A DNA stretch of 64,000 bases, taken from NCBI GenBank assembly GCA_903904755.1, contig CAIVDV010000009.1, forward strand, positions 186,001 to 250,000, written 5' to 3'. The stretch is from an uncultured Acidobacteriaceae bacterium. Its GTDB lineage: Bacteria; Acidobacteriota; Terriglobia; Terriglobales; Acidobacteriaceae. This document shows positions 1 through 64,000 of this stretch, piece after piece; within the stretch, counting starts at the first letter, position 1, and every line of letters starts with the position of its first letter. A program made the position numbers and the translations under genes. Under the pieces are notes generated by a model. That model did not search any database, was not told the origin of the DNA, and worked only from the letters and a program-made list of their open reading frames with translations.

Positions 1-1131
1 CCACAGTTCGCCGCCCTCCTGGATGGCGAGCAGGAAGGCCGGCTCGACGGGGATGAACATCACAACGAAATCGGGCGACTCAATCCCGGAGAGCTTGTGG
101 TACTTGCGGCGCGAGAGGCCGTCGAGATGAGCGCGAACGCTGGCCAGGTGCTGCTTGAGGGCGGCTTTGCGCTGCTCGTCGGTTTCGGCATTGGCGTAAT
201 CGGTATAGGCGACCAGCGAGACCTTGGAGTCAATGACGAGATGCCGGCCGCCAGGCAGTGCGACGATGACGTCAGTGCGGGCTGCCTTGCCTCGGGTGCC
301 ATCTTCAATCGTCTCGGCGGTAAAGGTCTCCTGGAAGCTGAACTGCTGGCCCTCGCGGAGACCGGCTTTTTCGAGCAGGTCGCGGAGGATGAACTCGCCC
401 CAGTCTCCCTGCGCTTTGGACGATCCGCGAAGGGCGGTGGAAAGATTGCGTGCCTCGGTCGCCAGTTGCTGGTTCAGGTTGCTCAGGGTGCCGACCAGTG
501 TTTCCAGCCGGGTGACGCCGGTTTGGGAGTCCACATGGGTCTTCTCAACCCTCTCCCGGAAGTCCTTCAGCTGCGTCTTGAGCGGATCCAGCAGATTGCC
601 CAGCTCTTTCTGGTTCGCTTCCGAAAAGGACTTTGCTTTGTCATCGAGAATCTTCCCGGCGAGAGCCTCGAACTGGTTGGCCAGCGTTTGCTTGGCCGCT
701 TCCAGCAGGGCGAGCTTTTCGGCCAGGTTCTTGCGCTCGTTGGCGAGTGCCTCTTCAAGCTGGGTGATGCGCGATGCCTGGCGACTTTGGAGTTCGGCTG
801 CAACCAGCAGTTGCTGGCGGGCCGTGTCGCGCTCCTGAGTGAATTCCGCTATGGCGATGCCGCGCTGCTCGGCGAGTGTGGTCGCGGCAGCGAGATGCCC
901 GGGAAGCGCAGCGCTGGCCTCAAGACTCGCACGAAGGCGGCCAGCCTCTGCCTGCGCACCGCCGAGCTGGGCGTTGAGATTGGCCTCTGCCTGCTCACGA
1001 AGAAGCCGGGCGCTTTCCAGGGCGGCGGCAGACTCGCGGCGAGCCTGGGCGGCCGAGATCCGCATGCCGATGACGAGACCGGCAATCAGAGCGATGACGA
1101 CACCAGTGAGCAAGATAAGCGAGCTTTCCAC
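1..1131 (-). CDS. rmuC: DNA recombination protein RmuC (3' end outside window)
   Basis: RmuC-family protein, thought to act as a nuclease-like factor that limits recombination at DNA repeats. The first 377 codons are present and the C-terminus lies beyond base 1. An N-terminal hydrophobic anchor (about residues 3-25) is followed by an Ala/Glu/Arg-rich coiled coil of some 200 residues, then the conserved core with the signatures DVIVALPGGRHLVIDSK and SPDFVVMFIPVEPAF. I place the start at GTG 1131, 8 nt after GGAGG (1144-1140); the TTG directly before it (1134) is an alternative. A TAGAAT hexamer at 1164-1159 fits a -10 box. It is divergent from acpP. The frame is shared by the anchor and the catalytic core, so no frameshift is seen. 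Confidence 0.88.
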   Translation of the reverse strand, partial: MESSLILLTGVVIALIAGLVIGMRISAAQARRESAAALESARLLREQAEANLNAQLGGAQAEAGRLRASLEASAALPGHLAAATTLAEQRGIAIAEFTQERDTARQQLLVAAELQSRQASRITQLEEALANERKNLAEKLALLEAAKQTLANQFEALAGKILDDKAKSFSEANQKELGNLLDPLKTQLKDFRERVEKTHVDSQTGVTRLETLVGTLSNLNQQLATEARNLSTALRGSSKAQGDWGEFILRDLLEKAGLREGQQFSFQETFTAETIEDGTRGKAARTDVIVALPGGRHLVIDSKVSLVAYTDYANAETDEQRKAALKQHLASVRAHLDGLSRRKYHKLSGIESPDFVVMFIPVEPAFLLAIQEGGELW

Positions 1132-1434
1132 CAACGACGCCTCCGCGCATTTTCGCCAATTCTACGCCTTGGGCCTGTCGAAAACCCGAACGCACGGGAA
1201 TTTTCGGGACGAATCCGAGCCGGAAGCTCGATGGTGGTCCAGCGGGTTCCAGATGGTAGGAAGTCGCTTTACAGAGGCCAGTGTGGGCCAATAGACTTGG
1301 AGATTCAGGGGCGCACGGAAAAGTGTGTCCGCATGGGGCTGTTCGCGAAGACCGGCAAATGTGGTAGCCTGCGAAGCGAAGTTGTCCCATGAATTGAATT
1401 TCAGGAATCTAGAGAAAGTTTTGAGGAGAATCCA
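1132..1434. other. Divergent rmuC/acpP intergenic region
   Basis: About 300 nt without a convincing gene. It holds the probable rmuC -10 element (TAGAAT, 1164-1159, minus strand) and the leader of acpP with its Shine-Dalgarno TGAGGAG about 8 nt before ATG 1435. The segment around 1380-1415 is AT-richer than its surroundings and is the likely acpP promoter area, but no clear -35/-10 pair could be assigned. Confidence 0.5.
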
Positions 1435-1677
1435 ATGGCCGTCGAAGAGAAAGTGAAGCAAATTATCGTCGAGCAGCTGCAGGTGGATGAGGCCGAAGTG
1501 ACCCCCAGCGCAAGCTTCCAGGAAGACCTGGGCGCCGACTCGCTGGACGTGGTTGAGTTGGTGATGCAGTTTGAAGAGGCTTTTGACCTGGAAATTCCCG
1601 ACGAAGACGCCGAGAAGATCAAGACGGTCAAGGACGCTGTCGAGTACATCGAAAAGAACGCCAAGGCGGGCAAGTAA
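1435..1677 (+). CDS. acpP: Acyl carrier protein
   Basis: Eighty-residue acyl carrier protein, the soluble cytosolic carrier of growing acyl chains in type II fatty acid synthesis. The phosphopantetheine attachment motif is seen as [11 protein letters not shown] with the modified serine at residue 37; the surroundings are strongly acidic as expected. The start ATG follows GAGGAG at good spacing. The stop codon is three bases before the GTG of fabF, so the two are co-transcribed and probably translationally coupled, the usual acpP-fabF arrangement. Length and sequence are canonical. Confidence 0.98.
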
Positions 1678-1680
1678 GCC

Positions 1681-2928
1681 GTGCGCCGTCGCGTAGTCAT
1701 TACCGGCCTGGGGCTTATCTGTGGCGTGGGCAACACGACGCAGGAGGTCTGGGACCAGTTGTGTGCCGGAGTGAGTGGTGTTGGGTCCATTACGGGCTTT
1801 GACACCACGGACTACCCGGTGACCTTTGCCGCCGAGGTGAAAAACTTCGACGTGCTGCAGTTTATCGACAAGAAAGAGTCGCGTAAGATGGGGCGGTTTA
1901 TCCACCTCGCCATCGCGGCGACTCAGGAAGCGATGCAGCAGTCGGGTTTGGTCATCACACCAGAGATTGAGGAGCGCGTCGGCGTCTTCATCGGCTCCGG
2001 CATTGGCGGCTTTGAGGTAATCGAGCGGGAGCACAACAACCTGCTCGCCGGTGGACCGCGCAAGATTTCCCCGTTCTTTATTCCAGCAACCATCGTGAAC
2101 ATGGCCGCCGGGCACGTCAGCATCCGCTACGGTGCCAAGGGGCCCATTTCTGCCACCGCAACTGCCTGCGCCACCAGCGCAAACTCCATTGGTGATTCCT
2201 TCCGGATGATCCAGCACGGGGAAGCGGATGTGATGATTGCCGGCGGTACGGAAGCTGTGGTGACCGGGCTGACAGTGGGTGGATTCTCGGCCATGCGTGC
2301 CTTGAGCACGCGGAACGATGATCCCAAGGCTGCAAGCCGCCCGTTTGACAAGGATCGCGACGGATTTGTTCTGGGCGAGGGCGCCGGCATTCTGATTCTG
2401 GAAGAGCTGGAGTTTGCCAAGGCCCGCGGAGCAAAGATCCTCGGCGAAGTCATCGGCTACGGCATGAGCGCCGACGCCTATCACATGACCGGAATTGCCC
2501 CTGAGGGAGCCGGTGCCCAGCGCAGCATGCGCGCAGCGCTCAAGGACGCCGGAATCGCACCCGAGCAGGTCGGCTACGTCAACGCGCACGCCACCTCGAC
2601 CCCTGCTGGCGACGGCAACGAGTCGCGGGCCATCGAGCTTGTCTTTGGTGAGCACGCCCTCAGCCACACCCTCAAGGTTTCCAGCACCAAATCCATGACC
2701 GGGCACCTGCTGGGTGCAGCTGGTGGCCTGGAGGCGGGCATTACCGCCATGGCTCTGCTGAACCAGAAGCTGCCACCGACCATCAACCTCGGTACGCCCG
2801 GGGAAGATTGCCGGCTCGACTATGTGCCCAACCAGTCGATTGAGCACAGCTTTGATGTGGCCCTGTCGAACTCCTTCGGCTTCGGCGGCATCAATGCCTC
2901 CCTCATCATGCGACGCTGGACGGAATAA
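1681..2928 (+). CDS. fabF: 3-oxoacyl-[acyl-carrier-protein] synthase II
   Basis: Beta-ketoacyl-ACP synthase II, condensing malonyl-ACP with acyl-ACP in fatty acid elongation. 415 residues, normal for FabF. The catalytic cysteine lies in TACATSANSIGDS, and the two active-site histidines in NAHATSTPAGD and KSMTGHLLGAAGG, giving the Cys-His-His triad of this thiolase-fold family. The start is GTG at 1681, three bases after the acpP stop; the protein begins RRRVVITGLG, the standard N-terminus, so this start is well supported although no separate ribosome binding site exists beyond the acpP tail. Followed by a rho-independent terminator. Confidence 0.97.
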   Translation: MRRRVVITGLGLICGVGNTTQEVWDQLCAGVSGVGSITGFDTTDYPVTFAAEVKNFDVLQFIDKKESRKMGRFIHLAIAATQEAMQQSGLVITPEIEERVGVFIGSGIGGFEVIEREHNNLLAGGPRKISPFFIPATIVNMAAGHVSIRYGAKGPISATATACATSANSIGDSFRMIQHGEADVMIAGGTEAVVTGLTVGGFSAMRALSTRNDDPKAASRPFDKDRDGFVLGEGAGILILEELEFAKARGAKILGEVIGYGMSADAYHMTGIAPEGAGAQRSMRAALKDAGIAPEQVGYVNAHATSTPAGDGNESRAIELVFGEHALSHTLKVSSTKSMTGHLLGAAGGLEAGITAMALLNQKLPPTINLGTPGEDCRLDYVPNQSIEHSFDVALSNSFGFGGINASLIMRRWTE

Positions 2929-2952
2929 AAGAAGAGAACCTTTGCAAAAAGC

Positions 2953-2986
2953 AAACGGCACGGACCATGCGGTTCGCGCCGTTTTT
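2953..2986 (+). terminator. Rho-independent terminator of acpP-fabF
   Basis: Stem of AAACGGC/GCCGTTT (2953-2959 with 2978-2984), continued by CGGACC/GGTTCG with one G-T pair and one mismatch, a four-base loop (ATGC, 2967-2970) and a run of five T. It sits 24 nt after the fabF stop, between convergent genes. Confidence 0.8.
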
Positions 2987-3002
2987 GTGTGTGCAGGTAA
3001 GC

Positions 3003-3758
3003 CTAGGAGCCAAACGCAGCGGCCCAGCCAACCTTGATCAGAGTAATCAGCACCCACCACCCGAATACTGCGGTATAGCCGGACTTGTTCTTGAGGCCAG
3101 CGACGGTCCCGAGGCCGATGGAAACCAGAACCATGGACCAGATGGTGACGGGGTCAATGGCCTGCGCAAGCTTGTAGAGGGCCGGCGCGGTTTCCGACGC
3201 TGAGAGGTAGTAGGCGACATTGGTCCCGGTGGGATTCTGGATATTGAATGTCTCGCCAAGACCAGCGAATAAGCCGAGCGCACCTATCAGCGATTGCAGG
3301 ATGGTGGGTAGGGAACCGTACATAATAACGGCCAGAACAGCACCAAAGCCCGCCTTGCCGCCAAAACCAAAGTTGATGGTAAACAGCAGGACTGCAGCAA
3401 TAACAACCGTATAGATGATCACGACCACAGGGGTGAGATACATGCCGTATTGCGTGGAAATGGTGATGTACTTCTTCTGGGTGGCCAGTTGGTCCGCCGG
3501 AATCTTGTCAAATTGGGCAGACATCTTGGGGCTCTGCTGAATCATGTTCTCGGTGACCTGGCTCCAGCCGACCTTGCTCTGAATCGCGAAGACAAAGATA
3601 TAGCTGAAAACAATCATGATGAGAAACGGCACCCACCAACTGGTGCTGCGCTTGAAGTCCGCAAAAAGCTTGCTCGGAGCAGTGAAGGCGCTGACAACGC
3701 GTTCGACCTGGGAAAGGCCTGCTTCAGGCTGGGGCATGGGAAGCGTGGAGTCGCTCAT
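3003..3758 (-). CDS. YIP1-family integral membrane protein
   Basis: 251-residue polytopic membrane protein of the Yip1/YIP1 domain type, with no assigned reaction. A cytoplasmic N-terminal segment of about 45 residues is followed by five hydrophobic helices (roughly residues 43-65, 108-130, 135-160, 190-215, 228-250). A Gly/Phe-rich stretch (FGFGGKAGFGAVLAVIMYGS) resembles the core of bacterial YIP1 proteins. AAAAGGAAAT 5-14 nt upstream serves as ribosome binding site, and TACAAT at 3808-3803 is a plausible -10 box giving a leader of about 40 nt. Tail-to-tail with fabF. Family assignment is from overall pattern; function unknown. Confidence 0.7.
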   Translation of the reverse strand: MSDSTLPMPQPEAGLSQVERVVSAFTAPSKLFADFKRSTSWWVPFLIMIVFSYIFVFAIQSKVGWSQVTENMIQQSPKMSAQFDKIPADQLATQKKYITISTQYGMYLTPVVVIIYTVVIAAVLLFTINFGFGGKAGFGAVLAVIMYGSLPTILQSLIGALGLFAGLGETFNIQNPTGTNVAYYLSASETAPALYKLAQAIDPVTIWSMVLVSIGLGTVAGLKNKSGYTAVFGWWVLITLIKVGWAAAFGS

Positions 3759-3854
3759 GGGATTTCCTTTTCGAGATTTTGAAGGAATGCAACCTGCCCG
3801 CGATTGTAGCGCGGTTGGGGTGGCGGTGGGGATGAAAATGCGCAGGTCTGGTGG

Positions 3855-5087
3855 CTAACGGCCCTTGGGCGGCAACGGATCGGTGGTCTGCTCGGCGGTT
3901 GCCGGAGCGCCAGGCTTGCGGCGGCCCTGATCTGCCTCGGGCGCATAGGTTTTGTAGACGGAAATGTGGAAGCAGGCCTGCTTGAACTCTTCCTCGACAT
4001 CGATTTTGCCCGCGTCCTGCAGGGGCAGCAGCCAGCTCCGCAGCCAGGCAATCTGGTTCTGCGTCAGCCCGTGCTTGGCGATATCAATGGTGCCGCCGGT
4101 AAGGTGCGGGCTCGCCACATCCCCCTCAGCCGCAGCTGCATTGCCGTTCACCAGGCGCAGGTGGCGCTGGTACTCGACAGTGCGCACGGCAGAGGTGACC
4201 AGCAATTGCGTACCAGGAAAATGAATGCCGTGGGCCTGGGCCATATCTGCGAGAAACCGTGCCGTCCATGGTCGGCAGTAACGGCGGTTTTCCGGAAGTT
4301 CCTGGTTGATTTGGAGCCCGGCTGAGGTTGGAACCGGAACGAGGGAGCGCTGCTGGATGCGGCTGTCGAGGTCGGCGTCATCGAGGATGCGCTCGAGACC
4401 TTCCGCATCGGCCATTTCATTCTGGTGGACTAGGGACTCGTATGAGCCGCGAAGCGGGGCGGGCATGGCTAGGTGCGCGGGGCGGAGTGTGGCAACTTCA
4501 TCCTCAGCCTGGGCGTGTTGCCAGCGCGCCTTGGCTCGGGCGCGTGTACCACGCCGGCTCGTCGAGAGCTCAACTGCTGGAACCAGGCGTGCGCCATGAC
4601 CTCGCCGATTGCGGAGCGTGGAGCGGGCGGCGGGTACGCTGGCTACCAGCTCAGATGCCTCCACGGTGTCGCGGTCGCCTGCCGCAGAGCGGGGGAATCT
4701 GGCCGACTTTGCCCCAGAGCGAAGTGCTTTGGCAGCGGCGCGGGTGGAGGGGGCTGGGGTCGAGGTTTCCGGGGCGTCGTCTGCCGGCTCGGCAAAGTGA
4801 CGCTGGCCATTCCTCGCTGCGGCCCGGCCATGCACCGTGGCCTTCACTGGATGCGTAGCTGCGCGAGTTCCCTTGGCGGGATGCGATTTGGAGGCGGTGT
4901 TCGATTTGGAGGCGCGCACAGTCCGGGCCGCCAAACCGGATTTGGCTGGGGCCGATTTTGCGGGGGCGTGGGCCTTGACATGGGCGTGTCCGCGAGAAGG
5001 CGCGGTTTCGCTGGCGGCTGGGAGAACTGCAATCGCCAGGCCGAGGACCAACAGAGTTATGGAATTGTGGGTCACGGACCTCGTCAT
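3855..5087 (-). CDS. Secreted M15/VanY-like (DUF5715-type) protein
   Basis: 410-residue exported protein. An N-terminal signal peptide (about residues 1-30, hydrophobic core ITLLVLGLAIAVLPAA) precedes a long Lys/Ala/Pro-rich low-complexity region (about 35-200), then a folded C-terminal domain. That domain has the layout of metallopeptidase family M15 (D,D-carboxypeptidases): SAVRTVEYQ, SPHLTGGTIDIAK (the SxHxxGxAxD-like zinc signature) and a later CFHISVY in place of the usual WHxE. A cell-wall target is therefore inferred, not shown. I chose ATG 5087; the open frame extends upstream, but earlier codons do not look like protein. AGGAG lies 30 nt upstream, too far to serve this ATG, so initiation could be unusual. 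Divergent from the glycosyltransferase gene. Confidence 0.72.
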   Translation of the reverse strand: MTRSVTHNSITLLVLGLAIAVLPAASETAPSRGHAHVKAHAPAKSAPAKSGLAARTVRASKSNTASKSHPAKGTRAATHPVKATVHGRAAARNGQRHFAEPADDAPETSTPAPSTRAAAKALRSGAKSARFPRSAAGDRDTVEASELVASVPAARSTLRNRRGHGARLVPAVELSTSRRGTRARAKARWQHAQAEDEVATLRPAHLAMPAPLRGSYESLVHQNEMADAEGLERILDDADLDSRIQQRSLVPVPTSAGLQINQELPENRRYCRPWTARFLADMAQAHGIHFPGTQLLVTSAVRTVEYQRHLRLVNGNAAAAEGDVASPHLTGGTIDIAKHGLTQNQIAWLRSWLLPLQDAGKIDVEEEFKQACFHISVYKTYAPEADQGRRKPGAPATAEQTTDPLPPKGR

Positions 5088-5290
5088 AGGGCGGGGTTCG
5101 TGGAGAATCGTGAGCTCCTTTAGTCTAGCCCCATCGGCAATGGGAATCGAGTGGCAAGGGTGGTGCAGCGAAGTCCGATAACAGGGCATTTGCAAAAAGA
5201 CATTCGTTTGCCGAATGAGCCGCGCCGGACGTGAGTGCGGTGCGTAATAATCTTTTGGGTTTGTTTTTCGCCCCCCGGAGGAACCAGGTT

Positions 5291-7279
5291 TTGACTGAGA
5301 AGAGCAGCAAGCGTGTGTGGTGGCTGGTGGCATTTTTGCTGGCGGTGCAGGCAGTGATGGTGGCGGGTGTAGTGCATCGCGAATCGCTGACCTTTGACGA
5401 AGACGACCACATGTTTGCCGGCTACATGATGTGGCACACGGGAGATTACGGGCTGAACCCGGAGCATCCGCCGCTGGTAAAGTTGCTGGCCACCGTTCCA
5501 CTGCTTGGGCGGAACCTCTGGGTGCCGGAGCTGAAGCCTAGGGACTTCAAGCTGGAAGCCTACCTCGACGGCCGCGATTGGCTCGCGCGGAATGACGGCG
5601 ACCGCAATCAGCTCGTCTTCCAGATGCGGCTGATGGCGGGGTTGGTGGCACTGGCATTGACCCTGGTGATTTTTCTGGCAGCACGAGAGTGGTTTGGCGA
5701 AACAGCCGGAGTGATTGCGCTGATTATCGCGGTCTTTGAGCCAAACTTTCTGGGACACTCCGCCCTGGTGACGACCGATGCCGGGGTGACGCTGTTCTTC
5801 CTGGCAAGTGTCTACACCTTCTGGCGCTGGGTCGACAAGCCGAGCGTGTTGCGTCTGCTCATCGCCGGCGTCACGGCCGGGTTGTTGCTGGCGACCAAGC
5901 ACTCGGGCATCCTGCTGGCACCGATGCTGATTGTGCTGGCGGTTTGGGAAGTGACCCGGGCCGAGCGCTCGCAGCGAGGGCGGACCACAGCGCGGATGGC
6001 GGGTGGGTTGGCATCGATTGTGGTGGTGGGTGTCGTGGTGCTGTGGGCCTTTTACGGCTTCCGCTATGCGGCCCGGCCCGACGGTTTGGCGCTGAGCACC
6101 TCGCTGGTGGACTATACGAAGCCGCTTAGCCCGTTCAGTGCGGGTGTTGTCCTGTGGTTCGCGAAGTGGCACCTTCTGCCAGAGTCCTACCTCATGGGCC
6201 TGACGGATGTGAAGCGGATGGCGCAGTTCTATCCCACCTTTATCTTTGGCAAAGTGTACGCTCACGGGCAGTGGTGGTACTTCCCTGCCGTGATGCTTAT
6301 CAAGACGACGCTGGGGCTGATTGCGATGACCGCAGTGGGCATTTGGGCGATGGCCACCGGAAAGCTCAAGCAGACGCAGGCACTGGTCTACCTCGGCGTG
6401 CCGTCGGCAGTCTACCTCGCGGTCGCGATTGTCGCGGGCATGAATATTGGCGCGCGGCACATTTTGCCGCTGTATGCCTTCGGCGCGATTTTTGCCGGCG
6501 GCGCAATGGCGGCTATGGCAAAGCAGGGCCGTCGATGGGTCTGGGTAGCGGTAGCATTGGTGGCAGCGCATGGCATTTCGTCGATGACGAGCATGCCGAA
6601 CCCCATTGCCTATGCAAATGAGGCCTGGGGCGGGTCGGGCAATACCTACAAGCTGCTCAGCGACGCCAATACAGACTGGGCTCAGCAACTCTTCCAGGTA
6701 AAATCCTGGATTGATAAGCATCCTGGCGAAGAATGCTATTTTGCCTACTTTGCCAACCCGGAGGTGGACCCGGCGGTCTACGGCATCCACTGCCACATGC
6801 TGCCGACGGCGGATACCTTCTGGATGGGCGGAGCGGAGCATGTACCCGCCAAGGTTACGGGAAACCTGCTGATCAGCGCAGGTGACCTCAGCGGGTGCGA
6901 GTGGCCGAGCTCTGGTATGAATCCATATTTGGAGCTCCAGAGCCGGGAGCCGGACGCGAAGATTGACAATGGCGTGCTGGTGTACCGGGGAACATTTGAC
7001 CTGCACAAGGCTGGTGCGCTGGCCCGGGCAGAAACGGCGTTGCGCATGGGTTGGGGTGGCAAGGCTGCCGACGGCTTGCCACTGGCGCGGGAGGCGGCCG
7101 CCATGGATCCAGAAGGGGTAATGAGTCAGACGGCGCACGGAGATGCGGCGGCGGCAGCCGGGCTGAAGGACGAGGCCCGCGCGGCGTGGCAGGCCGCGCT
7201 GGCAAACGCCCATCGGCTGGAGCCCGATGCGCAGGTGAGCTACGTACCGGACCTGGAGCAGAAGCTGAACCATTTGTAG
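5291..7279 (+). CDS. PMT/ArnT-like membrane glycosyltransferase
   Basis: Membrane glycosyltransferase of the GT39/GT83 (PMT/ArnT) fold, expected to move a sugar from a polyprenyl-phosphate donor to a periplasmic acceptor; protein or lipid acceptor unknown. The acidic motif of the first periplasmic loop, FDEDDH, holds the presumed catalytic Asp-Glu (residues 36-37), followed by NPEHPPLVK. About ten to eleven hydrophobic helices run to residue 450, then a soluble tail of some 200 residues ends in a TPR-like helical stretch. Start: TTG 5291 has a perfect GGAGGA (5277-5282) 8 nt upstream and puts the first helix near the N-terminus; the in-frame GTG at 5231 has no ribosome binding site, so I prefer TTG. 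Strong hairpin terminator downstream. Confidence 0.82.
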   Translation: MTEKSSKRVWWLVAFLLAVQAVMVAGVVHRESLTFDEDDHMFAGYMMWHTGDYGLNPEHPPLVKLLATVPLLGRNLWVPELKPRDFKLEAYLDGRDWLARNDGDRNQLVFQMRLMAGLVALALTLVIFLAAREWFGETAGVIALIIAVFEPNFLGHSALVTTDAGVTLFFLASVYTFWRWVDKPSVLRLLIAGVTAGLLLATKHSGILLAPMLIVLAVWEVTRAERSQRGRTTARMAGGLASIVVVGVVVLWAFYGFRYAARPDGLALSTSLVDYTKPLSPFSAGVVLWFAKWHLLPESYLMGLTDVKRMAQFYPTFIFGKVYAHGQWWYFPAVMLIKTTLGLIAMTAVGIWAMATGKLKQTQALVYLGVPSAVYLAVAIVAGMNIGARHILPLYAFGAIFAGGAMAAMAKQGRRWVWVAVALVAAHGISSMTSMPNPIAYANEAWGGSGNTYKLLSDANTDWAQQLFQVKSWIDKHPGEECYFAYFANPEVDPAVYGIHCHMLPTADTFWMGGAEHVPAKVTGNLLISAGDLSGCEWPSSGMNPYLELQSREPDAKIDNGVLVYRGTFDLHKAGALARAETALRMGWGGKAADGLPLAREAAAMDPEGVMSQTAHGDAAAAAGLKDEARAAWQAALANAHRLEPDAQVSYVPDLEQKLNHL

Positions 7280-7296
7280 TAGATTGACGCATAACG

Positions 7297-7336
7297 CACC
7301 AAGGGCATCCCGCCCGGGATGCCCTTGGTGTTTGCG
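7297..7336 (+). terminator. Strong terminator between convergent glycosyltransferase and gyrA
   Basis: A perfect 15-bp stem (7297-7311 with 7316-7330, CACCAAGGGCATCCC on the left) with loop GCCC, followed by TTTGCGTTT. It lies between two convergent stop codons and probably serves both directions, but only the plus side has a T-rich tail. Confidence 0.8.
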
Positions 7337-7349
7337 TTTGGAGATGCGG

Positions 7350-10199
7350 CTATTTACCGGGGTCTTCGTCCTTGATCTCTTCGGGCGCCAGGACGACCGC
7401 GGCTGCAACCTTGTCATCGGGCTCCAGATTCAGGAGTTTGACGCCCTGGGTGGAGCGGCCGGCAGCTCGGATGGTCTTGGTGTCAATGCGTATCATCTTG
7501 CCAAACTGGCTGATGAGCATGACCTCGGAAGTTTCATCCACGCGGAGCATATTGCGGATTTTGCCGACCTTGGGAGTAATCTTGAGGCTGACAACGCCCT
7601 GTGCCGCGCGAGCGGTGAGGCGATACTCATCGATGTCGGTGCGCTTGCCAAATCCGTTTTCCGTCACAGAGAGGATGAGGAACTTGCGCACGCCAAGTTG
7701 CTCGTCGAGCTTCTTGAGGTCGCGCAAGGCATCGCGGACTGCGGTTTCCGCGCCGCTTTCGGCAAGCCGCAGGGACTCGTCACTGGGTACGCCATTGCGG
7801 CGGGCCTCGCGAGCCTGCTGCAATACTGCACGTGTGTCAGCAAGAGCCGTACGCAGGTGAGTGAGACGGTCAGAAAGGCCAAGCGTGGCGGCCTTCTCTT
7901 CGCGTTCCCGGTCGCGGGTCGCTTCGGAATCCGTAACAGCAACGCCGATAACCTCGTCGCCTCGACGGAGCGTGATGCCCTTGTTGCCCGCGGCGCCGCG
8001 ACCCATCGGACGCAAACCGGAGCCCCGTTCGGGGTTGTACTCCTCGTCAAAGCGTATGGCCATGCCCTCGCGCGTCGCCAGGAAGATGGTCTGGTAGCCG
8101 TCCGTGATGTCGGCACCAATCAGGTCGTCGTTCTTCTCAATGCCGATGGCGATGATGCCTCGTGCCATCACGTTGGAGAAGTCCTTGAGCGGCGTCTTTT
8201 TGACGATGCCCAGGCGGGTGGCGAAGAGGATGAATTTGCCTTCTTCCTCCAGGTTGCGGCAGGGCAGAATGGTGACTACCTTTTCGCCAGGCTGCAGGCT
8301 CAGGAGGCTCTGGATGCTCTTGCCCTTGCCGGCGGCGCTGACATCGGGGACTTCATAAACCTTCAGCCAGTAGACGCGGCCCGTGTTGGTGAAGCACAGC
8401 AGATAAGCGTGGGTGGAGTCGACGATGAGCTGCGCGACAATGTCTTCTTCGCGCGTCTTCATGCCGGTGCGGCCGGTGCCGCCGCGGCGCTGCTGGCGGT
8501 AGATGCTGATCGGCGTGCGCTTCAGGTAACCCTGATGGCTCACCGTTACGGCAACCTGCTCATCGGCGATAAGGTCTTCCATCTGCAGCTCGGCAGTGGC
8601 ATCCACGATGATCGTGCGGCGCTTGTCACCGTACTTGTCGCGAACCTCTTCGAGCTCCTTGATGATGACCGCGCGAAGCTTGGCCTCGCTGGCGAGAATC
8701 GACTCCAGCTCGTCGATCTTGGCGCGGATTTCGCGGAGTTCATTGAGGATTTCGTCCACCGAAAGCTGCGTGAGCCGATAGAGCTGCAACTCAAGGATGG
8801 CGTCGACTTGGCGATAGGTCAGGCCACGCTCTTCATTGGAAAGCCGCTCGCGGTCCAGGTTGACGATGATTTCGACGCCCTTGCCCCAGGTGTACAGGTT
8901 TTCGCGGGCCTCGGCGCGGCTTCCGGATCCGCGAATGATGCGGATAACCGTGTCGAGATTGTCGAGGGCAATCTTGTAGCCCTCCAACACGTGCTCGCGC
9001 TCGCGCGCCTTGCGCAGCAGGAAGATGGTGCGGCGGCGAACGACATCGACGCGATGCTCGATGAAGCAGTGAATCGCCTCATCCAGAGCGAGTTCCCGGG
9101 GCGCGCCGTTGACGACCGCCAGGAAAATCATGGAGAAGCTTTCCTGCATCGAGGTGTGCTTGTAGAGCTGGTTCAGCACAATCTCCGGCTGGGCGCCGCG
9201 CTTGAGTTCGATGACAATCCGCATGCCGTCGCGATCGCTTTCGTCGCGGACGTCAGAGATTTCGTCAATAATCTTTTCGTTCACCAGCTCAGCGATGCGC
9301 TCAATGAGCTTGGACTTGTTGACCTGGTACGGGATCTCGTTGACGATGATCGCCGTCTTTTCCTTGGTCATCTGCTCGGTGTCGACCTTGGCGCGCATCA
9401 GGAAGCGGCCACGCCCCGTGCGATAGGCCTCGGCGATGTTGTTGCGGCCGAAGATGAATCCACCGGTTGGGAAATCGGGCCCCTGGACGTGCTTCAGGAC
9501 GCCCTCAAGACCGGCGCGGGGGTTATTCACCAGCTCGATGGTGGCGTTGATAATCTCCGTCAGATTGTGCGGCGGAATGTTGGTGGCCATGCCGACTGCG
9601 ATACCGTTCGAGCCGTTGACGATCAGCGTGGGAATGCGGGTCGGCAGCACTGTGGGCTCGTTGGTCGTTTCATCGAAGTTGGGAGACATGTCCACTGTCT
9701 CCATCTCGATGTCGGCCATCATTTCGCCGGCAATCCGCTCCATGCGGCACTCGGTGTAACGGTACGCCGCCGGCGGGTCGCCATCCACAGAGCCAAAGTT
9801 CCCCTGCCCATCCACCAGCGGATAGCGCAGGCTCCACGGCTGCGCCATGCGCACCAGCGCGTCATACACCGCCGAGTCGCCGTGGGGATGGTACTTCTTG
9901 AGACACTCGCCCACAACACCGGCGCACTTGGAGTACTTCTTGTTGTGCTGCAAACCCTCGCGGTCCATCGCGGTCAGGATGCGGCGATGGACAGGCTTCA
10001 GGCCGTCGCGGACATCCGGCAATGCGCGGCCGATGATGACCGACATCGAGTAGTCGAGATACGAACGGCGCATCTCCTCTTCGATGTTGATGGGCAGGAT
10101 GGTGGAGCCGCCCTGATTCACTGCTGGCGGTGGTGTAGACCCGCCGTCAGGAGGCTGATTTGCGTCGATGGGAAGTTCGGGGTTCTGATCGTCTGCCAT
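7350..10199 (-). CDS. gyrA: DNA gyrase subunit A with C-terminal-domain insertion
   Basis: GyrA, the breakage-reunion subunit of the A2B2 gyrase that introduces negative supercoils using ATP hydrolysed by GyrB. 949 residues, against about 875 in E. coli. The catalytic tyrosine is Y148 (AAYRYTE); the quinolone-determining region [10 protein letters not shown] keeps S109 and D113, the susceptible residues. The GyrA box reads QRRGGTG (570-576), a conservative variant of QRRGGKG, so wrapping activity is expected. Two differences: an N-terminal extension of about 26 Pro/Gln/Asn-rich residues, and an insertion of about 79 residues (758-836), highly charged and helical, between two blades of the C-terminal beta-pinwheel. 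gyrB is not in the window. Confidence 0.98.
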
Positions 10200-10275
10200 A
10201 GAAGTATTTCGGCACGCAAAGAAATTCAGGAGGGGCCGGTACTGGCCTGCCCAAGCTTCGCGGGCTATCTCTATT

Positions 10276-10305
10276 AGTTTAGGCTCTCAGGGGGATGTTG
10301 GGCAA
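10276..10305 (-). promoter_or_regulatory. Putative gyrA promoter
   Basis: On the minus strand: -35 TTGCCC (10305-10300), 18 nt, -10 TAAACT (10281-10276), about 77 nt before the gyrA start. The same -10 hexamer and nearly the same -35 occur before rpmE, which supports the call. An AT-rich patch lies just upstream (10320-10365). Confidence 0.5.
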
Positions 10306-10467
10306 GACGGAATTGCGGAAATAAATGTATATTTATCAGCAACTTAGAGGATTTCTTTTTGAGTCGGCTCCGGCCACATGCGCAGGGGGGCAAACGGGGA
10401 GCGGAAAAGGGGGCCTGCCTGGTCAAAATGGCGGCCGGAAACGGGTGGAGAAACATGGGAAATAGGA

Positions 10468-11679
10468 CTAAAGAAGGCCAGGAAGCGCGAGCAGGCAGAA
10501 GACCGCCTGGAGCAGAACGATGGAGCCGGCAGCAGCAATGGCGATTCGGCCTCGGGGGTTATCGTACGCATCTGCAAAAACCCCGGCAATGAAGCTGAAG
10601 ACAAACGGGAGAGCCCACAAGAGGGGCGTACCCGGGACGCCGACGGTGATCAGCATGCCCAGCACCAGTGCCGCCAGCAGCGGTGCGGTGTTGCCGAAGT
10701 AGATGGTGCGCTTCAGGGCGATGTAGAGCAGCAGTGCCGCAATCGTTGCAATTGTGAGGCCGGCATTCGAAAAAGTCGTGAAGAAGTGGCGGCCCGGCTC
10801 CAGCGAGAACGCCAGATGCGCCGCATCCGACCGAAAGACGTAGCTGAAAGCATCCGGCGAAAAGCCGTACCCGGCAAACAGCAGCAGGAACGCGCCAACC
10901 GTGGAGAGCAGCAGCACCGGAAGAACCTGGCTGCGCCGACCCTCCGCGATGTAAAGCATGAAGGCGAGGCCCAGCGCGAAGACCAGGCCGAGCGCAGCGA
11001 TGTGCGAGGCAGCCACGGCGCCAAAACATGCGGTAAGCAGCAGAATGCGCGGGCGCCATTTGCGGCGCGGGCCCTGCATCGCATGGGCCACCCCGATGCA
11101 GGTGTAGATGGCCGCAAAGGTGGCCAAAGCGGTCAGGATCTCCGGATTGGGAGAGATGGAGGCACGCAGCACATCCGGCGAGAAGACGTAAAGGGCCAGC
11201 GCCGTGTACCCGCCGAGATTGCCGAACATCCGCCGCGTCACCCACCAGATGCCCGCCCCCAGCACCAGGCCCGCACCCAAAAAGGGCAGGCGCAGCAGCA
11301 GCAGGATATGGGTCATCTGATGGCGGAGCTCCCACGTGGAAGCGGTCGTATCGAGGGTCTGGACGACCTTGTCTTCGGGCTTGCGGAAATTGTCCGCAAA
11401 GCGCTCGTACGCAAGGTTGAGAGTCAGCGGCAGGCCGGCAAGCCGGTAGGCAAGCACGCCGTCATGGATGTTCCCGCAGCTGGTGTAGTAGCCGGTCAGC
11501 GGCGAGGGATGCTCCCACATTTCCCGGCCGCAGCGGGCGTACTGGTAGTCGCGGTCGCTCAGCGTTTGGCGGTTGGTGAGCCACAGGCCCTGTGCAAGGA
11601 ACAGCAAAAGCAGGCCGGCGGCGATGCGCTGGGGCAGGCTGAAGCGGAAGCGGCGGATGGCAGCAAAGGAAAGGCGCAT
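10468..11679 (-). CDS. Polytopic membrane protein, glycosyltransferase-like
   Basis: 403-residue integral membrane protein with about nine to ten hydrophobic helices. The first loop after helix 1 has an acidic/aromatic patch (LSDRDYQYARCGREMW) reminiscent of the first periplasmic loop of PMT/ArnT-type glycosyltransferases, and the helix spacing is similar, but the catalytic Asp-Glu pair is not clear. Role unknown; a sugar- or lipid-handling function is inference. TACACT at 11709-11704 may be its -10 element, 24 nt before the ATG. It lies upstream of gyrA on the same strand but is separated by 268 nt holding a gyrA promoter, so co-transcription is not assumed. Confidence 0.6.
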   Translation of the reverse strand: MRLSFAAIRRFRFSLPQRIAAGLLLLFLAQGLWLTNRQTLSDRDYQYARCGREMWEHPSPLTGYYTSCGNIHDGVLAYRLAGLPLTLNLAYERFADNFRKPEDKVVQTLDTTASTWELRHQMTHILLLLRLPFLGAGLVLGAGIWWVTRRMFGNLGGYTALALYVFSPDVLRASISPNPEILTALATFAAIYTCIGVAHAMQGPRRKWRPRILLLTACFGAVAASHIAALGLVFALGLAFMLYIAEGRRSQVLPVLLLSTVGAFLLLFAGYGFSPDAFSYVFRSDAAHLAFSLEPGRHFFTTFSNAGLTIATIAALLLYIALKRTIYFGNTAPLLAALVLGMLITVGVPGTPLLWALPFVFSFIAGVFADAYDNPRGRIAIAAAGSIVLLQAVFCLLALPGLL

Positions 11680-11802
11680 GCGGGCGTTGGGTGTCCAGAC
11701 TCCAGTGTACCGGAGGGGATGGCGGGGTCGGATTTGGGAGATTCCCGGGAATCAGTTAATCGCTTTACGCTGAAGGCGCCAGACAGGTACACTGGCGCGG
11801 CC

Positions 11803-13314
11803 ATGATGAATCGACGCCAGTTTGTTGCCAATACCCTCCTGACCTCGGCCGCCTTTGCTCTGCCGGGGATGAGCTTTGCCGAAGCCGACTCGGCGACCTA
11901 CCGCAACCCCATCATGGGTGGCGACCATCCGGATGGAAGTCCGATCCGGGTGGGGGATGACTTTTATCTGACCCACTCCAGCTTCGACTACGCGCCGGGC
12001 CTCATCGTCTACCACTCCCGCGACCTCGTGAACTGGAAGCCAGCCGCCACCGCCCTGCCCGGCTTCATCGGCAGCGTCTATGCCCCCTACCTGTGCGAGC
12101 ACCAGGGGCAGTTCTACATCTACTTCCCTGCTGCCAACCGGCTGCGTGTCACCCATGCGCCCCACCCCACCGGCCCCTGGAGCGAGCCGGTCGACCTCGG
12201 CATCTTTGCCATTGACCCTTGCCACATCGCCGACAATGGCCGCCGCTTCCTCTACATGGCCGGCGGGCAAATGGCCGAGCTCACCGCCGACGGCCTCGGC
12301 GTCAAGGTGCCACCCAAAGTCGTTCTGACGCCCTGGCCCGTCCCAGCCAGCATCCGCATGGAGTGCACCTGCCTCGAAGCGCCAAAGATCTTCAGGCGCG
12401 GCGACTACTTCTACCTCACTGTTGCCGAAGGCGGCACCGCCGGGCCCGCCACCAGCCACATGGTCCTCTCCGCCCGCAGCAAAAGCGCCGAAGGCCCGTG
12501 GGAGTGGTCCCCCCTGAACCCAATCGTGCACACCACCGACCGCCACGCCCGCTGGATGAGCACCGGCCACGGGCGTCTCGTGGACACCCCCGAGGGCCGC
12601 TGGTACATGACCCTGCACAGCTACGAAAACGGCTACCGCACCCTCGGTCGCCAGCTCCTGCTCCTCCCCGTCGAGTGGACCACCGACGGCTGGTACCGCA
12701 TCCCCGTTGGCGTCGAGGCAGACCAGGCCCTGCCCATGCCCATCCCCGGCACCCACCAGGATCCCTTTGCCGACCCCTCCGACGACTTCCGCGGCCCCGG
12801 TCTCGACCTGAAATGGGGATTCTGGCACGAATACGACCCCAGCCGCTTCCACGTGGGAGACGGCAAACTCGTCCTCGCCGCCAAAGGCAAGTCCCTCGAA
12901 GACTCCCCTGCCCTCACCACCGCCGTCGGCGGGCACAGCTACACCCTCGAAGTCGATATCGAAGTCGAGCCCGGCTGCGAAGCTGGCCTCCTGCTCTTCT
13001 ACGACCCCGCCCACGCCACCGGCATCCTCCTCGGCCCCGACGGCATCGGCGTCCGCCTCGGCAACGGCTACGTCCCCGAGCGCCTCGCCAAAGCCACCCG
13101 CGCCACCCTCCGCATCGTCAACGACGACCAGGAAGTCGACTTCCACTACCGCCTTCCCGGCGGAGAGTGGACCCGCTGCCCCAGCTCCGCCGAGGTCTCC
13201 GGGATGCAGCACAACGTGCTCGGCGCATTCCTCGACCTCCGCCCCGCCCTCTTCGCCACCGGCTCCGGCCACGCCACCTTCCGCGCCTTCCGCTATCGGG
13301 AGGGCGCTTCATAG
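11803..13314 (+). CDS. Exported glycoside hydrolase family 43 (beta-xylosidase/arabinofuranosidase type)
   Basis: 503-residue exported glycosidase. The N-terminus has a Tat-type signal ([11 protein letters not shown] then an Ala-rich core to about residue 26). The five-bladed GH43 domain follows: the catalytic base Asp in [18 protein letters not shown], the pKa-modulating Asp in [10 protein letters not shown], and the general-acid Glu in [18 protein letters not shown]. After about residue 325 comes a beta-sandwich domain of the GH43 C2/DUF1349 type. Substrate is probably a xylan or arabinan side chain, but GH43 specificity cannot be read from the motifs. TACACT at 11788-11793 lies 9 nt before ATG 11803 with no Shine-Dalgarno, suggesting a leaderless message (-35 candidate TTTACG at 11764). 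A second ATG follows at 11806. Confidence 0.88.
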
Positions 13315-13385
13315 GACCAGAGGCACACCGGGTATCCGGGGCGGCATTGCCTCATCCATCCGCACCCGATAGACTTCCACTCAGG

Positions 13386-14423
13386 ATGCCACGCGAAGGA
13401 AAAGAGAACCCCGAACGGCTGGTCAGCGCGGCGCGCGCCGGCGAGGAAGACGGCTTTGAGCTGAAGCTCCGGCCCAAGTGGCTGCGCGAGTTCATCGGCC
13501 AGCCCAAAGCGAAGGAGCAGCTCGCCATCGCCCTCGAAGCCGCCAAAAGCCGCGGCGAGGCGCTGGACCACGTCCTGCTCAGCGGCCCCCCTGGCCTCGG
13601 CAAAACCACCCTCGCCTCCATCATCGCCAACGAGCTGGACGTGGCCTTCCAGCAGACCAGCGGCCCCACGCTCCAAATCCAGGGCGACCTCACCGCTATC
13701 CTCACCAACCTCCGCGAGCGCCAGGTCCTCTTCCTCGACGAAATCCACCGCATGCAGCCGCTGCTGGAAGAGAAGATGTACACCGCTCTTGAAGACCTGC
13801 AGCTCGACATCATCATCGGCCAGGGCCCGGCGGCGCGGACGCACGTCATGGAGATCCGCCCCTTCACCTTTGTCGCCGCCACCACCCGCCCCGGCCTGCT
13901 CTCCAGCCCCCTCCGCGCCCGCTTCGGCATCCTCCTTCGCCTGGAGTACTACAACGAGGACGACCTGCACGTCATCGTCAAGCGCTCCGCCGAGGTCATG
14001 GGCGTGCCCGTCGACGAGGACGGCGCCGCCGAAATCGCCCTGCGCTCCCGCGGCACACCGCGCATCGCCAACCGCCTGCTGCGCCGTGTGCGCGACTATG
14101 CGCAGGTGCGGGGAAATGGCGAGGTGGACCGCAAGACAGCCAACGCAGCGCTGAGCATGCTGGAAGTGGACGCCCACGGCTTTGACGAAATGGACCGCCG
14201 ACTGCTGATGACCATCATCCAGAAATACGATGGCGGCCCGGTCGGCCTCGGCACGCTCGCCGCCACCCTGAGCGAGGATGTGGACGCGCTGGAAGAGGTA
14301 TATGAGCCCTTCCTGCTGCAGCACGGCTTCCTGGACCGCACTCCGCGAGGGCGAGTGGCAACGCGCCTGGCGTATGAGCACTTTGGGATTACGATGCCGC
14401 ATCGGCAGACGCCGCTTTTCTGA
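13386..14423 (+). CDS. ruvB: Holliday junction branch migration helicase RuvB
   Basis: RuvB, the hexameric AAA+ motor that with RuvA drives branch migration of Holliday junctions. 345 residues. Walker A is [11 protein letters not shown], Walker B is LFLDEIHR, sensor 1 is AATTRPG with a Pro in place of the usual Leu/Asp region, and the arginine finger region is LRARFG. The C-terminal winged helix ends in [14 protein letters not shown], the DNA-contact signature. The ATG follows TAGACT (13370-13375) by 10 nt with only CAGG between, so the message may be leaderless or nearly so. ruvA and ruvC are not adjacent, and GH43 upstream is separated by 71 nt. Confidence 0.97.
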
Positions 14424-15147
14424 CAATCAGTTTCTCAAGAAGAGATTGCGATGGCTTTGACGGAATCCACCGGGTTTCAGGCTCGCCTCTGCCGGGAAAA
14501 AGGGGGGGCGGGGGTGTTTTTTGCGGGGAAACCCCTCCTATGTTGTTGATGCTGAATGTTTTGCGGGTTGGTTACCTGGGCGTTTTTGCGCGTTTTCGCG
14601 CACTTTTTTGCGTCTTTTTGCGCATTTCACGCGGGGGTCGGGGGGGGACTGAGGGACCAGGGACTCGGCAATTTTTCGAATGGCTTCGTGCATGAAATTG
14701 GTCCTCTGGACGACTGCCTCTATTGTGCGCTTTTGGGGAAGAATGACCTGCAAGGCCGGCCAGGCTTTTTTGCGGTGTATGTGGTTTGCTTTGTTGGACT
14801 TTGAGATAGGACAGAGATTGGGGGGCTTGACAACAAAAGAGGGGCAGGGAGCGGAGCCAGCGGGGTTAGCGGAGTCGGGGATCGAGCTGCACTCGATGGG
14901 GGTGTGAGGTGGTGAGGGATGTGGAGTTGGTCTGTTCCCGGCGGGAACTCCCTGGGATAGTGGCCTTTGATGAGTGATTTGGGCTGTTACCGTAAACCAA
15001 GAAACCTGCGGAAGCTGATTAGCGGAGCCTTGGCGACTTTCGAGGACCTATCCTTTCGGAATCCTACTGTATGGCCCTTGGATTGTCTTGGTCGAAATCA
15101 TGTTCACTACGTGTGAAATGCGACGTCGACAGTGAGCTACTTTAAGC
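14424..15147. other. Long repeat-bearing spacer between ruvB and the sulfatase maturase
   Basis: 724 nt without a convincing gene between convergent ruvB and the maturase. 14500-14660 is extremely G/T-rich on the plus strand. T-tracts at 14583-14587, 14593-14596, 14604-14609, 14615-14619 and 14625-14627 recur about every 10.4 nt, a curved-DNA pattern. A copy of the dispersed repeat AGCGGGGTTAGCGGAGT is at 14859-14875. No T-tailed terminator for ruvB could be identified. Confidence 0.6.
14538..14753 (-). CDS. Possible small basic protein (doubtful)
   Basis: A 71-codon frame on the minus strand; a second ATG at 14693 would give 51 residues beginning MHEAIRKIAESLVPQ. The C-terminal half is Lys/Arg/Pro-rich (CAKRRKKVRENAQKRPGNQ). 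The start of the shorter form looks protein-like, but the basic half is exactly what an A/C-rich strand with phased A-tracts would encode by chance. No good ribosome binding site. I do not recognise it and list it only because nothing else is coded here. Confidence 0.18.
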   Translation of the reverse strand: MQVILPQKRTIEAVVQRTNFMHEAIRKIAESLVPQSPPDPRVKCAKRRKKVRENAQKRPGNQPAKHSASTT

Positions 15148-16401
15148 CTAAGAACCCACAATGCGCATGATGTTGGCAGGTGGGCGTCCTGCGCGCAACT
15201 CCGCAGCCATGAATTGCATGTACGGATCGATGTAATGGAAAAAGTGCTTGTAGCCGGCACAGAGATAGTTCAGTCCATTTTCACCGTCAGGCGTTTTGAG
15301 GAACCGGTGCCTCGGGCACTCCCCGTTGCATGCAAATCGGACGTCGCATTCGCGGCACATGCGCGGGAGGGTCTTTAGCTTGCCAAGGCCGAAATCCTTC
15401 TGCTGTTGCGAACTCGCCATCTGCTCAAGACCGGCCTCCATCACATTTCCCAGCTTGTTTTCCGGGTAAACGAAATGATCGCAAGAATAGAGGTCTCCTG
15501 TGTGCTCGATCGCAAGCGCCGAACCGCATGTCTTGCGAAAAACGCACAGGCTCGAATCCATCCCGAACCAACTCTCCAGCGCCACGTCGAAAAGTTGAAC
15601 GAAGGTACGGCCGACATCTTGCTTCACCCACTCATCGAAGATTCTGGCCAGGAACTTCCCGAAAGCTAGCGGCTCCACCGACCAGTCCGTCACTTCAGCC
15701 GGGAGATCCGACGAGGGCTGAATCAGCACCAAGCCATCGGCACCGGGCTGTGCGGCGGTCCGCTCCACAACTGGAATGAACTGCATGAAGCCACTTCCAA
15801 TTTCTTTCAGGAACCTATAGACCTCAAGCGGATATTGTGAGTTGTGACGGTTCACAACAGTCAGAGTATTGAAGTCGACGTTGTATTCCTTGAGCTTTTC
15901 GATCCCGCGCGTCACGCGGTCAAACGTAGGCGCATTGCCTTTGTCGACCCGATAGCGATCGTGTATTGCCGCCGGGCCGTCTATCGAAACGCCAACCAGA
16001 AACTTCTGCTCTGCCAGGAACTCAGCCCAATCGTTATCGATCAGAGTGCCGTTGGTTTGCAGCGCGTTGTGAATGGATTTCCCTTGAGCATGCCTTTGCT
16101 CGAGCGCGATGACGTTGCGAAAGAAATCCGTACCCAACAGAGTCGGCTCTCCTCCCTGCCAGGCAAAGTGAACCTCATCGGCCGACTGTGCCGCAATGTA
16201 CTGCTGGATGTAACGCTCCAGCACCTCAGGCGGCATCGCCCAACGACTGGTATTCGGATAGAGGCTCTCCTTTTCCAGGTAGAAGCAGTATTTGCAATCG
16301 AGATTGCAGATAGGCCCAATCGGCTTGGTCATGATGTGGAAACCGGCAGCCGGCATGAGCACCCTCGCTGAACTCACATGATACAGAGCCTTGCCCTCCA
16401 A
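15148..16401 (-). CDS. Anaerobic-type sulfatase-maturating enzyme (radical SAM, SPASM)
   Basis: Radical SAM enzyme that converts the active-site Cys (or Ser) of sulfatases into formylglycine in the cytoplasm. 417 residues. The SAM-cluster motif CNLDCKYC has cysteines 32, 36 and 39. The C-terminal SPASM region carries the cysteines for two auxiliary 4Fe-4S clusters (CGSALAIEHTGDLYSCDH, CRECDVRFACNGECPRHRF). The sequence also shows the family signature HFAWQGGEPTLLG. It is divergently placed from a Cys-type sulfatase 134 nt away, its obvious client. The start could also be the Met at residue 16. Base composition is less GC-rich than in the flanking genes, consistent with acquisition as a two-gene cassette. 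Confidence 0.93.
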   Translation of the reverse strand: MEGKALYHVSSARVLMPAAGFHIMTKPIGPICNLDCKYCFYLEKESLYPNTSRWAMPPEVLERYIQQYIAAQSADEVHFAWQGGEPTLLGTDFFRNVIALEQRHAQGKSIHNALQTNGTLIDNDWAEFLAEQKFLVGVSIDGPAAIHDRYRVDKGNAPTFDRVTRGIEKLKEYNVDFNTLTVVNRHNSQYPLEVYRFLKEIGSGFMQFIPVVERTAAQPGADGLVLIQPSSDLPAEVTDWSVEPLAFGKFLARIFDEWVKQDVGRTFVQLFDVALESWFGMDSSLCVFRKTCGSALAIEHTGDLYSCDHFVYPENKLGNVMEAGLEQMASSQQQKDFGLGKLKTLPRMCRECDVRFACNGECPRHRFLKTPDGENGLNYLCAGYKHFFHYIDPYMQFMAAELRAGRPPANIMRIVGS

Positions 16402-16421
16402 CAGCCAGGACCCGCTATTTC

Positions 16422-16450
16422 TTGACCCGGTTCATTGAGTGGAGTATAAA
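16422..16450 (+). promoter_or_regulatory. Sigma70 promoter of the sulfatase gene
   Basis: -35 TTGACC (16422-16427), exactly 17 nt, -10 TATAAA (16445-16450). This is the closest match to the sigma70 consensus in the window. Predicted start of transcription near 16457, giving a 5' leader of about 78 nt before ATG 16535. Confidence 0.75.
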
Positions 16451-16534
16451 CTGGGTGTCACGCCTGCCCGATCAGGAATAGATTGCAAGGAAGACTCTTT
16501 CTAGCTATGGGCCGCACAGTACAGAAAGCTTGCC

Positions 16535-18049
16535 ATGGAAACGCGCAGAACAGTCCTGAAGTACTTGACGGGCGCCGTAGGCGCATCCGCCTGCGGGCTT
16601 GATGCCCTGGAGTCGTTTGCACAGAATCTGAACGGATCTAGCGAAAAGCCGAACATCGTCTGCATCGTGGGCGAGGGGCTGCGCTGGGACGAGCTTTCCT
16701 CCACAGGCAACAAGCTGATTCAGACGCCCAATCTCGACCGCATCGGGCGCGAGGGCTGCACATTCAACAATTCATTCGTGGTCAACGCGCTCTGTCTGCC
16801 GTCGCGCGCAACTATGTTGACGGGCATGTACTCGCACACGACCGGCGCCGTTTCCAATGTGCAGGGCAAGATTCCGGAACGCTTCCCACTGGTCTCGGAC
16901 ATGCTACAAAAGGGCGGATATGAGACCGCGTTCCTGGGTAAGTCGCACATTGAAGGTGCGCTGATGGACCACTATTGGGATTATTACTTCGGGTTTGTCG
17001 GACAGGCCGATTACTACCGGCCGAAGATCACCGAGGGCGTCCGCGGCAAATACGGGCCCGCCAAGCTCTATGTGGGCGAGTATGTTGATACCCTGCTGAC
17101 GCGCAAGGCCGTCGAGTGGCTCAAGCAGGAGCGCACCAAACCGTTTTGCCTGTTCTTGTGGTTCTATGCGCCGCACGCGCCATTTTATCGGCCAAAGGAT
17201 CTGGTCAACGACTTGAATGGTGTGCCGATTCCCAAGCCGAAGACCTTTGGCGAAGACCAGAAAGGCTATCCTGGAAAACCGCGCGCCGTGGCCGATGCTG
17301 ACAACAAGATCGGCTACTCAGAGGTCTTCAGCGACGATCCGAGATCTCTGGAAGAGCTAGTGAAGGATCACTACGCTGGCGTCGAGGATAACGACCGCAA
17401 CATGGGGGCGATCTGGCAGGAACTGGAGCGGCAGAAGATCGCCGGAAACACCGCGGTGCTGCTCAGTTCCGATCATGGATTCTTTCTGGGTGAGCACCAC
17501 CTCTACGACAAGAGGCTGATGTATGAGCCGTCGATCCGCGTTCCTATGATGATCCGCTATCCGGGCAAGGTGAAGGCTGGGGCGAAATCAAATGAGATGG
17601 TGCTTAACCTCGATATGGCGCCAACACTCCTGGAGATTGCGGGGCTGGCCGTGCCCGGCGAACTGCAGGGAAAGAGTATGCTGCCCCTTGCTGAGGGCAA
17701 GGCCAATGTCGAGTGGCGGAAAGACTGGCTCTACGAGTACTACGAGTACCCTGGCTTCGAAAACGTGCGGCCCTGCCGCGGCGTGCGAACAGACCGCTAC
17801 AAGCTGATTCACTTTATCATCGAGCCACAGGAGTTTGAACTCTACGATTTACACAAAGATCCGGACGAGATGAACAACCTCTACGGTAAGGCAGGATATG
17901 AGGAGTTGTCGGCGCATCTCAGGGAGAGGCTTGCTGCGCTGAGGGCCGAGACAAACGACACGTTTGAATACAAACCGAGTGGTTTCCCGGCACACATGGA
18001 CCTGGGAACACTCTCCGAATCGAGCTTGGCCCCGCGAGCAAAGGAGTGA
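16535..18049 (+). CDS. Exported sulfatase, Cys-type
   Basis: 504-residue sulfatase of the alkaline-phosphatase superfamily. Twin-arginine-like signal at the start (METRRTVLKYLTGAVGASAC). The formylglycine motif is CLPSR at residues 87-91, the cysteine to be modified by the adjacent maturase, followed by ATMLTG. A second metal-site motif, SSDHGFFLGEHHLYDKRLMYE, is intact. The N-terminal metal-ligand pair, normally Asp-Asp in a motif such as ADDLRWD, reads VGEGLRWDE here (residues 45-53), so one or both ligands are changed. Substrate unknown; a sulfated polysaccharide is typical of this family. Cys20 is also lipobox-like. Promoter mapped at 16422-16450; the divergent maturase is its partner. 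Confidence 0.9.
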   Translation: METRRTVLKYLTGAVGASACGLDALESFAQNLNGSSEKPNIVCIVGEGLRWDELSSTGNKLIQTPNLDRIGREGCTFNNSFVVNALCLPSRATMLTGMYSHTTGAVSNVQGKIPERFPLVSDMLQKGGYETAFLGKSHIEGALMDHYWDYYFGFVGQADYYRPKITEGVRGKYGPAKLYVGEYVDTLLTRKAVEWLKQERTKPFCLFLWFYAPHAPFYRPKDLVNDLNGVPIPKPKTFGEDQKGYPGKPRAVADADNKIGYSEVFSDDPRSLEELVKDHYAGVEDNDRNMGAIWQELERQKIAGNTAVLLSSDHGFFLGEHHLYDKRLMYEPSIRVPMMIRYPGKVKAGAKSNEMVLNLDMAPTLLEIAGLAVPGELQGKSMLPLAEGKANVEWRKDWLYEYYEYPGFENVRPCRGVRTDRYKLIHFIIEPQEFELYDLHKDPDEMNNLYGKAGYEELSAHLRERLAALRAETNDTFEYKPSGFPAHMDLGTLSESSLAPRAKE

Positions 18050-18240
18050 TTTCGCAATTGAATTGCGTCGGTCGTGGAAGGACATTTCGAGTAATAATCC
18101 GAGCAGTTCCGACCAGCGTTTGCATCTGTCGGGACTGCTCAGGTAGTCAGGTGTTGTGTTGATTCTCGGGTGTTGCCGGGGGGTGTGGCGTGGAATTGGG
18201 TTGAACACAATCAGCAAGTTAGCTGCGGCTTCGCCGCGAT

Positions 18241-18261
18241 AGCGGGTTAGCGGGTTAGCGG
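18241..18261 (+). repeat. Tandem AGCGGGTT short repeat
   Basis: Two and a half copies of AGCGGGTT in tandem, ending in AGCGG. Related copies of AGCGGGGTTAGCGG occur at 14859, 37796 and 41562. Directly before it is a GCGGC/GCCGC hairpin with loop TTC (18225-18237). Confidence 0.6.
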
Positions 18262-18361
18262 TATTGCGCCGGTGCGGTTCCTTTGCGTCGTAACTGGCCG
18301 GGCGGCTCAAGATGACTGGCGGTTGTTGGGTTTGGGAAATGCAAAGGCAAGAGCAAAGGAA

Positions 18362-18444
18362 GAAGCAGATTCCCTGCGGGAATGACAAACAGAAAAGCAA
18401 GGGCAAAGGCAAAGACAGAAGCAGATTCCCTGCGGGAATGACAA
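18362..18444 (+). repeat. Two direct copies of a 27-bp palindromic repeat
   Basis: Identical 27-bp units at 18362-18388 and 18418-18444, each containing GCAGATTCCCTGCGGGAATG with an internal TTCCC/GGGAA palindrome and ending in ACAA. They start 56 nt apart; the space between is made of AAAGCAAAGGC-type purine-rich sequence that continues on both sides. Confidence 0.75.
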
Positions 18445-18490
18445 CAAGAAAAGCAAAGGCCAGAGCGAAAGCAAAGCCAAGGGCAAAATC

Positions 18491-18524
18491 AAAGCCGGAA
18501 CCCTGGTTGGGCTACCGGCTTTTT
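18491..18524. terminator. Hairpin terminator between sulfatase and galU
   Basis: Stem AAAGCCGG/CCGGCTTT (18491-18498 with 18515-18522), 16-nt loop, then further T residues on the plus strand; on the minus strand the stem is followed by GATTTT. Placed between convergent genes, so it may act for both. Confidence 0.55.
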
Positions 18525-18546
18525 GTTGGTCGAAATTGGGTGATGG

Positions 18547-19422
18547 TTACAGTGGCAGCGTCTTGAGGTAGTCGCGGAATTTGGCGCCGAAGTCGTCGCG
18601 TTTGAGGGCGAACTCCACGGTGGCCTGCAACATGCCGAATTTGTCGCCGGCGTCGAAGCGTTTGCCGTCGAAGGTGTAGCCGAAAACCTGCTCGTGGTTG
18701 AGCAGGGCGAGGATGCCGTCGGTGAGCTGAATTTCTCCGCCCTGGCCGGGGGTGGTTTGTTCGAGAAGTTCGAAGACGCGGGGAGTGAGGACGTAGCGGC
18801 CGATGATGGCCTGTTTGGAGGGCGCGACTTCGAACTTGGGCTTTTCGACCATGCCTGTGCAGTTGTAGATGCGCGGGTTGGTCGGATCCTGCGAGCCGGC
18901 GAGGACGCCGTAGGCGCTGATGCTCGGCCCTTCGATGGTCATGGTGGCCAGCACCGAGCCGCCGCGCTGGTTGTACACATCCATCATCTGGCCGATGCAG
19001 GGGGTTTCCGCGTCGATGACGTCGTCGGGCAGCAGGACGGCGAAGGGCTCCTTGCCGACCAACTGCTTGGCGCACAGCACGGCATGGCCCAGCCCCAGCG
19101 GCTCCTTCTGGCGAACGTAGCTGATGCGGGCCATGGAGGAGATTTTGCGGGAGATTTCCAGCAGCTCTTTCTTGCCCTTGCGCTCCAGCGTGGCATCGAG
19201 CTCGTAGCTGATGTCGAAGTGGTCTTCCATGGCGCCCTTGCCGCGCCCGGTGACGAAGATGATGTGCTCAATGCCGGCCTCGATGGCCTCTTCCACGCCG
19301 TACTGGATGATGGGCTTGTCTACGAGCGAGAGCATTTCCTTGGGGATGACTTTGGTGGCGGGCAGGAAGCGTGTGCCGAGACCTCCGGCGGGGAATACTG
19401 CGGTGCGGACTTTCTGGGACAT
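18547..19422 (-). CDS. galU: UTP--glucose-1-phosphate uridylyltransferase
   Basis: GalU, forming UDP-glucose from UTP and glucose-1-phosphate for cell-envelope polysaccharides and glycogen-type glucans. 291 residues, the usual length. The nucleotide-binding start FPAGGLGTRFLPATK and the following PKEMLSLVDKPIIQYGVEEA are classical; FAVLLPDDVID holds the metal-binding Asp. I start at ATG 19422, preceded by AAGGA about 10 nt upstream; the frame is open for 25 further codons, but those residues are not homologous in character. It stands alone, convergent with the sulfatase. Confidence 0.96.
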   Translation of the reverse strand: MSQKVRTAVFPAGGLGTRFLPATKVIPKEMLSLVDKPIIQYGVEEAIEAGIEHIIFVTGRGKGAMEDHFDISYELDATLERKGKKELLEISRKISSMARISYVRQKEPLGLGHAVLCAKQLVGKEPFAVLLPDDVIDAETPCIGQMMDVYNQRGGSVLATMTIEGPSISAYGVLAGSQDPTNPRIYNCTGMVEKPKFEVAPSKQAIIGRYVLTPRVFELLEQTTPGQGGEIQLTDGILALLNHEQVFGYTFDGKRFDAGDKFGMLQATVEFALKRDDFGAKFRDYLKTLPL

Positions 19423-19559
19423 GGGGGGGAATCCTTTCCGGAGCGATGCCTTGGCAGAGAAGCGGGGTAACCGGGAGCAAATCTGCCTCGGTAACAAGTT
19501 ACGTTACCGAGGCAGTAGTTTCCAATGACGCTAAAGCAGCATTTTTTGCGGATGGCTGC

Positions 19560-21332
19560 TTACAGCGCCGGGGAATCGTCGCCAAGCAGCGTGGCGCGGA
19601 CGATTTTGATGGGCGGGAAGCCCTGGCGGAGGAAGTCGTCGTGGAACTTCTGGAGCGAGAAGGCGGCACCCTGCTTTTTGCGGAGGTCGTCGCGGAGCTT
19701 GAGAATCTCCAGCTTGCCCAGCGTGTAGTAGAGATACGTCGGGTCGTTCGTCCCCCGCTTGGTCTCAACGATGGCGGTCTCGTGCGACTGGTAGCCTTCC
19801 TTCTCAAAGAAGGCGATGGCCTGGTCCATGGTCATGGAGCCGGTGTGCATCTGGATACCGACGAGGAAGCGGGCGTTGCGGAGCAGCGCATCCTGCAGCT
19901 GGCCGAGGCGGAGGAACTTGGATTCGCGCTCGTTGGCAGCGCCCGCACCGGGCTGCCCGTAGCCCTCATCCAGCATCATCTGCTCGCAATAGTGGGCCCA
20001 GCCTTCGGCGTTGGAGGCGGCGCCGAGCAACTTGCGGACGCGGCTGGGGCCCTGCGGAACCCAGAGGAACTGGATGTAGTGGCCAGGATAGGCCTCGTGG
20101 ACGGCGGTGCTGATGACGGTGCCGACGTTGAAGGAGTGCATGAAGCTCTCGACCTGGTCGGGGGTCATGGAAGGGTCGGGAAGTGTGACGTTGAAATAGG
20201 CCTCAGTGGCGTGGGTTTCAAAGGGGCCCGGGGTATCCATGGAGGCGAAGGTGGTGGCGCGCATGAAGGGCGGGGTTTCTTCGAGGATGGGGCGCACGTC
20301 GGTGGGGATGGTGACGATGTGGTGCTGCTGGATGAAGCTGATGAGGCCGTCGAAGGTGGCACGGAAGGCGGCGAGAAGCTTGTCGGGCGCGGGGTGGTTC
20401 TGGCCGAGCTCTTCGAGGACGGCGCGGGGGTCCTTGTTGGGCTCGAGCTCGCGGGCGATGCGGTTGAACTCGGCCTGGTTTTTGGCGATGTTGGCACGGC
20501 CGATGGCGGTCAGCTGGTCGAGCGGGGTATCGACCATTTCGTCGTAGGAGAGCTTTTTGCGGAAGGTGTCGGCGCCGATGCGGAAGTCGCCGTTGGAGCG
20601 GGGGAGCAGGTCGGATTTCAGCCAGGCCTGGTAGTCGTTGAGGGCGGCGATGACGGCTGCATTGGTGGTGGCGAAGTCCTGGAGGAGGGCGGCGTCTTTG
20701 GCGTCAACAAAGGCGAGGGGGACGTCGTGCTGGAAGAAAGCGACGATTCCGGGGAGTTGCTCGATGGCGATTTCGGTGTAGACCCTGGGCGGGTTGACGA
20801 GGTTTTTGCGGGCATCCAGCAGCAGCGCGGGCATCTGGCGTTCGCGGGCGATGAGGGATCGGAGGCGGTCATCGGGCGAGGCGAACTTGCGCTCCATCAG
20901 GGAGAAGGCGGCGTTGGAGATGGCGCCGGAGTAGTTGTCAGGATTCTTCTGCCAGGAGCGGATGACCTCAAGGGAGAGCAGGGTGGAGCGGATGTTGCCG
21001 AGGACCAGCTCGCGGTCGGCGCGATTGACGGGGTTGAGACCGGCGGCGGGGATGGCCACGATGCGCTGCTCAAACTGGTGCAGGGCGGCGATTTCCGCGT
21101 CGATGCTGGCGCGGGAGTAGGAATCCAACTGGGCATCGTACTGGTGGTAGCCGGTCAGCGTTGCGCCGGTGGGGTTGTAGGGCAAGTAGAGCTGGTCGAA
21201 GTAGGCGTCGGATGCAGCGAGAAAAGCTGCATTGGCGTCGGCTGGCTGGGCGGGGGCCTGGGCGGGTGTTTGAGCGGGCATGAGGGCGGCTCCGAGTAGC
21301 AGGGTGGTCAGGCGAAGGGCGAGGGTTTTCAT
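19560..21332 (-). CDS. DUF885-family exported zinc peptidase
   Basis: 590-residue DUF885 protein. A signal peptide (residues 1 to about 20, ending MPAQ) leads to a Pro/Ala/Gln-rich linker and then a long helical domain. The zinc motif HEAYPGH (HExxxGH type) lies in AVHEAYPGHYIQ, followed by NAEGWAHYCEQMMLDEGY, which carries the distal glutamate; together they indicate a gluzincin-like metallopeptidase with a helical M32/M3-like fold. Substrate unknown. Start ATG 21332 follows AGGAG by 5 nt. It lies 24 nt downstream of mfd on the same strand and is probably co-transcribed with it, though no functional link is evident. Confidence 0.88.
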   Translation of the reverse strand: MKTLALRLTTLLLGAALMPAQTPAQAPAQPADANAAFLAASDAYFDQLYLPYNPTGATLTGYHQYDAQLDSYSRASIDAEIAALHQFEQRIVAIPAAGLNPVNRADRELVLGNIRSTLLSLEVIRSWQKNPDNYSGAISNAAFSLMERKFASPDDRLRSLIARERQMPALLLDARKNLVNPPRVYTEIAIEQLPGIVAFFQHDVPLAFVDAKDAALLQDFATTNAAVIAALNDYQAWLKSDLLPRSNGDFRIGADTFRKKLSYDEMVDTPLDQLTAIGRANIAKNQAEFNRIARELEPNKDPRAVLEELGQNHPAPDKLLAAFRATFDGLISFIQQHHIVTIPTDVRPILEETPPFMRATTFASMDTPGPFETHATEAYFNVTLPDPSMTPDQVESFMHSFNVGTVISTAVHEAYPGHYIQFLWVPQGPSRVRKLLGAASNAEGWAHYCEQMMLDEGYGQPGAGAANERESKFLRLGQLQDALLRNARFLVGIQMHTGSMTMDQAIAFFEKEGYQSHETAIVETKRGTNDPTYLYYTLGKLEILKLRDDLRKKQGAAFSLQKFHDDFLRQGFPPIKIVRATLLGDDSPAL

Positions 21333-21356
21333 CAGGGCTCCTAAGGGGAATTGGGG

Positions 21357-24300
21357 TCAGGCGACTTGTGCGGGGACGGGGTCGGCCTGGATGGCTTCCA
21401 GCAGGGTTACAGCTTCAGTGAGGACGGTGATGGGGTCGCCTGCGCTCAGCGGGAACTTGAGCACGCCCTGGGGAGTGAACTGGGCTCCCTTGCGGGCGTT
21501 GCGGGCGACCAGTTTCATCAGGCGGCCGGGATCGACAGAGGCGGTCTCGGTGAACTTGAGGTGGAGCAGGTCGCGCTTGCGGTCGAGTTGGGAGACGCCG
21601 ATGCGCTCGCAGATCATGCGCACGAGGGAGGCGCGAAGGAGATGCTCCGTGTGCTCCGGCAGCGGACCGTAGCGGTCTTCCAGCTCGGCGCGGACGTCGG
21701 CAAGGGCGGTGTCGGAGTTGGCGCCGGCAATCTTCTTGTAGAGGCGCAGGCGCTGGTTTTCTTCGGGGACGTAGTTCTCTTCAATGCGTAGGGCGATGCC
21801 GAGGTTGAGCTGGGCGGCGGGGCGCTCTTCAGTATTTTCGCCCTTCAGCTCGCGGACTGCGTGCTCCAGCATCGTCGTGTACATCTCAAAACCGACAGCC
21901 TCGATGTGACCGCTCTGCTCGCCGCCGAGCATGTTGCCCGCGCCGCGGAGTTCCAGGTCGAGCGCGGCGATTTTGAAGCCTGCGCCGAGATCAGAGAATT
22001 CCTTGAGGGCGGCGAGGCGGCGGCGGGCAATGTCAGTGAGTTCGCGCTCGGGCGGGATAAGGAGATAGGCGTAGGCGCGGCGGTTGGAGCGGCCGACGCG
22101 GCCGCGAAGCTGATACAGCTCTGACAACCCATGCCGGTCCGCGCGGTTGATCAAAATCGTGTTGGCCCGCGAAATATCCAAACCATTCTCAATAATCGAT
22201 GTCGCCACCAGCACGTCGTACTCGCCGTTCACAAAGGCCAGCATCACACGCTCCAGCTCAGCCTCGCCCATTTGCCCGTGGCCGACGACGACGCGGGCGG
22301 CGGGGACGAGCTCGTGGATTTTGGCGGCGAGCTCGTAGATGCTTTCCACGCGATTGTGTACAAAGTACACCTGCCCGCCACGCTCCATTTCCAGCTCAAT
22401 GGCAGAGCGGACCAGCTTTTCGTCGAATTTGGCGACGACGGTCTGGATGGCCATGCGGTCTTTCGGCGGCGTCTCAATCACGCTCATATCCCGCAGCCCG
22501 ATCAGCGACATATGCAGCGTGCGCGGAATCGGCGTGGCAGACATGGAGAGCACATCAATCGCGCGCCGCATCTGCTTCAGCTTTTCCTTGTGGCGGACCC
22601 CGAAGCGCTGCTCCTCGTCGATGACGAGCAGGCCGAGGTCGAGGAACTTGATGTCCTGCGAAATCAGCCGATGCGTCCCCACCAGAATGTCAATCTTCCC
22701 GGCTTCCAGTCGCTCCAGAATCGCCTTCTGCTCCTTCGGCGTGCGGAAGCGGGAGATCATCTCCACGTTAATCGGGAACTGGCTGAAGCGCCGCTTGAAG
22801 GTCTCAAAGTGCTGGAAAGCGAGAATCGTCGTCGGCGTCAGAACCGCCACCTGCTTGCCGTCCTGCACAGCCTTGAAGGCGGCACGCATGGCCACTTCCG
22901 TCTTGCCATAGCCAACGTCGCCGCACAGCAGCCGGTCCATCGGCCGGTCGGATTCCATATCGCGCTTGATGTCGGCAATCGCGTTCAGTTGGTCGTCAGT
23001 TTCGGTGTAGTCGAAGGACTCTTCAAACTCAAGCTGGAACTCGTTATCGACGGTGAAGCTGTGCCCCTTGGCGGCGTGGCGCTCGGCGTAGAGCTTCAGC
23101 AGCTCGTCGGCCATGTCTTCCATGGCCTTTTTCACGCGGGCCTTGGTTTTGGCCCACTGCTGGGAGCCGAGCTTGTTGAGGACGGGCGCAGGGCCGGAAT
23201 CCGTAGAGCGGTATTTCTGGATAAGGTCCAGCCGGGTCAGCGGCACATACAACCGCGCGGAGTCAGCAAACTCCAGAATCATGAACTCGACCGTGACGCC
23301 GTCCTGCTCAATCTCCTTGAGGCCGACGTAGCGGCCGATGCCGTGCTCGACGTGGACGACGTAGTCGCCAATCGCCAGGTCGCGGAAGTCCGAAACAAAT
23401 GCCGCGGTTTTGGACTTGCGCGGCTCCATGCGGGCGGTGATGTCGGCCTCGTCGTTGAGGTCGTTTGCGCCAAAAAGCAGGAAGTTCGCCTCGGGAATGC
23501 TGACGCCTGCGGCCAGTTGCGCGCGCACAATAATCGGCACACGGACGCTGCCCGAGAGATGGCTCGACTCGTCATAAAGATTTTCGCTTCCCGCGTGGTG
23601 GTTGCGGCTGCCCAGCCGGTAGGGCAACTGGTACTCGCGCAGCACGGTGGCCAGGCGCTCCACCTCAGCCTGATTCGGCGCGGCCAGCAGGATGCGCTGG
23701 TCCTGTGCTACAAGATTCCGAATCTGCTCAATAAACGCCGGGATGGACCCATGGAAGCGCAGGGTGGGCCGCGTGGCAAACTCAATCTCGCCCATGGTCA
23801 GGTCGTCGTCAATCACATCCACCGCGCCCAACTGGTCAAGGTCCAGCCCCGGATGCGAGGCCAGCATCGCCTGCAGCAGTTCCGGGCGGATGTAGATATC
23901 TTCCGGCGTCACCAGCGAGCCAATCGCAGACCGGTCGTAGCGCTGCTGCACCTTGTTCCACCAGCGGTCGATCTGGTTGCGGACCATGCCCGGCTCCTCT
24001 ACAAACAGCGAGCACTTCGGCAGCAGCTTCAGCAGGTAAGTTTCAGCCCCGGCGACGGCAGAGAAGAACTCCCAGCCGGGGAAGATGGTTGCGCCCTGGT
24101 CGGCGGCGAGATCGGCAAGGTCATCGCCGCCGTCCTCTTCCAGCGATTGCCGGCTCAGCCGCGCATGGATGGCGGCCAGCATCTTCCCCGTCGCCGGAGT
24201 TTCCGTCAGCGGCAGCAGCAGTGCTTCGTCCAGGCCAGAGCTGGAGCGCTGGGTTTCGGGATCGAACTTCCGCATCGACTCAATCTCGTCGCCGAAGAAG

Positions 24301-24917
24301 TCGATGCGGATGGGACGATCCGCTTCAGGCGAATACACATCCAGAATGCCGCCGCGCCTTGCAAACTGCCCCGGCATCTCCACCAGATCCACCTGCGTGT
24401 AGCCCACGCTCGCCAAGTGGTCCACCAGCATCCCCACATCCACCTCTTCCCCAACCTCCAGCCGCAGCGCGAGGCCGGCGTAGTGGTTGCGCGGGAACAG
24501 CCGCAGCGCCACCGACTCCACCGGCACAACCAGAATGCTGATGGCCCCCGAAACAAACTTCCACAGCGCAGCAGCCCGCTGCTCCTGGATATCCGGATGC
24601 GGGGACAGGTTCTCAAAGGGCAGAACGTCGTGAGCGGGCAGGCGCATCACGCGTTTGGGGTCAATCGCCCCGGTCAGGTCGCAGCCCGCGCGCAGGGCCA
24701 GCTCCAAGGCCTCCGCAGCCTTGTTGTCGGGCACGACAACAATGACGGGCTCTTTGGCGGCGCGGGCGAAGAGTGGGATGTAGATGGCGCGCGCGGTGAC
24801 GGTGAGCCCGGAGACACGACGTCGCCCCGTAGCCAGCGCAAGGTGGCGGCGTACGCGATCGAATGCGGAGGATTGCTCCAGCTCCGCGAGGACTTCGCGG
24901 ACGAACGGGAGGATCAT
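21357..24917 (-). CDS. mfd: Transcription-repair coupling factor Mfd
   Basis: Mfd removes RNA polymerase stalled at DNA lesions and recruits UvrA. 1186 residues. Domains in order: UvrB-like N-terminal module (1 to about 350), CarD-like RNA polymerase-interacting domain (about 520-590; [17 protein letters not shown]), SF2 translocase with Walker [19 protein letters not shown] as DEAD-like box, SATPIPRTL, and RGRVGRS as motif VI, then the TRCF C-terminal domain. I start at ATG 24917 ([10 protein letters not shown]); longer open sequence upstream is antisense to tdh and not part of the gene. TAAACT at 24933-24928 lies 10 nt before the ATG, a leaderless-type arrangement. Confidence 0.97.
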
Positions 24918-25031
24918 AACTGCCCCCAGTTTACCAGTGTGGGGGTGGGGTATCCCGCTGCGTGGGAGGGGGATTCGACTCAGTTTCCCGAAAGGCTTAA
25001 AGTGGTGTTTCGCCCCCGGAGTGGCAGGGGC

Positions 25032-26075
25032 ATGGAGGCAACGGTGAAAGCGCTTGTGAAGAGCCGGGCTGAAAAAGGACTTTGGCTGGAAGAGATTTCG
25101 GTGCCGGAGTACGGCATAAACGACGTGCTGATCAAGGTGCGGTATGCCGGCATCTGCGGGACGGATGTGCATATCTATCAATGGGATGACTGGGCGCAGA
25201 AGACCATCCATGTGCCCATGGCCATCGGCCACGAATTTGTCGGCGAAGTGGTCGCGGTGGGGTCGAATGTGAACGACTTCTTCCCCGGCGACATCGTCAG
25301 CGGTGAAGGCCACGTCGTCTGCGGACGCTGCCGCAACTGCATGGCCGGCCGCCGTCACCTCTGCTCCAAAACCATGGGCGTCGGCGTCAACCGCGCCGGA
25401 GCCTTCGCCGAGTTCATCAGCCTGCCCATGACCAACATCTGGCGTCACCACCCCGGCATTGACCAGCGCGTGGCCGCCATTTTTGACCCGTTCGGGAACG
25501 CGGTACACACGGCGCTGAGCTTCCCGGTGCTGGGCGAAGACGTGCTCATCACCGGCGCAGGCCCCATCGGCATCATGGCCATTCCGGTCGTCAAGCACGC
25601 CGGCGCGCGCCACGTCGTCATTACGGACATGAATCCCTACCGGCTCTCGCTCGCCCGCAAAATGGGCGCGACGCTGGCCATCAACCCGGCAGAGACCTCC
25701 CTGGCCGAGGTGCAGAAGCAACTGCACATGTCCGAAGGCTTTGATGTCGGGCTGGAGATGAGCGGCAACCCCGTCGCGCTGAAGGACATGATTTCGAGCA
25801 TGAGCCACGGCGGCAAGATTGCCCTGCTGGGGATTCCGTCAAAGGAAATGCCCATGGACTGGAAGCAGGTCATCTTCAACATGATCACCATCAAGGGCAT
25901 CTACGGCCGCGAGATGTACGAGACCTGGTACAAGATGTCCGTGATGATCGACTCCGGCCTCGATATCTCGCCGGTGATCACACACGAGTACCCCCTGGCC
26001 GACTTCGAGCAGGGCTTTGCCGCCATGATCTCCGGGCAGACGGGCAAGGTTGTGCTGGATTTGACGACGCTTTAG
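25032..26075 (+). CDS. tdh: L-threonine 3-dehydrogenase
   Basis: Zinc-dependent medium-chain dehydrogenase oxidising L-threonine with NAD+ to 2-amino-3-ketobutyrate. 347 residues. Catalytic zinc ligands in [14 protein letters not shown] and GHEFVGEVV; structural zinc cysteines in [15 protein letters not shown]; Rossmann glycine motif GAGPIGIMA. The DVHIYQWD segment is diagnostic of TDH within this superfamily. Followed 31 nt later by kbl, the next enzyme, so the pair forms the threonine-to-glycine operon. Divergent from mfd (114 nt). Confidence 0.96.
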
Positions 26076-26106
26076 CTGCCGGAAGAGAAATTGCGAGGAG
26101 TTTGCC

Positions 26107-27291
26107 ATGTACGGGGCGTATCAGAAGCATTTAGAGCTGAAGCTGGCGGAGATTGAGGCGGCCGGGCTCACCAAGCGGGAGCGCGTGCTGGCCACCGCGC
26201 AGCAGGCGGAAATCCAGGTCGCCGGCGGGCAGCAGGTGCTCAACCTCTGCGCCAACAACTACCTCGGCCTCGCGAATCATCCCGCCATTGTCGAGGCGGC
26301 GCAGGCGGCTCTCGACGAGTGGGGCTACGGGCTGGCCAGCGTGCGCTTTATCTGCGGCACACAGGCCATTCACAAGCAGCTTGAAGACCGCCTCTCCACC
26401 TTCCTCGGCATGGAAGACACGATTCTGTATGGCTCCTGCTTTGACGCCAACGGCGGCCTCTTTGAAACGCTGCTGGATGCCGAGGACGCCATCATCAGTG
26501 ACGAGCTGAACCACGCCAGCATCATTGACGGGGTGCGGCTGAGCAAGGCGCAGCGCTTCCGCTACAAGAACGGCGACATGGCCGACCTGGAGCGGAAGCT
26601 GCAGGAGGCGAGCAGTGCGCGCTACCGGCTCATCGCCACCGACGGCGTCTTCTCCATGGATGGCTACATCGCCAGGCTCCAGGAAATCTGCGACCTGGCC
26701 GACAAGTATCACGCGCTGGTCATGGTCGATGACTCCCACGCCGTCGGATTCGTCGGCCAGCATGGCCGCGGCACGCCGGAGTATTGCGGCGTCGAAGGCC
26801 GCATCGACATCCTCACCGGCACCCTCGGCAAGGCCCTCGGCGGAGCCAGCGGCGGCTACACCAGTGCCCGCCGCGAAATCGTCCAACTCCTCCGCCAGCG
26901 CTCCCGCCCCTATCTCTTCTCAAACTCCGTCGCCCCGCCCATCGTTGCCGCCAGCCTCCGCGTGCTCGACCTCGTCGCCGGCTCCGACGCCCTGCGCGAG
27001 CGGCTCAATGAGAATACCCAGTACTTCCGCCACGCCATGGCCGCCAACGGATTCACCATCCTCCCCGGCGAGCACCCGATTGTGCCGGTGATGTTTGGGG
27101 ATGCGACCCTCGCCGCGAAGATGGCCGAGCGGCTGCTGACCAAGGGCGTGTATGTGGTGGCGTTCAGCTATCCGGTGGTGCCGATGGGCAAGGCGCGGAT
27201 ACGGACGCAGATTTCCGCGGCGCATACCCGCGAAGAACTCGAGCACGCCGTCCGCGCCTTCGCCGAAGCCAAGGCAGAGCTGGGGTTGTAA
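26107..27291 (+). CDS. kbl: Glycine C-acetyltransferase (2-amino-3-ketobutyrate CoA ligase)
   Basis: PLP-dependent alpha-oxoamine synthase that cleaves 2-amino-3-ketobutyrate with CoA to glycine and acetyl-CoA, completing the threonine dehydrogenase pathway. 394 residues, typical. The PLP lysine lies in [24 protein letters not shown] has the cofactor-stacking and Asp residues; [10 protein letters not shown] is the substrate-binding N-terminal motif. Ribosome site GAGGAG precedes ATG 26107. The short distance to tdh indicates one transcript. Confidence 0.96.
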
Positions 27292-27311
27292 CTCACAGCC
27301 CTGAAGGGAAT

Positions 27312-27346
27312 AGGGCCGGGACCATGCCAACCATGATTCCGGCCTT
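27312..27346. terminator. Long hairpin between convergent kbl and M20 peptidase
   Basis: 15-bp imperfect stem (27312-27326 with 27332-27346; two G-T pairs, one mismatch) closing a 5-nt loop CCAAC. No T-run follows on either strand, so it would be a weak or factor-assisted terminator, or an mRNA 3'-end stabiliser. Confidence 0.45.
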
Positions 27347-27364
27347 GCCGCGTTCAGACTTCCG

Positions 27365-28804
27365 CTATTTCCCCAGCGCCTTCACATACGCATAAAAGAA
27401 GTCCACGCTCTTCTCATACGACTCGATCGGAATCCGCTCATCCTGGCCATGCGCCCGCACATCATCGTGCTCCAGCGCCACGGCAGAGAAGCCGTAGCTG
27501 GGGTAGCCCTGCATCGCGAAGAAGACGCTGTCGGTGGCGCCGGCCTCCATTTCAGGAACGACCGGGACACCGGGCCAGAGCTGATTCACCAGTTTGCGCA
27601 TGGGCACGAAGACCTCGTCGAGCGGGGGCGGCGGGGCCATGGCCTGCTGGGTGCTGTGGCCGGCGTAGGCAATCTCCTGCAGAACGGTTGCGACCGTCAG
27701 GCCGGGGTCGGCGAAGACGGCGGCGAGTTGCTGGCGCACCTCCTCCGGCGTGTGGCCGGGCAGGATGCGGCAGTTCACATTCGCCTCAGCAAGTTGCGGC
27801 AGTGCATTATGCGCGTGTCCCGCGCTCAGCATCGTCGCCACGCACGTCGTGTGAATCGTCGAATTCCACGCCGCATCAGCAGAAACCCGCTCCACCGCAC
27901 CCATATCCGGCGGCGTAGCCAGCAGCGCCCGCAAATCCGCCGCCTGCGCCGCCGGCACCAGCTTCACCATCTCCTCCGTATACGCCCGCGTCACCGGGTT
28001 CAGCTCAAACGGGAAATGGAACGCGGCCAGCTTCTGCAGCGCCGCCGTCAGCTCATAGATCGCGTTGTCGGGCCGGGGCAGCGAGCTGTGGCCGCCGCGG
28101 TTGGTGGCGCTGATTCGAAAGTCGGCGTAGATTTTCTCCGTCGCTTCAACGTCAGCCTCAATAGCCTTGCCGTGATCGAGATCGATGCCGCCGGCGTCGG
28201 GGTTGATGACGAAGGCCGCGTCGACGAGATCGCGGTGGTTTTCCACCAGCCAGTGCGCGCCGTTGAAGTTCCCACCCTCTTCATCGGCGGTCAGCGCGAG
28301 GATGAGGTCGCGCTCCGGGGTGTAGCCCTCGCGGTGCAGGCGGAGGAAGGTGTAAACCAGCGCGGCGTCCGAGTCCTTCATATCCTGCGTCCCGCGGCCG
28401 TAGTAGTAGCCGTCTTTCTCGACGAACTGGAAGGGGTCGGTGTGCCAGTCCGACGGCAGCGCCTGGACGACATCCATGTGGCAGAGGAAGAGGACGCCCT
28501 TGGTGCGGGTGCGGCCAGGGATGCGGACGATGAGGTTCATCTTGCGCGGGTCGGGGCCGAGCAGGTGCACCTCGCTCGCCGGGAACCCCGCATCCAGAAA
28601 ACGCTTCTGCATCGCCACATTGCCGGTAGTCACATTGCCCTTGTCCGTGTCGGTCGTGTTGATTTCGATGAGCTGCTTGAAGATTTCTTTGGCCAGGGCG
28701 CGGTCTTCCGGGCTGGCGGGGACGATGGTTTGGGCAGGCGATATGGCGGCGGCGAAAACCAGAGCGGCGAGGGCGACAACGGTGCGGATGACGGGAAGCT
28801 GCAT
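27365..28804 (-). CDS. Exported M20-family metallopeptidase
   Basis: 479-residue secreted M20/M25/M40 peptidase (di-zinc carboxypeptidase/aminoacylase type). Signal peptide residues 1-25 ending SPAQ. Metal ligands and catalytic residues: LFLCHMDVV (first His and catalytic Asp), GRGTQDMKDSDA (bridging Asp), ALTADEEGG (Glu-Glu pair: base and ligand), and DHGKA/ALEHDDVRAHGQDE near the C-terminus with the last His. The central dimerisation lid begins at about residue 235 (SATNRGGHSSLPRPDNA). Probably hydrolyses peptides in the periplasm. TACAAT at 28817-28812 lies 7 nt before ATG, suggesting leaderless initiation. Confidence 0.93.
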   Translation of the reverse strand: MQLPVIRTVVALAALVFAAAISPAQTIVPASPEDRALAKEIFKQLIEINTTDTDKGNVTTGNVAMQKRFLDAGFPASEVHLLGPDPRKMNLIVRIPGRTRTKGVLFLCHMDVVQALPSDWHTDPFQFVEKDGYYYGRGTQDMKDSDAALVYTFLRLHREGYTPERDLILALTADEEGGNFNGAHWLVENHRDLVDAAFVINPDAGGIDLDHGKAIEADVEATEKIYADFRISATNRGGHSSLPRPDNAIYELTAALQKLAAFHFPFELNPVTRAYTEEMVKLVPAAQAADLRALLATPPDMGAVERVSADAAWNSTIHTTCVATMLSAGHAHNALPQLAEANVNCRILPGHTPEEVRQQLAAVFADPGLTVATVLQEIAYAGHSTQQAMAPPPPLDEVFVPMRKLVNQLWPGVPVVPEMEAGATDSVFFAMQGYPSYGFSAVALEHDDVRAHGQDERIPIESYEKSVDFFYAYVKALGK

Positions 28805-28963
28805 GGAAAGGATTGTACGGCGCGGGCGGAGGGGATGTGCGCCGTGAAATGCATGGCGGATAGCTAAAGCGGTTTATTCAAGGCGAAATCGATGGCGCTT
28901 CGCTTGCAGAAAGTGGGGGCAAAGGCCTAAAGTTCTCTGCGGGCTGTATAGAAGGAGTTTGTG

Positions 28964-29896
28964 ATGCGCGTTTCGATGATTGCTGTTTTGTGTAGTGCTT
29001 CCCTGCTGGCCGTGCCGGCCTTTGGCCAGGATGGCGCCCGGCCGAAAATTACCGGGATTTCGCATATTTCGGTCTATGCCACCGACATGAAAGCCGCCGA
29101 TCACTACTACGCCGACGAGATTGGCGCCGTACGCGCCGCCGATCCTGAGAGCGCGGCCGGCCAGCGCTACATGCTGAACGCGACGCAGTTTGTCGAGGTG
29201 CTGCCACTGCCGGCAAACGCGGGCATCAACCGGCTCGACCACACCGCCTACAACACCGCCGATGCCGACGCACTGCGCAAGTATCTGCTGACGAAGGGCT
29301 GGAAGGCCCCGGCCAAGGTGGCCAAGGGGAAAGATGGCAGCAAGAGCTTCCGCGTGAATGACCCGGAGGGCAACGTGGTGGAGTTTGTGCAGCCGTCTTT
29401 GGACGCGCCGCGGGTGAATGCTCCGCTGGCGCCGGGGACGCACATCATCCATGTGGGCATCCTGGTGCACTCGCGGGAGACGGAAGACACCTTTTACCGG
29501 GCGATTCTCGGCTTCCGGCCGTACTGGTTTGGCGGCATGCAGGACGACAAGGTTGACTGGGTGAGCCAGCAGACGCCGGATGGACACGACTGGCTGGAGT
29601 ACATGATGACCAGCGGCCCTTCGGGTTCAGGAATTCCCAAGGATATGAGCCTGCGCACGCTGGGTGTGCTGGACCATTTCTCGATTGGCGTGACCAGCGT
29701 TCCGGAGAGCTTCAAAATGCTGGGCGACTCCAAGCGGCTGGATTGCCGGAACGATGGCAAGACGCAGATTGGCCGCGACGGCAAGGCGCAGTTCAACATG
29801 TATGACCCGGACGGAATCCGCATGGAGCTGATGGAGTTCCACGCGACGGAAAAGCCCTGCTGCTCGGCATTTACCGCAGAAGACCCCGCGGAATAG
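28964..29896 (+). CDS. Exported VOC (glyoxalase/dioxygenase fold) protein
   Basis: 310-residue exported protein with two VOC (vicinal oxygen chelate) modules. Signal peptide residues 1 to about 20 ending AFGQ. Module 1 starts ITGISHISVYATDM (about 27-150) and contains RLDHTAYNT and DPEGNVVEFVQ; module 2 starts HIIHVGILVHSRE (about 165-295) and ends with YDPDGIRMELMEF. His and Glu residues at the usual metal positions are present, so a metal-dependent lyase, isomerase or dioxygenase is possible; the reaction cannot be named. ATG 28964 has AAGGAG 6 nt upstream and is preferred to the GTG just before. Divergent from the M20 gene. Confidence 0.85.
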   Translation: MRVSMIAVLCSASLLAVPAFGQDGARPKITGISHISVYATDMKAADHYYADEIGAVRAADPESAAGQRYMLNATQFVEVLPLPANAGINRLDHTAYNTADADALRKYLLTKGWKAPAKVAKGKDGSKSFRVNDPEGNVVEFVQPSLDAPRVNAPLAPGTHIIHVGILVHSRETEDTFYRAILGFRPYWFGGMQDDKVDWVSQQTPDGHDWLEYMMTSGPSGSGIPKDMSLRTLGVLDHFSIGVTSVPESFKMLGDSKRLDCRNDGKTQIGRDGKAQFNMYDPDGIRMELMEFHATEKPCCSAFTAEDPAE

Positions 29897-29937
29897 CGCA
29901 CGGCAACGCTTTACCTGCGGCTGCACCAAAGCGTGTT

Positions 29938-29966
29938 TTGCCGGGCGCAAGATGCCGTTATATGAT
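29938..29966 (+). promoter_or_regulatory. Sigma70 promoter of the glgM-glgE operon
   Basis: -35 TTGCCG (29938-29943), 17 nt, -10 TATGAT (29961-29966). Transcription would start near 29973, leaving a leader of nearly 100 nt that contains the hairpin at 29996-30033. Confidence 0.62.
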
Positions 29967-29995
29967 GGCCTTCGTTGGCCTGAAGCCGCGCACAA

Positions 29996-30033
29996 CTGTG
30001 GTTCCCGTGCCCGTTTGGCCGCGGGAACCACAG
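29996..30033 (+). promoter_or_regulatory. Perfect 12-bp hairpin in the glgM leader
   Basis: CTGTGGTTCCCG (29996-30007) pairs perfectly with 30022-30033, closing a 14-nt loop. It lies between the predicted promoter and the start codon, without a T-run. It could be an attenuator, a protein-binding site or an mRNA stabiliser; nothing in the sequence decides. Confidence 0.5.
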
Positions 30034-30069
30034 ACCGTGTGACGGGCGGGCCGGCCGGAGGAAGTGCCA

Positions 30070-31293
30070 GTGCGAGTCGGTCTGTTCACACGCGAGTATC
30101 CATCCCAGGTCTATGGCGGTGCCGGAGTTCACGTTGATTACCTCAGCCGCGAGCTGGCCAAAGAAATCGAAGTCGAGGTCCACTGCTGGGGCAAGCAGCA
30201 CAGCGACGAGGCCTCGCTGACCGTCCGCGGCGAAGAACCCTGGAGCGAGATCTCCGAAGGCACAACCGGCAAGTTCAAGGGCGCTCTCGAAGCTCTCAGC
30301 CTCAACCTCACCCAGGTCAAAGCGCTGGAAGGCATCGACATTGTGCATACGCACACGTGGTACGTGTCGATGGCCGGGTATCTCGCCAAAAAGCTCTACG
30401 GCGTCCCCTTCGTCCTCACCACCCACTCCCTGGAGCCCCTTCGCGCCTGGAAGGCCGAACAGCTCGGCTCCGGCTACGCCATGAGCTCCTGGATGGAGCG
30501 CACCGCAGTCGAAGACGCCGACGCCATCATCGCCGTCAGCGAAGGCACCAAAACAGACATCCTCAAGGCCTACCCGGATGTGGACGCGAGCCGCATTCAC
30601 GTCATCTACAACGGCATCGACCTCGCCGAGTACCAAAAGACCTCTGACACCCAGGCCCTCATCGACTACGGCGTCGATCCGACTTTGCCCTACATCCTCT
30701 TCGTCGGCCGCATTACCCGCCAGAAGGGCGTGACGCACCTGGTGGACGCGATCAGCTATCTGCCGGCGGATACGCAGGTGGTCCTCTGCGCCGGTGCTCC
30801 CGATACGCCCGAAATCGCCGCTGAACTGCGCGAGAAGGTCGAGCGCGCCCGCCAGCACCACCCCCGGATTGTCTGGATTGAAAAGATGGTGACCAAGAAG
30901 GAAGCCATCCAGTTGTACTCGAACGCGCAAATCTTCTGCTGCCCGTCGGTCTACGAGCCATTCGGCATCATCAACCTGGAGGCGATGGCATGCCGCGCCC
31001 CGGTGGTGGCCAGTGCCACGGGCGGCATCAAGGAAGTGGTCGTGGAAGGGGTGACCGGGCACCTGGTGCCGTTTGAGCAGGACCCCGTGACCAGCTTCCC
31101 CTCGGACCCCGAGCAGTTTGCCAAGGACCTCGCCGCCCCCTTGAACGCCCTGCTGCTGGACCCGGCCAAGTGCAAAGCGATGGGCGAGGCCGGGCGCAAG
31201 CGCGTCGAAGACATCTTCAGTTGGACGGCGATTGCCCACCAGACGATTGCCCTTTACGAGCGCCTGATTGCAGAGCGGAAACAGGGCAGGTAG
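30070..31293 (+). CDS. glgM: GT4 glycogen/maltose-1-phosphate synthase (GlgM/GlgA type)
   Basis: 407-residue GT4 glycosyltransferase of the actinobacterial-type glycogen synthase family, in other bacteria shown to make alpha-maltose-1-phosphate from ADP-glucose and glucose-1-phosphate (GlgM) or to extend glucan. N-terminal domain opens RVGLFTREYPSQVYGGAGVH, with the donor-loop GG. C-terminal domain carries FVGRITRQKG (phosphate-binding Arg-Lys) and SVYEPFGIINLEAMA (E-x7-E motif). Start: GTG 30070 lies 7 nt after GGAGGA (30057-30062); GTG 30064 is too close to it. glgE follows 50 nt later, which strongly favours the GlgM role in the GlgE pathway. Confidence 0.88.
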   Translation: MRVGLFTREYPSQVYGGAGVHVDYLSRELAKEIEVEVHCWGKQHSDEASLTVRGEEPWSEISEGTTGKFKGALEALSLNLTQVKALEGIDIVHTHTWYVSMAGYLAKKLYGVPFVLTTHSLEPLRAWKAEQLGSGYAMSSWMERTAVEDADAIIAVSEGTKTDILKAYPDVDASRIHVIYNGIDLAEYQKTSDTQALIDYGVDPTLPYILFVGRITRQKGVTHLVDAISYLPADTQVVLCAGAPDTPEIAAELREKVERARQHHPRIVWIEKMVTKKEAIQLYSNAQIFCCPSVYEPFGIINLEAMACRAPVVASATGGIKEVVVEGVTGHLVPFEQDPVTSFPSDPEQFAKDLAAPLNALLLDPAKCKAMGEAGRKRVEDIFSWTAIAHQTIALYERLIAERKQGR

Positions 31294-31342
31294 CCCTGCG
31301 CCGCAAGACGACAAGCAGTTAACCAGAGGACGGGGAACAGAG

Positions 31343-33364
31343 ATGCCACTGCCTGAGCAGGACGGACGAAAGCGCGTAGTGATTGAGGGAATTCAGCCGG
31401 AAGTGGATGGCGGGCGGTTCCCTGCCAAGCGCACCGTGGGCGACCAGGTGCGTGTGGAGGCCGACGTCTTCACCGACGGCCACGACTCCATCGCCGTCGC
31501 CCTTCTTGTCCACAAGGAAGGCTCCAAAAAGTGGACCGAAATCCCCATGACGGCACTGGGGAACGACCGCTGGACGGCGCACTTCCGGGTGCAGGAGGTT
31601 GGCCGCTACGGCTTCAAGGTGCAGGGCTGGGTGGACCACTTTGAAACCTGGCGCAAGGGGCTGCTGAAGCGCATCGATGCCGATACCGACGCCCCCGTCG
31701 ACTACCTCATCGGCGCCGACCTGGTGGAAGCCGCCGGGGACCGTGCCAAAGGCGCGGAGGCCAAGGGTCTCAAGTACCGCGCAAAGCAGTTGCGCGCCGG
31801 TGCCAGGCCAACCAAGGGCAAGGCGGTGGATTCGGCGGCGCTGCGGGCCATTGCCGTGGACGCCGAATTGCACACCATGGCGCTCAACTACCCCGACAAG
31901 CGCTTTGCCACCGAGTCCGACCGCGAGACCTTTATCGTGGTCGATCCCGAACATGCCCGCTTCAGCGCGTGGTACGAGTTCTTCCCGCGCTCCACTTCCC
32001 CCGAGCCCGGCAAGCATGGCACCTTCAAGGATTGCGAAGCCCGCCTGCCCTACGTCGCCGACATGGGCTTTGATGTGGTCTACATGCCGCCCATCCACCC
32101 GATCGGACGGGTCTTCCGCAAGGGGCCGAACAACAATCCGGAGTCTCAGCCGGGGGATGAGGGCAGCCCGTGGGCGATTGGGTCGATTGAGGGCGGGCAC
32201 AAGTCGATTCTGCCGGCGCTCGGCACAATCGAGGACTTCCGCCACTTCGTCGCCAAGGCCAAAAAGCTCAACCTCCACATCGCCATGGACATCGCCTTCC
32301 AGTCCGCGCCGGACCACCCGTACGTGGCCGAACACGAGAACTGGTTCAAGAAGCGCCCCGACGGCACCATCCAGTATGCGGAGAATCCGCCGAAAAAGTA
32401 CCAGGACATTTACCCGTTTGACTTTGAGAGCGACGACTGGACGGGGATGTGGGAGGAGCTGAAGTCGGTGTTCCTGTACTGGGTGGCGCAGGGCGTGACG
32501 GTTTTCCGTGTGGACAACCCGCACACCAAGGCCTTCCCCTTCTGGGAGTGGGTCATCACCGAGGTCAAGCGCGAGCACCCCGAAGTCCTCTTCTTTGCCG
32601 AAGCCTTCACCCGCCCCAAGATCATGTACCGGCTTGCCAAGCTCGGCTTCAGCCAGTCCTACACCTACTTCCCGTGGCGCAACGGCAAGGCCGAAATCAC
32701 CAGCTACCTCACCGAGCTCGCCCAAACCCCCGTCCGCGAATTCTTCCGCCCCAACCAGTGGCCAAACACCCCAGACATCCTCACCGAGTACCTCCAGATC
32801 AGCGGCCGTGCCGGCTTCGTTATCCGGCTCCTGCTGGCCTCAACGCTGGGCGCGAACTACGGCATCTACGGCCCGGCCTTTGAGCTGCAGGAACACCTGC
32901 CGGTGAAGCACGGCAGCGAAGAGTACCTGAACAGCGAGAAGTACGAGATTCGCAGTTGGAATCTCGACCGCCCCGACAGCCTGCGGCCGCTGATCCGGCT
33001 GGTGAACCACATCCGCAAAACCAACCCGGCGCTGCAAAGTGACTGGGGGCTGAAGTTCCACCCGACCGACAACGAGCAGATTATCTGCTACTCGAAGGAG
33101 TCAGAAGACCGCAGCAATCTGATTGTGGTCATCGTCAACCTCGACCCGCGGTATACGCAGGCCGGATATGTGCAGTTGCCGCTGTGGGAACTGGGGATTC
33201 CGGAAGACCGCAGCTACGAGGCGGAAGACCTGCTGACCGGCGAACGCTACCTGTGGAACGGCCCGCAGAACTATGTGGAGCTGAACCCAGGGCGCGTTTC
33301 CGGGCATGTGCTGCGGATTCACCGGCGGATGAAGGTGGAGTCGGATTTTGAGTATTTTCTGTAG
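31343..33364 (+). CDS. glgE: Alpha-1,4-glucan:maltose-1-phosphate maltosyltransferase GlgE
   Basis: GH13_3 enzyme that transfers maltosyl units from maltose-1-phosphate onto alpha-1,4-glucan. 673 residues, normal length. An N-terminal beta-sandwich (about 1-110) and a helical spacer precede the (beta/alpha)8 domain. Catalytic nucleophile is D391 in VFRVDNPHTK and acid/base is E420 in FFAEAFTRP, with the same 29-residue spacing as in characterised GlgE. GEDEGSP-like and NNNPESQPGDEGSPWAIGS segments form the maltose-phosphate pocket. Second gene of the glgM operon; treS, pep2 and glgB are not in the window. Ends three bases before the convergent hipA stop. Confidence 0.96.
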   Translation: MPLPEQDGRKRVVIEGIQPEVDGGRFPAKRTVGDQVRVEADVFTDGHDSIAVALLVHKEGSKKWTEIPMTALGNDRWTAHFRVQEVGRYGFKVQGWVDHFETWRKGLLKRIDADTDAPVDYLIGADLVEAAGDRAKGAEAKGLKYRAKQLRAGARPTKGKAVDSAALRAIAVDAELHTMALNYPDKRFATESDRETFIVVDPEHARFSAWYEFFPRSTSPEPGKHGTFKDCEARLPYVADMGFDVVYMPPIHPIGRVFRKGPNNNPESQPGDEGSPWAIGSIEGGHKSILPALGTIEDFRHFVAKAKKLNLHIAMDIAFQSAPDHPYVAEHENWFKKRPDGTIQYAENPPKKYQDIYPFDFESDDWTGMWEELKSVFLYWVAQGVTVFRVDNPHTKAFPFWEWVITEVKREHPEVLFFAEAFTRPKIMYRLAKLGFSQSYTYFPWRNGKAEITSYLTELAQTPVREFFRPNQWPNTPDILTEYLQISGRAGFVIRLLLASTLGANYGIYGPAFELQEHLPVKHGSEEYLNSEKYEIRSWNLDRPDSLRPLIRLVNHIRKTNPALQSDWGLKFHPTDNEQIICYSKESEDRSNLIVVIVNLDPRYTQAGYVQLPLWELGIPEDRSYEAEDLLTGERYLWNGPQNYVELNPGRVSGHVLRIHRRMKVESDFEYFL

Positions 33365-33367
33365 GGG

Positions 33368-34639
33368 CTAGGCGGAAAGCCCTTCCGCCTCCCCATAAAA
33401 CGCATACGGATTCAAAAACTGCCTCCCCCAGAAAAACCGCCGGTCCGCCTCCGTCAGCCGCGCCTCGTCGCACACCTCGCCCCAGTGCCGCCGAATCAGC
33501 TCAACCTGCCGCCGCGCAATCTCCGTCGCCGCCTCCTTGGAAAGCAGAAAATTCGGCGCAGCCGCCAGGCAAACATCCAGCCGGCTCAGCCGCTCCCGCC
33601 CGTGGATCAGCATCGCCTGCGACGCCTCATTGCCCGTCCTCGGCTGCGGGCAAATGTCATAGGCCGGCGTCAGCGTCAGCTCCCGCCCATCCCAGAACGC
33701 TGCATGATTCCGCGCATGATCGTCCGTATTCCCGCACAGGATATTGAAGACCAGCCGCCCGAACAGCTCCCGCAGGGTCTCGGCGGGGCGGATGAAGCGG
33801 TGGCGGATGATTTCAGCCAGGTCCTGGTAGCTGGCGTACTGGGCCATCATTTCGTCGAGCGCAAACAGCGTCAGCGCCGAGACCATTGCCTTCCTGCGCC
33901 ATCCCCCTGGCACAAGCTCCCTGTCAAACCGCTCCACCAGCAGCACATCCTTGCCCAGCGCCGCCGTCAACTCCACCCGCGCAACGTTCAGCCCCACCAC
34001 GCTCGCCAGCCGCATCGCCACAAACTCTGCCTTCACCACGTTGTACAGATCGTTCGAGGTCGAAAACTTGGCAATCAGCTTCCGGCCGCCGTCGGTCAGC
34101 ATCGCCTTGGGCCGCGCCCCGCCCAGCGACGACCCATGCTGCAGCGCCTTGTCCAGCTCCGGCTCCAGCGGAGTTCCCCGCTCCACCCGCTCCGCCGACT
34201 CCATCAGCTCTGCCAGTGTCGCCTGGTCGGTCACCCGCGGCCTGTATTCCGTCGCTGAAGCCTGAAAGTCCAGCGCGCCGGCGCGGTCGGAGCCGGATTC
34301 GAGCAGGTAGGTCAGCTCGTCCAGCTCAGTACTGGCCGCAGCCGCACCCTTCAGCCCCAGCCGGCGATTGATGATTACCCGGCGTCCCCACGCATCCGGC
34401 GAGCCATCGCGCAGGCACCCGGGCATCGCAAGCCCCGGCATCGGCGGAATATCCCCCGCCCGCAGCGGCAGTTCCGGCGCGTAAATCGGGATTGCATTCG
34501 CCCGCGCCAGGTAGCTCTTGCCGTAGTTGAAGCGCAACTGGCCCCGGTCCCGCGTCAACAGCCCGGCCACCACCGGCTCAGTCGCCTCCGGCAGCCATAT
34601 CCATACATACGCCTGCCCCGGCTCCGCGCTAGAAGTCAT
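33368..34639 (-). CDS. hipA: HipA-family serine/threonine kinase toxin
   Basis: 423-residue HipA-like kinase. In characterised systems HipA phosphorylates glutamyl-tRNA synthetase and induces dormancy; the antitoxin is HipB. Here the N-subdomain 1 is at residues 8-110, ATP-binding region at GSSLGGARPKAML (about 168-182, Gly-rich loop) with KLIAKFS, the catalytic loop is GNTDDHARNHA (about 308-318) and the metal-binding loop TPAYDICPQ. All catalytic residues appear present. Its ATG lies within hipB, overlapping by 11 nt, so translation is coupled to the upstream antitoxin. Convergent with glgE with only 3 nt between stops, so the two genes have no room for separate terminators. Confidence 0.9.
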   Translation of the reverse strand: MTSSAEPGQAYVWIWLPEATEPVVAGLLTRDRGQLRFNYGKSYLARANAIPIYAPELPLRAGDIPPMPGLAMPGCLRDGSPDAWGRRVIINRRLGLKGAAAASTELDELTYLLESGSDRAGALDFQASATEYRPRVTDQATLAELMESAERVERGTPLEPELDKALQHGSSLGGARPKAMLTDGGRKLIAKFSTSNDLYNVVKAEFVAMRLASVVGLNVARVELTAALGKDVLLVERFDRELVPGGWRRKAMVSALTLFALDEMMAQYASYQDLAEIIRHRFIRPAETLRELFGRLVFNILCGNTDDHARNHAAFWDGRELTLTPAYDICPQPRTGNEASQAMLIHGRERLSRLDVCLAAAPNFLLSKEAATEIARRQVELIRRHWGEVCDEARLTEADRRFFWGRQFLNPYAFYGEAEGLSA

Positions 34640-34985
34640 CGTTCACAGCCCTTCTCGGCTTGCGCACCCTGGTCGGCAGCAGGCTCAGCTTTTCTCCCGC
34701 AGCGGCGCGCCGGGCACTCAGTCGGTCCCTCTCCGCCTCGCTCAACGGGTCGGCATCAAACAGTGCCACGCCGGTAATCGCTGCCGCCTCAAAATACGCT
34801 CCAATCGCGCACCCAGGATCTCCCCTCTCCATGCTCTGGATCAGCCACCGCGAAACCCCCATCCGCTCCGCCATCTCCGTCGCGGTAATCTTGCGCTCGA
34901 TTCGTCCCGCGCGAATCAGTTGCCCCAGCATCGCAATCGCCTCAAGGCTATAGCGGGAGTAGGCGCGATTCTTTGGCTTGGCCAT
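34629..34985 (-). CDS. hipB: HipB-like XRE antitoxin/repressor
   Basis: 118-residue helix-turn-helix protein encoded directly before hipA. The XRE domain is at about residues 13-65 (QLIRAGRIERKITATEMAERMG, then SRWLIQSMERGDPG). The C-terminal half, rich in Arg and Ala, is probably the part contacting HipA. I start at ATG 34985 (MAKPKNRAYS), with GGAG a few bases upstream; an in-frame ATG at 35057 would add 24 Cys/Glu-rich residues not typical of the family. Expected to neutralise HipA and repress the operon at the AT-rich promoter just upstream. Confidence 0.85.
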   Translation of the reverse strand: MAKPKNRAYSRYSLEAIAMLGQLIRAGRIERKITATEMAERMGVSRWLIQSMERGDPGCAIGAYFEAAAITGVALFDADPLSEAERDRLSARRAAAGEKLSLLPTRVRKPRRAVNDDF

Positions 34986-35098
34986 GGATGCTCCGATTCC
35001 GGGGCGCTCCCTTGCGCTCTCCTCGCAACAGCACCCCCAGCACACATCCTCTCGCATTCCCGCATCCGCGTCAACGCATATTGCTTAATAAACCACTC

Positions 35099-35127
35099 TT
35101 TAAATAACTTATTGTCTGTTTTACCAA
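35099..35127 (-). promoter_or_regulatory. Putative hipBA promoter
   Basis: On the minus strand: -35 TTGGTA (35127-35122), 17 nt, -10 TTTAAA (35104-35099), inside the most AT-rich patch of the neighbourhood (35080-35135). No obvious operator palindrome was found. Confidence 0.45.
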
Positions 35128-35206
35128 CCAAATCATCTCACTCATCCCATCTCCAGCAAGCCCCATTCCGCCCATTTCCGCCGCCCGCGTTAAAATCAAA
35201 GCAATC

Positions 35207-36685
35207 ATGAGCGCCATCACAGGGTTGAGCCCGGAAGTCGTCGCAAAATACGAGGTCGTTATCGGCCTGGAAGTCCATGTGCAGTTGTTGACCGCCACCA
35301 AGGCCTTCTGTGGCTGCGCGAACCAGTACGGTTCGGCGCCGAATACGAACGTGTGCCCCACCTGCCTCGGCCTGCCCGGCGCACTGCCAGTGCTGAACAA
35401 GCAGGCGGTGGAGTTTGCCACCCTGGCCGGGCTGGCGCTGAACTGCCAGATCCGCGAGCAGTCCATCTTCGCCCGCAAGAACTACTTCTACCCCGACTCC
35501 CCCAAGGGCTACCAGATCTCCCAGTTCGACAAGCCGATTGCCGAGCACGGGTGGATTGATATTGTGGACGCGAACGGCGACGTGAAGCGCATTGGCGTCA
35601 CGCGCGCGCATATGGAAGAGGATGCGGGCAAGAGCATCCACGACGGATTTGCCGACAGCGCGACGCGGACCTATGTGGACCTCAACCGCTGCGGCACCCC
35701 GCTGATTGAGATTGTTTCCGAACCGGACATGCGCACCCCCGACGAGGCCTACCAGTACCTCACGCTGCTCAAAGAGATCATGCTCTATTGCGGCGTGAGC
35801 GACTGCAACATGGAAGAGGGTTCGCTCCGCTGCGACGCCAACGTGAGCATCATGCCGCGCGGCAGCAAAACCTTTGGCACAAAGGTGGAAGTGAAGAACG
35901 TCAACAGCTTCCGCTATGTGCGCTCGGCGCTGGAGTACGAGATCGAGCGCCAGATTGAAATCGTCGAAGACGGCGGCACCATCAAGCAGGAAACCCGGCT
36001 GTGGAGTCAGCCCGAGGGCCGCACCTTCTCCATGCGCTCCAAGGAGCAGGCTCACGACTACCGCTACTTCCCCGAGCCGGATCTTCCGCCGCTCATCGTC
36101 TCGGATGCCTGGAAAGCCGCCATCGCCGCCACCATGCCCGAGCTGCCTGAAGCCCGCCGCAAGCGCATGATCGCCGAATATGAGCTGAACAAGCAGGATG
36201 CGGAGACGCTGACGGCGGAGCGGGAGTTTGCCGACCGGTTTGAGACGGCGGCGCGGACGGCGAAGAGCCCGCGGAGGGTGGCGAACCTGCTGCTGAGCGA
36301 GCTGGGCGGGCGGTTGAAGGCGGCCGGGCTGGAGCTGGATGCCTCGCCGGTGACGCTGGCCGGGCTGGTGCAGGCGGCGGACCTGGTGGAAGAGGGCAAG
36401 ATCAGCTCGAAGCAACTGAAGGGGCTCTTTGACATCTGCTTTGAAAAATCCGAGGACTTCGGCCCCGTCTACGAGCGGGAGAAGCCGCAGCAGATTACCG
36501 ACTCGAGCGCGATTGAGGCGATGATTGACGAGGTCATCGCGGCCAATCCGGCGCAGGTGGCGCAGTACAAGGCCGGCAAGAAGACGGTGGCGGGCTTCTT
36601 TGTGGGCCAGGTGATGCGGGCCAGCAAGGGCCAGGCGAATCCGGCGCTGCTCAACGAACTGGTCACGAAGAAGCTCGACGCCTGA
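35207..36685 (+). CDS. gatB: Asp-tRNA(Asn)/Glu-tRNA(Gln) amidotransferase subunit B
   Basis: GatB, the kinase/transamidase subunit of GatCAB that converts misacylated Glu-tRNAGln and Asp-tRNAAsn. 492 residues. The cradle domain begins VIGLEVHVQL; the zinc cysteines are CGCANQY and NVCPTCLGLPG; the family signature FYPDSPKGYQISQ and RTYVDLNRCGTPLIEIVSEPD are intact. The C-terminal YqeY-like tail ends the protein (GFFVGQVMRASKGQANP). gatA and gatC are not nearby. TAAAAT (35191-35196) lies 10 nt before the ATG without a Shine-Dalgarno, pointing to a leaderless transcript. Confidence 0.97.
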   Translation: MSAITGLSPEVVAKYEVVIGLEVHVQLLTATKAFCGCANQYGSAPNTNVCPTCLGLPGALPVLNKQAVEFATLAGLALNCQIREQSIFARKNYFYPDSPKGYQISQFDKPIAEHGWIDIVDANGDVKRIGVTRAHMEEDAGKSIHDGFADSATRTYVDLNRCGTPLIEIVSEPDMRTPDEAYQYLTLLKEIMLYCGVSDCNMEEGSLRCDANVSIMPRGSKTFGTKVEVKNVNSFRYVRSALEYEIERQIEIVEDGGTIKQETRLWSQPEGRTFSMRSKEQAHDYRYFPEPDLPPLIVSDAWKAAIAATMPELPEARRKRMIAEYELNKQDAETLTAEREFADRFETAARTAKSPRRVANLLLSELGGRLKAAGLELDASPVTLAGLVQAADLVEEGKISSKQLKGLFDICFEKSEDFGPVYEREKPQQITDSSAIEAMIDEVIAANPAQVAQYKAGKKTVAGFFVGQVMRASKGQANPALLNELVTKKLDA

Positions 36686-36747
36686 TCCGGAATTAGTCGC
36701 AAGGCGCGGGGTGCCTGCCCATGGCCGTGCGGGGGAGAATCGTTCCC

Positions 36748-37806
36748 ATGACGACCGAACCCATGCACGCCTCCCAAAACACCCAGCATTACGAGGCCCG
36801 GGCCTGGCAGCAACTGCTGAGCCGCGCCACTACGGACGACTTTTTCTACGCAGTGACGACGACCGGCATTTATTGCCGCCCCGGCTGCCGCAGCCGCTTG
36901 CCGCGACGGGAGAATGTGCGGTTTTTCCCGACAGCGGAGGCAGCTCGTGCTGCTGGCTTTCGCGCATGCCTGCGCTGCCGGCCGGATGCTGCGGCAGAGG
37001 CCGATCCGGTCCCCAAAATGTGCGCCCTGCTTGAGTCCGAAGTCGACCGCGCGGTCACCCTCGAAGAGCTCGGACGGCTGGTGGGGCGCAGCGAGTTTAC
37101 GGCGCAGCGGCTCTTCAAGGCGGCGATGGGCGTCAGCCCCGCGGCCTACCAGCGGGCCCTTCGCGGGCGTGCCTTGCGAACCGGCTTGCACCAGGGGGCA
37201 ACGGTGACTGAGGCGATCTATAACGCAGGCTACGGTGCCGCCAGCCGGGCCTATGAGGCGGGGGCGCTGGGGATGACTCCGGTGCGTTTTCAGCAGGGCG
37301 GGCGGGGCGAGCGGATTAGCTTTGCCGTGGCCGAGGCTGGTGCCATGGGCTGGCTGATGGTGGGCGCGACGGCAAGGGGAATCTGCTGGGTGGCACTGGC
37401 GGATACGGCGGCTGAGGCTGAGGCGGGGCTGCGGACGGAGTTCCCGGCGGCGGAGATTGTGGCCGATGGCGGACTGGGCGATTTGGTAGCCGGGGTGATG
37501 CGGCAGGTGGCGGGCGAGACGGTGCCTGGGCTCCCGATTGACCTGCGGGGAACGGCGTTTCAGTTGAAGGTGTGGCGGGCGCTGACGGAGATTCCAGCGG
37601 GCGAGACGCGGAGCTACAGCAAGTTGGCGGCGGATTTGGGCATGCCGAAGGCGACGCGAGCGGTGGCTCGTGCCTGCGCTACCAACCGGGTAGCGGTGGT
37701 GGTGCCGTGCCACCGGGTGGTGGGCGCTTCGGGCTCGCTGACAGGGTACCGGTGGGGCGTGGAGCGGAAGCGCGCGCTGCTGGAGGCGGAGAGGCAGCGG
37801 GGTTAG
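36748..37806 (+). CDS. ada: Bifunctional Ada methyltransferase/transcriptional regulator
   Basis: Ada protein: repairs methylphosphotriesters and O6-methylguanine by irreversible methyl transfer to its own cysteines, and when methylated activates the adaptive response. About 352 residues from ATG 36748, with GGGGGAGAA upstream; the ATG at 36721 has no ribosome binding site. Domains: zinc/methyl-acceptor Ada domain with GIYCRPGCRSR and CLRC, an AraC-type HTH (about 85-165), the RNase H-like domain, then the methyltransferase with the acceptor cysteine in VVVPCHRVVG. All acceptor cysteines are present. The 3' end coincides with a dispersed AGCGGGGTTAGCGG repeat, which supplies the last codons and the stop. 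Confidence 0.93.
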   Translation: MTTEPMHASQNTQHYEARAWQQLLSRATTDDFFYAVTTTGIYCRPGCRSRLPRRENVRFFPTAEAARAAGFRACLRCRPDAAAEADPVPKMCALLESEVDRAVTLEELGRLVGRSEFTAQRLFKAAMGVSPAAYQRALRGRALRTGLHQGATVTEAIYNAGYGAASRAYEAGALGMTPVRFQQGGRGERISFAVAEAGAMGWLMVGATARGICWVALADTAAEAEAGLRTEFPAAEIVADGGLGDLVAGVMRQVAGETVPGLPIDLRGTAFQLKVWRALTEIPAGETRSYSKLAADLGMPKATRAVARACATNRVAVVVPCHRVVGASGSLTGYRWGVERKRALLEAERQRG

Positions 37807-37809
37807 CGG
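37796..37809 (+). repeat. Dispersed AGCGGGGTTAGCGG repeat at the ada stop codon
   Basis: Fourteen bases identical to the core of the repeats at 14859-14872 and 41562-41575. The TAG of the repeat is the ada stop codon. Confidence 0.5.
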
Positions 37810-37857
37810 GGGGAGTTGGCTCGGCTGAGGCCGACGCGCTTGGTACACTTGCTGGCA

Positions 37858-38616
37858 ATGATTCCCCTTGGTTCGCATCCCGCCTGGCACCCGGTGCTGG
37901 AGACGCTCGCCTATGCCTGCGGCTATGCGCTCTACCGCCGGCTGCGGGCGCGGCGGGGGGATTTCCTCCCCGACGCCCAGCGCTGGAATGTGATTGCCGC
38001 AGCAGCAGTCGGCGCTCTCGTAGGCAGCCGAGTACTCGGCCTTGCCGAGCAGTTCCCCACCCTGCTGGCGGCGTGGCGGGCCAGCCATCTCCTTGCGCTC
38101 ATCCTCACCCCCGGCGGCAAAACCATCGTCGGCGGCATCCTCGGCGGCTGGCTCGGCGTGGAGGCGATGAAGCGCCTTTCCGGCATCCGCCAGCGCACCG
38201 GCGACCTCTTCGTCTTCCCCCTCTGCCTGGGCATTGCCATTGGCCGGGTGGGTTGCCTGGTGGCGGGGCTGGCCGATGACACCTACGGCCTGCCAACCAA
38301 CCTGCCCTGGGCCGTGGACCTGGGCGACCACATCGGCCGCCATCCCTTACAGGTCTACGAAATCCTCTTCCTCGCCACCGTCACCCTCACCCTCCATCTC
38401 CTCCGCCACATCACCCTCCCCGAGGGCGCACGCTTCCGCATCTTCCTCGCCGCCTACCTCTCCTGGCGTCTCGCCATTGACTTCCTCAAACCGCAGCCCC
38501 TCGTAGCCGGCCTCAACGTCATCCAGTGGTGCGCACTTGCCGCCCTCGCATGGCTCGCAATCGGCGCCGCGCGTCACGCCACCTCTCGCACCCGCAGCAA
38601 GGAGAGTAAGGCATGA
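37858..38616 (+). CDS. Prolipoprotein diacylglyceryl transferase-like membrane protein
   Basis: 252-residue, seven-helix membrane protein resembling Lgt, which attaches diacylglycerol to lipobox cysteines. Recognisable Lgt-like features: a GGKTIVGGILGGWLG segment at the position of the HGG motif, GIAIGRVGCLVAGLADDTYG at the place of the IGRxGNFxNGExYG signature, and RHPLQVYE for RHPSQLYE. The key His and Asn of true Lgt (HGG, GNF) are changed, so this is probably a paralogue with altered activity; a housekeeping lgt is expected elsewhere. TACACT (37844-37849) lies 8 nt before ATG 37858, a leaderless arrangement. Its stop overlaps the next ATG (ATGA) and three small membrane genes follow. Confidence 0.78.
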   Translation: MIPLGSHPAWHPVLETLAYACGYALYRRLRARRGDFLPDAQRWNVIAAAAVGALVGSRVLGLAEQFPTLLAAWRASHLLALILTPGGKTIVGGILGGWLGVEAMKRLSGIRQRTGDLFVFPLCLGIAIGRVGCLVAGLADDTYGLPTNLPWAVDLGDHIGRHPLQVYEILFLATVTLTLHLLRHITLPEGARFRIFLAAYLSWRLAIDFLKPQPLVAGLNVIQWCALAALAWLAIGAARHATSRTRSKESKA

Positions 38617-38885
38617 AAGCACCCTGGTCCTACTTCCAAGGCTTCCCCAAGATGATTGTCCTCAGCGTCTCCGTGCTGCTGGTTTCGGGCGGCATGTGCG
38701 GCGTGCAGTTGATCTTCGGTAACGAGATTTACAACGGTAAGGTGCCCGGGTCCGGCCTCCTCATGCTCCTCGGCCTGACCGAGTTGCTCGTGATGGGTGC
38801 CGCAGCTCTCGTACTCCTCTTCAGCCTCATCCTGTGGCCCATCTCCGCGCTCCTTGGGCAAACCAAACGGGAGGACGGCCAATGA
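38613..38885 (+). CDS. Small two-helix membrane protein, CGVQ paralogue 1
   Basis: 90-residue protein of unknown function. First hydrophobic helix (about 14-36) ends in SGGMCGVQ; second helix at about 52-78, short basic tail. Closely similar to the next two products in helix placement and in the C-G-[VL]-Q motif. Starts within the stop of the Lgt-like gene (ATGA overlap) and has AAGGAGAG upstream, so translation is coupled. The Cys after a signal-like helix recalls a lipoprotein, but the preceding residues (SGGM) do not fit a lipobox. Confidence 0.75.
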   Translation: MKAPWSYFQGFPKMIVLSVSVLLVSGGMCGVQLIFGNEIYNGKVPGSGLLMLLGLTELLVMGAAALVLLFSLILWPISALLGQTKREDGQ

Positions 38886-39157
38886 AAACTCCCTGGGCCA
38901 ACCTGGAAGGCTACCCGCGCGCAATCGTGCTGGCGGTCTGTGTACTGCTGGTCTCCGGCGGCATGTGCGGCGTGCAGGCGGTAGTTGCGAATATGCCGAA
39001 AGCTCCCGGATTTCTGTTGCCAATCTTCACCATCCTGGGTGCGTTCGAGTTGCTTGGAATCGGTGCCTCCGCGCTCGTGCTCGTCATTTGCCTGGTTGCC
39101 TGGCCGATTTCTGCGGGAATGCGGCGGGGTAGCAAGCAGAAGAGTGAGGGGGAGTGA
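38882..39157 (+). CDS. Small two-helix membrane protein, CGVQ paralogue 2
   Basis: 91-residue protein, the nearest relative of the preceding product: N-termini KAPWSYFQGFPK and KTPWANLEGYPR align, as do LLVSGGMCGVQ and the second helix ending LVAWPISA against LILWPISA. Overlaps the previous stop by four bases (ATGA). Clearly a tandem duplicate. Function unknown. Confidence 0.75.
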   Translation: MKTPWANLEGYPRAIVLAVCVLLVSGGMCGVQAVVANMPKAPGFLLPIFTILGAFELLGIGASALVLVICLVAWPISAGMRRGSKQKSEGE

Positions 39158-39162
39158 GCGAC

Positions 39163-39408
39163 ATGGCTACCGGGTGGAGTAGAAGCCAGATCTTTGCCAA
39201 AGGAACGGTAGCCTTTGCTGCGCTGTTTGTTCTGTCGGCGGGGACCTGTGGATTGCAGATCTCGCTGGAGAGGAGCGGTAACGCCGGCTTAATCCGGTTC
39301 ATGGATGGAGCTGGAGTGCTTGCCATCTATGGAATGGCCTTTGCAGTGGTTGGGCTGGCGATTTGGCTGGCAATCTGGGCGGTGGTGGCAATTTTCGTGC
39401 GGAAGTAG
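39163..39408 (+). CDS. Small two-helix membrane protein, CGLQ paralogue 3
   Basis: 81-residue, more diverged third member: LFVLSAGTCGLQ at the end of helix 1 and a second helix ending LAIWAVVAIFVRK. ATG 39163 is preferred because GGAG (39151-39154) sits 8 nt upstream; a GTG at 39154 overlapping the previous stop is the alternative and would add three residues. Last gene of the Lgt-like cluster. Confidence 0.7.
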   Translation: MATGWSRSQIFAKGTVAFAALFVLSAGTCGLQISLERSGNAGLIRFMDGAGVLAIYGMAFAVVGLAIWLAIWAVVAIFVRK

Positions 39409-39528
39409 AAAAGATTTGCCAACGTTGATTCGCAGGTCAAGCAGGCCAGCAATCCGCTGCCTGTTGCGCTCGCAAAAGTGACCCACCCCACCAATTCAGC
39501 ACCGTACTCCGAAAGGTAGAATCCCCAC

Positions 39529-40086
39529 ATGCTGAAACAGAAGCTGATTGCGTTGGCGGGAGCGGTGGGGATTTTGGCATGCGGGGCCTGTTTTGGGCCG
39601 GGGGAGTATCATCCGCCACCGCCGCCACCAATCGTCAAAGAGAGAATCCGCACCCTCCGGGTTATCGTGACGGATGACTCTGCGGAAAGGCATGTGGATG
39701 CAAGCGCGCTGGAGGCGCTGGTGGTACGGCAGATGAATGCACTGGCGGGCGCGGATGGCTTGACGGCGTACTCGCATGACCAGGAGATGGCCAGGGTGGA
39801 TGCGGTGCTACGGATTCGGCTGACGGCGGGCAATGCGCGGATGCGGAGGCCGGCAGCGGAAGGTATGTCGGCCGAGTGGGTGGTGCATCTGGGCGTTGCC
39901 GAAGGGTTGACGCGGGCCGATGGAAGCCAGGTGTGGCAGCAGGCGGTTCCCGATATTCCGATGGACGCACGATTATCGGCTGAAAGGCAGGAAGATGTGT
40001 GGAAGGACCATGGGGTGTTGGGACGGCTGGCGTATCGGCTGGCGAAGCAGGCAATTGAGATGGACCGCGGCCACGCGCAGCACTGA
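39529..40086 (+). CDS. Putative lipoprotein of unknown function
   Basis: 185-residue exported protein. Signal sequence with a lipobox-like GILAC (Cys 18), then a Pro-rich stretch with a run of six prolines (HPPPPPP), then a compact alpha/beta domain with a Ser/Asp-rich beginning and amphipathic helices. I do not recognise the family; the general pattern recalls DUF4136-type acidobacterial lipoproteins but without shared motifs that I can see. TAGAAT (39517-39522) lies 6 nt before the ATG, so the message is probably leaderless. The Lgt-like cluster ends 120 nt upstream. Confidence 0.6.
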   Translation: MLKQKLIALAGAVGILACGACFGPGEYHPPPPPPIVKERIRTLRVIVTDDSAERHVDASALEALVVRQMNALAGADGLTAYSHDQEMARVDAVLRIRLTAGNARMRRPAAEGMSAEWVVHLGVAEGLTRADGSQVWQQAVPDIPMDARLSAERQEDVWKDHGVLGRLAYRLAKQAIEMDRGHAQH

Positions 40087-40147
40087 CGCCGGCAATGCGG
40101 TGCAATGTGTTCGATAGGCTGGCAACGAAGGACGAGAGAGGACAAGC

Positions 40148-41572
40148 ATGACCACCAAGCAGCGGCCGTACCTGTTTTACGATGTGGCGATTTCCATCTG
40201 CTCCACCTGCTACAAGCGCGTCGACGCGAAGATTGTCTTTGAAGACGGCAAGGTCTGGATGCTCAAGCGCTGCATGACGCATGGCTCCCAGCGTGTCCTG
40301 ATGGCCGACGACATCGACTACTACCGCCGCGCCCGCGAAGTCTTCATCAAGACCCCCGAGCAGCCCATGGTCTACAACACTCCGGTCAAATACAGCTGCC
40401 CCTACGACTGCGGCCTCTGCCCGGACCACGAGCAGCACTCCTGCGTCACCCTGCTCGAAATCTGCGACGCCTGCAACCTCACCTGCCCCGTCTGCTTCGC
40501 AAACAGCGGCCAGCACCGCAAGGAATTCCGCTCCCTCCCCCAAATCGAAGCCATGCTCGACTGCATCGTCCGCAACGAGGGCGAACCCGACATCGTCCAG
40601 GTCTCCGGTGGCGAGCCCACGCTGCATCCCGATTTCTTCCAGATCCTCGACATGTGCAAGCAGCGCCCCATCCGCCATCTCATGGTCAACACCAACGGAG
40701 TCCGCATCGCCCAGGACGAGGACTTCGCCAAACGCCTCGCCACCTATATGCCGGAGTTCGAACTCTACCTGCAGTTTGACTCGCTGAAGCGGGAGCCGCT
40801 GATGCAGTTGCGCGGTGCCGACCTGCGCAGCATCCGCGAAAAGGCTCTCGACCGCCTAAACAAACTCGGCATCTCCACCACCCTCGTCGTCACCGTCGAG
40901 CGCGGCGTCAATGACCAGGAACTCGGCGAAATCATCGAGTTCGGCCTCCAGCAGCCCTGCGTCCGCGGCGTCACCTTCCAGCCCGTCCAGGCCGCCGGCC
41001 GCGTCACCGGCTTTGACTCCTCCCAGCACCGCCTCACCCTCACCGAAGTCCGCCGCCGCATCCTCGAGCAAACCAGCACCTTCCGCCCGGAAGACCTCAT
41101 CCCCGTCCCCTGCCACCCGGATTCCCTCGCCATGGCCTACGCCCTCAAACTCGACGGCAAAACCATCCCTCTCTCCGGCATGATCGACCCGGCAGTGCTC
41201 ATCAACGGTGCCCGCAACACCATCGTCTACGAGCAGGAGAAAGGGCTCCGCGACCACATCTTCAAGCTCTTCGCCACGAACCACTCCCCACAGGGTCAGG
41301 CCCGCAGCCTCAAAGAGCTCCTCTGCTGCCTCCCCAAGCTCCTCGTCCCCCAAAATCTCGGCTACAAAAACCTCTTCCGCATCCTCATTGTCCAGTTCAT
41401 CGACGCGGAAATCTTCGACCTGCGCAGCGTCAAAAAGAGCTGCATCCACATCGCCCATCCCGACGGCAAGCGGATTATGCCGTTTGACACCTTCAACATG
41501 TTTTACCGGGATGAGCTGGAGACCACGCGGCTGGCGGCGCTGCGGGAGGGGCAGTTGGTTGAGCGGGGTTAG
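40148..41572 (+). CDS. Radical SAM protein of the tetraether/membrane-spanning lipid synthase family
   Basis: 474-residue radical SAM enzyme of the MJ0619/Tes-like group. The SAM cluster motif is CNLTCPVC (Cys 109, 113, 116). The N-terminal extension has the extra cysteines of this group: CSTC (18, 21), KRCMTHG (42), then SCPYDCGLCPDHEQHSC (about 85-101). QVSGGEPTLHP follows as the SAM-binding GGE motif. Archaeal Tes joins two lipid tails through sp3 C-C bonds to make tetraethers; bacterial relatives have been linked to membrane-spanning diabolic acids, which are abundant in Acidobacteria. That role is inferred here. Start ATG follows GAGGAC by good spacing. The 3' end is overlaid by an AGCGGGGTTAGCGG repeat. 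Confidence 0.82.
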   Translation: MTTKQRPYLFYDVAISICSTCYKRVDAKIVFEDGKVWMLKRCMTHGSQRVLMADDIDYYRRAREVFIKTPEQPMVYNTPVKYSCPYDCGLCPDHEQHSCVTLLEICDACNLTCPVCFANSGQHRKEFRSLPQIEAMLDCIVRNEGEPDIVQVSGGEPTLHPDFFQILDMCKQRPIRHLMVNTNGVRIAQDEDFAKRLATYMPEFELYLQFDSLKREPLMQLRGADLRSIREKALDRLNKLGISTTLVVTVERGVNDQELGEIIEFGLQQPCVRGVTFQPVQAAGRVTGFDSSQHRLTLTEVRRRILEQTSTFRPEDLIPVPCHPDSLAMAYALKLDGKTIPLSGMIDPAVLINGARNTIVYEQEKGLRDHIFKLFATNHSPQGQARSLKELLCCLPKLLVPQNLGYKNLFRILIVQFIDAEIFDLRSVKKSCIHIAHPDGKRIMPFDTFNMFYRDELETTRLAALREGQLVERG

Positions 41573-41578
41573 CGGAGT
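41562..41578 (+). repeat. Dispersed AGCGGGGTTAGCGGAGT repeat at the radical SAM stop codon
   Basis: Seventeen bases identical to 14859-14875. The TAG at 41570-41572 ends the radical SAM gene, and the repeat also reaches the first bases of the convergent nitrilase stop. Confidence 0.55.
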
Positions 41579-42417
41579 TAGCCGAAAAGCGTGCCCTGAG
41601 CGGGCACCGCTGGCGCGGCAATCGGCTGTGCGGGTTCCGCTGCAGCGATTGTGATGCGCGGGGCGGCCATCGGTTGGTTCAGCGGGAACACCGCACCCTC
41701 CCAGTTCCGGCCCCTGCGTCGCGCCAGCACCAGAGCCTCTTCCGTTCCCTCGCTTTGCGCTACCTGCGCGCCTTGTTCATCCCAGATTGCCGAGCGGCCT
41801 GCCGGGAGCCAGCCGCCGGTTTCCGCAGCGTGGTTGGCCAGGACAACCGTCATCCCGTGCTGCCGCGCATAGCCGGCCAGCATCGCCGTTTCCGCCGCGT
41901 AAACCTGCTCCCGCAGCAGCACGCTGGCGGCGTAAATCGTCGCGCGGTGGGCGGCGGCGCTGGCAGCGTGCTCGGGGTGGGTGATGTCGTTGCAGATAGC
42001 GCTGGCCACCATGAGCGCGCCAATGCGCAGGACGGGGCCACCCCGGCCTGGCTGGAAGTGGTCAAACTCCGCCCCCGCCAGGTGCTGCTTGGTGTGGACG
42101 ACGACCAGGCCATCGGGCAGAAAGGCGAGCTGGCCGATGCTGGGCTGTGCGCTGCCAAACTGCACCGGCGCTCCGGCAAGGATGGTGATGCGAAGCTCGC
42201 GGGCGGCTGCGCGCAGTGGCTCAAGCGCGGGGCTGTGCGGGCTGATGGGGTTGGCGGCGGCGTACTCAAGCTGGTAGCCGGTGAGTGAAAGCTCAGGAAA
42301 GACGAGCAACTGCACACCCAGGCTGGCGGCAGCGGAGGCGTAGCGCAGGTGGCGTTCGAGATTGGTTGGGAAGTCTGCCGCGGCTGCGTACTGAGCCGCG
42401 GCGATGATGCGAGCCAT
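41578..42417 (-). CDS. Carbon-nitrogen hydrolase (nitrilase superfamily)
   Basis: 279-residue amidase/nitrilase-fold hydrolase. The Glu-Lys-Cys triad is E42 (VFPELSLTGY), K110 (VVHTKQHL) and C142 (ASAICNDITHPEH). Substrate is unknown; the sequence lacks an obvious N-terminal fusion. The C-terminus carries an Ala/Pro-rich tail of about 25 residues. CATAAT at 42428-42423 is 5 nt before the ATG, so initiation may be leaderless. It stands tail-to-tail with the radical SAM gene (5 nt between the stops). It begins 6 nt after the hemH stop on the same strand, so it may be the last gene of a hemE-hemH-nitrilase transcript or have its own promoter inside hemH. Confidence 0.87.
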   Translation of the reverse strand: MARIIAAAQYAAAADFPTNLERHLRYASAAASLGVQLLVFPELSLTGYQLEYAAANPISPHSPALEPLRAAARELRITILAGAPVQFGSAQPSIGQLAFLPDGLVVVHTKQHLAGAEFDHFQPGRGGPVLRIGALMVASAICNDITHPEHAASAAAHRATIYAASVLLREQVYAAETAMLAGYARQHGMTVVLANHAAETGGWLPAGRSAIWDEQGAQVAQSEGTEEALVLARRRGRNWEGAVFPLNQPMAAPRITIAAAEPAQPIAAPAVPAQGTLFG

Positions 42418-42423
42418 ACCCTA

Positions 42424-43446
42424 TTATGACGCGGTTGCAGCCACTGAGACGCGGGCCAGCCCTTCGCGGCAGAGCTTGACGAGAGCCTGGGTGAGGATGG
42501 GCGAGGCGTTGAGGGATTCAGGCCGGGAGAGGCTGATGCCGAGTGTGGCGGCGTGATCTTTGAAAGCGATGTCGATGTCGTAGAGGATTTCGACGTGGTC
42601 GCACAGGAAGCCGATGGGCTGCAGGATGACGTTTTTCACGCCCTGCTGGGCGAGCGCGTTGAGGGTGTCCTCAACGGCGGGGCCAATCCATGGGCCACCG
42701 CTCGCGCCCTGGCTCTGGAAGGCGAAGTACCAGTCTTTAACCTCAGGCACCAGCGCGGCAACGGCCTGCGCGGTGAACTTGGCCTCCACCGGGTAGGGGT
42801 CGGGGGTGGATTCGCCGGCGGGTGCGGCACCGGGGCCGCCCGGAGCGGTTGGCCGCCCGCTGGGCCACAAGATAGGCTGGCCGGCACTGGCCGCCGCTGC
42901 CTGAATCGTCCGGCAGGGCACGCTATGCGCCGTAAACAGCACGTGTATCGGCTCGGCAGACTCAGCCTTCACCTTGGCAATCGCCACCCGCAGCCGTTCC
43001 GCAAAGGCCTCGGCAAGCAGATGCTCGTGCGCCCATCCGTCGATGAAGTCAATGGCAATCCCGCCAGCCTCGGCCATCACCGCCCGCCGATACAGCCCCG
43101 TGGAGGTGCGGGAGTTTTGCGGGGCCAGGCAGATGGCGGCAATCTGGTCGATGCCGTCCGCGCGCATCTGGCGGACCACGTCGGCGATGTACGGCCGCCA
43201 GTTGCGCATGCCCACGTAGACGGGTTCGCCAAGGGCAGCAGCCAGCAGCTCTCCCTGCTCAAGGGTGAGGTCAGTGAGCGGACTGTGGCCCTTCGGCTCG
43301 CCTATAAGCGAGTAGCGATGCTGGATCTCTTCCACAACGTGCTGGGGCATGGGCCGCCCGCTGACCACGTTGCGAAGGTAATCCGGGATTTCGTCTACCG
43401 TGTTGGGCGTGCCATGAGCCAGGAGCAGGACGGCGCGTTTAGCCAA
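42424..43446 (-). CDS. hemH: Ferrochelatase
   Basis: HemH inserts Fe2+ into the porphyrin at the end of haem synthesis. 340 residues. Family motifs: LLLAHGTPNTVDEIPDYL at the start, the metal-site histidine in LFTAHSVP, and the substrate-side FLCDHVEILYDIDI with the second conserved His and Glu. An extra Pro/Gly-rich insertion (about residues 195-218, PTAPGGPGAAPAGESTP) lies after the catalytic His loop. The first 8 nt overlap hemE, so the two are one operon with coupled translation. Whether proto- or coproporphyrin is the substrate cannot be told. Confidence 0.94.
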   Translation of the reverse strand: MAKRAVLLLAHGTPNTVDEIPDYLRNVVSGRPMPQHVVEEIQHRYSLIGEPKGHSPLTDLTLEQGELLAAALGEPVYVGMRNWRPYIADVVRQMRADGIDQIAAICLAPQNSRTSTGLYRRAVMAEAGGIAIDFIDGWAHEHLLAEAFAERLRVAIAKVKAESAEPIHVLFTAHSVPCRTIQAAAASAGQPILWPSGRPTAPGGPGAAPAGESTPDPYPVEAKFTAQAVAALVPEVKDWYFAFQSQGASGGPWIGPAVEDTLNALAQQGVKNVILQPIGFLCDHVEILYDIDIAFKDHAATLGISLSRPESLNASPILTQALVKLCREGLARVSVAATAS

Positions 43447-44563
43447 TTTTCACCTCAACCGAAGGACGCGCGGAGGAGTGGGTTGGTTGCACAAAGTTGG
43501 GGCTCAGGCGGTGAACCATTTTGACCACCTCAATGACGTTCTCAACCGGAGTGCCGGGGACGATGCCGTGGCCGAGGTTGAAGATGTGCCCGGGGCGGCC
43601 GGCAGCCTGGGCCAGGATCTGGCTGACGCGGGTTTCGATGACCGGCAGGGGCGCAAAGAGGGTGATGGGGTCGAGGTTGCCCTGGACTGCGCAGGCGTAA
43701 TCGACCGACTTCCACGCGCCATCGAGCGGGGTGCGCCAGTCGAGGCCAAGGACGTCGGCACCGGTTTCGCGCATCGCCGGCAGCAGGCTCGCTGAATCCA
43801 CGCCAAAGTAAATCACCGGCACGCCCATCTCCTGCACCGCGCGGATAAGCCGCTTCGTCACCGGCAGCACATAGTCGCGATAATCAGCCACGCTCAGCGA
43901 ACCCACCCAGCTGTCAAAAATCTGGATCACATCGGCGCCCGCCGAGACCTGCTGCTGGCAGTAGGGGATGAGAACCTCGACGATTTTGTCCAGCAGCTTG
44001 TCCCATGCGCCGGTGCTGGAATACATCAACTGCTTGGTAAAGATGTAGTTCCGCGAGCTGCCGCCCTCAATCATGTAGCTGGCGAGGGTGAAAGGGGAGC
44101 CGGCAAAGCCAATCATGCCGAGCTGGCCCTTGAAGTGCGCAGCTACCTTCTCAATCGCCTGCCCCACGTACTCCAGCTCGTTCGCGCGGTGCGTCTGCAG
44201 CGCGTCAATGTCCTCAGGCGTGCGCAGCGGCTTGTGCACGCACGGCCCTTCGCCGGCCACAAACTCAAAATCCAGACCCATCGGCTCCAGCGGCAGCAGC
44301 AAGTCGGCAAAGATAATCGCCGCGTCCACACCGAGCTTTTCCGCTGCTGTGATGGTGACTTCGGCGGCGACATCGGGCTGCTTGCAGATTTCGACCAGCG
44401 TGTGGTGCTTGCGAACCTCGCGGTACTCGGCCATGTAGCGGCCGGCCTGGCGCAGGAACCACACAGGGGGGCGGTCCACAGGCTGGCGAAGGCAGGCGCG
44501 GACAAAGCGGGTGGCGCTGTTCATTTCCAGCGCGGAAGCGGACAAATCAATCGTAGAGCTCAT
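43439..44563 (-). CDS. hemE: Uroporphyrinogen decarboxylase
   Basis: HemE converts uroporphyrinogen III to coproporphyrinogen III in the cytoplasm. 374 residues. The substrate-binding arginines are in FLRQAGRYMAEYR; the catalytic Asp in IIFADLLLPLEPMG; the later signatures FDSWVGSLS and VLGLDWRTPL are present, and HGIVPGTPVENV closes the barrel. TACAAT (44578-44573) lies 9 nt before ATG 44563 with no ribosome binding site, so the transcript is probably leaderless. A CRP-like palindrome is centred 46-47 nt upstream of that start. The next enzyme, hemH, overlaps its stop. Confidence 0.96.
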   Translation of the reverse strand: MSSTIDLSASALEMNSATRFVRACLRQPVDRPPVWFLRQAGRYMAEYREVRKHHTLVEICKQPDVAAEVTITAAEKLGVDAAIIFADLLLPLEPMGLDFEFVAGEGPCVHKPLRTPEDIDALQTHRANELEYVGQAIEKVAAHFKGQLGMIGFAGSPFTLASYMIEGGSSRNYIFTKQLMYSSTGAWDKLLDKIVEVLIPYCQQQVSAGADVIQIFDSWVGSLSVADYRDYVLPVTKRLIRAVQEMGVPVIYFGVDSASLLPAMRETGADVLGLDWRTPLDGAWKSVDYACAVQGNLDPITLFAPLPVIETRVSQILAQAAGRPGHIFNLGHGIVPGTPVENVIEVVKMVHRLSPNFVQPTHSSARPSVEVKIG

Positions 44564-44600
44564 ATACCCCTGATTGTACCGGGAACCAGAAGGGGCAAAA

Positions 44601-44618
44601 ACGTGAGCTACGTCACGT
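44601..44618. promoter_or_regulatory. CRP/FNR-like palindrome upstream of hemE
   Basis: ACGTGA and TCACGT separated by six bases (44601-44606, 44613-44618): the CGTGA-N6-TCACG form of a CRP/FNR-family site. It is centred about 34 nt upstream of the hemE -10 hexamer, close to where class II activators bind. No regulator gene of this family is in the window. Confidence 0.4.
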
Positions 44619-44640
44619 GCGATGCGGGGGAGGAAAGGCC

Positions 44641-44670
44641 GGGGCGGTAGGCCGGGGTTTTAACCCCGGC
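44641..44670 (+). repeat. Left REP-like inverted repeat of the RayT unit
   Basis: Contains the 20-bp palindrome around GGGGTTTTAACCCC with the asymmetric flank GGGGCGGTAGG on its left side. It matches the right copy in reverse complement with one mismatch. Confidence 0.8.
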
Positions 44671-44779
44671 AAATGAGTAAATAGTTTAACTGGCCTTCAG
44701 GCCCTGAGGTTTTGCCTTTGCGGGTCGCCACGTCACTCACCGTTTGGGCGAGCTTTGGTATGCTTCCCGGTAACATTCC

Positions 44780-45209
44780 ATGCCTACTTATTCCATCACC
44801 CTCGTTTCCCACGGGCGACGCGCGATTTTTTGTCAGAGCCGCGAACGCTGAGTTGCTGATGCAGACGCTCTTCCGGTACCGGGAGACTGGCCGGTTTGCG
44901 CTCCACGGATTCGCGATTATGCAGGAACACGTTCATGTTCTACTTACCCCGCTCGGAGACAACACCATTGAGCGATGCGTTCAACTCATCAAAGGCGGGT
45001 ATTCGTACACCATACGGAAGCAGTTTCCCGGGGAGGTTTGGAACAGTGGGTACCACGATCATCGAGTGCGTGACCGAGAGGATTTTGAGAATCAGTTGAG
45101 GTATATCGCGGATAATCCTACGCGGAGGGGATTGAAAGAACACGAATTCGTGCACACGCGATTTCCGTGCGTAATGGATTCGATACCGGGGTATTTGGTT
45201 GATTCGTAA
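44780..45209 (+). pseudogene. Frameshifted RayT transposase (Y1/HUH)
   Basis: HUH-type tyrosine transposase. The conserved part is in one frame: the His-hydrophobic-His motif EHVHVLLTP, the catalytic tyrosine helix IKGGYSYTIRKQF, and the end RYIADNPTRRGL. The family's normal N-terminus is in another frame, from ATG 44780 (MPTYSITLVSHGRRAIF), and stops shortly after. The two frames join if one T is removed from the six-T run at 44826-44831, giving a coherent protein of about 142 residues. So either the gene is inactivated, the run is a programmed slippage site, or there is a sequencing error. A TTG-started frame from 44712 lacks the family N-terminus and is not believed. Confidence 0.75.
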
Positions 45210-45273
45210 GCGTGTGCAACGAAGAGCATACCTCAGGGGCTAAAGCCCAGGGGAATTTTGGGAGACCGCAGGT

Positions 45274-45303
45274 TGCCGGGGTTAAAACCCCGGCCTGCCG
45301 CCC
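45274..45303 (-). repeat. Right REP-like inverted repeat of the RayT unit
   Basis: Inverted copy of the left element. The hairpin lies 25 nt after the rfbB stop and could double as its transcription terminator, although it has no T-run. A second small palindrome, GGGGCTAAAGCCC, is at 45236-45248. Confidence 0.8.
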
Positions 45304-45328
45304 GAGGGATGTTGAAGGAATCGCACCT

Positions 45329-46408
45329 TTATCTGTTTCCGTAATTCGTCTCCATCCACTCTCGATACGCCCCCGATGTCACTTCCTCCACCCACGCCCG
45401 GTTATCCAGGTACCACCGCACTGTCTTCCGCAGCCCGGTGGCAAACGTCTCTTTCGGACGCCAGCCCAGCTCACGCTCGGCCTTCGTCGCATTGATGGCA
45501 TACCGCCGGTCATGCCCTAGCCTGTCCGTCACAAACGTCATCAGTTGCGCATGAGGCTTGTGCGGCGAATCCGGCAGAAACTCATCCAGCAGCTCGCACA
45601 GCAGCCGCACAGTGTCGAGATTGGCCTGCTCGTTCCAGCCGCCAATGTTGTACGTCTCGCCAATCTTGCCCAACTCCAGCGCCGCCCGCAGCGCCGACGC
45701 GTGATCCGTCACGTACAGCCAGTCGCGCACCTGCATGCCATCACCGTAAATGGGCAGCGGCTGGCCCTTCACCGCGCGGTCCAGGATCAGCGGCAGCAGT
45801 TTCTCAGGGAATTGCAGCGGCCCGTAGTTATTGCTGCAGTTGGTCACAATCGCCGGGAAGCCATAGCTCTTCACCCACGCTCGCACCAGCAAATCGCTCG
45901 CCGCCTTGCTCGCCGCATAGGGCGAATTCGGCCGAAACGCAAACGCCTCCTCAAACGGAGCGTCCCCCGGCTTCAGTGACCCATAAACCTCGTCCGTCGA
46001 CACATGCAGAAACCGAAACTCCGCCCGCTCCGCCTCCGGCAGCGTCGCCAGCCAGTGGCGCGTCGCCTCCAGCAGCGTAAACGTCCCCTGCACATTCGTC
46101 GTCAAAAAGTCCTGCGGCCCCACCAGCGAGCGGTCCACGTGGCTTTCCGCGGCCAGATGCACGATGGCGCGGGGCTGATGCTCCACCAGCAGCCGGTCAA
46201 TCAGCTCCCGGTCGCAGATGTCCCCCCGCACAAACGTGTAGTCCGGGCGATTCGCAATCGACTCCAGGTTGCGCAGGTTCCCCGCGTAGGTAAGCTTGTC
46301 AAGGTTCACCAGCGGGGTGCCAACGTGGGTGAACCAGTCAAGCACAAAGTGGGAGCCAATAAAGCCGGCGCCGCCAGTGACGAGGATCGGGCTGGAGTTG
46401 GTGAGCAT
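45329..46408 (-). CDS. rfbB: dTDP-glucose 4,6-dehydratase
   Basis: RfbB (RmlB) converts dTDP-glucose to dTDP-4-keto-6-deoxyglucose, the second step toward dTDP-rhamnose and other deoxysugars. 359 residues, extended SDR family. NAD-binding TGGAGFIGSHFV, HLAAESHVDRS, catalytic STDEVYG and YAASKAASD (Tyr-x3-Lys) are all present, with the family-specific NNYGPLQFPEKL. The other rml genes are not next to it. TACACT (46421-46416) sits 7 nt before the ATG, which suggests a leaderless transcript. Confidence 0.96.
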   Translation of the reverse strand: MLTNSSPILVTGGAGFIGSHFVLDWFTHVGTPLVNLDKLTYAGNLRNLESIANRPDYTFVRGDICDRELIDRLLVEHQPRAIVHLAAESHVDRSLVGPQDFLTTNVQGTFTLLEATRHWLATLPEAERAEFRFLHVSTDEVYGSLKPGDAPFEEAFAFRPNSPYAASKAASDLLVRAWVKSYGFPAIVTNCSNNYGPLQFPEKLLPLILDRAVKGQPLPIYGDGMQVRDWLYVTDHASALRAALELGKIGETYNIGGWNEQANLDTVRLLCELLDEFLPDSPHKPHAQLMTFVTDRLGHDRRYAINATKAERELGWRPKETFATGLRKTVRWYLDNRAWVEEVTSGAYREWMETNYGNR

Positions 46409-46511
46409 CGCAACCAGTGTAAACCGGATGCCGAAGCCGGCAGGCCGTGAAACCGGCGTGGATGCTGCGCCTGCATGCAGAAAGCAGGGGATTTAAGAGA
46501 TGGAATCGATG

Positions 46512-46517
46512 TATACT
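46512..46517 (+). promoter_or_regulatory. Possible -10 box of the membrane protein/zinc peptidase operon
   Basis: TATACT at 46512-46517, five of six matches to the sigma70 -10. No good -35 at 17 nt (GGATTT). Transcription from here would leave a leader of about 90 nt before ATG 46613. Confidence 0.35.
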
Positions 46518-46612
46518 CGGGCTGCCCAGAATTGAAGGTTGCAAAAACGGGCCTTTCCTTTCCTGGCGCAAGACTTCCCCCTCTCTCTGCACTGGAAAAG
46601 GAAAGAACTCCA

Positions 46613-47527
46613 ATGAGTACGCCAGCCGTCACGCCATCGCCTGATGTGTCCCCTTCCCCTGACGCCCTTCCCGTTGCACCCGCAGGTCCTGAAGCCCCGG
46701 CGGTTCCCTTGGCTACCCCGGCCGCTGGAGCAGTCGCCGTGGTCAACGCAGTGGAGGCGCGCGAACTGGCCATGTGGCAGCGCAAGCTGCTGCCCTTCAT
46801 GATTCGTTTCATCGTCGTCACCGCCATCGCGTTTTTTGCGCTCAGCGGCTACAACGTGTACGAGCTGCAGCAGTTTATTGCCAGCGAGAACAGCGGCAAC
46901 CTCAGCGCCCGGGTGGAAAAGCTGGTGCACGCCAACAACGCCGGTCAGGCGCTTTCAACAACCGAGACAATCCAGCAGTCGTTGCTGGTGCTGGAAGGCG
47001 CAGCGATGGAGAGCCGATATCGGCAAGCCAGCGGGCTGCTGATGTCGCGGATTTGGACCCGGCAGCTGGCATTCCTGACCGGGATGGTTCTGGCCTTCCT
47101 GGGTTCCGTCTTCATCCTGGGCAAGTTGAGCGAGGCGCCGGCAAATGTAAGTTTTGGCACCGACATGCTGAAGGGGGCCATCTCGAGCACTTCGCCGGGG
47201 TTGATTCTCGCGTTTTTTGGTACGACGCTGATGGGGATTTCGCTGGTGGTGCAGCCACCGATTGAGGTCCAGGACAAGCCGCTGTATTTCACTCTGCTGG
47301 GTCTGGCGCCCAACCCCAACGCAACGCAGGCTGGCTCGGCTCCGCAACCGTCGGGCGCAGCGAGCAAGACGGCAGCGCGCGAGGACAAGGGCGCGATTGA
47401 CATCTTCAAAGATGTCGCAGGGAACCGGGCCTCGTCGGATGTTGCTGGCGGAGGCCGTCAAGCACCCTCTGTGGCTGGAAGCTCCCCACCGCCGATAGTG
47501 GTGGGGAGCAAGCCGCCGGTTCGCTAG
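46613..47527 (+). CDS. Membrane protein of unknown function
   Basis: 304-residue protein. A Pro/Ala-rich soluble N-terminus (1-55) leads to a first helix (about 65-87, IRFIVVTAIAFFALSGYNVY), a periplasmic segment of about 60 residues that looks like a short coiled coil, two further helices (about 146-168 and 190-215), and a Pro/Ser/Gly-rich tail of 80 residues. I do not recognise the family. Start ATG with AAGGAAAG about 9 nt upstream; earlier in-frame codons are not needed. The next gene starts 20 nt later, so it probably works with the exported zinc peptidase. Confidence 0.6.
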   Translation: MSTPAVTPSPDVSPSPDALPVAPAGPEAPAVPLATPAAGAVAVVNAVEARELAMWQRKLLPFMIRFIVVTAIAFFALSGYNVYELQQFIASENSGNLSARVEKLVHANNAGQALSTTETIQQSLLVLEGAAMESRYRQASGLLMSRIWTRQLAFLTGMVLAFLGSVFILGKLSEAPANVSFGTDMLKGAISSTSPGLILAFFGTTLMGISLVVQPPIEVQDKPLYFTLLGLAPNPNATQAGSAPQPSGAASKTAAREDKGAIDIFKDVAGNRASSDVAGGGRQAPSVAGSSPPPIVVGSKPPVR

Positions 47528-47547
47528 CTGGAAGGTCGGGAGACCGT

Positions 47548-48927
47548 ATGCAATTCGCTTCGAAATGGATGGCTCCGGTTCTGCTGCTCGGGCTCGCTGT
47601 TCCGGCGGGGGCGCAGTCCTTTGACAAGATCAAGGACCTTTGGGAAGGCAAGCAGTGGGCCCAGGTGATTCCGCTGGTGACTGCGTACCGGAACCAGCCG
47701 GGTGGACGGACGTGGCAGGTGGATTACATGCTGGGCACCAGCGAGTGCCATGTTGCCGGGCAGGAAAAGCAGGGGGCAGCGGTGCTGGAATATGTGCTGC
47801 AGAACTACCACCTGCCCGACAGCGGACGCGTTGCCACCAGGGACGCCATCGAATACTGCCAGCAGCTGGGAACCGCGGTGCAGCAGGAGCCCTCGTTTGT
47901 CTTTGTGCCCGTCACCGGGCAACTGGCCAGCGGATCGCTGGTCTCGGGCAAGGGCGGCTTTGTCATTTCCGCTGCTTCTGCGATGACGACGGGAAAGGTG
48001 ACTCACTCGCCGGTGCCGGTGGATGAACTGCAGAAGCGTGTGTTCGCGGTTGCCGACGGAAGCGCTGCGCTGGCGGCGGCGCGGGCTCGGCTGCCGGGGT
48101 CCCATGCCGGGGTGGTGCAGGATGGGTTTGTGGTGGTTTGCGACCGCAATTGTGAGCCCAATCCCCAGGACGTGGTGGATTGCCTGAAGGGATTCCGCAC
48201 GCCGCTGCAGGCGGAGTTTGACATGGCCGCGCCGCAGCAACTGGTTACCGTGTATACGGGCGAGATTCCCCTGGATGTGGTCAGCATGGCCAATACCCTC
48301 CACGGCATCGCGCTGCCGCTGGGCACCGTGGCCTACTCGGTATACGAAGACCTGAGCATTGTGGGGATTGCTTCCTATTCGTCCTGCGGATCGCTGGCCC
48401 ATGAGCTGGTGCATCTTTCCATACGGGCGAAGTTCGGCGACAGTCCGCCATGGCTGGAGGAAGGGCTGGCATCCGAGGTTGCGGTGGGCACGCCTGAGGC
48501 TGCGGCGCTGCGATTTGGCCCCAGTTGGCGCGACGACACGCTGCGCAGACAGTGGCAGTACCGGCCGACGGTGGCCAGGCTGCTGGCCTCAGACTGGAGC
48601 GCCTACTCCGCAAACAGCTATCCCCAGGTGGCGCCCGTAGCCTCGCTGCAGGCAATGGCTGCGGTGTTTGTGCGCTATCTGGATGCAAAGAAGAAGCTGC
48701 AGCCCATCTACTTTGCCCTTCGCGACCAGCGCTTTCCGGCAGGGGCCACAGCACCGCGGCCGGCAGCAGAGATTGTGCAGGAGCAGATGGGGATGAACAT
48801 GGCCCAGATGGATGCTGATTTTCTGCGCTGGTTTGGCGGGGAAGTACCGGTTTCCCGAGGCGCGGGAAATGACGTGCCTCGGGCGGGAAACGACGTACCC
48901 AGATGGCCCAAAGAGCCAAAGGAATAG
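47548..48927 (+). CDS. Exported gluzincin-like metalloprotease
   Basis: 459-residue exported protein. Signal peptide residues 1-22 ending AGAQ, then about 230 residues of mixed fold with TPR-like starts, and a zinc peptidase core: SLAHELVHLSIR with the HExxH motif at 285-289, and WLEEGLASEVA about 18 residues later supplying the distal glutamate, as in peptidase-MA/DUF1570-like gluzincins. The C-terminal tail has two near-identical copies of R(G)AGNDVPR, made by a short DNA tandem repeat. Substrate unknown. Second gene of a pair with the membrane protein upstream. Confidence 0.75.
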   Translation: MQFASKWMAPVLLLGLAVPAGAQSFDKIKDLWEGKQWAQVIPLVTAYRNQPGGRTWQVDYMLGTSECHVAGQEKQGAAVLEYVLQNYHLPDSGRVATRDAIEYCQQLGTAVQQEPSFVFVPVTGQLASGSLVSGKGGFVISAASAMTTGKVTHSPVPVDELQKRVFAVADGSAALAAARARLPGSHAGVVQDGFVVVCDRNCEPNPQDVVDCLKGFRTPLQAEFDMAAPQQLVTVYTGEIPLDVVSMANTLHGIALPLGTVAYSVYEDLSIVGIASYSSCGSLAHELVHLSIRAKFGDSPPWLEEGLASEVAVGTPEAAALRFGPSWRDDTLRRQWQYRPTVARLLASDWSAYSANSYPQVAPVASLQAMAAVFVRYLDAKKKLQPIYFALRDQRFPAGATAPRPAAEIVQEQMGMNMAQMDADFLRWFGGEVPVSRGAGNDVPRAGNDVPRWPKEPKE

Positions 48928-48969
48928 GCTGCCAGCGACCGGGTCGAGAGTGCTGGCTTCTTCCAGCAC

Positions 48970-49000
48970 AAAAAAATCGGCCCCTGATCTCTCAGGGGCC
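48970..49000 (-). terminator. Rho-independent terminator of the OmpA-like gene
   Basis: Read on the minus strand: GGCCCCTGA (49000-48992), loop GAGA, TCAGGGGCC (48987-48979), followed by GA and seven T. It is 100 nt beyond the stop of the gene at 49101-49955. Confidence 0.8.
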
Positions 49001-49100
49001 AAGTTGCCTTGGTTCTCTCGTGTTGCGAGAGCTTGGTTGGCGGCCGTCCGGGGGGTAAGCCGGGGGCACGGGGAAAGCCTCGGGGGAGATGGCTGCCTTG

Positions 49101-49955
49101 TTATGGGCGCTCCGAGCCGTTTCGAGAAGAGTCGAACCGGGGGGTGGACTCTCCGCTTGCCGCCAAAGTGTTTTCCATCAGCCGCACTTCAACCTTGCCA
49201 GTGCGGATCCGCTCAGCATCGGCCGGCTGGGCGTTGCCCAAAGCCACGGCGTGCATGCGGTAGACGGGAATATTGTGTTGCGTGACGAGGTAGCGTTTCA
49301 CCGAGTCGGCGAGCCTCTGGGAATTCTGGATTCCGAGAGCGCCGGTGGCAGGGGCATAGGCTGAGAGTTCCAGCAGGTAGCCCTGATGCCCGTTGATGGC
49401 CGTGGCCAGGTCGTCAAGCTGCTGACGGGATTCGGCTGAAAGCACCGGCTGCCCGCCGCGAAAAGTGATGGTCAGGGACTTGCGCTCAGCGTACTGGTCA
49501 AGTCCATTGACTGTCTGGGTCAGGCTGCTGACCTTGCCGGTTGCCTGGCTGGCGACGGTGCCGGCCTGGGCGGCTTGCTGCCCGGCCGCGGTGGCTGCGG
49601 CTGCGGCCTGGTCTGCGGTGGACTGAGCGCGGCTGATGCCGGCCTGCGCACGGGCGTCCACATCCTTGATGTCGCGGGCGTTTTTTGCGTTGACTTCGTT
49701 CAACTCGCTGATCTGGCCGTTGATGGGGTCCAGTTGGCGATTAACCCACTTTTTGCGGGCGAAAGGGTTCACGCGACCCCAGAAGCCTTCGTGTGCCTGA
49801 TTCGGGGAGGCCTGCGCAGTCGGGGAGGGCTGGGCATTGGACGAAGGAGCCGGGGTCGCGGAAGGCTGCTGCGCTACCGCAGCAGTGCACAACGCCGATG
49901 CCAGCAAAATGACTGCGAGCTGGCCAGGGAACCGGATTGGGAAGGAAAGCGACAT
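49101..49955 (-). CDS. OmpA-family peptidoglycan-binding-like exported protein
   Basis: 284 residues. Signal peptide to about residue 28 (ending AVAQ), a Ser/Pro/Gln/Ala-rich linker, then a segment GFWGRVNPFARKKWV, a coiled coil rich in Ala/Gln (about 75-150), and a C-terminal OmpA-like domain (about 165-270). That domain has NSQRLADSVKRYLVTQ in the place of the NxxLSxxRAxxVxxxL motif and ends VEVRLME. The Asp and Arg normally binding diaminopimelate are not fully conserved, so peptidoglycan binding is uncertain. The upstream 264 nt contain an inverted ATTCTTACC/GGTAAGAAT pair (50092-50100 and 50188-50197). Confidence 0.78.
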   Translation of the reverse strand: MSLSFPIRFPGQLAVILLASALCTAAVAQQPSATPAPSSNAQPSPTAQASPNQAHEGFWGRVNPFARKKWVNRQLDPINGQISELNEVNAKNARDIKDVDARAQAGISRAQSTADQAAAAATAAGQQAAQAGTVASQATGKVSSLTQTVNGLDQYAERKSLTITFRGGQPVLSAESRQQLDDLATAINGHQGYLLELSAYAPATGALGIQNSQRLADSVKRYLVTQHNIPVYRMHAVALGNAQPADAERIRTGKVEVRLMENTLAASGESTPRFDSSRNGSERP

Positions 49956-50219
49956 GGATTCAGACCCTTTGGTTTCGCCGGCCGGAACCTCCTGCCGGGG
50001 TACGAGTCTTGCCCGTACGCCAAGTACTATTGCAAGGCCCGTGCCAAAGTGCCCGGCCCCGCAAAGAAATTTCTATCGTGTTGATTTCAGGATTCTTACC
50101 GGATCCACTTCCCCAAAGCAGGCCCAAATGGCCTCACCCGCAGTTGATGCTCGGGTGTAGTTTTTGCCGAAGCGTGTAATTTTTACCGGGTAAGAATGGA
50201 TGTGTGCAAAATTGAACAG

Positions 50220-50753
50220 CTACTTTGCGTCGATATGGAGTACGCGCAGCTCCGGATACGCCCCATCCCAGTCGTCAGAGACCTTGTCGAAGATAAGGCG
50301 GAATTCGGCGCGGGCACCGGGAGCGATGGGCGCTGCCGAGACCGGCTCGGTATCAATATAGGGCTCGTGGCTGCGGATGAGATTGAGCGCGAGCGACTGG
50401 TTCTGGGCGATCTTCTGGTCGAAGCTGTGGAAGAGCACCTGCACGGTGACGCCGGTGACGGTGCGGGAGCCGCTGTTGGTGAGGACGCCGTCAATATAGG
50501 TGACCTTGCCGCCGGCGAGATTGGAGGCCTCGCTCATGGCAATGTCAGAGATGGTGAGAGTTTGTGCGTAGGGGTCAAGCGGTGCGTTGGTGGCCTGCGG
50601 CTCAAGACCGGCATTGTGCGAGCGGCCCAGAACCAGAAACACCGCAACCACGGCCAGAACCACCCCGGCAGCAATGGCCAGCGGAAGCCAGTTGCGTTCC
50701 GGTGGCTGCGAGGCGGTTTCACTCTGGAATTCGGGCTGGGATTTCTGGCTCAT
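50220..50753 (-). CDS. DUF2393-type membrane-anchored protein
   Basis: 177-residue protein with a cytoplasmic N-terminal stretch, one transmembrane helix (about 23-44, LPLAIAAGVVLAVVAVFLVL) and an extracytoplasmic beta-rich domain resembling DUF2393/FxLYD-type modules (GVLTNSGSRTVTGVTVQVLF). Such domains are seen in proteins of unknown function. Promoter: TTGGCC (50789-50784), 17 nt, TAAAAT (50766-50761), 7 nt before the ATG; with a usable -35 this is one of the best leaderless candidates here. Confidence 0.65.
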   Translation of the reverse strand: MSQKSQPEFQSETASQPPERNWLPLAIAAGVVLAVVAVFLVLGRSHNAGLEPQATNAPLDPYAQTLTISDIAMSEASNLAGGKVTYIDGVLTNSGSRTVTGVTVQVLFHSFDQKIAQNQSLALNLIRSHEPYIDTEPVSAAPIAPGARAEFRLIFDKVSDDWDGAYPELRVLHIDAK

Positions 50754-50760
50754 GGTGCCG

Positions 50761-50789
50761 ATTTTACACCGCAGGACCGGGCTGGCCAA
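50761..50789 (-). promoter_or_regulatory. Promoter of the DUF2393-type gene
   Basis: Minus strand: -35 TTGGCC (50789-50784), 17 nt, -10 TAAAAT (50766-50761). Transcription would begin at or next to the A of ATG 50753. Confidence 0.5.
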
Positions 50790-50842
50790 CACCGCAATGC
50801 CGGCTCGGCAGCGTGCAGCAATACCACTGGATGCCCAGGCTT

Positions 50843-51346
50843 CTAGCCGTTCCCGCCCGGCCGCGCGCCTGCCGCAGAACTCATGGCCACAATGTAACCA
50901 ATCACCGTAATGACCACAATTGCCGCCGGAAAAAGCATCAACCCCATACTGGCGCCGGAGAGGCTTGCCGCCTCGCCCTCGCGCGCAATGCCGACGGTCC
51001 AACCCTCAATCCAGGCGAACATTGCCAGCATCTCCACCTTGAGCCAGTTGATCATGCTCACCGCCAGCTCCTGCAGGCGGGCCCGGTTCGCCGGCGTTAC
51101 CTCAACCGGGTAGCTGAAGGACGCAGGAAAGCGAACCACCACACTCAGCAGGCAGAACACGAGCAGCCCGATGGTGGGCAGGAAAAACAGCTCTGACGAA
51201 GAGCCCCAGCGGTTGACGTGGCCGCCGAGATCGAAGTGGAGGGGAATCTGTTTGGGCAGGCCGCTGGCGATGGCCCAGATGGGGATAAACCACACCGCCG
51301 CTAATCCGGCGAGAGCGAGGATGTTTTCAAGCTTCAGCTTCTGCAT
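50843..51346 (-). CDS. DUF1648-domain membrane protein
   Basis: 167-residue membrane protein with about four hydrophobic helices. The N-terminal part LPKQIPLHFDLGGHVNRWGSS is the DUF1648 signature (the P-H-F/W-x3-G motif found in SdpI-type immunity proteins). The role is unknown; SdpI-like signalling or immunity is possible but nothing nearby supports it. Starts 35 nt after the DnaC-like gene on the same strand, so the two may be co-transcribed. Confidence 0.75.
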   Translation of the reverse strand: MQKLKLENILALAGLAAVWFIPIWAIASGLPKQIPLHFDLGGHVNRWGSSSELFFLPTIGLLVFCLLSVVVRFPASFSYPVEVTPANRARLQELAVSMINWLKVEMLAMFAWIEGWTVGIAREGEAASLSGASMGLMLFPAAIVVITVIGYIVAMSSAAGARPGGNG

Positions 51347-51381
51347 GGTGTTGCCTCTTGCGAAGATGCTTCGCGGCAGGC

Positions 51382-52164
51382 TCAACCGAAGCGTGCGCGT
51401 CCGGCGGCCTGGCGGAAGTCTGCTCCGTTGATGTCGATGCGCACGCACATCTCGGAGAGGCGGGAACGCATGCGCTCGCCGATGCGGTCGCCCAGCGTTT
51501 CTTCCCGGGCCGCGCGCTGGGCGGCATTTGCCGGGCCGGCACCGAATCCGAGCGGGGGCGCATCGGGATAGTTGGTGGTGATGATGGTGGTGCGTTTGTC
51601 GTTGTAGCGGGTGTTGAGGATGAGGGCTACGGTATCCCAGACCCAGTCGGTGGGCTTTTGTGCGCCCAACTCGTCAAGGACCAGGACCTCAGCTTCAAAG
51701 ACAGGGCGGAGGACATCCAGTTCCGTGGAGGCGACGGTGGGATTGTAGCTGTGCTGGATTTCCTTCAGCAGCTCGCGGTAGTCGTAGAAAAGCGCCTGCA
51801 CGCCCTTCTCTTCAATCAACCCCAGCAGGATGCCGACGGCGAGATGCGTTTTGCCCACCCCAATCGCTCCGGTCAGCAGCAGGCCCTTGCCGTCCGTCTC
51901 CACCGGGTAGGCCTCCACAAATCGCCGAGCCGTCAGGTGCGCCTGAATCATCGAGGCGTCTGCCCCCCGAAAACCCGTCTCGTAGCTGTCCAGCGAGCAA
52001 TGCTCGTACCGCCGGGGAATGCGGGCGGCTGCGATACGATGCTGCGCCCGTACAGCCTGCCGGCAAACACACGGACGCGCAACTCGCACGCCCGATGCGC
52101 TGACTGCCAGCACCATCCCCACGCCCTCGCACTCCGGGCAAATACTTGTGGCCAACTCGCTCAT
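51382..52164 (-). CDS. DnaC/IstB-like AAA+ ATPase with N-terminal zinc ribbon
   Basis: 260-residue helicase-loader-like ATPase. N-terminal zinc ribbon CPECEG...CVC (Cys 9, 12 and about 32, 34), a short linker, Walker A GAIGVGKTHLAVG (about 98-110), Walker B VLVLDELGAQKP, sensor 1 ITTNYP and an arginine-finger-like RMRSRLSEM. DnaC/DnaI proteins load the replicative helicase; IstB relatives assist transposition. No IS21 transposase is adjacent, so a chromosomal helicase loader is the better guess. GAAGGA is 5-10 nt upstream of the ATG. Divergent from rpmE. Confidence 0.82.
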   Translation of the reverse strand: MSELATSICPECEGVGMVLAVSASGVRVARPCVCRQAVRAQHRIAAARIPRRYEHCSLDSYETGFRGADASMIQAHLTARRFVEAYPVETDGKGLLLTGAIGVGKTHLAVGILLGLIEEKGVQALFYDYRELLKEIQHSYNPTVASTELDVLRPVFEAEVLVLDELGAQKPTDWVWDTVALILNTRYNDKRTTIITTNYPDAPPLGFGAGPANAAQRAAREETLGDRIGERMRSRLSEMCVRIDINGADFRQAAGRARFG

Positions 52165-52293
52165 CGCTTCCTTCGCTTATCCAGCCTAGCGCACGCGAGC
52201 CCTGCTGGCGACTGTTGAAGACAGGTGCTGCACTGAAAGTGGTGCAAACAGGGGAAGATGCGGTGCCCCTTGGCGGAAACGCGGGTGGTTTCA

Positions 52294-52322
52294 TTGCCTT
52301 GGGGGGCATTTCACGGTAAACT
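52294..52322 (+). promoter_or_regulatory. Promoter of rpmE
   Basis: -35 TTGCCT (52294-52299), 17 nt, -10 TAAACT (52317-52322); transcription from about 52329, 25 nt before the ATG, with an AGGAAAGG ribosome site in between. Confidence 0.6.
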
Positions 52323-52353
52323 TGAACAATTGCAGGAAAGGTAATCTCGATTC

Positions 52354-52578
52354 ATGCCCAAGCCCGGAATTCACCCCAATTACGCCGCCGTTGAAGTCCA
52401 CTGTGCGTGCGGAAACAATTTTGAAACGCGTTCGACCCACAAGGGCAAGATCAGCGTGGAAATCTGCTCGAACTGCCACCCGTTCTTCACCGGCAAACAG
52501 CGCCTGGTGGACACCGCAGGCCGCGTCGAGCGCTTCCGCCGCAAGTATGCCGCCGCAACGCCGGCCGCCACCAAGTAA
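52354..52578 (+). CDS. rpmE: 50S ribosomal protein L31
   Basis: 74-residue L31 of the zinc-containing (C+) type: the cysteines of VHCACGNNF and [13 protein letters not shown] are all present. L31 bridges the two ribosomal subunits near the central protuberance. The Ala/Thr-rich tail is slightly longer than usual. Single-gene transcription unit with its own promoter and terminator. Confidence 0.97.
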
Positions 52579-52603
52579 CAGCGCAGCGAAATGCGCTGGA
52601 AAG

Positions 52604-52638
52604 CAAGGCCTCCGCTGTGGCGGGGGCCTTGTTGTGTT
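52604..52638 (+). terminator. Terminator after rpmE
   Basis: 12-bp stem (52604-52615 with 52620-52631, one G-T pair), loop TGTG, followed by TTGTGTT. The tail is only moderately T-rich. The same TTGTTGTGTTCCCC sequence occurs twice just after it. Confidence 0.6.
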
Positions 52639-52725
52639 CCCCTGATTGTTGTGTTCCCCCAACGGGGAGCGATGAGCAAGTGCAGGCGGGCCGCCGAAAT
52701 AACCGGCGGAACAGGAGCGTAACCG

Positions 52726-53949
52726 ATGGCCGGCAAGGGTTTTACGGTGAACAAGGACTGGGACAATCCAGTGGAGCACGCCATGCCCGCAGAAGCGCGC
52801 GTGCCGGCAGAGCTGCGGATTGGCCCCGTCGTCGTGGCTCCGGCCACCATTCTTGCCCCCATGGCCGGCGTTACAGACACCGTCTTCCGCCGGTTTATCC
52901 GCCACGCCAGCCTGTTCAGCGCTGCCGGAGACGCCGCGCAGACCGTCGACGAAACAGTCACCAACCAGCAGTCCGGCTGCGGCTTGCTGATGACCGAGTT
53001 CACCTCAGCCGATGGGCTGAGCCGCATGCGCGAGTCCAAACGCAAGCGCTACCTGACGTTTTACGACGACGAACACCCCATCAGCGCGCAGCTTTTCGGC
53101 TCAAACCCGGCGACGCTGGCCGAGGCGGCGCGGATTGTGGAAGAGACCGGCTTTGACACCGTTGACCTGAACCTGGGCTGCCCGGCAAAGCGCGTGGTGG
53201 GCTGCAACGGCGGCAGTGGACTGCTGCGCGACCTGCCCAAAATCGGCGAAATCTTCCGGGCGGTGCGGGCTTCGGTGTCGATTCCCTTCACCGTGAAGTT
53301 TCGGCTGGGGTGGAATGACTCGCAGATTATCTGCGTCGAGCTCGCCAAAATGGCCGAAGCAGAGGGCCTCAACGCCGTCGCCCTCCACGCCCGCACCCGT
53401 GAGCAGGGCTACACCGGCCAGGCCCGCTGGGAGTGGATTGCAGCGGTGAAAGACGCCGTGCGCATTCCCGTCATCGGCAACGGCGACATCCGCACCCCCG
53501 AAGATGCTGCCGCGATGGTGGCCAAAACCGGCTGCGACGCGGTGATGATTGGCCGCGCCGCGCCGTCGAATCCGTGGGTCTTCAAGCAGATTGCCGAGTA
53601 CACGGCGACGGGCAGCTATACGAAGCCGACCGAGGCGGACCGCTACCGGATGATTCGCACCTACTTCCAGATGTTGCTGGAGGAGGCCGAAGCAAGCCAG
53701 AGCCTGCCCCGCGACGCGCGCCACGGCGAAACGGCGGGCAAGATGAAGCAGTTTGCCAGTTGGTTCACCCATGGGGTGGCCGGCGGAGCCAAGCTGCGCG
53801 GGCAGATCTTCCACGCCAAGACAGGTCGGCTGGTGCTGGCTGCGGTGGACGAGTTCTTTGAGCGCCGCATGGCCGAAGGCGGCGGGGATGAGGGTGAGGC
53901 GGCGGAGACGGCGGCCTTCCCGGAGTCGCTATTGAGCTGCGCGGATTAA
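52726..53949 (+). CDS. dus: tRNA dihydrouridine synthase
   Basis: 407-residue FMN enzyme reducing uridines in tRNA D-loops. TIM-barrel motifs: LAPMAGVTDTVFRRF (FMN), VDLNLGCPAKRVVGCNGG with the catalytic Cys, NAVALHARTREQGYTG, VIGNGDIRTPEDA, and MIGRAAPSNPWVF. The order and sequences suit the DusB-like group. A charged C-terminal tail (GGGDEGEAAE) is extra. The N-terminus has about 30 residues before the barrel; ATG 52726 has AGGAG upstream. Independent of rpmE, being past its terminator. Confidence 0.93.
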   Translation: MAGKGFTVNKDWDNPVEHAMPAEARVPAELRIGPVVVAPATILAPMAGVTDTVFRRFIRHASLFSAAGDAAQTVDETVTNQQSGCGLLMTEFTSADGLSRMRESKRKRYLTFYDDEHPISAQLFGSNPATLAEAARIVEETGFDTVDLNLGCPAKRVVGCNGGSGLLRDLPKIGEIFRAVRASVSIPFTVKFRLGWNDSQIICVELAKMAEAEGLNAVALHARTREQGYTGQARWEWIAAVKDAVRIPVIGNGDIRTPEDAAAMVAKTGCDAVMIGRAAPSNPWVFKQIAEYTATGSYTKPTEADRYRMIRTYFQMLLEEAEASQSLPRDARHGETAGKMKQFASWFTHGVAGGAKLRGQIFHAKTGRLVLAAVDEFFERRMAEGGGDEGEAAETAAFPESLLSCAD

Positions 53950-53988
53950 GAGGGTTTCTGCTGCGGTGCTGTGGTAATCTGCAAAGCC

Positions 53989-55110
53989 ATGAGCGTGGCA
54001 ACTTTCCTGAAGACCATTGGGTTGATTGCGGCGGCTGGCATCGTGCTGGCGCTGCCCTCCGGTGCCGTAGCCGGCGGGCCGGCGAAGGAGGCGGGCTGGG
54101 ACAAGGCGCTGGCGGCGAAGTATCTGGATGAGCGCGAAGTGTGGTGGCAGCAGTGGCCGCACGCCATGAAAGACCACGGCACGGTGTGCGTGAGTTGCCA
54201 TACCCAGGCGCCCTACGCCCTGGTGCGCGGCGTACTCAGCAACGACCTGGACGAGCAGAAGCGAAGCGACCCGGAGCAGGCGATGCTGGCCAGCATCCTC
54301 AAGCGTGTGGAACTCGCCGACGAGGCACTCCCCTTCTACAACGACAAAGACAATGGGCCGGGCAAGACGCTGGAAGGCCGCAACGCCGAAGCGATCCTGA
54401 ATGCGGTGATACTGGTGCCCTATGACGCGCAGAACAGACATCTGAGCACACCCGCCCGCAAGGCACTCGACCGCATGTGGGCCGCGCAGGAGCAGACCGG
54501 CGACCGGGCCGGAGCCTGGGTCTGGCAGAACTTCCACTACGCTCCCTGGGAAGGCGACACCAGCGAATACTACGGCGCGGCGATGGCGGCCGTGGCGGCC
54601 GGCTCCGCACTCGACAACTACGCCAGCCAGCCCGATGTTCTGGCGCACGTGGCCCTGCTGAAGACCTATTTGAAGCGCAAGGCTGCCGAGCAGCCGGTCA
54701 TCAACCGGGCGCTGCTGCTGTGGGCCAGCGGAAGGCTGCCGGGCCTGCTGAACCACAAGGAGCAGGTGGCTGTCGCCCAGGATCTGCTGGATGCCGAGCA
54801 GACCGACGGCGGCTGGAGCCTCGAAACCATGGGCACCTGGAAGCGCCGCGACGACTCCAAACCAGTCATCCGCAGCGACGGCTACGCCACCGGCCTCGTG
54901 GTCCTGGCAATGGAAGAGGCCGGCGTAGGCAAAGGCGGCTCCGGCCTCAAACGCGGCCTGGCCTGGCTCCGCACCAACCAGAACCCCACCACCGGCGCCT
55001 GGCCCGGCTGGAGCGTCAACAAGGACCGCGGCCCGGAGAATGCGGCAGCGAAGTTTATGCAGGACGCAGGAACGGCCTACGCGGTGCTGGCGCTGGAGCG
55101 GGCGCGGTAA
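53989..55110 (+). CDS. Exported haem-motif protein with terpenoid-cyclase-like toroid
   Basis: 373-residue exported protein. Signal peptide to about residue 28. A CVSCH motif (Cys 67, Cys 70, His 71) is a c-type haem attachment site. The rest is an alpha/alpha-toroid with squalene-cyclase/prenyltransferase-like repeats: QTDGGWSLETMGTWKR, SDGYATGLVVLAMEEAG, and NPTTGAWPGWSVNKDRG. The acidic DxDD of true cyclases is not evident. A periplasmic cytochrome or haem-bearing scaffold is inferred; no family name is certain. TAATCT (53975-53980) is 8 nt before ATG 53989. Convergent with the PD-(D/E)XK-like gene (stops 3 nt apart). Confidence 0.72.
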   Translation: MSVATFLKTIGLIAAAGIVLALPSGAVAGGPAKEAGWDKALAAKYLDEREVWWQQWPHAMKDHGTVCVSCHTQAPYALVRGVLSNDLDEQKRSDPEQAMLASILKRVELADEALPFYNDKDNGPGKTLEGRNAEAILNAVILVPYDAQNRHLSTPARKALDRMWAAQEQTGDRAGAWVWQNFHYAPWEGDTSEYYGAAMAAVAAGSALDNYASQPDVLAHVALLKTYLKRKAAEQPVINRALLLWASGRLPGLLNHKEQVAVAQDLLDAEQTDGGWSLETMGTWKRRDDSKPVIRSDGYATGLVVLAMEEAGVGKGGSGLKRGLAWLRTNQNPTTGAWPGWSVNKDRGPENAAAKFMQDAGTAYAVLALERAR

Positions 55111-55113
55111 TCG

Positions 55114-56730
55114 CTACTCCCCCGGACGCTTGCGGAAGATGATCCGCAGGTCCCGCCGCCAGTCTTCGCCCACCGCTATCAGTTCCCAGTCCACCTGCGG
55201 ACTCAAATACCGCAGCACCGCCTCATTGGCCGGATGCACCCGCAGCGCCGGTGCCACCAGAAGCAGACGCGGCGGCACGGCAGATACCGCACTTCCCTGC
55301 CCGCTCACTGCAAAATACCCCTGCCGCTCGAACGCTCCCAGCGCCCGCCCATCCGCCTGCGTCTCCCGGTCCGCATTCAGTGCCCGCACCCGAATCCAGT
55401 AGTCCAGCCCCTGCAGCGGCAGGTGCAGGTCCTCCTCCGCCTTCACCTCAATCACCGCCAGCCGCCCCGCCCGGTCCAGCGTCAGCAAATCCAGCATGCC
55501 CCGGTCGCCCGACGAAATCGCCGGCACCTGCGTGTAAAGAAACTCCCCGCGCAGCGTCGGCAGCAGCTCCGGCAACCCGCGCCTCAGCCGCGACTCCAGC
55601 CACCGCTCCGGCTGCAACCGGAACAGCGGGTCATTGCCGTCTCCATCCGGCCTTCGACTCGCAAACAGCCGCGCCAGCAGCATCCGGCACAGCCCCTCCG
55701 TCTGCTCGGTCAGCGTCGTTTCATTCGCGCCGGCGCCGAAGGTCACCTCAACCTCGCGGGTGAACGACCGGATGGCGTGCTGCCGAACGCGCGCGAACTC
55801 CAGCCCGTGCAGCAGCAGCGCCACCTCCGAAGCCGAACGCGGGCGCAGCTCAATCCGGTCCTGGGCCCCGGCGGGGACCAGTTCCATCACCCGCTCAATT
55901 CCCGGCTGCGCACGGTCCAGCGCCGCCTGATGGTCAAAGGCATGCACCAGTTGCGACGCCGCATTCCCAACCTCAGGCGAGTCAACTTCCGCCAGCTCCT
56001 CCGTCCTCGGATTCAGCGTCAGCAGCCGGAAGCTCGCCCGCGCGTGGTTCAGCCAGGCGATCCGCTCCGCCAGCGCAGCCTCATGGCCCAGCGGAACCAC
56101 CAGCGTGAGCCCGCCAAAGTGCTTGTTCCGCGCCTGCCCTGACCCCGCCACAAGCTGTTGCCGGCAGTAGTCGAGCCACAGCAGCCCCAGCGTCAGCACT
56201 CCAGAAATCGTCGAGGAGGACTCGTCCGGCCCAACCCCCAGAACCGCCTCCGCCATCGGCCCGCGGGTAAGGATGCCCCTTGCGTACGCCGGCCCAAAGC
56301 TGTGCTCCAGATCCGTCGCATTGCGGAAGGCGGCGGGATTCCAGTCCGGAAATCGCCGTCCCAGCGCCCGCTCCAGCAGTCGCAGGTAGACTCGCCGACC
56401 AGCCTCGCGAGCAGTCGGTGTGCGGCGGTCGCTGCTGGGGACAACCTCCAGCGCAACAGGCCGGGGAGCGCCCATGCGACGGGTAAGAATGCGCAGGCAT
56501 CCGGCGCGGGATTCCACGCCGACCACGGTCCGTACCAGGTTCCGCTCCTCGCTCCAAAGCTGAAGGATGCACCGGCCGTGCGACTCGGCAACCGAGTACC
56601 GGGCCATGCGCAAATCAAAAAGGACTGCCCCGTCCTCCAGGATGGCGGCTTCAGGGTGGGCGAGGAGATAGGCGTCAATGACCTCAAGCAGCGCGGCCGG
56701 ATCGTGCGGGGCTTCGCCGGCGTTGGCCAT
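55114..56730 (-). CDS. Large protein with PD-(D/E)XK nuclease-like motif
   Basis: 538-residue soluble protein I do not recognise by name. Most of it is a mixed alpha/beta region. Residues 411-430 show D414 and E428-V-K430 separated by about 13 residues (GMLDLLTLDRAGRLAVIEVK), the core layout of PD-(D/E)XK nucleases, preceded by a conserved-looking helix with Glu. So nucleic-acid cleavage is possible. Starts at ATG 56730 (MANAGEAPHD), 8 nt downstream of the DinB-family stop on the same strand, so the two form an operon. The true N-terminus cannot be the upstream Arg/Ala-rich frame, which is antisense to DinB-family coding. Confidence 0.62.
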   Translation of the reverse strand: MANAGEAPHDPAALLEVIDAYLLAHPEAAILEDGAVLFDLRMARYSVAESHGRCILQLWSEERNLVRTVVGVESRAGCLRILTRRMGAPRPVALEVVPSSDRRTPTAREAGRRVYLRLLERALGRRFPDWNPAAFRNATDLEHSFGPAYARGILTRGPMAEAVLGVGPDESSSTISGVLTLGLLWLDYCRQQLVAGSGQARNKHFGGLTLVVPLGHEAALAERIAWLNHARASFRLLTLNPRTEELAEVDSPEVGNAASQLVHAFDHQAALDRAQPGIERVMELVPAGAQDRIELRPRSASEVALLLHGLEFARVRQHAIRSFTREVEVTFGAGANETTLTEQTEGLCRMLLARLFASRRPDGDGNDPLFRLQPERWLESRLRRGLPELLPTLRGEFLYTQVPAISSGDRGMLDLLTLDRAGRLAVIEVKAEEDLHLPLQGLDYWIRVRALNADRETQADGRALGAFERQGYFAVSGQGSAVSAVPPRLLLVAPALRVHPANEAVLRYLSPQVDWELIAVGEDWRRDLRIIFRKRPGE

Positions 56731-56738
56731 CGGCGGGC

Positions 56739-57272
56739 TTACCAGCCCCGGCGCGCGCGCAGCCCGGTAATGTGCGCGGTGTGGTGGCGGCTGTGCCAGT
56801 CGTAAAGCGCAAGCACCTGCGCCAGATTCTGCCGGCCCCCCTCGGGATGCACGTAGCCACGATGGAAGTCGTCGTCGGTAAGCGCATCCAGCAGTGCCAC
56901 CCAACGGCGGTGCAGTGCGGTGATGAGGTCAAGAGAAATGTCAACGGGGAGCCAGCGGCCATCGGGCAGGTCGGCCCAGGCGGCTTCGTCATAGGGCTTG
57001 ATGGTGGGCCAATCCTCGGTGAGGGCGAGCTTCATGCGGACGTAGGCGGTGGCGTGGCTGTCGGCCACGTGATGGACGACCTGACGCAGCGTCCATCCGC
57101 CTTCCCGGTACGGCGTGTCAAGCTGGTGGTCGTCAAGGCCGGCTACGGCAGCGGTCAGGCGCTCCGGCAGCAGGCGCAGGGTGTGGATGTGCGCCGCGCG
57201 GATGCCGGCCATGCTGCTGGCTGGGCGGGAGAAGGGGCCGATAGGAAAGCGAAGATCGTCCAGAGTGGTCAT
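56739..57272 (-). CDS. DinB/YfiT-family metal-dependent hydrolase
   Basis: 177-residue four-helix DinB-fold protein of the YfiT/BstA type (putative metal-dependent hydrolase or thiol transferase). The three metal histidines fit H67/H68 (QVVHHVADS), H160 and H163/H164 (YDWHSRHH). The N-terminal LDDLRFPIGPF and GGWTLRQVVHHVADSH are family signatures. TACGGT (57285-57280) lies 7 nt before the ATG, the same hexamer as at tldE. First gene of a pair with the PD-(D/E)XK-like protein. Confidence 0.86.
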   Translation of the reverse strand: MTTLDDLRFPIGPFSRPASSMAGIRAAHIHTLRLLPERLTAAVAGLDDHQLDTPYREGGWTLRQVVHHVADSHATAYVRMKLALTEDWPTIKPYDEAAWADLPDGRWLPVDISLDLITALHRRWVALLDALTDDDFHRGYVHPEGGRQNLAQVLALYDWHSRHHTAHITGLRARRGW

Positions 57273-57319
57273 GCGCAGAACCGTAGCAGGTTGGGGATGC
57301 CTGGCAGAAGAGCGCAAAA

Positions 57320-57356
57320 GTGCTGTGGCCCCGCAGCATTCCGCAAACGGGGCCAC
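57320..57356 (-). terminator. Terminator of the His-rich peptide gene
   Basis: GTGGCCCCG (57356-57348) pairs with CGGGGCCAC (57333-57325) on the minus strand, 14-nt loop, followed by AGCACTTTTGCG. It starts 21 nt after the stop of the small gene. Confidence 0.5.
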
Positions 57357-57377
57357 CCGAGCGCAGTTCCCGAAAAA

Positions 57378-57503
57378 CTACCGCTTGTGGGCGGCGACGG
57401 CGTGGTGATGGTGTGCGTGATGCTTCTTGTGATGCTTGCCGGCCGCGAAAGCGGGGCTTGCGCAAACCAGCAGGAGGAGCGTTGCAAGGATGAACTTCTT
57501 CAT
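57378..57503 (-). CDS. Tiny exported histidine-rich peptide
   Basis: 41-residue protein too short for usual gene callers. Residues 1-20 are a textbook signal peptide (MKKFILATLLLLVCASPAFA). The mature part is 21 residues, ten of them... strictly, eight His in the window AGKHHKKHHAHHHHAVAAH with four Lys/Arg, so metal binding (Ni, Cu, Zn) or polyanion binding in the periplasm is the likely property. It lies alone between tldD (divergent) and DinB (same strand), with a hairpin terminator downstream and TACCTT 6 nt before the ATG as a possible leaderless -10. The family is unknown to me. Confidence 0.72.
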   Translation of the reverse strand: MKKFILATLLLLVCASPAFAAGKHHKKHHAHHHHAVAAHKR

Positions 57504-57657
57504 GCCCTGAAGGTACCACGATTCCAAATGCCGGTATGGGGCGGTGGAAAAAGGGAATCAAGAGCGATACGGGGGGCGCGCGCGGAGAAGCGATTGACCG
57601 GATTTGAGCCGCGGGCGGTGGTTGGGAAATGCGGCTGAGGATAGACTGGGAGATACG

Positions 57658-59112
57658 ATGACAAAGCCCGAAACGCAAGCAGCGACCAACCACCGGCGGT
57701 ACTTTTTTGAGCGATTTGGCCTGACCGAGCGGCTCTTGGAGCGCTGCCTGGGCGAGGCGCTGAGCGCCGGGGGCGACTACGCGGATCTCTACTTCGAGGC
57801 CGTCGCCGCCACCAGCCTCAGCGTCGACGAGCAGATTGTGAAGTCGGCCAGCCAAGGAATGAGCGCGGGCTGCGGGATACGCGTGATTTCCGGCGAGCGC
57901 ACCGGCTATGCCTATACCGACAACCTGAGCCCGGAGCGGCTGCTGAAGGCGGCAAAGACCGCGGCACTGATTGCCGAAGGGCCGGCGAAGCAGCCGGTGC
58001 AGGGCTTTACCGAAGGGCCGCTCAAGGACCTGTATCCGGTGCCGATGGGCGGCTATGACCTGGACCTGGCGGCGCGACTGGAGCTGATTCAGCGGGCGGA
58101 CCGCGCCGCAAGGGCCTTTGACCCCAGGGTTATCCAGGTGCGGGCCGGGTATGCGGAAGAGCTGCGGAGGATTCTGGTGGCGGGCTCGGACGGTGCCTTT
58201 GCCAGCGATACCCAGCCGCTGTGCCGGTTGAGCGTGGCCGTGATTGCCCGCGACGGCGAGACGACGACCCGCGGCTCTGCCGGAGGTGGCGGACGTGCCG
58301 GGCTGGAGCAGTTTGTGGGAAGCAAGAGCCCGGAGACGCTGGCGCAGGAAGCCGCACGCGGAGCTGTGCTGCAACTGGGCGCCATCGCCGCGCCGGCCGG
58401 CGAGATGGAAGTAGTGCTCGGCCCCGGCTGGCCCGGAATCCTCCTCCACGAAGCCGTCGGACATGGCCTCGAAGCCGATTTCAATCGCAAGAAAACCTCC
58501 GCCTTTGCAGGGCTCATCGGCCAACAGGTCGCCAGCAGCAAGGTCACGGTGGTCGACAACGGCACCATGGCCGGGCGGCGGGGCAGCCTGAATGTGGACG
58601 ATGAGGGGTCGCCGACGCAGGAGACGGTGCTGATTGAGAACGGTATCCTCAAGGGCTACCTGACCGACAAGCTGAGCGCGCGGCTGACGGGTGCGGCAAA
58701 TACCGGCTCCGGACGGCGGGAGAATTACCAGTCCATCCCCATGCCTCGCATGACCAACACCTACATGCTGGCCGGGGACGATGAGCCGGAGGACATCATC
58801 CGCAGCGTCAAAAAGGGCCTCTATGCTGTGAACTTTGGCGGCGGCCAGGTCGATATCACCAACGGAAAATTCGTCTTCTCCGCCTCGGAAGCCTACCTGA
58901 TTGAAGACGGCAGGATCACCGCCCCGGTCCGCGACGCAACCCTGATTGGCAACGGCCCCGAAGCCCTCAAATACGTCTCCATGGTCGGCCACGACCTCCG
59001 CCTCGACCAAGGCATCGGCACCTGTGGCAAGGCGGGGCAGAGCGTGCCGGTGGGCGTGGGAATGCCCACAATCAAGCTTGACCGCATGACCGTGGGCGGA
59101 ACCGGGCGGTAG
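57658..59112 (+). CDS. tldD: Metalloprotease TldD
   Basis: 484-residue TldD, which with TldE forms a heterodimeric protease that trims small peptides such as microcin B17 and acts on the CcdA antitoxin in E. coli. The zinc motif HEAVGHGLE (HExxxH at 264-269) is intact, and the C-terminal signatures TGSGRRENYQSIPMPRMTNT and SEAYLIEDGRITAPVRDATLIGNG are typical. TAGACT (57642-57647) is 10 nt before ATG 57658. tldE is close (60639), but separated by a toxin-antitoxin pair and DUF5995, as if these had been inserted between them. Confidence 0.96.
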   Translation: MTKPETQAATNHRRYFFERFGLTERLLERCLGEALSAGGDYADLYFEAVAATSLSVDEQIVKSASQGMSAGCGIRVISGERTGYAYTDNLSPERLLKAAKTAALIAEGPAKQPVQGFTEGPLKDLYPVPMGGYDLDLAARLELIQRADRAARAFDPRVIQVRAGYAEELRRILVAGSDGAFASDTQPLCRLSVAVIARDGETTTRGSAGGGGRAGLEQFVGSKSPETLAQEAARGAVLQLGAIAAPAGEMEVVLGPGWPGILLHEAVGHGLEADFNRKKTSAFAGLIGQQVASSKVTVVDNGTMAGRRGSLNVDDEGSPTQETVLIENGILKGYLTDKLSARLTGAANTGSGRRENYQSIPMPRMTNTYMLAGDDEPEDIIRSVKKGLYAVNFGGGQVDITNGKFVFSASEAYLIEDGRITAPVRDATLIGNGPEALKYVSMVGHDLRLDQGIGTCGKAGQSVPVGVGMPTIKLDRMTVGGTGR

Positions 59113-59119
59113 GGGGATA

Positions 59120-59163
59120 TTCACTGAGAATGACTATTCCAGGTATCTCAAAAATGAGATACC
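59120..59163 (+). promoter_or_regulatory. higBA promoter with overlapping operator palindrome
   Basis: -35 TTCACT (59120-59125), 18 nt, -10 TATCTC (59144-59149). The -10 lies inside a perfect inverted repeat: GGTATCTCA (59142-59150) and TGAGATACC (59155-59163) separated by four A. It ends 7 nt before ATG 59171, the usual place for the HigA operator. Confidence 0.6.
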
Positions 59164-59170
59164 ATGGTTC

Positions 59171-59494
59171 ATGAGATGGCACCTGGAGATCCTGAACGAG
59201 AGCGTCGCGGCGGAGATTCGCACTCTGCCAGCGGACATCCAGGCCAAGTTTCTCTGCTTGGGCAGTTTGATTACCGAGATGGGGCTTGAAAATCTCGGTG
59301 AACCACATGTAAAGCATCTTGAGGGCAAGCTTTGGGAGATGCGCCTTAAGGGCCGCGATGGAATTGCCAGGGCTCTTTATGTAACTGCCGTGGGAAGACG
59401 CGTGGTTGTGGTTCGAGCATTCTCGAAAAAGACCCAGAAGACTCCGCGAACCGAAATTGAGCTCGCACTTCGCCGAGCAAAGGAGATTCGATGA
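59171..59494 (+). CDS. higB: HigB-like RelE/ParE-superfamily toxin
   Basis: 107-residue toxin of the RelE superfamily, phage Gp49-like/HigB type: ribosome-dependent mRNA endonuclease. The core ...KHLEGKLWEMRLKGRDGIARALYV... is characteristic, with basic and aromatic residues (KLWEMRL, GIARALY, VVVRAFSKK) of the active site; C-terminal helix Lys/Arg-rich. Toxin is encoded before antitoxin, the normal HigBA order. Its stop overlaps the antitoxin ATG by four bases (ATGA). Confidence 0.9.
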   Translation: MRWHLEILNESVAAEIRTLPADIQAKFLCLGSLITEMGLENLGEPHVKHLEGKLWEMRLKGRDGIARALYVTAVGRRVVVVRAFSKKTQKTPRTEIELALRRAKEIR

Positions 59495-59772
59495 CGATTC
59501 CATTTGAAGAACTCAAAGCCGAATTGCTGGCGAACCCTGAGGTTCGAGCGGAGTACGATGCCTTGGAAAATGAATATGCCATTGCCGCCGAACTGATTCG
59601 GGCACGGTTGCGAGCTGGCCTTTCTCAAGCAGAGCTGGCTGCGCGAATGGCAACGAGCCAGTCCGCAATTGCCCGCCTGGAGAGTGGCCAAACCCTGCCG
59701 AGCGCACGCACTCTGCTGCGATTTGCCGAAGCAACCGGCTCCCGACTCCAACTGCGGATGTTTGCCGCTTAG
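59491..59772 (+). CDS. higA: HigA-like XRE antitoxin
   Basis: 93-residue antitoxin. The XRE HTH is at about residues 37-85 (LSQAELAARMATSQSAIARLESGQ), preceded by a helix rich in Glu (AEYDALENEYAIAAELI). It should bind HigB and repress the operon at the palindrome 59142-59163. The C-terminus ends QLRMFAA. Confidence 0.92.
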   Translation: MTIPFEELKAELLANPEVRAEYDALENEYAIAAELIRARLRAGLSQAELAARMATSQSAIARLESGQTLPSARTLLRFAEATGSRLQLRMFAA

Positions 59773-59800
59773 ACCCCTATTTGCAGCTCGCTAAAACCCA

Positions 59801-59829
59801 TAGGCAACGGGGTTCCCTGCCGCTATAAT
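59801..59829 (+). promoter_or_regulatory. Promoter of the DUF5995 gene
   Basis: -35 TAGGCA (59801-59806), 17 nt, -10 TATAAT (59824-59829), a perfect -10 hexamer 8 nt before ATG 59838. Transcription must begin at or beside the start codon, so the message is expected to be leaderless. Confidence 0.65.
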
Positions 59830-59837
59830 CCCTTCCC

Positions 59838-60575
59838 ATGTTCCCCTACGACCCCCAAATCCAGGCCTGCCTCGCCACCCCGGCCACTACCATCGCCGAG
59901 ATCCTCGCCACCCAGCAGACCATCGACAGCCTCACCATCCCCGGCGACGGCCTCCACTGGTTCAACCGCCTCTACTGGCAGGTCACCCAAGCCGTCGCTG
60001 CCCGTGTCGCCCTCCCTCCCGGCGACCCCGATGCCTTCCAAAATCCCGCCCTCCTCGCCCGCCTCGACGTCCTCTTCGCCGGGTACTACTTTCGCGCGTT
60101 GCATACCTGGCTTGCCGGGCAGGAGACACCCGATTGCTGGCAGACGATGCTGACCCGGCGCAACCAGACCGCACTGGCGCGCATCCAGTTTGCCCTCGCT
60201 GGCATGAACGCGCACATCAACCACGACCTGGCGATGGCTGTGGAAGATACCTGCGTTGAGGCCGGGCTGGAACCCATCCACGACACCGCGCAGTACGCCG
60301 ACTTTACCGCGCTGAATGCGACGCTGGACAGCCTGATTGACACCGCCAGGCAGGAGATGCACCTGCGCCTGCTGGGCGATGCCCTGCCGCCGGTTTCTGC
60401 GCTGGAAGATGCGATTGCAGGCTGGAGCCTGGCAGCGGCGCGGGAGGCGGCCTGGAACAACACTGAGCTGCTGTGGCATTTGCGGGATTTCCCACATCTG
60501 GCGGCCGGGTTTGCCGGGACGCTGGACGGACTGACCGCAGTGGTAAGCAAGGGACTGCTGATTCCCGTGCCGTAA
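59838..60575 (+). CDS. DUF5995-family protein
   Basis: 245-residue, mainly helical soluble protein of the DUF5995 family, function unknown. Recognisable parts: LHWFNRLYWQVTQAV and the signature FALAGMNAHINHDLAMAV (about 118-135), with conserved His and Asn that could bind a metal. No Shine-Dalgarno; -10 TATAAT directly upstream (leaderless). Lies between higA and tldE on the same strand. Confidence 0.78.
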   Translation: MFPYDPQIQACLATPATTIAEILATQQTIDSLTIPGDGLHWFNRLYWQVTQAVAARVALPPGDPDAFQNPALLARLDVLFAGYYFRALHTWLAGQETPDCWQTMLTRRNQTALARIQFALAGMNAHINHDLAMAVEDTCVEAGLEPIHDTAQYADFTALNATLDSLIDTARQEMHLRLLGDALPPVSALEDAIAGWSLAAAREAAWNNTELLWHLRDFPHLAAGFAGTLDGLTAVVSKGLLIPVP

Positions 60576-60638
60576 CCGGGAACGAACGCACGGGCGGCCG
60601 GGCACGCACGGCGGTGCCGCTTTTGATACGGTTAAGCC

Positions 60639-62012
60639 ATGCAGAATGGGGAAGAGTTAAGGGATTTGGCCGCGCAGGTGGTGGCCCGTGCGCTGGCCGC
60701 GGGTGCCACGGACGCCGAGGCGGTAGTGGCCGAGGGCGATGAGTTCAGCGTAACGGTTCGCATGGGCGAGGTGGAAACCCTGGAGGAGTCCGGCTCGCGC
60801 GGGATTGGGCTGCGGGTGTTTCGCGGCAAGCGGTCGGCCTCGGCCAGCTCGAGCGACCTGACGGAAGCGGGCGTGGCAGAGATGGTGGCCGGGGCGATTG
60901 CGCTGAGCGCGGTGACCGAGGAAGATGCCTTTGCCGGGTTGCCCGAGGCGCAGGATCTTGGCCAGTACCAGGCCGACCTGCACCTCTACTTTGACGATGT
61001 CTATTCCCTGCCCGGGCCGGAGCGGATTGCGCTGGCGCGGCGGGCAGAGGCGGCAGCGCTCGCCTACGACCCGCGCATCACCAATTCGCAGGGTGGGGGC
61101 TTCAGCGCGACGACCGGCCGACGGGTGCTGGCCAACTCGCGCGGCTTCCTGGGGGAGTACCGCTCCAGCAGTTGCGGTCTCTACGCGGCACCGCTGGCCA
61201 CCGACGAGTCCGGCGCGATGCAGCGGGATTCGTGGTCGTCGAGCGCGCGCCGGCTGGGGGATTTGGAGCAACCCGAGGCGATTGGGCAGGAGGCAGCGCG
61301 ACGGGCACTGCGCAAGCTGGGCGCGCGCAAGGTGCCCACACAGCAGGTGCCGATTGTCTTTGCGCCTGAGGTGGCCCGGAGCCTGCTGGGACATCTGTTT
61401 GAGGCGGCTTCGGGAGACTCAATCTGGCGCAGTGCGAGCTTTTTGGCCGGCAAGCTGGGGGCGCAGGTTGCCGCGCCCGGGATTACCGTCATCGATGACC
61501 ACCGGATGCTGCTGCCGACCGGCGTGGGCGGCTTTGGCAGCTCTCCCTTTGACGGCGAGGGGCTGGCCAGCCGACGCAATGTTCTGGTGGCGCAGGGCGT
61601 GCTGCAGAGCTATCTGCTGAACACCTACACGGCGCGCAAGCTGGGCATGCGCTCGACGGCGAACGCGACCCGCGGGCTGAGCGGTGCGCCGGGCATTGGG
61701 CCGGGCAACCTGTATCTCGAGCCGGGGACCCTGACGCCGGAGGAAATTCTGAAGGATGTGCCCAGGGGCCTGTACGTGACCAGCCTGATGGGCTTTGGCG
61801 CAAATATGGTGACCGGCGACTACTCCCGCGGCGCCAGTGGGCTGTGGATTGAAAACGGCGAGCTGACCTACGCGGTGGAGGAAGTGACGATTGCCGGAAA
61901 CCTGGCGACGATGCTGCCCAACATTACGGCGATTGGCAACGACCTGGTCTTTCGGTCGAGCGTGGCCGCGCCCACACTGCGGGTGGACGGAATGACGGTG
62001 GCGGGAGCCTGA
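60639..62012 (+). CDS. tldE: TldE/PmbA, partner of TldD
   Basis: 457-residue TldE (PmbA), the inactive partner of TldD: same fold, but no HExxxH. Recognisable motifs: GIGLRVFRGKRSASASSSDLT, GVGGFGSSPFDGEGLAS, NTYTARKLGM, and the C-terminal GASGLWIENGELTYAVEEVTIAGNL. TACGGT (60627-60632) is 6 nt before the ATG, as at the DinB gene. It is followed 2 nt later by the UvrC-like gene and then by the HEAT gene, so the three should share a transcript. Confidence 0.94.
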   Translation: MQNGEELRDLAAQVVARALAAGATDAEAVVAEGDEFSVTVRMGEVETLEESGSRGIGLRVFRGKRSASASSSDLTEAGVAEMVAGAIALSAVTEEDAFAGLPEAQDLGQYQADLHLYFDDVYSLPGPERIALARRAEAAALAYDPRITNSQGGGFSATTGRRVLANSRGFLGEYRSSSCGLYAAPLATDESGAMQRDSWSSSARRLGDLEQPEAIGQEAARRALRKLGARKVPTQQVPIVFAPEVARSLLGHLFEAASGDSIWRSASFLAGKLGAQVAAPGITVIDDHRMLLPTGVGGFGSSPFDGEGLASRRNVLVAQGVLQSYLLNTYTARKLGMRSTANATRGLSGAPGIGPGNLYLEPGTLTPEEILKDVPRGLYVTSLMGFGANMVTGDYSRGASGLWIENGELTYAVEEVTIAGNLATMLPNITAIGNDLVFRSSVAAPTLRVDGMTVAGA

Positions 62013-62014
62013 CG

Positions 62015-63346
62015 ATGACCGGCGCGTGGCTCACAGAGTCGATTGCCTTTGACCCGGCCGAGCCCGCAGCCTCACTGCGGCAGTTGCCGACGCGGCGGGC
62101 GGCGGTGTTTGCGCTGTATGGGGATGATGAGCGGGCAGAGCCCTATGTGGGCGCAACGCCTGACCTGCGGCGACGTCTCGACCGGCTGCTGAAGCCGGCT
62201 GCCGGGCAAACCAGGCGCCTGCAACTGGTGAGCCGGACACGCCGCATTGCCTGGCGGCTGACCGGCTCGGAGTTTGAGTCCCTGCTGGTGCAGTTTGCCG
62301 TCCTGCACCAGGTTTTTGGCGCCAGGGCGCTTGAGCGGATGCATCTGCGAAATCCCGCGTTTGTGCGTTTTCACGGCGGGAACGCCTATCCGCGGCTGAC
62401 GATTACCACACGGCCCAGCCAGCGGGAGCAGGAGTGGGCCTACGGGCCGTATCCCTCACGAGCCGCGGCGGAACGGGCGACCGACGAGTTGCTGAAGCTC
62501 TTCCTGTTGCGGCGATGCGAAGAGAATCTCGCACCCGACCCCTCCCATCCCGGCTGCGTCTACGGGGAGATGAAGAGATGCCTGGCCCCCTGCCAGCAGG
62601 CATGCAGCAGCGACCGGTACGCGGAAGAGGCGGCGCGGGTTGCGGCCTTTCTGGCGACGCGTGGGGAAAGCCAGGCAGCGGGATTGCGGCAGGCCCGGGA
62701 AAAAGCGTCGGAAGATCTGGAGTTTGAGCAGGCGGCAGAGGCCCATGCTGCCCTGCAGAAAGTGGAAGCCGTGCAGGGCCTGATGCCGGAACTCGCGCGC
62801 CCCGCGAATCGGCTGACCCTGTGCCTGCTGCAGGCTGCGGCCGGCCCGGATGAGGTGGCGGTCTTCCTCTATCAGGCAGGGCGGCTGCGCGGGCCGGTTC
62901 CCTTTTCCACCCTGGGCATGCGCATCCAGAATGAGCAGTCGGGGTCCAGCTCGCTCTTTGCCCAGCCGGTGGCGATGGAGGCAATTCCCGAAGGCGTGAC
63001 CAGGCTGGAAACCGCGCGCGCCAGCCGGGATGTGCTGGAATCGCGCATGGATGCGGCGCTCGACCAACTGACCGCCGAAACCGGCGAGCTGGATGCGGTG
63101 ACCCGCCAGGCGCACCTGGCGCTGGTCACGCGCTGGTACTACCGGCCGCTGGTGCGGCGCGTGGGCGAAGTCTTCTTTCCGGATGCCGACGGGCATTGGC
63201 CGGTAAAGGCAATGCTCCGCGGCGTGGGCCGGGTGGCGGCTGCGGGAATTACGGCGCGGGGGGCACATTTGGCGGCGGTGCCGGCAGCGGAAGAGCCTGC
63301 AGGGGCAGGCGCCGTGGAGCCTGCGCCGGAGCCGGGCGGAGAGTAA
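62015..63346 (+). CDS. Truncated UvrC-like (GIY-YIG/Cho-like) protein
   Basis: 443-residue protein matching only the N-terminal half of UvrC. The start has a poor GIY-YIG-like region (AVFALYG then PYVGATPDLRRRLDRLLK); the cysteine-rich UvrC segment is strong (CVYGEMKRCLAPCQQAC) and is followed by a UVR-domain-like helix pair (KASEDLEFEQAAEAHAALQKVE). The RNase H-like endonuclease and HhH domains of UvrC are absent; instead there is a C-terminal region of about 170 residues ending in an Ala/Gly/Glu/Pro-rich tail. A DNA-incision role is possible but catalytic residues are doubtful. Starts 2 nt after tldE. Confidence 0.7.
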   Translation: MTGAWLTESIAFDPAEPAASLRQLPTRRAAVFALYGDDERAEPYVGATPDLRRRLDRLLKPAAGQTRRLQLVSRTRRIAWRLTGSEFESLLVQFAVLHQVFGARALERMHLRNPAFVRFHGGNAYPRLTITTRPSQREQEWAYGPYPSRAAAERATDELLKLFLLRRCEENLAPDPSHPGCVYGEMKRCLAPCQQACSSDRYAEEAARVAAFLATRGESQAAGLRQAREKASEDLEFEQAAEAHAALQKVEAVQGLMPELARPANRLTLCLLQAAAGPDEVAVFLYQAGRLRGPVPFSTLGMRIQNEQSGSSSLFAQPVAMEAIPEGVTRLETARASRDVLESRMDAALDQLTAETGELDAVTRQAHLALVTRWYYRPLVRRVGEVFFPDADGHWPVKAMLRGVGRVAAAGITARGAHLAAVPAAEEPAGAGAVEPAPEPGGE

Positions 63347-63349
63347 CCG

Positions 63350-63953
63350 ATGGCCAGGCAATCCATCCTGTGGACGGAGCTTGCTGCGGGCCGGTATGCG
63401 ATGAGCGCTGGCCGCGTTCACCAGGTAGCCGACGCGCTGATGGCAGGCGCGCGCACCGCAGAGCTGAACGAGCTGGTTGCGCTGCTGTTCGACGACAACG
63501 CCAGCGTGGCCATGCGTGCGGCCGATGTGCTGGAGCGGATTTCGGCACGGCCGACGCCCGCCGTTACCCGGCTGCTGGCCCGCAACAAGGCCGCTGCTGG
63601 GTCTGCTCACAGAGGTGACACTGAAGAAGAGCCGCTGGAACCTTGCCATCCTCATGGGCCGGCTGCCCTTGACTGTGGCCGAGGCCCGGCGGGTGGCCGC
63701 CTTTCTGGAGCCGTGGCTGGAGGATTCCTCATCGATTATCAAGACGGCGGCGCTGCAGGGGCTGGCGGATATGGCGCGGATGGATCCGTCGCTGCTGCCG
63801 GGGGTGCTGGATGTGCTGCGGATTCGCGGACGGTCAGGGACGCCGGCGATGCGGGCGCGGACGCGGCACCTGCTGGCTGCGCTGGAGCCGGAGCAGGACG
63901 GGCGGCGCAAGCGACGGCCAGCCTCCCCAGCCACTGACAGAATCGCAGACTGA
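63350..63953 (+). pseudogene. HEAT-repeat protein with a frameshift
   Basis: A HEAT-repeat protein family common in Acidobacteria is readable in two frames. From ATG 63350 the protein runs MARQSILWTELAAGR to about VTRLLARNKA; the rest, GLLTEVTLKKSRWNLAIL to SGTPAMRARTRHLLAALE, is in the frame one base later. Removing one base near 63590-63605 joins them into a normal protein of about 200 residues with a Lys/Arg tail. There is no homopolymer at the junction, so a simple sequencing slip is less likely, but it is not excluded. Starts 3 nt after the UvrC-like stop; last gene of that operon in the window. Confidence 0.75.
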
Positions 63954-64000
63954 TACACTTTAAGTTGGCCGGGAGTTCCCGGAAAATGGAGTGGAACCCG

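Follow-up and report, generated by a model that had tools for sequence, protein, structure and literature searches.

Enzymes that couple lipid tails into membrane-spanning lipids form the background to the gene considered here; they include Mss, the bacterial membrane-spanning lipid synthase reportedly described by Sahonero-Canavesi et al. in 2022, and the archaeal enzyme Tes (GDGT-MAS, MJ0619). Extracts of PMC13274423 report that Mss shares the catalytic architecture of Tes, and that iso-diabolic acid is abundant in 17 acidobacterial cultures of subdivisions 1 and 3; a passage of PMC10087280 gives it as not detected in Solibacter. In the part of their text drawn on here, Lloyd et al. describe Tes as having a rubredoxin site, an N-terminal cluster and, at the C-terminal end, a cluster whose Met439 is labile and a sulfur of which binds a substrate carbon, with Tyr459 strictly conserved in archaeal Tes and a bacterial phospholipid among the molecules that the enzyme binds (PMC9433317). 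The general idea that bacterial Tes homologues are lipid synthases is not new, because Zeng et al. proposed such homologues, acidobacterial ones being named in the extract cited, for branched GDGT synthesis (PMC8941075). Passages of that paper and of PMC11868695 use similarity cut-offs on bacterial Tes relatives as evidence for membrane-spanning lipids and for sources of branched GDGTs.

The window, by which we mean the whole stretch of 64,000 nucleotides that was analysed, comes from an uncultured member of the Acidobacteriaceae and carries a radical SAM gene among the features listed in Table 1. A sequence-only reading had called its product a homologue of Tes/MJ0619, and this is upheld by the fold and by the only strong relative in the PDB by sequence, Tes/GDGT-MAS itself (7tol, E 7.9e-66). 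Pfam recognises a Radical_SAM domain (6e-22) and an HMPTM zinc ribbon (1.7e-16) in the protein; SPASM is absent from its Pfam matches, and SPASM-type NCBIfam models cover roughly the radical SAM core, far below their cut-offs. An AlphaFold2 model based on an alignment of 50 rows (pLDDT 85.5 on average, with residues 358-400 below 50) superposes on Tes 7tom at Z 44.0 over 406 aligned residues (rmsd 2.9, 32% identity, TM 0.80), while the next radical SAM folds, SuiB, MoaA and SkfB among them, score below Z 20; on this basis the predicted structure is that of a Tes-fold protein. Identity to Tes in structural alignments is ~28-32%. A search with the NCBIfam Tes model (NF045702) gives 271.3 bits, which speaks for homology but not for membership, the curated cut-off being 450 and the TrsS model (NF045646) scoring higher; with 312.2 bits TrsS is the top-scoring model, itself below a cut-off of 490. 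Within a superfamily already known, the protein stands on a branch of its own, and it probably acts on lipids.

Table 1. Features of the locus, with positions in the window; residue numbers are those of the radical SAM protein unless Tes is named.
Feature	Position	Strand	Remarks
Lgt-like integral membrane protein	37816..38616	+	266 aa from TTG; in-frame ATG at 37858 is an alternative start; PF01790, 77.5 bits
Small membrane protein 1	38613..38885	+	90 aa; LVSGGMCGVQ; ATGA overlap with the Lgt-like stop; no Pfam match at E 0.01
Small membrane protein 2	38882..39157	+	91 aa from ATG 38882 (in-frame GTG 38834); LVSGGMCGVQ; ATGA overlap; no Pfam match at E 0.01
Small membrane protein 3	39154..39408	+	84 aa; GTG start; VLSAGTCGLQ; GTGA overlap; no Pfam match at E 0.01
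Lipoprotein-like ORF	39529..40086	+	185 aa; signal peptide ending LACGAC; no Pfam match; accessory
Radical SAM protein, Tes/TrsS superfamily	40148..41572	+	474 aa; ATG start
Rubredoxin-like/zinc-ribbon site C18, C21, C42, H45	40199..40282	+	54/54 rows; columns of Tes C9, C12, C33, H36
N-terminal auxiliary cluster motif C84, C88, C91, H94, with invariant H97, C99	40397..40444	+	54/54 rows
Radical SAM motif CxxxCxxC, C109, C113, C116	40472..40495	+	54/54 rows
C322 (PVPC)	41111..41113	+	Invariant in 54/54 clade rows
C393-C394, clade-specific CC pair	41324..41329	+	53/54 rows; columns non-Cys in other groups
Changed [Fe4S4]C region: S431 (Tes C455), C432 (Tes C456), D447 (Tes C470)	41441..41488	+	54-row alignment

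Residues at the metal sites were compared with those of Tes in an alignment of 54 rows, in which three genomes are entered twice (L156/L117, L157/L080, L158/L086) and the cut ORFs L162 and L163 are omitted. The rubredoxin-like site, the N-terminal auxiliary cluster motif and the radical SAM motif follow one another in the Tes order, as had been noted from the sequence, and the N cluster shares the columns of Tes C73/C77/C80/H in all 54 rows; the same motifs are invariant in the 50-row alignment (the window and 49 orthologues) and are therefore not there by chance. The three acidobacterial TrsS-like rows (L007-L009) each have Cys in place of H36 of the rubredoxin site.

The C-terminal cluster is another matter. 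We infer, from conservation in the other groups, that Cys338, Cys455 and Cys470 are the [Fe4S4]C ligands of Tes, the portion of PMC9433317 behind this set naming Met439 only; all three are kept in 11/11 Koribacter-like, 9/10 ~700-residue, 3/3 acidobacterial TrsS-like and 13/13 phylum-sample rows. The window clade has Ser or Thr in the Cys455 column in 53 rows and Ala in the remaining one, so that cysteine is kept in 0/54, and Asp or Glu in the Cys470 column throughout (54/54); the Cys338 column retains Cys in nine of the 54 rows and is Ser in the window. Tyr459, kept in 9/10 rows of the ~700-residue group, gives way to Ile, Met or Val in all 54. C432 is invariant in the clade, and the C322 column is also Cys elsewhere (9/11 Koribacter-like and 3/3 TrsS-like rows). 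These changes suggest that the C-terminal cluster may have been re-ligated, possibly with a carboxylate, although the C393/C394 pair lies in the low-confidence stretch of the model, 358-400. Loss of Met439 was considered as an argument against Tes function and dropped: the column is Met in 31/54 clade rows, and an extract of PMC9433317 has the M439A variant of Tes active.

The tree in which the protein was placed took in the window type, 11 Koribacter-like, 10 ~700-residue and three acidobacterial TrsS-like proteins, 13 Tes-family proteins from the sample of the phylum of G307 (a record named Symbiobacteriaceae) and, as the one archaeal Tes, MJ0619; it holds no characterised Mss and omits the cut ORFs L162 and L163. 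'Koribacter-like' is our label for the group above the Tes cut-off, and rests on identity levels told in an extract of PMC8941075, not on named sequences. The window type forms a single clade with support 100/100 (26 rows, two genomes being counted twice), its sister is L173 (100/95) and the TrsS-like proteins come next (100/100), L173 and the TrsS-like proteins being among the long branches that the tree program flagged. MJ0619 and both acidobacterial Tes-like groups are split from the clade at 100/99, and a smaller tree agrees. Two proteins of the G307 phylum sample (L157, L174) belong inside the clade and the 13 others outside. The protein is placed beside the TrsS-like proteins, outside the branch that unites MJ0619 with the two acidobacterial Tes-like groups.

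The distribution of the window type is patchy and wide at once. At an identity of at least 67% it occurs in 5/61 relatives (G000, G002, G010, G019, G020), and further in 14/100 genomes of Flavobacteriaceae and 8/244 of a sample of the cyanobacterial phylum, a 33% relative in G557 being excluded from the type. A scan of named genomes was seeded with two peptide patterns and so samples the closer members of the clade; of 100 confirmed loci 80 were retained, with identities of 54-84% and labels that read Acidobacteria, Planctomycetota, Cyanobacteria, Bacteroidota (many of them Flavobacteriaceae) and others, although some labels of metagenome-assembled genomes may be wrong; named isolates with the locus include Terriglobus roseus, Bryocella elongata, Cellulophaga tyrosinoxydans and Flavivirga algicola. 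One of these loci (L136) had no full match and was dropped ahead of the counts over 79 loci given below. The megaplasmid pPP1 of Persicobacter psychrovividus (L155 3256-5562) bears an lgt-like gene, the radical SAM gene and a small-protein gene where the PLSDB table lists no gene, and one member of the Flavobacteriaceae (G280:C7 758591-758975) retains a remnant of the radical SAM gene with stop codons, from which it appears that the locus has been lost in places.

The same genome encodes a second Tes-family protein, of 697 residues (L002 1225-3318, G000:C32), to which the Tes model gives 322 bits, the window protein getting 271. The group to which it belongs (10 rows) has no N-terminal auxiliary cluster motif and has Met in the Met439 column in 10/10. 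With the window protein as query, the ~700-residue type was found in 32/37 genomes of the family, two of the 32 being cut, and not in G015, G023, G032, G034 and G036. The Tes model finds a match at E <=1e-80 in 143/151 genomes of the class, among them every one of the 29 from the window's family, a count of best matches of whatever type, and the Tes cut-off is passed in 15/151. For the occurrence of iso-diabolic acid reported from cultures, a patchy gene such as the one in the window is a poorer fit than a widespread one; as a candidate for coupling fatty acids in acidobacteria, the 697-residue protein is to be preferred. Elsewhere, L189 1038-9817 (G495) has two more Tes-family radical SAM genes right after genes for a ketoacyl synthase and an acyl carrier protein, with SDR and dehydratase-like genes (by eye) also preceding them, and is possibly an unusual fatty-acid cluster.

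What sets the window type apart is the company it keeps. An Lgt-like gene lies within 1.5 kb of the radical SAM gene in 67/79 loci and within 3 kb in 73/79, in several phyla, against 0/24 Koribacter-like, 0/23 ~700-residue and 1/18 TrsS/Bacillota loci in 1.5-kb flanks, where the first two lists each hold one place twice and contig ends truncate two of the 24; the lone exception is the sister lineage L173, with its Lgt-like gene directly after the radical SAM gene. The two genes share a strand in 73 of the 74 loci that have a match (the exception is L114), and overlap or stand no more than 60 nt apart in 33 of the 74. They are also present and absent together: Lgt-like matches accompany the radical SAM gene in 5/5 acidobacterial relatives that have it and 0/56 that do not (E <=7e-47 against >=1e-10), in 14/14 and 0/86 Flavobacteriaceae genomes (E 2e-95 against 1e-9) and in 7/8 and 0/236 genomes of the cyanobacterial sample (8e-50 against 6e-12; the exception is G511), kinship being ignored in all three comparisons. 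One Lgt-like copy each in the Flavobacteriaceae (G252) and the cyanobacterial sample (G525) has an in-frame stop. The six loci without an Lgt-like gene within 3 kb are L066 and L106, where the contig begins ~1.8 kb and 394 bp upstream, respectively, L123, with a match ~6 kb away, L139, itself a partial match, and L109 and L115, with no match at the locus; L109, L115 and L139 each have at least 4 kb of upstream sequence.

The gene had been described as a single one that its surroundings do not otherwise explain. That description is ruled out by a conserved operon of Lgt-like and small-protein genes, the latter with helix-end cysteines in 65/79 loci, and by the shared presence and absence. The lipoprotein-like ORF was considered as a core part and rejected, homologues being found in only 4/79 related loci (L063, L066, L067, L101). 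By eye, the recurring neighbour groups listed for the loci contain no protease-like gene. Elsewhere in the window, a HipA-like protein and an adjoining HTH protein (33368-35057, minus strand) are likely a toxin-antitoxin pair, and a single IS200-like Y1 transposase-family ORF (44712-45209) is presumably of the REP-associated type. Our searches of the open-licence PMC literature found no description of a locus joining lgt-like, radical SAM and small-protein genes, and an extract of PMC8939145 does not describe one either.

In its predicted structure the Lgt-like protein is a relative of Lgt, but it lacks residues required in E. coli Lgt. It scores only 23.7 bits with TIGR00544, for which the cut-off is 118.9; its AlphaFold2 model (pLDDT 89.9) matches E. 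coli Lgt (5azb) at Z 13.4, the next best structure reaching 6.2. The genome has a canonical Lgt match of its own (G000:C68, 31% identity), a row kept outside the residue counts, which cover 68 copies, namely the window and the loci with an ORF of 220-330 residues. In all 68 R143, E202, Y235 and R239 are kept, while His103 (of HGGL) is replaced by Val, Met, Leu or Ile, Asn146 by Cys and Met100 by Lys. Residue roles are taken from extracts of PMC4728403 and PMC8689077, the second of which reports His103 and Asn146 as both required in E. coli Lgt. On this pattern of retention and replacement the paralogue likely handles phosphatidylglycerol and may use another base or acceptor.

Between the lgt-like and radical SAM genes, or just downstream of the latter in other loci, lie short ORFs for membrane proteins; in the window there are three after the lgt-like gene, each in a 4-nt overlap. 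A small transmembrane ORF is present at 73/79 loci, and in 65/79 there is one with a cysteine at the helix end and positive charge before the helix, the other 14 having no ORF with this motif. The helix-end cysteine occurs in 91/117 small ORFs and in 23/169 control ORFs, a difference (p 8e-29) that is descriptive only, since the motif was defined after viewing the sequences and the controls, taken farther off on the same strand of the same loci, may include non-genes. The helix ends vary, with ISLGICG-like forms often in Flavobacteriaceae and LLNAACW-like forms in others, and the mean net charge falls from +3.0 ahead of the helix to +0.2 behind the cysteine, a topology on which, by an extract of PMC8689077, Lgt acts. 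The canonical lipobox [LVI][ASTVI][GAS]C occurs in just 3/91 of the motif-bearing proteins; position -2 is Gly or Ala in 74/91, and position -1 is Gly, Ala or Ser in 20/91. As judged from their sequences, these proteins have the topology of Lgt substrates without the box. Eleven of the small proteins were compared with Pfam and none reached a cut-off, three flavobacterial ones giving weak, sub-threshold matches to DUF4064. In L190 4948-5244 (G414), beside lgt-like and radical SAM genes, the protein that bears a helix-end ICG has an N-terminus rich in Cys and His, which looks zinc-finger-like by eye.

An account of this locus has to join an Lgt paralogue, a Tes-fold radical SAM enzyme and at least one small membrane protein (~60-110 residues) with an extracytoplasmic cysteine at the end of its helix, and the whole looks like an undescribed membrane-modifying system instead of an iso-diabolic acid synthase. 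Our tentative reading is that it modifies lipids or lipidated proteins, the paralogue loading a diacylglyceryl group and the radical SAM enzyme altering or coupling the chains. By analogy with Lgt, the paralogue would take diacylglyceryl from phosphatidylglycerol and transfer it to the cysteine at which the small protein's helix ends. Signal peptidase II has a rule on the residue that precedes the cysteine; because this residue rarely fits, the small protein would keep its helix after lipidation. At the cytoplasmic face the radical SAM enzyme, if it acts as Tes does, would make a 5'-deoxyadenosyl radical, take a hydrogen from the end of a chain and then couple or otherwise modify that chain, so that the lipid anchor would end up cross-linked or spanning the membrane; the enzyme would be Tes-like in its fold and in its radical start, without the C-terminal cluster as known from Tes. 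The fullest version of this proposal is a cross-phylum system in which a paralogue lacking His103 lipidates a helix-end cysteine that is not cleavable, and a Tes-fold enzyme with a re-ligated cluster couples or caps the acyl chains into protein-anchored membrane-spanning or chain-crosslinked lipids; we think it rather unlikely to hold in all these particulars.

What chiefly speaks against plain thiol lipidation is the loss of His103 and Asn146, which are missing from every operon copy, and for this reason the step may be wrong. The strongest rival accordingly has a non-protein acceptor: in a small-molecule lipid pathway the paralogue would place diacylglyceryl on, for example, a glycerol hydroxyl to give an ether, the radical SAM enzyme would modify the chains and the small proteins would be scaffolds or regulators. 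The replacement of His103, with the gain of an invariant lysine at position 102 and cysteine at 147, suggests another base or acceptor, and the failure of the small proteins tested to reach any Pfam cut-off is consistent with such a role; yet a helix-end cysteine recurs in small proteins that are otherwise unlike, and a scaffold needs none. We consider this pathway unlikely, if a serious contender. It is less probable again that the system resembles those of RiPPs, with the radical SAM enzyme modifying the small membrane protein itself, for instance at its cysteine. In its favour, the small proteins are short, variable and at times in tandem, with a radical SAM enzyme next to them, and SuiB, MoaA and SkfB are among the next folds after Tes, but peptide maturases stay below Z 20 where Tes reaches 44, the SPASM models match little beyond the radical SAM core, and none of the recurring neighbour groups listed looks, by eye, like a protease.

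That the enzyme is a Tes/Mss-type synthase, making iso-diabolic acid or branched tetraethers by joining two fatty acyl tails, the role first put forward for it, now seems improbable. The Tes fold over nearly its full length, the earlier proposals for bacterial homologues, the bacterial phospholipid bound by Tes and the methionine kept in over half of the Met439 column argue for it; against it stand the separate clade, the uniform replacement of Cys455, Cys470 and Tyr459, the patchy occurrence among relatives, the better-scoring and more widespread ~700-residue type in the same genome and the occurrence of the gene in Flavobacteriaceae and in the cyanobacterial sample. To our knowledge neither Flavobacteriaceae nor cyanobacteria are known for iso-diabolic acid. 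We give least credence to a TrsS-like function of unknown chemistry that adjoins the lgt-like gene incidentally, in spite of TrsS being the nearest NCBIfam model and the TrsS-like proteins neighbours in the tree: the score falls well short of the cut-off, and the linkage to the lgt-like gene is not incidental. We take a DVU_1556-type methyltransferase neighbour to be a marker of TrsS loci, and a homologue is found in 1/79 loci of the window type, directly downstream in L115 (8001-9461), a clade member that has no lgt-like gene and may connect the two systems. Among the acidobacterial TrsS-like genes, those of L007-L009 (G003, G005, G013) are followed by a methyltransferase gene of this type, in L007 with an AhpC/TSA-family protein after it, and the methyltransferases of L008 and L009 are 82-88% identical to that of L007.

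The locus lends itself to test, the question being whether the Lgt paralogue and the Tes-fold enzyme act together on a tiny membrane protein. It matters also for screens based on similarity cut-offs, which the window clade could enter, at its level of identity to Tes and with its C-terminal cluster changed, and so mislead.

Compared with Tes/GDGT-MAS (MJ0619, 7TOL, 7TOM), the window protein shares the fold, the rubredoxin-like site, the N-terminal auxiliary cluster motif and the radical SAM motif, but differs in the residues of the C-terminal cluster, in the absence of Tyr459, in forming a clade of its own and in sharing an operon with an Lgt paralogue. It may still have Mss-like chemistry. 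The Koribacter-like and ~700-residue acidobacterial groups are homologous, but sit on other branches and are without the Lgt-like neighbour. TrsS, a radical SAM (seleno)protein, supplies the top model and the neighbouring branch; however, its acidobacterial relatives keep Cys338, Cys455 and Cys470, and an Lgt-like gene is next to almost none of the TrsS/Bacillota loci. Lgt and its paralogue have in common the fold and the residues R143, E202, Y235 and R239, and part at His103, Asn146 and Met100. The small proteins, finally, are like lipobox proteins in their charged n-region and hydrophobic helix, but nearly all lack the canonical box itself.
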